Below are positions 1 to 33,952 of a stretch of 33,952 bases of DNA, piece after piece. Made by a program: the position numbers and the translations under genes. This DNA is from Coriobacteriaceae bacterium (GTDB lineage Bacteria > Actinomycetota > Coriobacteriia > Coriobacteriales > Eggerthellaceae). Position 1 is the first letter of the stretch. Every line of letters starts with the position of its first letter. Location of the stretch: the NCBI GenBank assembly GCA_015062635.1, contig SUUF01000004.1, forward strand, positions 1 to 33,952. Reading direction: 5' to 3'. Under the pieces are notes generated by a model. That model made no database searches and was not told the origin of the DNA. It worked only from the letters and a program-made list of their open reading frames with translations.

Positions 1-21
1 TGGCGCGTTTCCAGCGAGAAT

Positions 22-43
22 GGGTGAGCGCCTGCGCTCACCC
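22..43 (+). terminator. Hairpin, probable terminator of the gene upstream of the window
   Basis: Perfect 9-bp stem GGGTGAGCG-CCTG-CGCTCACCC, located before the first CDS; only a weak T-tract follows. Confidence 0.5.
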
Positions 44-71
44 TCGTACACTTTGAATGGGAGATGCGACC

Positions 72-545
72 ATGGCACTCACGCGTACTGGGGAACGTCC
101 GAGTTGGGATGAGTATTTCATGACCCTCGCCGACCAGGTGGCGAGCCGTACCACCTGCCTTCGTCGGGCGGTGGGCGCTGTCATCGTGAAGGACCACCGC
201 ATCCTCACCACGGGGTACAACGGCGTGCCGGTGGGCATGCGCCATTGCAACGAGGTCGGGTGCCTGCGCGAGCAGCTCGGTGTCCCTTCGGGCCAACGAC
301 AAGAGATCTGCCGCGGCCTGCATGCCGAGCAGAACGCCATCATCCAGGCGGCCAAGTACGGCATCGACATCTCGGGCGCCACCATCTACATCAACACGCA
401 GCCGTGCGTCACGTGTTCGAAGATGCTTATCAACGCCGGTATCGTCGAAATCGTCTACTCGAACCCGTATCCCGACGAGCTCGGGCAGCAGATGCTCGCT
501 GAAACCGACGTGAAATTGCGCGTGTATCAACCCGAGCAGAAGTAG
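72..545 (+). CDS. dCMP deaminase / ComEB-like cytidine and deoxycytidylate deaminase
   Basis: Zn-deaminase motifs HAEQNAI and [18 protein letters not shown]-like GGGAG upstream of ATG at 72 (ORF track opens at 57). Confidence 0.88.
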
Positions 546-834
546 GCATGAGACGGTATCGAGCCGTTCGATAGGTATGGCCTGCATTTATTGTCTTTAA
601 GAATAGATGCTTGTCAGCTTCTTCCGCTCGCAGGAAATTCTAACAATTCCCTGGTTCTGGGGGAAAACCCGCAAGTCCGGTGTTAAGATTTCCGTGGTTC
701 TGCTCGATTATGCCTGAAATTAGGACAATTTCGGAAGAATGGGTAAACCAAAAGGCGAGAAACACCGTTTTTTGGCCCCAAATCAGACCGAAAGGGAATG
801 ATTTCAAGCACGGAAAGGGGACAGATTCGTTAAA

Positions 835-1131
835 TTGGGTATCGCACTCGGCATACTCCTGGGCGCGGTGGCCGGTTTTATCGCATTTCTTCCGCTTTTC
901 GCTGCAATACGCATTTCCCGCAGGGTGACCTCGGTGCGGATGCTTGCATCTGCGACGAATGCCTTGCTGGGCACGGCGGTATCGCTGGTGCTCGCGGTTA
1001 TCGGGCTGCTGCTGTGTTCGAACTATGCGCACGATGTGCTGCTGCCGTTCGGATGCGCCGAGATCGTCGCGCTCGTCGCCAGCATCTCGGTTTACGTGGT
1101 GTATAAGAACGTCCTTGCGAAGCGGAAGTAG
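835..1131 (+). CDS. AtpI-like small membrane protein of the ATP synthase operon
   Basis: 98-aa hydrophobic protein with several predicted TM segments (TTG start), directly upstream of atpB; call rests on position and topology. Confidence 0.6.
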   Translation: MGIALGILLGAVAGFIAFLPLFAAIRISRRVTSVRMLASATNALLGTAVSLVLAVIGLLLCSNYAHDVLLPFGCAEIVALVASISVYVVYKNVLAKRK

Positions 1132-1160
1132 GCAAGCGGGGAAGAAAGGCTGGTAGGTTA

Positions 1161-1961
1161 ATGGGCCAAGCAATAGGTGATGCGCTCGCTCAATTTGTCG
1201 AGCATGCACAAGGTCTGTATGACACGTTCCTTTCGGCGACGGTGTTCTCCATCGGAAGCTGGAACGTCTCGCAGTATACGATTTGGATGTTCATCGGGCT
1301 TGCGCTCGTCTTGCTGCTGATTCTGGGTGTTTCCCGCAACCTGCAGCTCGTTCCCAAGAACAAGTTCTACAACACCGTGGAGTTCGGTTACACGTTCGTC
1401 AAGCACTCCATCGGCGAAGACGTCATCGGCGCGGGCTTCCAGAAGCACATCCCGTTCCTGGCCACGCTGTTCTTCTTCATCGTGTGCTGCAACATCTTGG
1501 GCCTCATCCCCGGCTTCAAGACGGCAACCGGCACCATTTCGGTCACGTGGGCGCTTTCCCTCGTGTCCTTCGTGTACTTCAACTACTGGGGCCTGAAGAC
1601 CCTCGGTCTCGGCGGCTACATCAAGAGCCTCGTGCCGTCGGGCGTCCCCGGCCCGATGATTCCCATCGTGTGGTTCCTCGAGTTCCTCTCGATGGTCATC
1701 CGTCTGCTCACGCTGGCCGTCCGACTCTACGGCAACATGCTGTCGGGCCACATGATCCTGGCCGTGTTCTCGCTCGCGACCACCGTGTTCTTCCAGTATG
1801 CGTTCTTCCAGATGGACTTCGTCACCGGTGCGGTCGGCATCCTGTGGTTCGTCCTGCTCATCGCCATGTACGCCCTCGAGACGCTGGTTGCGTTCCTCCA
1901 GGCGTACGTGTTCACGATCCTTTCGTCTTCCTACATCGGCCTGGCCATCCATCCTCACTGA
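1161..1961 (+). CDS. atpB: F0F1 ATP synthase subunit a
   Basis: Conserved FoA segment RLLTLAVRLYGNMLSGHMIL and TM pattern; first F0 gene of the operon. Confidence 0.95.
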   Translation: MGQAIGDALAQFVEHAQGLYDTFLSATVFSIGSWNVSQYTIWMFIGLALVLLLILGVSRNLQLVPKNKFYNTVEFGYTFVKHSIGEDVIGAGFQKHIPFLATLFFFIVCCNILGLIPGFKTATGTISVTWALSLVSFVYFNYWGLKTLGLGGYIKSLVPSGVPGPMIPIVWFLEFLSMVIRLLTLAVRLYGNMLSGHMILAVFSLATTVFFQYAFFQMDFVTGAVGILWFVLLIAMYALETLVAFLQAYVFTILSSSYIGLAIHPH

Positions 1962-1972
1962 TCAAGGAAGTC

Positions 1973-2061
1973 GCGGGTGCGAATCCCGCATCAAGTTTCG
2001 GTACTTTCAGCGGGAGTTCCTGCTGGGGTTATGTAAGGTGAATGCCGGAGATGGGCTCCGG
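1973..2061 (+). promoter_or_regulatory. Intercistronic structured region upstream of atpE (three consecutive hairpins)
   Basis: Stems 1973-1989 (GCGGG/CCCGC), 2008-2025 (CAGCGGG/CCTGCTG, one G-U), 2045-2061 (CCGGAG/CTCCGG), followed by SD AAAGGAGGT at 2069-2077. Confidence 0.5.
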
Positions 2062-2081
2062 GTTCAACAAAGGAGGTAATT

Positions 2082-2300
2082 GTGGATATCACTTTGACGC
2101 TCGCTGCGATGAAGGTCGTCGGCTATGGTCTCGCCGCCATCGGCCCTGGCGCCGGCATCGGCATCGCCACGTACGGCCTGTGCGTTTCGGCCGCTCGTCA
2201 GCCTGAGATGAAGGGTCAGCTCATGGGCTACTTCTTCATCGGCGCCGCTATGTCCGAGGCTCTCGCACTCCTCGGCCTTGTCCTCTTCTTCATTGCCTAA
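2082..2300 (+). CDS. atpE: F0F1 ATP synthase subunit c
   Basis: 72-aa two-helix hairpin with GPGAGIGIA, loop ARQPE and helix-2 carboxylate (MSEAL); GTG start after AAAGGAGGT. Confidence 0.96.
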   Translation: MDITLTLAAMKVVGYGLAAIGPGAGIGIATYGLCVSAARQPEMKGQLMGYFFIGAAMSEALALLGLVLFFIA

Positions 2301-2358
2301 TGCGTAAACGCACTACGGTAAGAAGAAACCACGAAGACAAGAAAAGGAGGCAAAAGAG

Positions 2359-2973
2359 TTGACAGCGAAGATTAACAACGTCGCGAAGAAACTCTCCTAC
2401 GGGATCGTCGCCGCTGGCGCGATGGCCGCAGCCATGCCCTTCACCGCCCTCGCTGCGGAGGAAGAGGCCGGCATCAACGCCATCCTGCCGCAGATGGACG
2501 AATTCATCCCGATGCTCATTGCCTTTTTGATCCTGTGGTTCGTCCTGGCCAAGTTCGGTTGGCCGGTCTTCGAGAACATGCTCACGCGCCGCGAGAACAC
2601 CATCAAGGATGCCCTCGCGAAGGCCGAGGAAGCACGTCTGGCTTCCGAGCGTGCCATGGCCGAGCATGAAGACCAGCTTGCTGAAGCGAAGGCACTGGCT
2701 GCCCAGATCGTCGCCGACGCCAAGAAGTCGGGTGAGGCCCTGCAGGCCGATATCACCGCGACCGCTCAGAAGCAGGCCGACGAGATGATTGAAAAGGCTC
2801 GCGCCGCCATCGAGTACGAGAAGAAGGCGGCTGTGGAGGAGCTTCAGGGTTCTGTCGCCGACATGACCATCGCCGTTGCGAGCAAGGTCATCGGCAACGA
2901 CCTGAGCGACGCCGAGCATCGCGCGATCATCGAGCGCTACATCAACGAGGCGGGGAGTTTCAATGAAAACTAA
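2359..2973 (+). CDS. atpF: F0F1 ATP synthase subunit b
   Basis: TM anchor LIAFLILWFVLAKFGWPVFENML followed by long Ala/Glu/Lys coiled coil; TTG start with AAAAGGAGG SD. Confidence 0.93.
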   Translation: MTAKINNVAKKLSYGIVAAGAMAAAMPFTALAAEEEAGINAILPQMDEFIPMLIAFLILWFVLAKFGWPVFENMLTRRENTIKDALAKAEEARLASERAMAEHEDQLAEAKALAAQIVADAKKSGEALQADITATAQKQADEMIEKARAAIEYEKKAAVEELQGSVADMTIAVASKVIGNDLSDAEHRAIIERYINEAGSFNEN

Positions 2974-3547
2974 TCGTCTTGTCGTAAACGCGAAAATCGA
3001 CGCATACGCTACGGCCTTGGTCGATAACGTGTACGAGCGCTATGGTCGCGACGAGCTGGTGGAAGTACGTAATCAGATTCGCCTTATCATCAGGCAGCTC
3101 CGCTCGAATCCCAAGTTCCTGCAACTTATGAGGCAGGACAACCTTGAACCCGCGCAAATGAACAAGATCGTTCACGAAGTGCTCGATGGGTTCAACTCGG
3201 TGTTCGCGGATGTCGCCGCCGTGATGGGCGAGAATCGGGACCTGCATCTGATTCCCCGCGTGCTGCATGCATTCGACCGGCAGATCGCCGAGAAGCACAA
3301 TGTGGTAGCCGTGGACGTGCGTACCGCCGTCGAGCTCGATGACCATCTGCGTCAGATGATTATCGACAAGGTGAAAGCCGAACTCGGCAAGGATGCGATC
3401 CTGAGTGAGCGCATCGACAAGAACATGCTTGGCGGCATCGTCATGACGGTGCAAGGCAAGCGAATCGACGCTAGCGTACGCGCTCAGATGAACCAGGCGC
3501 GTATCGAGCTCAAGAAACACACAATGGAGGTGAAAGCAAGTGACTGA
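2963..3547 (+). CDS. atpH: F0F1 ATP synthase subunit delta
   Basis: Size, operon position between atpF and atpA, OSCP-like architecture; overlaps atpF. Confidence 0.88.
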
Positions 3548-5102
3548 AATCACCGCTCAGGCGATTGACGAGGCATTGCGTCGTCAACTCGAGCAGCTGA
3601 ACACCAGCGTCGAGGCCCGCGAGGTGGGTACGGTCGTCGAAATCGGCGACGGTATCGCACGCATCGATGGCCTGAAAGACGCGATGCAAGGCGAGCTCCT
3701 CGAGTTCACCGCTTCCGACGGCAAGATCGTTTACGGCATGGCCCAGAACCTCGAAGAGGATCAGGTCGGCGCCGTTCTTCTGGGTGATCTCACCGCTATC
3801 AAGGAGAACGACCAGGTTCGCACCACCGGCGACATCGTCGAGGTGCCCTGCGGCAAGGGCCTGCTTGGCCGCGTCGTGAACCCGCTTGGCGTGCCGATTG
3901 ACGGCAAGGGCCCCATCAACGCTGAGGGTCGCCGCCCCGTCGAGTTCAAGGCACCGGGCGTTCACGAGCGCCAGCCCGTCAAGGAGCCGATGCAGACCGG
4001 CATCATGGCCGTCGACTCGATGATCCCCATCGGACGCGGCCAGCGCGAGCTTATCATTGGCGACCGCCAGACTGGTAAGACCGCCATCGCCATCGACGCC
4101 ATCATCAACCAAAAGGGCCAGGACATGATCTGCGTCTACGTGGCAATCGGCCAGAAGGCCTCCACGGTCGCGAACATCGTCGAGACCCTCGAGAAGTTCG
4201 GCGCGATGGAGTACACCATCGTCGTCGCCGCAACGGCTTCCGATCCGGCGCCGCTGCAGTACATCGCCCCGATGGCCGGCGTTGCCATGGCAGAGTACTT
4301 CATGTTCACCGGCGAGGATGGCCAGCCGGCCAACGCCGAGAACCGCGGCCGCAACGTTCTGTGCGTGTACGACGACCTGTCTAAGCAGGCCGTGGCTTAC
4401 CGCCAGATGTCGCTGACCCTGCGTCGCCCGCCGGGACGCGAAGCGTATCCGGGCGACATCTTCTACCTGCACTCCCGCCTGCTCGAGCGTGCGGTCAAGC
4501 TGTCCGACGAGAATGGTGCCGGTTCCATCACCGCCCTGCCGATCATCGAGACGCAGGCCGGCGACGTCGGTGCCTACATCCCGACGAACGTCATTTCGAT
4601 TACCGACGGTCAGATCTACCTGGTGACCGACCTCTTCTTCCAGGGCCAGCGCCCTGCTGTCGACGTCGGCCTGTCGGTGTCCCGCGTCGGTGGCGACGCC
4701 CAGCGCAAGGCCATGAAGTCCCAGGCTGGTTCGCTGCGCCTCGACCTGGCCACCTACCGCGAGCTGAAGGCCTTCACCCAGTTCGGTTCCGACCTGGACA
4801 AGGCTACCCAGCAGCAGCTGAACCGTGGTGCTCGCATGACCGAGCTTCTGAAGCAGGGCCGTTACGCTCCGATGCCCGTCATGGAGCAGGCCATCGCCAT
4901 CTTCGCCGGCAACCAGGGCTACCTGGATGACATCCCGGTCGAGGATGTGGTTCGCTTCCGTACCGAGATGCTCCAGAACCTCCGCACCTCCGCTCCCGAG
5001 ATCTTCAGCGAGCTCGAGAAGGAGAGCAAGTTCACGGATAAGATCGAGGCTGACGCAAAGGCCGCCATCGAGCGCTTCAAGAGCCAATTTGCCGTTAGCT
5101 AA
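3540..5102 (+). CDS. atpA: F0F1 ATP synthase subunit alpha
   Basis: P-loop [13 protein letters not shown] and [25 protein letters not shown]. Confidence 0.98.
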
Positions 5103-5113
5103 GGAAGAGGACA

Positions 5114-6103
5114 ATGGCAACACTTCATGACATCAACAGGCGTATCAACTCCGTCAAATCGACGAAGCAGATTACGCGTACCATGGAGATGATCTCGGCT
5201 GCCAAGATCCGCAGAGCCCGCGAACGTGTCGAGCGCACCATCCCGTATACCGCGGGAATGGCCTCGACCGTCACCGGCATCATCGACCGCGTCGGAGCAT
5301 CCGCCAACCCGTTGTTGCGGGTTCACGATGAGGTGAAGCACATCCTCATCGTGACGGTGGTGTCCGACCGCGGCCTGGCCGGCGGCTTCAACGGCAACGT
5401 GCTGCGTGCGGCCGAGCGGATCATGAAGGAGAAGGCCGCTGACGGCATCACCGCCGATGTGATCGCCTGCGGCAAGAAGGCCATCTCGTTCTGGAAGTAC
5501 CGCAAGATCACTCCAATCATGGAATTCACGGACCTGTCGGCCGACCCGACCATGGGCGAGGCTATCCAGCTGGGTAACTACGCCATGGAAAAGTATGTCG
5601 ACGGTACGTATGATGAGGTCATTCTCGTTTACAACCACGCGAGGAACGCTGGCGATCAGGTGTTGCGCGCCGAGTATCTGCTCCCGGTTCGCCGCATCGT
5701 GTTCGTCGACACCTCTAAGGCGATTCCGAACTGGCTTGCCCCGATGAGCGCGTTCGTGTCGATGGTCGACCTGAACAACCTTCAGGAGACCCTGGCCACC
5801 GGCGAGAGCGCCGAGAAAGAGGAAGAAGAGACCGAGGTTTCGCCCGAGGTCGTCTTCGAGCCCGAACAGGAATCGGTCCTCTGGACGTTGCTGCCTGCTT
5901 ATATGCGCACGATGTTCTACGCCACGCTCATCGACTCCGCGGCCGGCGAGCAGGGCGCACGCCGTAACGCCATGAAGGCTGCGACCGATAATGCTAACGA
6001 GATGCAGACCAATTTGACCAGACTGTACAACCGCGTCCGTCAGGGTGCTATCACCACCGAGCTCAACGAGATCGTTGGCGGTGCGGCGGCATTGGAGGAT
6101 TAA
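5114..6103 (+). CDS. atpG: F0F1 ATP synthase subunit gamma
   Basis: N-term RRINSVKSTKQITRTMEMISAAKIRRA and C-term MKAATDNANEMQTNLTRLYNRVRQGAITTELNEIVGGAAAL. Confidence 0.97.
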   Translation: MATLHDINRRINSVKSTKQITRTMEMISAAKIRRARERVERTIPYTAGMASTVTGIIDRVGASANPLLRVHDEVKHILIVTVVSDRGLAGGFNGNVLRAAERIMKEKAADGITADVIACGKKAISFWKYRKITPIMEFTDLSADPTMGEAIQLGNYAMEKYVDGTYDEVILVYNHARNAGDQVLRAEYLLPVRRIVFVDTSKAIPNWLAPMSAFVSMVDLNNLQETLATGESAEKEEEETEVSPEVVFEPEQESVLWTLLPAYMRTMFYATLIDSAAGEQGARRNAMKAATDNANEMQTNLTRLYNRVRQGAITTELNEIVGGAAALED

Positions 6104-7554
<1,451 letters not shown>

Positions 7555-7555
<1 letters not shown>

Positions 7556-7980
7556 TGTCTAAGCTCACGTGCGACATCGTGCACTTGCAGGACCGCGTCT
7601 ACCGCTGCGAGGACGTCGAGATGGTCGTCGTCCCGGGTCAGTTGGGCGAAACCGGCATCATGGAGAACCATGTGCCGCTGGTGTCCAAGCTCAGGAGCGG
7701 AGCGGTGCGCGTGCACCTGAACGATGGCACGGTGAAGACAATCGCCACGCAGGGCGGCTATGCGACTTGCTCCGGCACGCGTGTCTACGTCCTTGCCGAC
7801 CGCGCTTGCCTCGCCGAGGATATCGACGAGAACGAGCTGCGCGAGGAAGAGGCGTCGCTTAACCAGCGTATCGCGGCTGAAGAGGAGGGCATCAAGAAGA
7901 AGGTGCTCGAGCGCAAGCTGCGTTGGGTGAACATTCGCCGCAAGGTGAAAGAACAGGCCGGAAACGCCGCACACATCTAG
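7555..7980 (+). CDS. atpC: F0F1 ATP synthase subunit epsilon
   Basis: Start MSKLTCDIVHLQDRVYRCEDVEMVVVPGQLGETGIMENHVPLV; TAATG overlap with atpD; ORF track over-extends to 7465. Confidence 0.93.
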
Positions 7981-8020
7981 TCGCGGTGCAAGCCCATACC
8001 CGGTCTGAGATATCCACATC

Positions 8021-8051
8021 AAGGCGCCCCGGCAACGGGGCGCCTTCATTT
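8021..8051 (+). terminator. Rho-independent-like terminator of the atp operon
   Basis: Perfect 11-bp stem AAGGCGCCCCG - GCAA - CGGGGCGCCTT followed by CATTTCG. Confidence 0.82.
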
Positions 8052-8164
8052 CGCCCGATGAATCGTGGGACTTCCCAGAACGTCGATGGGCGGTTTTACA
8101 CACGATGCGAAATCTGGGAGAATCACTACCTTGGGAAGCAAACGAAATCCGAGGGAGGGACGGC

Positions 8165-9727
8165 ATGGACGACGGCAACGCCACGATGCCGGCGACGCAC
8201 GATATGGACGACCAGGTTCCCGTTGCAACACCGGTGGCGTCCACCGGGTTCGATGCCGATGATTCCGAGGCGCTTATCGCGCTGAAAAACCTTGAGGAGA
8301 AGCGCAAGAGGAAACGCCGCTCCCGCGCGATCAAGGTCGGCGTATGTGCGGCGCTTATCGCGGCGGGCATCGGCATATGGGCGTTTATGAATGCCCAGGC
8401 GAACGAGGATTCGCTGGAGGAGAGCGGCCCCGAGACGGCAATCGCCATGCGCGAGGACTTCTCCACGAGCATTTCCGCTTCGGGCTCGTTGCAGCCTGCC
8501 TCATCGGTGGTGGTGACCCCCGAGGTGGACGGCACAATCCAGGAGGTCATGACGTCGGAAGGCAGCTATGTCGAGGAAGGCGATGTGCTCTTCACGATGC
8601 GCAGCCCCGAACTCGAGAAGGCGGTGAATACGGCCGCAAAGGGCGTAGATGAAGCCGCAGATGGGGTGAGGTCGGCGCGCGCGGCGGTGAGCAGCATGCA
8701 GAAGGCCTATTCGAAGGCGAAGAAGACCTACAAAGCCCAGAAGGCAAAGGCCGATGCGGCTATCGCGAAGGCCGAGGAAAAGGGCGGGCTTGCCTACGAG
8801 AAAGCCTATGACAAGGTGTATGCCGCCGAGATCGCGAAGATTCCGGCAGATGCGACCGAGAATCAGCGCTCGAAGCTCGAAAAGGCTGCCGACAAGGCGG
8901 CGAAAGAGGCGGGGCAGGAGGCATATGACAAGGCGTATGCCACGGTGAAGATTCCCGAGGTCGACCCCTTCGACGATGCGTCGTACGTCGAGCAGATCAG
9001 CAGCGCGAAATCGGAGGTCACGTCCGCTCAGAGCACCTTGGATTCCGCCCAGCAAGACTACAATGAGGCCGTTGCCGAGCTCGATAAGTGCACGGTGCGG
9101 GCTCCGCAGGCAGGTACCGTGCTCTCGCTCGATGCCGTTGTCGGTGCAGGCGTGGGGGACGGCGAGTCGGGGCCCACGGGATCGCTAGCCCAGATCGCCG
9201 ACCTTTCCCGGATGAAGGTGAACGTCGAGGTGAACGAGATCGACATCTCGAACATCGAGAAGGGGCAGCGTGCGAACGTGACGTTTTCGGCGTTCCCCGA
9301 TTTGGAGCTCGAAGCCAAGGTGGCCGATATCGGCTCGGTGGCGAGCGGTTCCGAAGAAGGCGATTTCGGAGGCGGCGGCGTGGTCACCTTCAAGGTCGAC
9401 CTCGTCATCGACAAGCCTGACCCGCGGCTGAAGCTCGGCATGACGGCTTCGGTCGACATCCTGACGCAGGATATTCCGAATGCCCTGGTGATTCCCGCCG
9501 CGGCCCTTACCGACGATGGAGACGGCAACTATACGGTCGACGTGGTGGTGAACGAGGAGACGCTCGAGACGAAGACGAAGACGGTCAAAGTGGCCGCGCA
9601 ATCGTCGTCTGAGGCGGTTATCAAGAAGGGCCTGAATGAGGGCGATATGGTGCTGGTGTATGGCTCCGATGGCGGCGACATGGATGATATGGACGACGGA
9701 GAGCTCATGGAAGGGTTCGAGGGGTAG
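8165..9727 (+). CDS. MacA/HlyD-like periplasmic adaptor (membrane fusion) protein of an ABC exporter
   Basis: Single N-terminal TM, barrel-sandwich halves (SASGSLQPASSVVVTPEVDGTIQEV ... CTVRAPQAGTVLSL) separated by an Ala/Lys-rich coiled coil; SD GAGGGA before ATG 8165; followed by MacB-like ABC genes. Confidence 0.85.
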   Translation: MDDGNATMPATHDMDDQVPVATPVASTGFDADDSEALIALKNLEEKRKRKRRSRAIKVGVCAALIAAGIGIWAFMNAQANEDSLEESGPETAIAMREDFSTSISASGSLQPASSVVVTPEVDGTIQEVMTSEGSYVEEGDVLFTMRSPELEKAVNTAAKGVDEAADGVRSARAAVSSMQKAYSKAKKTYKAQKAKADAAIAKAEEKGGLAYEKAYDKVYAAEIAKIPADATENQRSKLEKAADKAAKEAGQEAYDKAYATVKIPEVDPFDDASYVEQISSAKSEVTSAQSTLDSAQQDYNEAVAELDKCTVRAPQAGTVLSLDAVVGAGVGDGESGPTGSLAQIADLSRMKVNVEVNEIDISNIEKGQRANVTFSAFPDLELEAKVADIGSVASGSEEGDFGGGGVVTFKVDLVIDKPDPRLKLGMTASVDILTQDIPNALVIPAAALTDDGDGNYTVDVVVNEETLETKTKTVKVAAQSSSEAVIKKGLNEGDMVLVYGSDGGDMDDMDDGELMEGFEG

Positions 9728-9730
9728 CGC

Positions 9731-10456
9731 GTGTCGGTTCCGGTAATTGACATACGCAACGTCCATCGCATCTATGAGTCGGCGGCGGGCTACACGCATG
9801 CCCTTCGCGGTATCACGCTGCGTGTGGAGCGCGGCGAGTTCCTGTGCATCATGGGACCTTCTGGCTCGGGGAAATCGACGCTCATGAACCTGCTGGGCTG
9901 CCTCGATACTCCGACTTCGGGGACGTATAAGCTCGAGGGGCTCGACATATCGACGCTTGACGATGATGAACTGGCGGAACTGCGTGCCACCCGGCTCGGA
10001 TTCGTGTTCCAGAGCTTTAACCTGCTGCCGCGGGCGACCGTGCTGCGCAACGTCATCCTTCCGCTGACGTATACCGATGTGCCGCCTGCTGAACGACGCA
10101 AGCGCGCCGAAGAGGCGCTGGCGGCCGTGGGCTTGCCAGCAGGCTTCTTCGACCATCGGTCGAACGAGCTTTCCGGCGGTCAGATGCAGCGCGTGGCCAT
10201 CGCACGCGCCTTGGTGAACGACCCGGCCGTGGTGCTTGCCGACGAGCCGACGGGCAACCTCGACTCCGCGACGGGACAGATGGTGCTGCGCACGTTCAAG
10301 CGGCTCAGCGAAGAGGGGAAGACCGTCGTGCTCATCACGCACGATCCGGAAGTAGCCGATTGGGCGGATCGCACCGTGCATATTCGCGATGGGCGCCTGC
10401 TCACCGATGAGCAGGAGCAAGAGATTCTGGCAACGGGGATGCGAGGCCGCACATGA
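9731..10456 (+). CDS. MacB/LolD-like ABC transporter ATP-binding protein
   Basis: Walker A GPSGSGKST, signature LSGGQMQRVAIARAL, Walker B VVLADEPTGNLDS; GTG start. Confidence 0.94.
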   Translation: MSVPVIDIRNVHRIYESAAGYTHALRGITLRVERGEFLCIMGPSGSGKSTLMNLLGCLDTPTSGTYKLEGLDISTLDDDELAELRATRLGFVFQSFNLLPRATVLRNVILPLTYTDVPPAERRKRAEEALAAVGLPAGFFDHRSNELSGGQMQRVAIARALVNDPAVVLADEPTGNLDSATGQMVLRTFKRLSEEGKTVVLITHDPEVADWADRTVHIRDGRLLTDEQEQEILATGMRGRT

Positions 10457-11670
10457 GGATTGCCGATCTTGCATATGAAACGGTATCGGCCCTCGATGCG
10501 AATCGCGGTCGCAGCTTGCTCACCGTGCTCGGCATCGTCATCGGCATCAGCGCGGTCATCGCGATGGTGTCGCTTATCGGCGGCGTGAAGCAATCGCTCG
10601 TGGGGCAGCTCGGCCTCTCGCAGGCGCGGTTGGTGAGCATAAGCGTGTATTATGGCCGCGATATGACGCTCGATGACGTACAGGCTATGGGCAACGAGCT
10701 CGATGCCGATTACGATTTCGTGATTCCCATCGTCTACGGCAGCTCAGAGGTGTCATCGGGCACCGAGAAAGCCGACGGCCAATGCATCGGCGTGTATCCG
10801 GAATATGCCGAGGCCATGAACCTGAATCTGGTGCAGGGGCGTTTCTTCAGCCAGAAAGAGGCGGATGAAGGGGCGCTTGCCGTGGTGCTCGACCAGAATT
10901 CCGTGAAGCTGCTCTTCGGGAAGCCCGATGAACAGGTCGTGGGCAAGGGCATACGCGTCGGTAGCGTCGAATACACCATCGTGGGCGTCGTCGAAACGTC
11001 ATCCGTATCGTGGGGCGGCGACACGGTGAGCTTCTTCGTCCCGTATAAAACCTGCACGCAGCGCCTCAACACCTGGTCGCAGGTCGACCAGGTATACGGT
11101 TTGGCGGTAGAGGATTCCGACATGGAGGCCGTGGCGAAGCGCACCGAGAATTGGCTCGCAAAGCGGTTCCAGATTCCCGACGACGAACGCGAAGACTCGA
11201 TTTACGTCCAGACGATGCAATCGATCATCGACGAGCTTAACGCCACGATGATGTCCTTCCAGGTGCTCATGACGGCCGTGGCCTCGATTTCCCTGGTGGT
11301 TGGCGGCATCGGTATCATGAACATGATGCTGACGAACGTGACTGAGCGCATCCGCGAGATCGGCTTGCGCAAGGCGCTCGGAGCCCGGCGCCGCGACATC
11401 ACGCGGCAGTTCCTGTTGGAATCGGTGTGCCTGACCCTTGCCGGCGGCATCATCGGCATCGCATTGGGCTATGTGAGCGCCTATGCCCTGGGAGGGGTTG
11501 CCGGCGGCGCCCTCGGCGGCGAGGAGGGAACGGCGGTCGTCCCGGTCATCGACCCGCAATCGGTGCTGCTCGTCGCTGGCATTTGCGTCGCCATCGGCAT
11601 CGCATTCGGCTACTATCCCGCACGTCGCGCCGCCAAGCTCGACCCGGTCGAGGCCCTGCGTTACCAATAG
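10453..11670 (+). CDS. MacB/FtsX-like ABC transporter permease
   Basis: N-term NRGRSLLTVLGIVIGISAVIAMVSL, GGIGIMNMMLTNVTERIREIGLRKALGARRRDI; ATGA overlap with the ATPase gene. Confidence 0.93.
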   Translation: MRIADLAYETVSALDANRGRSLLTVLGIVIGISAVIAMVSLIGGVKQSLVGQLGLSQARLVSISVYYGRDMTLDDVQAMGNELDADYDFVIPIVYGSSEVSSGTEKADGQCIGVYPEYAEAMNLNLVQGRFFSQKEADEGALAVVLDQNSVKLLFGKPDEQVVGKGIRVGSVEYTIVGVVETSSVSWGGDTVSFFVPYKTCTQRLNTWSQVDQVYGLAVEDSDMEAVAKRTENWLAKRFQIPDDEREDSIYVQTMQSIIDELNATMMSFQVLMTAVASISLVVGGIGIMNMMLTNVTERIREIGLRKALGARRRDITRQFLLESVCLTLAGGIIGIALGYVSAYALGGVAGGALGGEEGTAVVPVIDPQSVLLVAGICVAIGIAFGYYPARRAAKLDPVEALRYQ

Positions 11671-11690
11671 GGCAGCCGAATGCCGTGGAC

Positions 11691-11716
11691 GCCATGCGTG
11701 CGACCGGGCACATGGC
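11691..11716 (+). terminator. Hairpin after the MacB-like permease gene
   Basis: GCCAT-gc-GTGC-gaccgg-GCAC-ATGGC imperfect stem-loop followed by ATGATTTGG. Confidence 0.35.
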
Positions 11717-11884
11717 ATGATTTGGCTCCGTGTGCCGTGCGCCCTCGTATTCTCCACAGTATGTTCGCTACCGCCGTGGGTGGGGTGTTGGTAAGATACC
11801 AGTCGAGCAAACAACAGCATCCAGAAGCGCACATCATTCAAACGCACGAGGTTTCGGGTGCCCAAGCGATAGGCAAGGCACGGC

Positions 11885-14800
11885 ATGGCATTCGTTCATT
11901 TGCACAACCATACGGAGTATTCCCTGCTCGACGGAGCGACCCATGTGTACGACATGGTGCTCAAGGCAGCGCAGTGCGGCATGCCGGCGGTGGCAATCAC
12001 CGACCATGGCGTGATGTCGGGCGTGCCCGAGCTCGCCGATGCCGTCGAAAAGGTCGAGAAGAAGACCGGCGTGCGCGTGAAGCCCATCTACGGCTGCGAG
12101 ATCTACTTCACCACCGACAGCGAGCTCAAACGCGAGGGCAAGCCGCCGCTGTACCACATGATCCTGCTCGCGAAGACGAACGAGGGATATCACAACCTCG
12201 TGCGCCTGGTGAGCGAATCGCATGTGGACAATTTCTACTACAAACCGCGCACGACCTTCGAGATGCTGCAGAAGTACAGCGCGGGCCTCATCGCCACGAG
12301 CGCGTGCGTCGCGGGCATCATCCCGCGCCTGCTCGACAACCGCCAATACGAGGATGCGGTGATGTGGGCGCGCAAGTTTGCCGACGTGTTCGAGCCGGGC
12401 GACTTCTACATCGAGCTGCAGGACCAGGGCATCATCACCGATTCGGGCATGACGCAGCACGATTTGAACGTGCAGCTGTCGAAGGTCGCCGCCGAGGCGG
12501 GGTTGAAGACGGTTGCCACGAACGATTTCCATTACCTGAATCGCGAAGACGCGAGCAAGCAGGACCTCATGCTGTGCATCGGCACCGGCAGCAAGCTCGA
12601 CGATGCGAACCGCATGCGGTTCTCGAACGACGAGTTCTACATGAAGACCGAAGAGGAGATGCGCGAGGCGCTGAAGGATTTCCCCGAAGCGTGCGACACG
12701 ACGGTCGAGATTGCCGATAAATGCGACGTCGTGCTCGAGCGCGACTCCATCTTGCCGAAATTCCCGCTGCCCGAAGGCGAGACCGAGGAGAGTTGGTTCA
12801 GATACCAGATCGAGCAAGGTCTCGTGCGCCGGTATGGCGAAGACTGGGAAAACGTGGTCATCAACGGCATCTCAGTCAAGGAACGGTACGAGCACGAAGC
12901 CGGCATCATCATCAAGCAGGGCTTCCCCGCGTACTTCCTCATCGTGCAGGAATACATCATGTGGGCGAAGAACAACGGCATCGGCGTCGGGCCGGGCCGT
13001 GGTTCGGCCGCCGGCTCCCTCGTGGCATACGCGATGGGCATCACCGACCTCGACCCGTTGCCGAACGGCCTGCTGTTCGAGCGCTTCCTTTCCGAAGAGC
13101 GTGTCGAGATGCCCGATATCGACGTCGACTTCGACGATAAGCACCGCCAGGACGTCATCGACCACGTGCGCGAGGTGTACGGCGAAGACCATGTCTCGGG
13201 CGTTATCACCTTCGGCAAGCTGCAGGCGAAGAATGCGGTGCGCGATGCCGCGCGCGTGATGGACGAGCCCTACAGCGTGGGCGACCGCATCTGCAAGATG
13301 ATCGGCAACGACCTGGGTATTACCATCGACCAGGCAATCGAGAAGAATCCCGACCTGAAGCAGGCGTACGAGACCGAAGAGGAGATCGCCGCCGTTATCG
13401 ACGCGGCACGTTCCATCGAGGGCAACGTGCGCAACGAGGGTGTGCATGCCTGTGCCACCATCATCTGCCGCGACCCGATGAGCGAGCACGTGCCCATGAA
13501 GCGCGACACGAAGGGCGGCGGCATCATCACGCAATACGATGGTCACTACACGCCCGACCTGGGCTTGCTGAAGATGGACTTCCTCGGCTTGCGCACCCTG
13601 GGCGTCATCACCGGTGCCTGCAACAACATCAAGGAGCGCTTCGGCATCGAGATTCGCCCCGACGACATCCCGCTTGACGACCAGAAGGCGTTCGACCTGA
13701 TGTGCGGCGGCAACATGGACGGCCTGTTCCAGGTGGAAAGCGCCCTGTATGTGACGCTGTTCGCGCGCATGAAGCCGCGGCAGTTCAGCGATATCGTCGC
13801 CTCCATCGCGCTTAACCGTCCGGGCCCGCTGCAGAACGGCTTCGTGGACGACTACGTCGACGTGGTGTCGGGCCGCAAGCCGGCGCATTACTATGACGAG
13901 CGCTTGCGCCCCATCCTCGAGGAGACCTACGGCACCATCGTCTACCAAGAGCAGTTGATGCAGATTTCGATGGCGATGTCGGGCTTCTCGCCGGGCAAGG
14001 CCGACAAGCTGCGCAAGGCCATGGGCAAGAAGAAGATCGACATCATGAACGCCCTGGAAGACGACTGGAACCAGGGTGCGGTCGATAACGGCTATTCGCT
14101 CGAGGTGGCGCAGAAGATTTGGAGCGACGCGAAGAAGTTCGCCGAGTATGCGTTCAACAAATCGCATTCGGCATGCTATGCGGTGCTCGTGATGCGCACG
14201 GCCTACCTGAAGGCGCACTACCCCTATGAGTTCATGGCCGCGGTGCTCACCAGCTACATGGGCAACAACGACCGTCTTACCCAATATGTGTCGAGCTGCA
14301 ACCGCAGCAACATCCCGGTATTACCGCCCGACATCAACTCGTCGAACCTGGAATTCACGCCCACCGACGAGGGCGTGCGTTTCGGCTTGGCCGGCGTGCG
14401 CGGCGTGGGCGAGAAGGTGGTCGAGGCCATCGTGGCCGAGCGCAAGGCGAACGGCCCCTACACCTCGCTGCATGATTTCGTCGAGCGCCTCGATTCCAAG
14501 GTGTATAACCGCAAGACGCTTGAAGCGCTCATCAAGGCCGGCGCGTTCGATTCGACCGGCTACACGCGCAAGCAGCTGATGTATTTCATCGACGAGACGA
14601 CGATGCTCGAGTCGGCGGCGAAGCGCCAGCGCGACCGCATGTCCGGGCAGGGCAGCATCTTCGACATGTTCGCCGATGAGGGCATCGACTCGGGCATGGG
14701 CGAAGAAGTGCCGCCGCCCGATGGCGTGGAGTGGGAGCGCCGCACGCTGCTCGCCTTCGAGAAGGAAATCCTCGGCATCTTCGTGTCGGACCATCCGCTG

Positions 14801-15376
14801 AACCCCTACAAGAACGCGCTCGCGCGTTTGGCGAAGAACAGCCTCGCCGAACTGGTCGCGCGCGGCAAGGACGTGAAGAACGGCACGTTCGCGGGCATGA
14901 TATCGGGTGTTTCCACGCGTATGACCAAACGCAACACGAAGATGTCGATGTTCACGCTCGAAGACACGACCGGCCATGTGGAATGCATCTGCTTCAACTA
15001 CGACGACAATGCCGAGGCTATCCAGGAAGACGCGATCGTGTCGATCAAGGGCAAGTTCGAGGTGAGCGACCGCGGCAGCCAGATCGTGGCATACGAGGTG
15101 AACCCCATCGAGCTTTCCGAAGCCGATGCGAACCGCGCGCCCGATAAGCTGAAGATCTCGATTCCCGCACGTGATTTCAACCAGAACGTGTCGATGAACC
15201 TGAGCCGTATCTTGAAGAAGTACCCCGGGCATGACGGTGCCGAGCTGTTCGTCACGCAAAGCGACGGCCGTCGTTTCCGCGCGGAGCTTCCGATGGCGGT
15301 CGATTCCCATAACCCGCTGCTGCTGTCTGAGATCTCGAGCTTGCTCGGCGGGACGCAGTGGCGTTCGGCATCGTAG
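11885..15376 (+). CDS. dnaE: DNA polymerase III subunit alpha
   Basis: PHP domain start FVHLHNHTEYSLLDGA, GPGRGSAAGSLVAYAMGITDLDPL, PDIDVDFDDKHRQDVIDHVRE; 1163 aa. Confidence 0.97.
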   Translation: MAFVHLHNHTEYSLLDGATHVYDMVLKAAQCGMPAVAITDHGVMSGVPELADAVEKVEKKTGVRVKPIYGCEIYFTTDSELKREGKPPLYHMILLAKTNEGYHNLVRLVSESHVDNFYYKPRTTFEMLQKYSAGLIATSACVAGIIPRLLDNRQYEDAVMWARKFADVFEPGDFYIELQDQGIITDSGMTQHDLNVQLSKVAAEAGLKTVATNDFHYLNREDASKQDLMLCIGTGSKLDDANRMRFSNDEFYMKTEEEMREALKDFPEACDTTVEIADKCDVVLERDSILPKFPLPEGETEESWFRYQIEQGLVRRYGEDWENVVINGISVKERYEHEAGIIIKQGFPAYFLIVQEYIMWAKNNGIGVGPGRGSAAGSLVAYAMGITDLDPLPNGLLFERFLSEERVEMPDIDVDFDDKHRQDVIDHVREVYGEDHVSGVITFGKLQAKNAVRDAARVMDEPYSVGDRICKMIGNDLGITIDQAIEKNPDLKQAYETEEEIAAVIDAARSIEGNVRNEGVHACATIICRDPMSEHVPMKRDTKGGGIITQYDGHYTPDLGLLKMDFLGLRTLGVITGACNNIKERFGIEIRPDDIPLDDQKAFDLMCGGNMDGLFQVESALYVTLFARMKPRQFSDIVASIALNRPGPLQNGFVDDYVDVVSGRKPAHYYDERLRPILEETYGTIVYQEQLMQISMAMSGFSPGKADKLRKAMGKKKIDIMNALEDDWNQGAVDNGYSLEVAQKIWSDAKKFAEYAFNKSHSACYAVLVMRTAYLKAHYPYEFMAAVLTSYMGNNDRLTQYVSSCNRSNIPVLPPDINSSNLEFTPTDEGVRFGLAGVRGVGEKVVEAIVAERKANGPYTSLHDFVERLDSKVYNRKTLEALIKAGAFDSTGYTRKQLMYFIDETTMLESAAKRQRDRMSGQGSIFDMFADEGIDSGMGEEVPPPDGVEWERRTLLAFEKEILGIFVSDHPLNPYKNALARLAKNSLAELVARGKDVKNGTFAGMISGVSTRMTKRNTKMSMFTLEDTTGHVECICFNYDDNAEAIQEDAIVSIKGKFEVSDRGSQIVAYEVNPIELSEADANRAPDKLKISIPARDFNQNVSMNLSRILKKYPGHDGAELFVTQSDGRRFRAELPMAVDSHNPLLLSEISSLLGGTQWRSAS

Positions 15377-15388
15377 GCGGGGCAAAGC

Positions 15389-15416
15389 GCGGGTCGCGGG
15401 TGCACCCCCGACCCGC
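15389..15416 (+). terminator. Hairpin between dnaE and truA
   Basis: GCGGGTCG ... CGACCCGC 8-bp perfect arms; no clear T-tract. Confidence 0.45.
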
Positions 15417-15448
15417 ACCTGGCGTAATACCGACGGAAAGGACGGCTG

Positions 15449-16900
15449 GTGAACGGTTCTGCTGCCATAGATAGCATGCACGTCGATACGACGGGCATCG
15501 ATGCGCAATTGGCGGTGGTGCTGTCGTATGACGGGTCGTCGTTTTCCGGCTATGCGCGTCAACCGGGGCAGCGTACCGTTCAGGGCAACCTCGAGCAGGC
15601 GTTTTCGCTCGCGTTGCGCCGGCCGGTGGAAGTGGTGTGCGCTGGGCGGACCGATGCCGGCGTGCATGCGCGTGCCCAGGTGGTGAGCTTCCCCATTACG
15701 CGAGATGAGGCTGAAGGGCGCAACCTGTTCAAGCTGAAGCGTTCCTTCCAGGCGCTCACCGACGACGACATCACCATCCAGACGCTTGCGGTGATGCCGC
15801 CTGATTTCTCGGCGCGGTTCTCCGCTATCGAGCGCGAATACCGTTACCTTGTGATGCCGGGCGGGCGCCATCCGCTGTTCCTGCGCGACTGGTGCTGGGA
15901 TGCGCGGCGCGAGCTCGACGTGGACGCCATGAACGAGGCGGCGTCGTACCTGGTGGGCGAGCATGATTTTAAGAGCTTCTGCCTGGCGGCATCGGCCGAG
16001 GGCAAGAACACGGTGCGCACGCTGCGCGAGGTGCGTGTGGTGCCGGTGAACGTGATGGGCGAGGATGCCCTGAGCATCCGCGTGACGGGCACGGCCTTCC
16101 TCCATTCCATGGTGCGCTCCATCGTGGGCACGCTTGTGATGGTGGGCTCGGGGCTGCGCGAGCCCGTGTGGGTGCAGGAGGTGCTGCAGGCGTGCGATAG
16201 GCGTGCGGCGGGCGAGAACGCGCCGGCGTGCGGGCTCGTCTTTTGGCGGGTTTCGTATTGCGGTGGGGTGCCTTGTTATGAGCGTGACGGGGCGTTGGAG
16301 CTTGACAACCTTTCCCGGGGGACCGGGGGAGGGGATGTCATGCTCAAACAGTCCTCGCTTGGTGAAAGCGCCGCCGGCGCTTTCAGTCGCTGCGGAACTG
16401 CGCGTGACATCCCCTCCCCCGGTCCTGGGGGCGAGAACAATGCTGCGAACGATCGGGGCAAAACCGAGATGCCCCAATCCGACTCAGGGATAACGCGTCA
16501 GGATGTGCTGGTGGCTGAGGCTGCCATCGATGTGCTTGAAAAAGGCGAAGAGAGGCGTGGTGAAACGGAGTCTCGTGATGGAACGGTTTCTGATAAGGGG
16601 TTTTCCGAGTCTGTTTTGACTGCGCCGCTGCCAGAAGCGGTAATCGAGGCCGCGAACCGGCCGGGACCGAAGGGCTCGATGCGGGTGAACGAGGTGTCTG
16701 GACCGGCCATGCCGGCGGCGCCGCGCACGCGCAAGATCAAGCCCGCCGACCCGCAGCCGGCTGAAGGCGAGGTTTCCATCAGCTTCGAGGTGCATCGCGA
16801 TTCCGCGGCCACGCGTGCGGCCAAGGCCCAGAAAGCGCAGAAGGCCGAAAAGGGCGGATTCTTCCGCGGCTTGTTTGGAAAGGGTGGAAAGGATGCGTAA
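15449..16900 (+). CDS. truA: tRNA pseudouridine synthase A with about 210-aa non-canonical C-terminal extension
   Basis: TruA motifs YDGSSFSGYARQPGQRTVQGNLEQAF, AGRTDAGVHARAQVVSF, REYRYLV, FLHSMVRSIVGTLVMVG; GTG start; canonical end near FWRVSYCGG. Confidence 0.9.
   Translation: MNGSAAIDSMHVDTTGIDAQLAVVLSYDGSSFSGYARQPGQRTVQGNLEQAFSLALRRPVEVVCAGRTDAGVHARAQVVSFPITRDEAEGRNLFKLKRSFQALTDDDITIQTLAVMPPDFSARFSAIEREYRYLVMPGGRHPLFLRDWCWDARRELDVDAMNEAASYLVGEHDFKSFCLAASAEGKNTVRTLREVRVVPVNVMGEDALSIRVTGTAFLHSMVRSIVGTLVMVGSGLREPVWVQEVLQACDRRAAGENAPACGLVFWRVSYCGGVPCYERDGALELDNLSRGTGGGDVMLKQSSLGESAAGAFSRCGTARDIPSPGPGGENNAANDRGKTEMPQSDSGITRQDVLVAEAAIDVLEKGEERRGETESRDGTVSDKGFSESVLTAPLPEAVIEAANRPGPKGSMRVNEVSGPAMPAAPRTRKIKPADPQPAEGEVSISFEVHRDSAATRAAKAQKAQKAEKGGFFRGLFGKGGKDA
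16314..16431. repeat. 118-bp nested palindromic element inserted in frame in the truA tail region
   Basis: 21-bp perfect inverted arms 16320-16340 / 16405-16425 (GGACCGGGGGAGGGGATGTCA) plus concentric perfect 10-bp stem TGAAAGCGCC-gcc-GGCGCTTTCA at 16363-16385. Confidence 0.85.
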
Positions 16901-17111
16901 GCCCAGCGACTACGCGCATCCCTTCGGCGCGTCCGCGCCGTCCCACTGGGAGGATATCCCCTTGTTCGAGGGCGAGCTCGTGGAAGAGGAGCCACCGCGT
17001 GAGCCCATGGAGCTTGCGACGTTTCGCCTGCTCTACGAGTCCAAGCACATCTGCCTGTTCGAAACGCGAGACGGCCACATCACTGCCGTGGCGGTTGACC
17101 GTTTGGCTTAA
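16893..17111 (+). CDS. Small conserved-looking protein of unknown function (72 aa)
   Basis: ATG at 16893 with AAAGG SD, overlapping the truA stop; MRKPSDYAHPFGASAPSHWEDIPLFEGELVEEEPP...; ORF track over-extends upstream. Confidence 0.6.
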   Translation: MRKPSDYAHPFGASAPSHWEDIPLFEGELVEEEPPREPMELATFRLLYESKHICLFETRDGHITAVAVDRLA

Positions 17112-17157
17112 ACAGCTTTGAATGTTCCGGATGCGGCATACGCCGCCCCAAAGTGTA

Positions 17158-18408
17158 TTACCCCAGCTTGTTGTAGAAATGCTTGCAGGCGAAGACGAGC
17201 GCGATGCCGACGAGCGATAGGGCGCCGGCGGTCGTGAATGCGGGCAGGTAGTTGCCGGCCGTCTCGATGGCGGTAGCTGCGGCGAGCGGGCCGATGAACG
17301 ACGCGGTGGTGTAGCCCGCATAGACGAACGAGTAGTTCTGGCCGAAATTCGCGGAACCGAACGCATCGCCCACAATGGCGGGTACGACGGTGAGGGTGCC
17401 GCCAAAGCAGGCGCCCACGACGCACACGCTCGCAAGGAAGGGAACGAATGACGTGGCCTGCGGCATGATCAGGAACATCACGATGGCGTTCAGGCCGAGC
17501 GCGATGAGCAGGGTGTTGAAACGTCCGATATGGTCGGATGCGGCGCCGAAGCCGAAGCGTCCCAGCGTGCTGCCGACGGCGAGCACGGCCACCATGATGG
17601 CGCCTTCACCCGCGGTGAGCCCGGCGAGCTCCTGGCCGATGTTCGAGGCATGGCCGGTGATCATGAGGCCGCTTGTCACGGCGGTCATGTACATCAGGAA
17701 CAGGCAGTAGAAGAGTGGCGTGCGCACCATCTGGCCTGCCGAATAGTTCACCTGGCGCGTGGGGGCGGGCGCGTTGCTTGCTGCGGCGTCCGGGGTGCCT
17801 GCGGCCTTGCCGCCCGGCGCCCAATCCGGGGGCGGCGTCTGCAGCAGGTTGGAGAACACGAGGTAGATGACGATCCAGATGACGCCCACGATATGGAAGG
17901 CCATCTGCACGTCGAACGCCTCGATGAGGAAGTTGCCCAGCGGCGCGAAGATGATGGAGCTCATACCGATGGCGCCGATGCAAATGCCGTTTGCAAAGCC
18001 GCGGCGGTCGGGGAACCACTTGATGACCACGGCCACGATGGTGTTATACAGGAACCCGTTGCCCAGGCCGGCCAGGCCGCTGAAGCACAGGTAGAGCATC
18101 GGCAGGTTGTCGGCGAAGCCCGTGAGGAACCATCCCAGGCCGAACAGCATGCCGCTGCCGAGCACGATGCGGCGCGATTCCATGCGGTTTTGCAGCCAGC
18201 CCGCGATGATGCTGCCCACCAGCGACATGAACATGAACAGCGAATACACGAGCGAAACCTCGGATGCGCTGTACCCGAACTGCGCCATGAGGGGCTTGTT
18301 GAAGATGCTCCACATGTAGATGGCGCCAGTTCCCATGGCGGTGAAGGCACCCGCTGCCAGGATGATGGTGCGGGAATGGGTGCGGGTCGAACGTTGCAGC
18401 GGTTCCAT
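17158..18408 (-). CDS. MFS transporter, OFA (oxalate/formate antiporter-like) family
   Basis: 12-TM pattern, GAIYMWSIFNKPLMAQFGYSASEVSLVYSLFMF; SD GGAAGGA before ATG at 18408 (ORF track opens at 18429). Confidence 0.85.
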   Translation of the reverse strand: MEPLQRSTRTHSRTIILAAGAFTAMGTGAIYMWSIFNKPLMAQFGYSASEVSLVYSLFMFMSLVGSIIAGWLQNRMESRRIVLGSGMLFGLGWFLTGFADNLPMLYLCFSGLAGLGNGFLYNTIVAVVIKWFPDRRGFANGICIGAIGMSSIIFAPLGNFLIEAFDVQMAFHIVGVIWIVIYLVFSNLLQTPPPDWAPGGKAAGTPDAAASNAPAPTRQVNYSAGQMVRTPLFYCLFLMYMTAVTSGLMITGHASNIGQELAGLTAGEGAIMVAVLAVGSTLGRFGFGAASDHIGRFNTLLIALGLNAIVMFLIMPQATSFVPFLASVCVVGACFGGTLTVVPAIVGDAFGSANFGQNYSFVYAGYTTASFIGPLAAATAIETAGNYLPAFTTAGALSLVGIALVFACKHFYNKLG

Positions 18409-18611
18409 CGGCAATCCTTCCATGCTCACTTGCAGTGGCTAAGACTGTACGATAATTCGAGGATGAATTTGAGTATTAAACCATTGGCATCTCTATAGGT
18501 TAGTGGATATTCGATAAAGAGCCTGAATAATATCGTGCACGATATGCGGTCATAATCATCAAAGTGAGTATTTCTTCTGGTTTTCGTTTCCCATCTGTCG
18601 TGGTGGTTAAT

Positions 18612-18639
18612 TACTTTAGCGCTACATACCGCTAAAGTA
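18612..18639. promoter_or_regulatory. Perfect inverted repeat, candidate operator upstream of the NSS symporter
   Basis: TACTTTAGCG-CTACATAC-CGCTAAAGTA (10-8-10, perfect arms), 140 bp upstream of the start codon. Confidence 0.65.
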
Positions 18640-18778
18640 TAAGCGGCCTTTCATCAGGGATAATCACACAAAACGCGTTTTCTAAGAAGAAGAGCGTGAG
18701 AGTTTCGATATACTTGCGGTTCGTTTTGTAGGAAGGGGACTGGGCTTTTTCGCAGTCCATCGCCATGGGAGGATTTAA

Positions 18779-20158
18779 ATGGCGCAGAAACAAGGCGCCC
18801 GCGCTTCGTGGTCGGGCAAATGGATGTTCATCTTGGCAGCAGCCGCATCTGCCGTCGGACTGGGAAACATGTGGCGTTTCCCGTATCTCGATGCGAAGTA
18901 TGGTGGTGGCACGTTCATCTTCGTGTACCTCATCTTGGTGTTCACGTTCGGCGTTTCCATGCTGTTGCTCGAGACGTCGCTCGGCCGTAAGACCGGTCAA
19001 TCTGCCATCAGCGCATTCGCGAGTTTCGGCTCGAAATACAAGTTCATCGGCATCCTCGCGGCGGCGGTGCCGTTCATCATCACGCCGTATTACTGCATCA
19101 TCGGCGGTTGGGTGGCCAAGTACTGCTTCTCGTACATCACCACGTCAACCGCAGCGCTTGCCGATGGCGGCAATTATTTCGTGAACTTCATCACAAGCAA
19201 CGATGTGAGCTACTTGTGGATGCTCGTGTTCATGGCAATCGTCTTCCTTGTGGTATCGCTGGGCGTGAAGGGCGGCATCGAGAAGGCCAACCTCATCATG
19301 ATGCCGCTGTTGCTGATCTTCGCCATCGGCATCGCCATTTTCGTGGGCACTATGCCCGGTGCCGCCGAGGGCATCGCCTACTATCTGACCCCCGACTTCA
19401 GCAAGCTTTCGCCCGAGTTGCTCATCGCGGCTATGGGCCAGATGTTCTACAGCCTGTCGTTGGCCATGTGCATCATGATCACCTACGGTTCCTACCTCGA
19501 TAAGAAAGAGAACCTGCCCCAGTCCGTCGTATGGATTGGCGGTGCCGACCTCGTGGTCTCGATGCTCGCCGGCCTCATGATCGTCCCGGCTGCCTTCATG
19601 GCCCTGGGTTCCGCGGAAGCGGTTGCCGAGAACTCCGGACCCTCGCTGATGTTCATCATCCTGCCCGGCGTGTTCGACCAGATGGGCGGTGCGGCGAGCG
19701 TCATCGGCTTCGTCTTCTTCCTGCTCGTGTTGTTCGCAGCCCTTACGAGCGCCATCTCGCTCACCGAGGCGCTTGTCTCCCTCGTTTCCGACAGTCTGAG
19801 CTGGTCGCGCCGTAAGTCGCTCATCGCGGTGATGGCTTGGGTCGTCCTCGCAGGCATCTTCATCAACGCCGGCTACAACGGCCTGTCGTTCCTCGAACCC
19901 CTCGGTCCTGGCAGTTCGCTGCTCGACCTGGCCGACTTCGTGTCGAATTCAGTGCTCATGCCCATCGTTGCATTCCTAACCTTGGTATTCGTGGGCTGGA
20001 TCATCAAGCCCGATGTGCTCATCGAGGAAATCAAGCAGTCGAGCCCCTTCAAGGCCGAGAAGCTGTGGGTCTTCATGATCAAGTATGTGTGCCCGGTGCT
20101 CGTTGCCATCATCTTCGTCGCATACGTCGGCGCGCAGTTCGGTTTCTTCAAGTTCTAA
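18779..20158 (+). CDS. Neurotransmitter:sodium symporter (NSS/SNF) family transporter
   Basis: AAAASAVGLGNMWRFPYLDAKYGGGTFIFVYLILVF is the NSS TM1 signature; GGGAGGA SD. Confidence 0.93.
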   Translation: MAQKQGARASWSGKWMFILAAAASAVGLGNMWRFPYLDAKYGGGTFIFVYLILVFTFGVSMLLLETSLGRKTGQSAISAFASFGSKYKFIGILAAAVPFIITPYYCIIGGWVAKYCFSYITTSTAALADGGNYFVNFITSNDVSYLWMLVFMAIVFLVVSLGVKGGIEKANLIMMPLLLIFAIGIAIFVGTMPGAAEGIAYYLTPDFSKLSPELLIAAMGQMFYSLSLAMCIMITYGSYLDKKENLPQSVVWIGGADLVVSMLAGLMIVPAAFMALGSAEAVAENSGPSLMFIILPGVFDQMGGAASVIGFVFFLLVLFAALTSAISLTEALVSLVSDSLSWSRRKSLIAVMAWVVLAGIFINAGYNGLSFLEPLGPGSSLLDLADFVSNSVLMPIVAFLTLVFVGWIIKPDVLIEEIKQSSPFKAEKLWVFMIKYVCPVLVAIIFVAYVGAQFGFFKF

Positions 20159-20181
20159 TATCGCGCAGCGGCGCTTGCGTG

Positions 20182-20215
20182 GGGGATGGGGCCTCGCCGG
20201 CCCCATCCCCTTTCT
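20182..20215 (+). terminator. Terminator after the NSS symporter gene
   Basis: 12-bp perfect stem GGGGATGGGGCC-TCGCC-GGCCCCATCCCC followed by TTTCT. Confidence 0.8.
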
Positions 20216-20325
20216 GTTGCGGGCGTTTCCCTCGGCCCGGAGCCCTCATGGTCGATGGGCTGTTCGTGAAACGCATGGCGCGGTGCTAGAATGACACGGT
20301 TACGTCAACAAGTGAGGAGCCATCC

Positions 20326-21390
20326 ATGTCGCTTTCCATCGGTATCGTCGGTTTGCCCAACGTCGGCAAGTCAACTCTGTTCACCGCGCTTACCAACAAG
20401 GGCGGGCTTGCGGCCAATTACCCGTTTGCCACCATCGAGCCCAATGTGGGCATCGTGCCGGTGCCCGATGCGCGTCTGAATCGCCTGGCGGAAATCGATA
20501 ACCCGGCGAAGATCGTGCCGGCGACCGTGGAGTTCGTGGACATTGCCGGTTTGGTGGCGGGCGCGAGCCAGGGCGAGGGCCTGGGCAACCAATTCCTCGC
20601 GCATATCCGCGAGACCGATGCCATCTGCGAGGTGGTGCGCTATTTCAGCGATCCCGATGTCGTGCACGTCGATGGTCGCGTGAACCCGGAAAGCGATGTC
20701 GAGACCATCAAGACCGAGCTTATCTTGGCCGACCTCGGCACGCTCGAGAAGGCGATGGGGCGTTTGGAAAAGGATGCGCGCCGCGATAAGAGCCTGATGA
20801 AGAAGTGGGAGACCGCCAAGAAAGTCGAGGCAGGGCTGAACGAGGGGCATCGTGCCGCGCGCCTGGGTCTTACCGACGAGGAAGTCGAGCTCATCCGCGA
20901 TTTGCACCTGCTGACGATGAAGCCGATGCTCTATATCGCGAATGTCGACGAGGACCAGCTGAATGCCGATTTCGCCGACATCGACGGAACCCAGCCGGTG
21001 CCCATCTGCGCGAAGACCGAAGCCGAGCTCGCCGAGCTCGACCCCGAGGACGCGGCGATGTTCCTCGAGGAGCTTGGCCTCGAGGAGAGCGGCCTGGCCC
21101 GTTTGGTGCGCGAAGCGTACCACCTGTTGGGACTGCAGAGCTTCTTCACGAGCGGCGAGACCGAGAGCCGTGCGTGGACGGTGCCCATCGGCGCCAAGGC
21201 CCCGCAGGCGGCGGGCGTGATCCACTCCGATTTCGAGCGAGGGTTCATCAAGGCCATTACGGCGAGCTTCGAGGATTACAGCGAGCTCGGCGGCGAGGCT
21301 GGCTGCCGTGCAGCGGGAAAGCTGCGCCAGGAAGGCAAGGAATACATCGTCCAAGACGGCGACGTCATGCATTTCATGTTCAACGTGTAA
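20326..21390 (+). CDS. ychF: Redox-regulated ATPase / Obg-family YchF
   Basis: IGIVGLPNVGKSTLFTALTNKG, PNVGIVPVPDARL, C-terminal TGS-like DFERGFIKA ... YIVQDGDVMHFMFNV. Confidence 0.97.
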   Translation: MSLSIGIVGLPNVGKSTLFTALTNKGGLAANYPFATIEPNVGIVPVPDARLNRLAEIDNPAKIVPATVEFVDIAGLVAGASQGEGLGNQFLAHIRETDAICEVVRYFSDPDVVHVDGRVNPESDVETIKTELILADLGTLEKAMGRLEKDARRDKSLMKKWETAKKVEAGLNEGHRAARLGLTDEEVELIRDLHLLTMKPMLYIANVDEDQLNADFADIDGTQPVPICAKTEAELAELDPEDAAMFLEELGLEESGLARLVREAYHLLGLQSFFTSGETESRAWTVPIGAKAPQAAGVIHSDFERGFIKAITASFEDYSELGGEAGCRAAGKLRQEGKEYIVQDGDVMHFMFNV

Positions 21391-21438
21391 TGGCGGCGCA
21401 TCGCGCGCGATGTATCGATGGCTCCGAGGTATCGTTGC

Positions 21439-21747
21439 ATGGCTCAGCATCTTACGGAACAAGATGTGCGGCGCATGGCCGCATACACGCGCATCGGGCT
21501 TGCCGATGACGAAGTGCCGCAGATGACGGTCGAGCTGAACGCCATCATCGACGGCCTGGAACCCATTACCGAGTACGATTTGGAAGGTGTCGAGCCCACT
21601 TTTCACCCCATTGGCGATTTGTCAAACGTGATGCGCACCGATGCCGAGGTTCCGGGCTTTTCCCAGGACGAGGCCCTCATGAATGCCGCCGTGCGGGAAG
21701 GCGGCAGTTTTCGCATTCCGCGCATCTTGGGCGGCGGGGACGCCTGA
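21439..21747 (+). CDS. gatC: Asp-tRNA(Asn)/Glu-tRNA(Gln) amidotransferase subunit C
   Basis: HLTEQDVRRMAAYTRIGLADDEV...; immediately upstream of gatA, TGATG overlap. Confidence 0.9.
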   Translation: MAQHLTEQDVRRMAAYTRIGLADDEVPQMTVELNAIIDGLEPITEYDLEGVEPTFHPIGDLSNVMRTDAEVPGFSQDEALMNAAVREGGSFRIPRILGGGDA

Positions 21748-23234
21748 TGGAATTCGGCTGCCGGGATATCGCCTCCATCCAAGCGGGCCTTCGCGCGCGT
21801 CGCTTCAGCGCGGTCGAGCTGGCCGAATCGGTGCTCGCCCGCGTTCATGCCCAAGATGTGCGCCTGCATGCCTTTCTCGAGGTGACCGACGAGTTGGCGC
21901 TGCGTGCGGCGGGCCGGGTCGATTCGGCCATCGTGGCCGGGGCTTTCGACGAGCTCGGGCCGCTTGCCGGGGTTCCCATCGCGTATAAAGACAACATGAA
22001 CCTGGCGGGCACGCATACGACCTGCGCAAGCCGCATGCTCGAAAACTACGTGTCGCCGTATACCGCCACCTGCGTAAAGCGGACGCTGGATGTCGGGGCC
22101 ATTCCGATCGGCAAGCTGAACATGGATGAGTTCGCCTTCGGGAGCTCGACCGAGACGAGTGCGTTCGGGGTCACGAGGAACCCCTGGGAGCTCGATCGCG
22201 TGCCCGGCGGCAGTTCAGGCGGCTCGGCGGCGGCGGTGGCTGCGGGCATGGTGCCGGTGGCGCTTGGGTCGGATACCGGCGGGTCCGTCAGGCAGCCGGC
22301 GTGTTTCTGCGGGGTCGTGGGCGTGAAGCCCACCTATGGCGTGGTGAGCCGGTATGGCGTGGTGGCGTTCGGCAGTTCGCTCGACCAGGTCGGCCCGTTT
22401 GCGCGGACGGTGCGCGACGCCGCATTGGCGCTGAATGCGCTTTCGGGGCGTGATCCGCTCGATTGCACGAGCCAGGAATGCACGCTCGATTTCACGGCGA
22501 ACCTGGCGCAGGGCGTGGCCGGCATGCGGGTGGGCGTCGTGCCCGCGTTTCTCGAGGCGGAAGGCCTTTCTGCCGAGGTCAAGGCGAAGGTCGAGGAGGC
22601 GGCGGAACAACTGAGCCGGTTGGGCGCGACCATTGTGGAGGTCGAGCTTCCGAACGCGAAAGCGGCGATGAGCGCCTATTACGTGCTGGGCCCATGCGAA
22701 GCGTTCAGCAACCTGAGCCGATTCGATGGGTTGCGTTATGGATACCAAGATGCGGGTCACGACGATTTGGGCGGGCAATACGAAGCGTCCCGCGCCGTCG
22801 GCTTCGGGCCCGAGACGCGTCGGCGCATCATGCTGGGCAGCTACCTGCTTTCGAGCGGCGTATACGAGACCTACTATTATCCGGCGCAACAGGTGCGCAC
22901 GCTCATCACGCAAGACTACGTTACGGCTTTCGAGGCGTGCGATTGCATCCTCGGGCCGGTATCGCCTACTGCTGCCTGGCGGTTCGGGGAAAGGTCAGAC
23001 CCGCGGAGCATGTATCTATCCGACATGTTCACGGTGTCCATAAACATCGCCGGCAATGGCGGCATGAGCGTGCCGGTTGGCGTGGGTGCTCATACGGGCT
23101 TGCCGGTAGGCGTCCAGCTCGTGGCTCCCGCATTTCGTGATGCGAACATGTTGCGCGTGGCTGCTGCGCTCGAGACGGTATATGGGCCGGCGCCCACCGC
23201 CCCGGGCTTTGCATCGGAACGGGCCGGTGACTAG
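21747..23234 (+). CDS. gatA: Asp-tRNA(Asn)/Glu-tRNA(Gln) amidotransferase subunit A
   Basis: Amidase signature PGGSSGGSAAAVAAGMVPVALGSDTGGSVRQPA; IAYKDNMNLAGTHTTCAS. Confidence 0.97.
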   Translation: MEFGCRDIASIQAGLRARRFSAVELAESVLARVHAQDVRLHAFLEVTDELALRAAGRVDSAIVAGAFDELGPLAGVPIAYKDNMNLAGTHTTCASRMLENYVSPYTATCVKRTLDVGAIPIGKLNMDEFAFGSSTETSAFGVTRNPWELDRVPGGSSGGSAAAVAAGMVPVALGSDTGGSVRQPACFCGVVGVKPTYGVVSRYGVVAFGSSLDQVGPFARTVRDAALALNALSGRDPLDCTSQECTLDFTANLAQGVAGMRVGVVPAFLEAEGLSAEVKAKVEEAAEQLSRLGATIVEVELPNAKAAMSAYYVLGPCEAFSNLSRFDGLRYGYQDAGHDDLGGQYEASRAVGFGPETRRRIMLGSYLLSSGVYETYYYPAQQVRTLITQDYVTAFEACDCILGPVSPTAAWRFGERSDPRSMYLSDMFTVSINIAGNGGMSVPVGVGAHTGLPVGVQLVAPAFRDANMLRVAAALETVYGPAPTAPGFASERAGD

Positions 23235-23236
23235 CC

Positions 23237-24811
23237 ATGCGTGCCGTGTCGGAGGTCCTTTGCGATTGGGAGGCGGTCATCGGCCTCGAGGTGCATTGCG
23301 CGCTCACCACGCTGCAGACGAAGATGTTCTGCGGGTGCAAGCTCGAATTCGGCGCGCCGCCCAACACTCACACATGCCCGGTGTGCCTGGGGCTGCCGGG
23401 AGCGCTGCCGGTGCCCAACAAGGCCGCCATCGAGAGCATCGTGCTGGCAGGCCTGGCCACGAACTGCGACATCATGAGGCGATCGCTGTTCTACCGCAAG
23501 GGGTACCTGTATCCCGACATGCCGAAGGGCTTCCAGATAACGCAGGGCCCGGTGGCGTTTTGCATGAACGGCTTTCTCGACTTGCACGTGGATGGCCCGG
23601 GTGCCGAAGAGCGTCCCGACCCGCCCGATGCCCCTCAAGCGGACGGCGGGTATGTGGCGCGCATCGGCATCGAGCGCATCCATTTGGAAGAAGACGCCGG
23701 CAAGATGATCCATGTCGGCGGCGACGGCGGGCGCATCGCCGGGGCGACGCATTCGCTGGTGGATTACAACCGCGCGGGCACGCCGCTCATCGAGCTGGTC
23801 ACGCGTCCCGATTTGCGCACGCCAGAAGAGGCGCGCCTGTTCCTGCAGAAACTCCGCCGGGTATTCGTTGCGCTGGGCATCTCTGATTGCTCGATGGAGA
23901 AGGGCAGTTTGCGTGCCGATGGCAACATCAGCTTGCGTCGCCGCGGCAGCGACGGGCTGGGCGTGAAGACCGAGCTCAAGAACATCAACAGCTTCAAGCA
24001 TTTGCACGATGGGCTGGCGTACGAGATATGCCGTCAGGCCGCGGTGCTTGAATCGGGCGGGACCATCCGTCAGGAGACGCGGCATTGGGACCCGGTGTCC
24101 AAGCACACCATCGTGATGCGCGTGAAAGAAACGGCGGACGACTACCGCATGTTCCCCGACCCCGATTTGGCGCCGTACGACCTTTCCGATGAATTCGTCG
24201 CACGCGTACGCGCGAAATTGCCCGAGCTGCCCGACCAGAAGGCGAAACGCTTCATGGCCGATTACGGGCTGCCCGACGCCGATGCGCGCATCTTGGCAAC
24301 GCGTGTCGGTTTAACCGGATTCTTCGAAGCCGGGATGGCGATTGCTGGCGATTCGGTGCGGATGTTTGCCAAGCCGCTTGCTAACCTGCTCGTCAACGAC
24401 GTGCCGGCAGCGGTTGGCACCGATGAGTCGTTCGACCTCGCGGCAAGCCCGCTCACGCCGGCGCGGGCAATCGAGCTCGTGCGGCTGCTCGTCGATGGCT
24501 CCATTTCCTCGAGGCAAGGCAAGGAGGTTCTCGCGGCGGTCCTGCGCGATGACGAGGATCCGGCCGTCATCGTTGCCGCGCGGGGCATGGCGCAGGTCTC
24601 GGATATCGCGGTCATCGAGTCGGTCGTCGATGCCGTGCTCGCGGCGAACGCCGGTCAGGTGGCGCGATACCGCGATGGGAAACGGGGGCTCATCGGATAC
24701 TTCGTGGGTCAGTGCATGAAAGCGACGGACGGCCGCGGCAATCCGCGGCTCATCAACGAGGTGCTCGCGCGCAAATTGGATGAGCAGCCGCCTGCCCATC
24801 CTGCGTCGTGA
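23237..24811 (+). CDS. gatB: Asp-tRNA(Asn)/Glu-tRNA(Gln) amidotransferase subunit B
   Basis: [66 protein letters not shown]. Confidence 0.97.
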   Translation: [524 protein letters not shown]

Positions 24812-24895
24812 CCGCGTCGCCGTCAAGCGGGTTAATTCTGGTGAAGTGGCGAAAATCCCGTTTGTGATGCCGTTTTCTCGTTCATAATGGGCGGC

Positions 24896-26272
24896 ATGCG
24901 AATCGCAGATGACAGCACGAAAAGCAGCCTCGGCTACGGCGTCCTCGCGCTGATGGTGCTCGGCACCATCCTCGGGGGCTTGCTGCAGAATGCCGTGAGC
25001 ACGGTGCTTCCCGCCATCATGGAAGAGACTGGCGTGACCGTGGGCATGGCGCAGTGGCTTGTCACGATGTTCCAGCTTTGCCTGGGCATCGTCATTCCCC
25101 TCGTGGCGTTTCTCGTTCGCCGTTTCGACGTGAAGGTCCTCTTCGTCGTCTCCACGGCGCTGTTCGCAGTCGGCACCTTCCTCGTGGCGGCTGCCGACAG
25201 CTTCCCGCTCATCTTCGCCGGCCGATTCCTCGAGGGCATCGCCGCCGGCGTGAGCTTCCCGCTGATTCAGGTGGTCGTGTTCCAGAATTACCCGCGTAAC
25301 CGCTGGGGCACCATCATGGGCATCGTCGGCCTTGCGTTCGGTTTCGCGCCCAACATCGGCCCGACCATTGCCGGTGTTTGCGCCGACTTGTGGGGATGGC
25401 GCAGCATGTTTTGGGGTGTGGCCGTCTTGTCGGCGGTCACGGCGCTGCTGATGGCGGTGTTACTGCCGCGGAACATGGCCGATGGCGAGGCGCGCTCGCT
25501 CGATTGGCCTTCGGTGGGACTTTCGACTGCCGGTTTCGGCGGCGTGCTGCTGGGCTTCACGAATGCCACCGACGCGGGCCCGCTCAGCGCGGCATGCCTC
25601 GTGCCGCTTGCGGTCGGCACGGTGTGCATGGTGCTCTTCCTGTGGCGGCAGCGCCGCATCCCCAACCCGCTGTGGGATCTCGATGCGTTCAAGGACCGCG
25701 ACTTCACGGTGGGAACCATCATGGTCTGCCTGCTGTTCAGCGCATTCATCGGCGTCACGCTCGTCTTGCCGCTCGGCATGCAGGCGGTGCAGGGTTTCAG
25801 CACGCTCGAAGCGGGCATGGCCTTGCTTCCGGGCACGATAGCCGCGCTTATCATGAACCCGCTATCGGGCATCATGATGGATCGCATCGGCGTGCGCCCG
25901 GTCATCTGCTTCGGGTCGGTGTTGCTGCTCGCCGGCACGGTGCCGATGATGCAGCTCGGCGAGATGGACGACCTTGCGCTCATCATGGTGCTTCAGGGCG
26001 TGCGCACGTTTGGCATCAGCTCGCTTATCCAGCCCATCAGCACGTGGAGCGTCCGTTCGCTCCAGGGCCGGCTCATCCCCGACGGCACGTCCATCAGCAA
26101 TACGCTGCGTCAGGTGGCAGCTGCCCTGGGAACGAGCGCCATGGTGCTGCTGATGTCCATCGGCGGCGAGCCGGGCAGCGTGAGCGCCTTCGGCGTCGAC
26201 GTCGCCATCGCATTCAGCGCTGCCTGCAGCGCGGCGCTGCTCATCCTCTCCTTTGCCTTCGTGCGAAAGTAA
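24896..26272 (+). CDS. MFS drug:H+ antiporter-like transporter (DHA2-like)
   Basis: Multi-TM protein, AGRFLEGIAAGVSFPLIQVVVFQNYPRNRWGTIMGIVGLAFGFAPNIGPTIAGV; start 24887 or 24896. Confidence 0.85.
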   Translation: MRIADDSTKSSLGYGVLALMVLGTILGGLLQNAVSTVLPAIMEETGVTVGMAQWLVTMFQLCLGIVIPLVAFLVRRFDVKVLFVVSTALFAVGTFLVAAADSFPLIFAGRFLEGIAAGVSFPLIQVVVFQNYPRNRWGTIMGIVGLAFGFAPNIGPTIAGVCADLWGWRSMFWGVAVLSAVTALLMAVLLPRNMADGEARSLDWPSVGLSTAGFGGVLLGFTNATDAGPLSAACLVPLAVGTVCMVLFLWRQRRIPNPLWDLDAFKDRDFTVGTIMVCLLFSAFIGVTLVLPLGMQAVQGFSTLEAGMALLPGTIAALIMNPLSGIMMDRIGVRPVICFGSVLLLAGTVPMMQLGEMDDLALIMVLQGVRTFGISSLIQPISTWSVRSLQGRLIPDGTSISNTLRQVAAALGTSAMVLLMSIGGEPGSVSAFGVDVAIAFSAACSAALLILSFAFVRK

Positions 26273-26319
26273 ACCGCGCGCCTGAACCCGCTACGTCCTT
26301 CGACCCATAGCGCGATTTG

Positions 26320-27549
26320 CTAGCGGGGGAGGAGCTGGGGGTAATCGGCGGAGTGGTCGGCGCTGATCTCGACGAGGTTCATGCCGAGGAATTGCGTGGC
26401 GTGGAACCCGCGCTGGTCATACCAGGTTGGGTCGTAATACCGCACTTCGCCGTCGATATAGGCGGCAAGCCAGGCGTGGTTGCCGCCCGTGCCGAGGAAA
26501 TCCTCGGCGGTTCCGGTGACGTACACGCAGGGTATCCCATGGCGCAGCGCCAGGTATTGCACCGCCTTCGCGTATCCCGCGCAGACCGATTCGTGGGCGG
26601 TGAACACGCTGTCGATATACTGGTCGTTGTCGGTGTTCACGTAATCGCAGGCATCGGCCACGTATGCGCAGATGTTCTCCATCGTCGTCTCCTGCGTGTC
26701 GGCGAGCAGCGGAAGCTCGAGGGCGAGCTGCTCGTATTGCGCCGACAGCTCCTCGGTGGTTGCGGCGTCGTACTTGTAGTCGGGCTCCAGGAACGTGATG
26801 GCGGTACCCCACGACCAGTACGAGACATGGGCATCGTCGGGCAGGTTGAACAGGCCCGGATGGTCGTAGAGCACGAATTGCCAGCAGGTTTGCAGCTCGC
26901 CGTCGGTGGTGCCCGCCGGCAGCGAGATGCGTTCTTCCTGGGCGAGGATGCCCGCTTCGAGCGCGTCATATACCGACTGTGCGTGGCTGTCGAGCGTGTT
27001 GCGGTAATAATGGAGCGCATCTGCGACGCTCAGCAGCTGCGTCGAGGGCTCTTCGGCGAGATATCCGGCATCGGCGCGGGTTTCCTGATTGTAGATGGCC
27101 TCGATCTCCTCTTCCGAAGGCAGCGGCCATTCGAAGTCGAAGGTGTCGGCAAGCCATGTGCGCAGCTGGTCGATTTGCGCGCCCCTGATGATGTCCTGGC
27201 TGGGAAGCAGGGTCGGCCACATCGTGAATACGAGCGCCACTGCAAGCAGCAACGCGATGAACGTGCCGCATCCGCACCCACAGCCCGACCGCTTTTGCGG
27301 TTGCTCGACGTAGGTTCCGCGTCCATAGAAGAATTCGTCGTAGTTGTCGTACGGGTTGGGGCGGGCGTATTCGTGCGGCTGCCCTTGGTTGACCGGGTAT
27401 CCGTAAGGGTTACCGGGAGCCGCCGTCGGTATCTGCTGGCCTTGACCCCCGGGCGCAACGGGGCGCATGGGCGCCGTGTTCCCGATGTGGGAATCCCATT
27501 CGTAGGCGCTCCAGTTGCGGTCGGCGTTATCGGAGGGGCGAGAATCCAT
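26320..27549 (-). CDS. Membrane-anchored transglutaminase-like (cysteine protease fold) protein
   Basis: C-terminal SVCAGYAKAVQYLALRHGIPCVYVTG...NHAWLAAYIDGEVRYYDPTW (Cys/His/Asp); Gly/Pro/Tyr-rich N-terminus and single TM. Start placed at MDSRPSDNADRNW; ORF track extends to 27699. Confidence 0.78.
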   Translation of the reverse strand: MDSRPSDNADRNWSAYEWDSHIGNTAPMRPVAPGGQGQQIPTAAPGNPYGYPVNQGQPHEYARPNPYDNYDEFFYGRGTYVEQPQKRSGCGCGCGTFIALLLAVALVFTMWPTLLPSQDIIRGAQIDQLRTWLADTFDFEWPLPSEEEIEAIYNQETRADAGYLAEEPSTQLLSVADALHYYRNTLDSHAQSVYDALEAGILAQEERISLPAGTTDGELQTCWQFVLYDHPGLFNLPDDAHVSYWSWGTAITFLEPDYKYDAATTEELSAQYEQLALELPLLADTQETTMENICAYVADACDYVNTDNDQYIDSVFTAHESVCAGYAKAVQYLALRHGIPCVYVTGTAEDFLGTGGNHAWLAAYIDGEVRYYDPTWYDQRGFHATQFLGMNLVEISADHSADYPQLLPR

Positions 27550-27711
27550 GCACCCTATTAAAGCGAAACGTTGTGGAGAACCTGGCAAGGGCGCGTGTGC
27601 GACCCGTGTAATCAGGCCCCGGCGCACCGACCGGCAAATGGTCGGGCGGCTTTTCAACGCCGCCTGGTCGTGGGCCATGCATGAAGACCTTATGAACATC
27701 GGCGTTTATAG

Positions 27712-27739
27712 TGCTTTAATACTCTAGTGTGCTAAAGTA
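27712..27739. promoter_or_regulatory. Degenerate counterpart of the 18612 operator, upstream of the his operon
   Basis: TGCTTTAATA-N8-TGCTAAAGTA; right arm shares GCTAAAGTAT with 18631-18640; left arm 6/10 match; same 28-bp footprint. Confidence 0.4.
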
Positions 27740-27810
27740 TCGGCGTTGCCGTTGGGGATGGCAGGTGCGCAAGTTTTCGTGGGTTCCTTTATGGAAGCGT
27801 TTTTGCATCT

Positions 27811-27816
27811 TATAAT
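27811..27816 (+). promoter_or_regulatory. Candidate -10 element of the his operon
   Basis: Perfect TATAAT 44 bp before the hisZG ATG; the -35 is weak. Confidence 0.45.
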
Positions 27817-27859
27817 GGCATTTCGTGCTGAAAGAGATATAGAAGAGGGACTGTCCTTG

Positions 27860-29473
27860 ATGAACTTTGCAACACCAACCGGTTTCCGCGACATCCTCCC
27901 CGAGGAAGCGGCCTTGCGCGAAACGCTGGCCAACCGCTGCCAGGCCCTGTTCGCGGCGCGGGGATATGCGCCCGTGGAAACCCCGACGCTCGAGCTAATG
28001 GACGTGATGGAGCGCGGCGGCCGCATTCCCGATTCGCCGTTCCGCCTGTTCGATTCGGCGGGCAGCTTGCTGGCCATGCGTCCCGACGTGACCTTGCAGG
28101 TGGCGCGCATGTGCGCGACGCGACTCGCCGACCAGCCGGGTCCGTTCCGCTTTCGCTACCAGCAGCGCGTGTTCCGCCAGACGGAGCCCGAGACGAGCAA
28201 CCGCGAGATGACCCAGGTGGGCGTCGAATGCATCGGCGAGGCGGGCACGGCGGTGGACGCCGAGGTCATCGGCTTGCTCGTGGATGCGCTGCGCACCTGC
28301 GGACTCGAAGACTTCAAGATTTCGCTCGGCACGGTGGCCGTGCTTAACGATTTGCTCGATGCGGCGTCTGACGATGCGGCGTGGAAGCGCGCGGTGCGCC
28401 ATGCCTACCATGAGACGAATTTCGTCGAGCTTGCGGAGCTCACCTCCGCTGGAAACGGCAAGCCGGTGTATCTTGACGCCATCCGCAAGCTGCCCGATCT
28501 GCGCGGCGGACGCGAGGCAATCGAGCAGGTGCGGGCGCTCACCGAGCCGCTCGGGTGCGCAAACGGCATCGACGCCCTGGCACAGACCTATGCCGCCCTC
28601 GAGCAGGCGGGCCTGGCCGGATGCGTGATGCTCGACTTCTCGGTCATCAGCTCGTTCGACTATTACACGGGCGTTATCTTCGAGGTGTATTCGCCGCGTC
28701 TCGGCACGCCGCTCGGCAGCGGCGGCCGCTATGACGACGTGCTGTCGGCCTATGGCAAAGCGCGTCCGGCGGCGGGGTTCGGCTTCTATCTCGACTTGGT
28801 GATGAAGGCGGTCGCTTCGGGGGCCGTCGGCGAGCGTCCGTTGCGCATTGCGGTGCCGAAGGGTTCGCTCAACGGCGACACCATCGCCTGCCTGTCGGCC
28901 GCTGGCCTCGACACCACGGGGCTTGACAATCCGGGACGCCAGCTCATCATCTCGAACCCGGGTGTCGATTACATCATCGTGCGCGCTCAGGATGCGCCGG
29001 TGTTCGTGGCGCTCGGCGCGGCCGATTGCGGTATCTGCGGCAAAGACTCCCTCGTCGAGGCGAATCTCGATGTGGTCGAGCTCGTCGATTTGAAATTCGG
29101 CGCCTGCCGTTTCGTCGTGGCGCAGCCGGAAGGCGCTTCCGAAGCGGTCGAAGAGCGCTATCGCCGGACGGGCAGCATCCGCGTCACCACGAAATACCCG
29201 CGAATCACGCGCGCGTATTACGATAAGAAGGGCGTGCAGGTCGAGATCGTCCAGCTGCATGGCAACATCGAGCTCGGGCCGCTCATCGGCCTGTCCGAGC
29301 GCATCGTCGACATTACGGCGACGGGCACCACGCTACGCGAGAACCATCTGGAAATCGTCGATGACGTGATGGCCGCGACGGCGCGATTCTTCGCAAACGC
29401 CTGCGCCTTCCGCACCGATCCGCGCATCACCAACCTGGCGCGCACGCTTGAAAGGAACGTGAACGAGCAATGA
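27860..29473 (+). CDS. hisZG: Fused ATP phosphoribosyltransferase regulatory subunit (HisZ) and catalytic subunit (HisG)
   Basis: N-term HisRS-like TPTGFRDILPEEAALRE, RPDVTLQVARM, RYQQRVFRQTEP; C-term HisG LRIAVPKGSLNGDT, GAADCGICGKDSLVE, ITATGTTLRENHLEIV. No intervening stop. Start at 27860 with AGAGGGA SD (ORF track opens at 27746). Confidence 0.9.
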   Translation: MNFATPTGFRDILPEEAALRETLANRCQALFAARGYAPVETPTLELMDVMERGGRIPDSPFRLFDSAGSLLAMRPDVTLQVARMCATRLADQPGPFRFRYQQRVFRQTEPETSNREMTQVGVECIGEAGTAVDAEVIGLLVDALRTCGLEDFKISLGTVAVLNDLLDAASDDAAWKRAVRHAYHETNFVELAELTSAGNGKPVYLDAIRKLPDLRGGREAIEQVRALTEPLGCANGIDALAQTYAALEQAGLAGCVMLDFSVISSFDYYTGVIFEVYSPRLGTPLGSGGRYDDVLSAYGKARPAAGFGFYLDLVMKAVASGAVGERPLRIAVPKGSLNGDTIACLSAAGLDTTGLDNPGRQLIISNPGVDYIIVRAQDAPVFVALGAADCGICGKDSLVEANLDVVELVDLKFGACRFVVAQPEGASEAVEERYRRTGSIRVTTKYPRITRAYYDKKGVQVEIVQLHGNIELGPLIGLSERIVDITATGTTLRENHLEIVDDVMAATARFFANACAFRTDPRITNLARTLERNVNEQ

Positions 29474-30798
29474 GCATGAGACGTGTGCAGCTCGCCTGTG
29501 GCGAGGCATTCGATAACAGCTACCTGAACCGTACCGGCGCTTTCAACGCCGAGGCCTTGGTTGCCGCGACGCAAATCGTCGACGACGTGCGCAAGCGCGG
29601 CGACGAGGCCCTGCGCGAGTACACCGAGCGCTTCGACGGCGTGCGCCTGGACGACTTCCGCGTGAGCGATGAGGCCATCGAAGCTGCCGCCGCGCAACTT
29701 GACGAGCCGCTGCGCGATGCCCTGCATCACGCTGCGGCCCAGATCCGCGATTTCCACGAGCGCCAGAAGAAGCAGAGCTGGTTTTCAACCCGCCCCGATG
29801 GTGCGCTTGTGGGCGCGAAGGTGCAGCCGCTCGATTCCGTGGGCATCTACGTGCCCGGCGGCCGTGCCCTGTACCCTTCCACGGTGCTCATGAACGCCTT
29901 GCCGGCCCAGGTCGCGGGCGTGAAGCGCATCGTATGCGTGACACCTCCCACGAAGGACGGCACGCTCGATGCCGCCATCGTCGAGGCCTGCCGCATCGCG
30001 GGCGTTACCGAAATCTATTCCGTGGGCGGCGCCCAGGCCGTGGCCGCATTGGCATATGGCACCGAGAGCATCGCGCCGGTCGACAAGATCACCGGCCCGG
30101 GCAATGCGTTCGTGGCCGCCGCCAAGCGCGCGGTTTCGGGCGATGTGGGCATCGACATGGTTGCCGGCCCGTCCGAGGTGTGCGTCGTGGCCGATGCCAC
30201 GGCCGACCCGAGCCATGTGGCCATCGACCTCATGGCGCAGGCGGAGCACGACCCGCTGGCATCGTGCTACCTGGTGTGCTTCGATGCCGCTTATGCTGAT
30301 GAGGTCGAGCGTTGCATCGAGGAGCATATCGCGCAGTCGACCCGCGCCGATATCACGCGTACCTCGCTCGACAACCAGGGGCTTATCGTCGTGGTTCCCG
30401 ATCGGGCCGCCGCCATCGAGGCGGTGAACGTCATCGCGCCCGAACACCTCGAGCTGCATGTCGACCATCCGATGGACCTCGTGGGCGCTATCCGTCACGC
30501 GGGCGCCATCTTCTTGGGCGATTGGACGCCTGAAGCCGTGGGCGACTACATCGCCGGCCCGAACCACACGCTGCCCACCGGCGGCACCGCGCGGTTCTCG
30601 AGCCCGCTTTCCACCGATGAGTTCGTCAAGCGCAGCAGCATCATCCAGTACACGCCCGAGGCCCTGCTTGCCGATGGCGAGTCGATCATGGCCATCGCCC
30701 AGCGCGAGGGATTGTGGGCGCATCGTCGCAGCGTCGAGTTGCGTTGGCAGACCATTGCCGGCGATAGGGGGGAGAAAGGAGAGCGCGCGGATGGATAA
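29470..30798 (+). CDS. hisD: Histidinol dehydrogenase
   Basis: VGIYVPGGRALYPSTVLMNALPAQVAGV, KITGPGNAFVAAAKR, DMVAGPSEVCVVAD, ATGA overlap with hisZG. Confidence 0.97.
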   Translation: MSMRRVQLACGEAFDNSYLNRTGAFNAEALVAATQIVDDVRKRGDEALREYTERFDGVRLDDFRVSDEAIEAAAAQLDEPLRDALHHAAAQIRDFHERQKKQSWFSTRPDGALVGAKVQPLDSVGIYVPGGRALYPSTVLMNALPAQVAGVKRIVCVTPPTKDGTLDAAIVEACRIAGVTEIYSVGGAQAVAALAYGTESIAPVDKITGPGNAFVAAAKRAVSGDVGIDMVAGPSEVCVVADATADPSHVAIDLMAQAEHDPLASCYLVCFDAAYADEVERCIEEHIAQSTRADITRTSLDNQGLIVVVPDRAAAIEAVNVIAPEHLELHVDHPMDLVGAIRHAGAIFLGDWTPEAVGDYIAGPNHTLPTGGTARFSSPLSTDEFVKRSSIIQYTPEALLADGESIMAIAQREGLWAHRRSVELRWQTIAGDRGEKGERADG

Positions 30799-31882
30799 CG
30801 TGCGTTTCAACCCCCGTTTGGCCGACATCGTGCCGTACGACCCCAAGTACCTGCCGGCCGAGCATATGATTTCGGCCAACGAGAGTCCGTACAACGTGCC
30901 GGACGAGATTCGCTACGAGGTGCGCAAACGGTTGAAGCGGCTCGATTACAACCGGTATCCCGACCCGTTGGCGAACGAGCTGCGTGACATCATCGCCGAT
31001 GCGAACGGGCTCGAACGGGAAAACGTGCTGGTGGGGAATGGCGGCGACGAGCTGCTCTTCAACACCGCGCTTGCATTCGGCGGTCCGGGGCGCACGTTCC
31101 TGAACTGCCCGCCGACGTTTTCGGTGTATGAGGCGAACGCGGAGCTCACGGGAACGGCGGTGGTGAACATTCCGCGACTGCCGAACTATCGCATCGATGA
31201 GATGGCGGTGCTCACGCGCGTGGCCAAAGGCGACATCGATTTCATCATCCTCACGAGCCCGAACAATCCCACGGGGCAGCTGGTGAGCGATACGTTCATA
31301 CGGCATCTTCTGGAGTCGACCGACGCGCTGGTGATGGTCGATGAGGCGTACGGCGAATTCTCGCGTGCAACCTGCCGTCCGTTGCTGCAGGGCCACAAGA
31401 ATCTCGTCATCTTGCGCACGTTCTCGAAGGCGTTTTCGTGTGCAGGGGTGCGCCTGGGCTACCTGCTCGGCGATGCCGAGGTCATTTCCGAGTACCTGAA
31501 GGTCCGGCAGCCGTATTCCGTGGATGCGGTTTCGCAGCTCATCGGTTGCACCGTGTACGAGAACCGTCAGTTGTTCGCGCCGGCCATCACCTCGATTATC
31601 ATGCAGCGCGAGCATCTGATGGAGGAATTGGAGGCCACCGAGGGCGTCCACGTCTATCCGTCCGACGCGAATTTCATCCTGCTGCAGATGGAGCGCGCCG
31701 ACGAGGCATGGGAGAAGCTCTACGAGCAGGGCGTGTTGGTGCGCGACTTTTCACACACGCCGATGCTCGAGGATTGCCTGCGCGTGAGCGTGGGAACCGA
31801 GAAAGATAACAAGGCCCTGGTGAAGGGACTTCGTAAGATAATGAGGGAGCGTCGGCGGGAGTCCGCCGAAATCGTCGAGTGA
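30791..31882 (+). CDS. hisC: Histidinol-phosphate aminotransferase
   Basis: SANESPYNVPDEIR, LDYNRYPDPLANELRD, TSPNNPTGQLV, TFSKAFSCAGVRLGYL. Start at 30791; ORF track opens at 30458. Confidence 0.95.
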   Translation: MDNVRFNPRLADIVPYDPKYLPAEHMISANESPYNVPDEIRYEVRKRLKRLDYNRYPDPLANELRDIIADANGLERENVLVGNGGDELLFNTALAFGGPGRTFLNCPPTFSVYEANAELTGTAVVNIPRLPNYRIDEMAVLTRVAKGDIDFIILTSPNNPTGQLVSDTFIRHLLESTDALVMVDEAYGEFSRATCRPLLQGHKNLVILRTFSKAFSCAGVRLGYLLGDAEVISEYLKVRQPYSVDAVSQLIGCTVYENRQLFAPAITSIIMQREHLMEELEATEGVHVYPSDANFILLQMERADEAWEKLYEQGVLVRDFSHTPMLEDCLRVSVGTEKDNKALVKGLRKIMRERRRESAEIVE

Positions 31883-31924
31883 ACCGGCGGTTGCCGGGGC
31901 ATTCCGGCATGGAAGGAGCTGAAG

Positions 31925-32524
31925 ATGGGAGAGGCACGGCGTTGCGCAACGGTGACGAGGACCACCAAGGAAACCGATATCACGGTTACCATTGACCTTG
32001 ACGGCACGGGTGTGACCGATATCGACACGGGCGTTCCCTTCTTCGATCACATGTTGGATGCATTCGGCCGCCATGGGCTGTTCGACCTGACGGTGCGTGC
32101 GAAGGGCGACATCGAGATCGACGCGCACCATACGGTGGAGGACACGGGCATCGTCTTGGGCCAGGCCATCGACCAGGCGCTCGGCGACAAGCGCGGCATC
32201 GTGCGCTATGGTTCGATCGCGCTTCCCATGGACGAGACGCTTATCTTGGCGGCTATCGACCTGTCGGGCCGCGGACAGGCGCATCTCGAGCTTGAGCCGC
32301 CTATCGAGCTGCTCGGCAATTTCAACACGACGCTTGCCGATGAGTTCTTCATCTCGCTTGCCGCCAATGCGCGCATGACGTTGCACGTGCGCCAGCTGGC
32401 GGGCAAGAACTCGCATCATATCATCGAGGCGGCGAGCAAGGCTTGTGCCCGCGCGCTCAAGCAGGCGGTGGCAATCGATTCCCGTATCGCGGGGCAATTG
32501 CCGTCTACGAAAGAAAGCCTGTAA
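31925..32524 (+). CDS. hisB: Imidazoleglycerol-phosphate dehydratase
   Basis: GVPFFDHMLDAFGRHG, DAHHTVEDTGIVLGQA, NSHHIIEAASKACARALKQA. Confidence 0.96.
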   Translation: MGEARRCATVTRTTKETDITVTIDLDGTGVTDIDTGVPFFDHMLDAFGRHGLFDLTVRAKGDIEIDAHHTVEDTGIVLGQAIDQALGDKRGIVRYGSIALPMDETLILAAIDLSGRGQAHLELEPPIELLGNFNTTLADEFFISLAANARMTLHVRQLAGKNSHHIIEAASKACARALKQAVAIDSRIAGQLPSTKESL

Positions 32525-32578
32525 TCGGCATTTCAGAGCAGGGCGCCGTCCTTCGGCTTGCGTTTTGAGGAGGGGCAT

Positions 32579-33217
32579 GTGATTGCCGTCGTTGATTACC
32601 GTATGGGGAATTTGAAATCGGTCGAGCGCGGCTTGCGTTCGGTGGGTGCCGATGCGCGTATTACGAGCGACCCGGCGCAGATTGCCGCAGCCGATGCCGT
32701 GGTATTACCGGGCGTGGGTGCATTCGGCGATGCCATGGCCAGCATGAACAGCCTGGGCGAAACCGACGCAATGCGCTCCGCCATCGCCGATGGCAAGCCG
32801 TTTTTGGGTATCTGCCTGGGACAGCACCTGCTGTTCTCGGATGGCGTGGAGGGTGCGCCCGAAGGTGGCACGGTGAAGGGCATGGGTTTGGTGGAAGGCG
32901 TCGTCGGGCGTATTCCCAACCGTGATGCCGCAGGCAAGCTCTACAAGATCCCGCATGTGGGCTGGAATTCCATCGAGGGCCTGAAGACCCCGCTTTTCGA
33001 GGGCATCCCGGAAGGCGAGCACTTCTATTTCACGCACAGCTTCATGGTGCCCGACACCCCGCACACCATCGCGACAACCGAGCATTCCGTGCGCATTCCC
33101 GCGGCGATTGCCGTGAGCGATCGCGTGTTTGGCGTGCAGTTCCATCCCGAGAAATCATCCGATGCCGGCGCGAAGCTCCTCGCGAACTTCGTGCACATCG
33201 TCGAAACCATCAAGTAG
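32579..33217 (+). CDS. hisH: Imidazole glycerol phosphate synthase subunit HisH
   Basis: VVDYRMGNLKSVERGL, GVGAFGDAM, FLGICLGQHLLF, GVQFHPEKSSDAG. GTG start 32579 after GAGGAGGGG. Confidence 0.95.
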   Translation: MIAVVDYRMGNLKSVERGLRSVGADARITSDPAQIAAADAVVLPGVGAFGDAMASMNSLGETDAMRSAIADGKPFLGICLGQHLLFSDGVEGAPEGGTVKGMGLVEGVVGRIPNRDAAGKLYKIPHVGWNSIEGLKTPLFEGIPEGEHFYFTHSFMVPDTPHTIATTEHSVRIPAAIAVSDRVFGVQFHPEKSSDAGAKLLANFVHIVETIK

Positions 33218-33284
33218 CACCAGTTGCCCGCGGGGACCGCCTATAGCGGTCCATAACGTGTAGTGATTCAGAAAGGAAACCATC

Positions 33285-33952
33285 ATGTACCTGCTTCCTG
33301 CCATTGATATCTTGGGTGGCAAGGCGGTGCGCCTGGCCAAGGGCGACTATAGCCGTGTGACCGTGTACAACGACGATCCGGTGGCGCAAGCCGTGGCCTT
33401 CGAAGAGGCCGGCGCCGACTGGGTGCATGTCGTCGATCTTGATGGCGCGCGTTCCGGCGTACCCGAAAACATCGGCATCATCGAGGCCATTGCGCGCAAG
33501 ACCCTGTTGAAAATCGAGGTGGGCGGTGGCGTGCGTTTGCTGGACACGGTGCAGCGCCTGGTGGATGCCGGGGTTTCCCGCGTGGTGATGGGCACCGTGC
33601 TGGTGAAGGACCCTGCGTTGGCGGAAGAGGCCATCAAGCGTTTCGGCGACGTGATGTGCGCGGGCATTGACGCCCGCGACGGCGAGGTGGCCGTTGACGG
33701 TTGGGAAAAGGGCGCGGGCGTTTCTGCGTACGATTTGGCCACGCGCATGGCCCTGCTGGGATACCGGCACATGGTGTACACCGACATCGCGCGCGACGGC
33801 ATGCAGACCGGCATCGATGCGCAGGCATACGCGAAGATGGCCGAGGTGTTCGGCTCGCCTGTGACGGCGTCGGGCGGCGTGGCCACGATGGACGACATCG
33901 AGCGTTTGGGGGCGGTGGCGAATAGCATCGACGGTATTATCACCGGACGCGC
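33285..33952 (+). CDS. hisA: Phosphoribosylformimino-5-aminoimidazole carboxamide ribotide isomerase, truncated by the window end
   Basis: MYLLPAIDILGGKAVRLAKGDYSRVTVYNDDPVAQA..., VGGGVRLLDTVQRLVDAGVSRVVMGT; ORF open to the last base and therefore absent from the supplied ORF track. Confidence 0.93.
   Translation, partial: MYLLPAIDILGGKAVRLAKGDYSRVTVYNDDPVAQAVAFEEAGADWVHVVDLDGARSGVPENIGIIEAIARKTLLKIEVGGGVRLLDTVQRLVDAGVSRVVMGTVLVKDPALAEEAIKRFGDVMCAGIDARDGEVAVDGWEKGAGVSAYDLATRMALLGYRHMVYTDIARDGMQTGIDAQAYAKMAEVFGSPVTASGGVATMDDIERLGAVANSIDGIITGR

Follow-up and report, generated by a model that had tools for sequence, protein, structure and literature searches.

The window, that is, the whole stretch of 33,952 nt that was analysed, carries truA with a hairpin element lodged within its reading frame. 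The features of the locus are as follows.

15449 to 16900, + strand: truA, encoding a tRNA pseudouridine synthase (PF01416, 9.5e-37) with a long C-terminal tail that the sister species share without the element.
16314 to 16431, + strand: the complete hairpin element, lying within the truA frame, delimited by its inverted repeat, its folding, a second genomic copy and its relatives.
16320 to 16339, + strand: left outer arm, private to the window copy (direct reading; arm pairing over copies).
16339 to 16355, + strand: left half of the conserved core, CATGCTCAAACAGTCCT, with the loop TCAAA, conserved among the listed copies.
16363 to 16385, + strand: variable apical hairpin with a 10-bp stem and a 3-nt loop (direct reading), which differs between copies and is still paired.
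16392 to 16406, + strand: right half of the conserved core, GCGGAACTGCGCGTG, kept across the listed copies.
16406 to 16425, + strand: right outer arm (direct reading; arm pairing over copies).

The top strand of the element lies in the CATGCTCA... orientation, sense to truA. The inverted repeat that a sequence-only reading had described is real: its arms (16320-16346 and 16399-16425) are 27 nt long and 93% complementary, and direct reading finds both the perfect 21-bp block within them (16320-16340 with 16405-16425) and the concentric perfect 10-bp stem (16363-16372 with 16376-16385, 3-nt loop). Folding of the window hairpin compared with shuffles gave z = -7.1 as DNA and z = -8.3 and -9.0 for the two strands as RNA, with no shuffle folding as well. 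The same reading had drawn attention to near-identical peptides encoded on both strands, which are indeed as quoted; as a selected feature, however, we reject them. The arms are one sequence on opposite strands that happen to match in phase, so that the look-alike peptides are a mechanical outcome of the palindrome and their likeness is no evidence for minus-strand coding.

In both sister species of the genus, TruA carries the same long tail and lacks the element. The window copy is thus, on this comparison of alleles, most simply a lineage-specific in-frame insertion of about 36 codons. It matched no phage or plasmid sequence. The window holds no second copy, as had been noted, and one further copy lies elsewhere in the host genome (contig C41 of G000, 84% identity), between rplW and a phosphofructokinase gene, both named from their translations. 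The element is not single: one sister species holds 9 matches and the other 10, and in the second many sit at the ends of contigs, probably because assembly broke at the repeat. Across the family, 33 of the 140 genomes, from 11 of the 48 genera, contain the core motif ATGCTCARACAGTCCT, while the reversed motif, used as a control on the same 140 genomes, gave no match. It also occurs in several other families of the class Coriobacteriia, and a single core pattern finds 18 copies in one complete genome from a Collinsella-like genus (a name that we infer). We found no description of such repeats in Coriobacteriia in the open-access papers searched, and the hairpin elements are apparently an undescribed family. 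This family, with elements of about 105-150 bp, is probably old and is widespread in the class. The flanks and element of L240 (G263) are near-identical to those of L047 and L072 (G060 and G059), although these genomes come from different families, a likeness in sequence that suggests horizontal transfer of an ABC-transporter locus together with its hairpin. At L049/L073 (G066) a half element directly adjoins a full one, which looks like the product of one element inserting into, or cutting short, the other.

Every copy is built in the same way: the core (CATGCTCARACAGTCCT ... GCGGAACTGCGCGTG) is asymmetric and conserved, the apical hairpin variable, and the outer stem essentially private. Within the core, CATGC[TCARA]CAGTCCT lies opposite GCGG[A]ACTG[C]GCGTG and forms an asymmetric internal loop. 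The apical hairpin varies in sequence and keeps its pairing, often with the loop CACTG, and the short left flank outside the stem is often TGTCCG, the right one GCTAC or GCCTGC. The outer stem is about 22-24 bp long, a length that is similar over unrelated copies; past about 24 bp, pairing drops to background. Pairing between the two arms of a copy is 0.814, against 0.388 (sd 0.013) when arms are re-dealt among 70 copies, while the left arms of different copies are on average only 38% identical. In genomes G137 and G138 a longer unit of about 300 bp is found, with the same outer arms and different inner modules exchanged between them; it occurs at L084-L091, L094 and L095, with eight repeats in G137, and has spread in these genomes with swapped interiors.

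TruA is not the only enzyme to carry the element. The RNase R of genome G001 has an in-frame copy within the RNB domain, and in G002 the RNase R gene is split over two contigs where the hairpin lies; the RNase R of the host genome has no copy. In two species, RecQ contains an antisense in-frame copy in its zinc-binding module, with the YFGD motif on one side and CGNC on the other. At this spot the solved RecQ 4tmu, when aligned, has four residues separating the stretches that match, and in other species of the genus the loops are short and variable. Further copies are found in the N-terminal stretch of a DEAD-box helicase and at the N-terminal end of a GluQRS-like gene. In two loci of the latter (L045 and L048), the bottom strand of the core carries an ATG with AGGA before it (AGGACTGTTTGAGCATG); this may be the GluQRS-like start codon, in which case the element would supply the translation start. 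The TruA, RNase R, DEAD-box and RecQ copies are read in different frames or on different strands, and there is therefore no conserved peptide. RNase R, RecQ and TruA are all enzymes open to assay.

The arms evolve in an unusual manner. Comparison of orthologous sites in the Collinsella-like genus shows similar flanks around hairpin arms that differ between species and stay complementary; the arms usually change faster than the flanks, in mirror image, with site S2 as a case in which arms and flanks are equally conserved. Complementarity has a median of 0.85 within alleles and 0.675 across alleles, both values being blurred by the fixed 40-nt windows, which take in sequence outside the arms. 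Alleles at one site are linked by mirrored point changes and indels, including mirrored 4-bp indels at sites S2 and S5. Hybrid alleles (L171-173, L233 and L250) combine the left arm of one allele with the right arm of another, and at one orthologous site the whole hairpin interior of L189 is inverted relative to the other species (L168-L190). Among near-identical alleles we counted 18 one-sided changes and 5 mirrored ones, the latter against about 0.15 predicted if the arms changed independently. The one-sided differences indicate that arm copying is not immediate, and the lasting mismatches that they leave speak against strong selection at every pair. Published signatures of template switching include arm homogenisation and spacer inversion (PMC8604942; PMC8794818). 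For this reason template switching is the favoured mechanism, and the mirrored arm differences would then reflect copying of one arm from the other; selection for a functional hairpin could contribute.

One could instead suppose that the core alone is mobile and inserts into pre-existing palindromes, which would thereby become the private arms. The G137/G138 units, with their identical outer arms around different inner modules, fit this idea, as does site S3 of the Collinsella-like genus, where the same flanks enclose a largely different hairpin in one of the species. We nevertheless regard it as very unlikely, given that a search of G137/G138 for empty outer palindromes yielded none, that arms of unrelated copies are so alike in length, and that alleles at the same site are related through the mirrored changes described above.

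The placement of the copies is biased as well. With home-made gene calls, 34 copies start no more than 60 nt, and often no more than 20 nt, downstream of a stop codon in sense orientation, against 8 in the mirror situation (p = 7e-5, a value that treats loci as independent although some are orthologous). This bias may reflect a function at the mRNA 3' end, an insertion preference or tolerance. It is an argument for an interpretation of the family as a functional structured RNA at gene 3' ends, a stabiliser or processing site of mRNA in which selection maintains both pairing and positions, and the conservation of positions across species, and of some sites across genera, points the same way. 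Against it, copies occur in both orientations and within coding sequence (antisense in the case of RecQ), and selection on single pairs would not readily produce the mirrored indels, the interior inversion or single mirrored changes within long stems. An Rfam search returned no match at the gathering score, with only sub-threshold microRNA models. As an account of the family as a whole we therefore consider a functional RNA unlikely. By inspection, the listed copies show no T-run directly after the stem of the kind expected of an intrinsic terminator.

How the copies spread is less directly visible. Recent jumping in the Collinsella-like genus is contradicted by sites that are old and common to species: with a query of joined flanks, five tested sites were occupied wherever both flanks matched. 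All tested sites there are old and occupied and give no sign of present-day mobility. A search for a mobilising enzyme found none, and no target-site duplication could be read, the empty sites being too diverged for placing junctions. A search for a RAYT/Y1 or other transposase had been suggested as a check, and membership in a REP/REPIN family moved by such an enzyme, with its GTAG-like tetranucleotide beside the hairpin, would account for the GTAGC or GCAGGC that often precedes the stem on the bottom strand (GTAGC is seen by inspection beside the hairpin in many copies, not all) and for the presence of Y1 genes in the genus. Yet the examined Y1 genes are flanked by palindromes of their own and not by the Coriobacteriia hairpin, and Y1 genes are not enriched in genomes with the hairpin (19 of 33, compared with 74 of 140 overall). 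RAYT/REP membership is thus not supported, and we give this origin the least credence of all, with only a slight chance of being correct. As regards those genes themselves, at the Y1/RAYT-like loci L137-L142 (G000, G001 and G002) each is accompanied by its own palindromic set, for example TGACAAATGCTCAGGGCATTTGTCA in L140, so that several REP-type systems with no relation to the Coriobacteriia hairpin coexist in the genus.

We propose the following history, which we consider reasonably probable: the hairpins form an old, widespread family that transposed rarely, then underwent arm copying by template switching and survived at harmless or useful places. New copies would arise by rare transposition, perhaps as a folded single strand, driven by a trans-acting enzyme able to recognise the core. 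After insertion, the hairpin or cruciform would allow replication to switch templates between the arms and so copy a change or small indel from one to the other; the interior would sometimes flip, and the stem would stay paired while its sequence turns over. Copies would persist where they are harmless or mildly useful. A sense-oriented hairpin directly behind a stop codon may stabilise the 3' end of the mRNA, and other copies would be tolerated in frame in protein loops. A bolder version, which we advance as a possibility that is more doubtful than probable, is that these hairpins represent a class of mobile element whose identity lies in the folded core and whose arms are rewritten by hairpin-templated copying, served by a dedicated mover that acts on single strands or cruciforms and also inserts copies in frame into conserved enzymes. 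If true, each copy acquires a private self-complementary stem. Compensatory change normally counts as proof that an RNA or DNA structure is under selection, and the many naturally replicated orthologous sites, with their mirrored indels, hybrids and inversion, make the share due to template switching measurable in bacteria.

The family displays individual features of several known systems. With REP/REPIN sequences it shares an imperfect hairpin with internal loops, many copies that are mostly intergenic and, in part of the copies, a GTAG-like tetranucleotide on one side; it differs in its longer stem and in showing no association with the RAYT genes of the genus, which go with other palindromes. 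Integron attC sites are imperfect palindromes just after stop codons, variable in sequence and conserved in structure, with the terminal core sites RYYYAAC and GTTRRRY. The position after stops is common to both, but conservation in the Coriobacteriia hairpins is central rather than terminal, the copies are single with no cassette arrays, and inspection of the listed copies showed no RYYYAAC / GTTRRRY ends, so that attC membership is not supported.

Closer to the original suggestion of a mobile or MITE-like palindrome tolerated in the TruA tail are the MITEs such as Correia/NEMIS, RUP and ERIC, which are short, non-coding, interspersed inverted repeats that give long hairpin transcripts (PMC2229807). 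The dispersed copies, the presence and absence at truA and the in-frame tolerance in a variable tail uphold that suggestion, and the hairpins are likewise short, interspersed inverted repeats. Membership among the classical MITEs is not supported: the terminal arms are not common to the copies (the average of 38% identity applies here), no transposase was found, and a target-site duplication could not be read. Quasipalindrome correction by template switching offers a second partial parallel, since arm homogenisation and spacer inversion are found likewise at the Coriobacteriia hairpins (PMC8604942; PMC8794818); it is a mutation mechanism and no element family, and in this case it would have operated again and again within a single dispersed family.

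A fitting comparison is with the Rickettsia palindromic elements (RPE), dispersed palindromes of about 105-150 bp that lie in frame within unrelated conserved proteins (PMC2229807, PMC10969869). The analogy, drawn beforehand for TruA alone, is apt in view of the further in-frame copies in RNase R and RecQ: both systems consist of a dispersed palindrome of about 100-150 bp inserted in frame in unrelated proteins. In contrast to RPE, the Coriobacteriia hairpins belong to unrelated bacteria, have arms private to each copy and are read in several frames and both orientations rather than as one conserved peptide; because this last feature fails, we do not file them as RPE, and the likeness drawn here is one of features. 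By analogy, then, the hairpin family works like RPE, and brings RPE-like in-frame palindromic inserts to a lineage for which we found no earlier description in the open-access papers searched.
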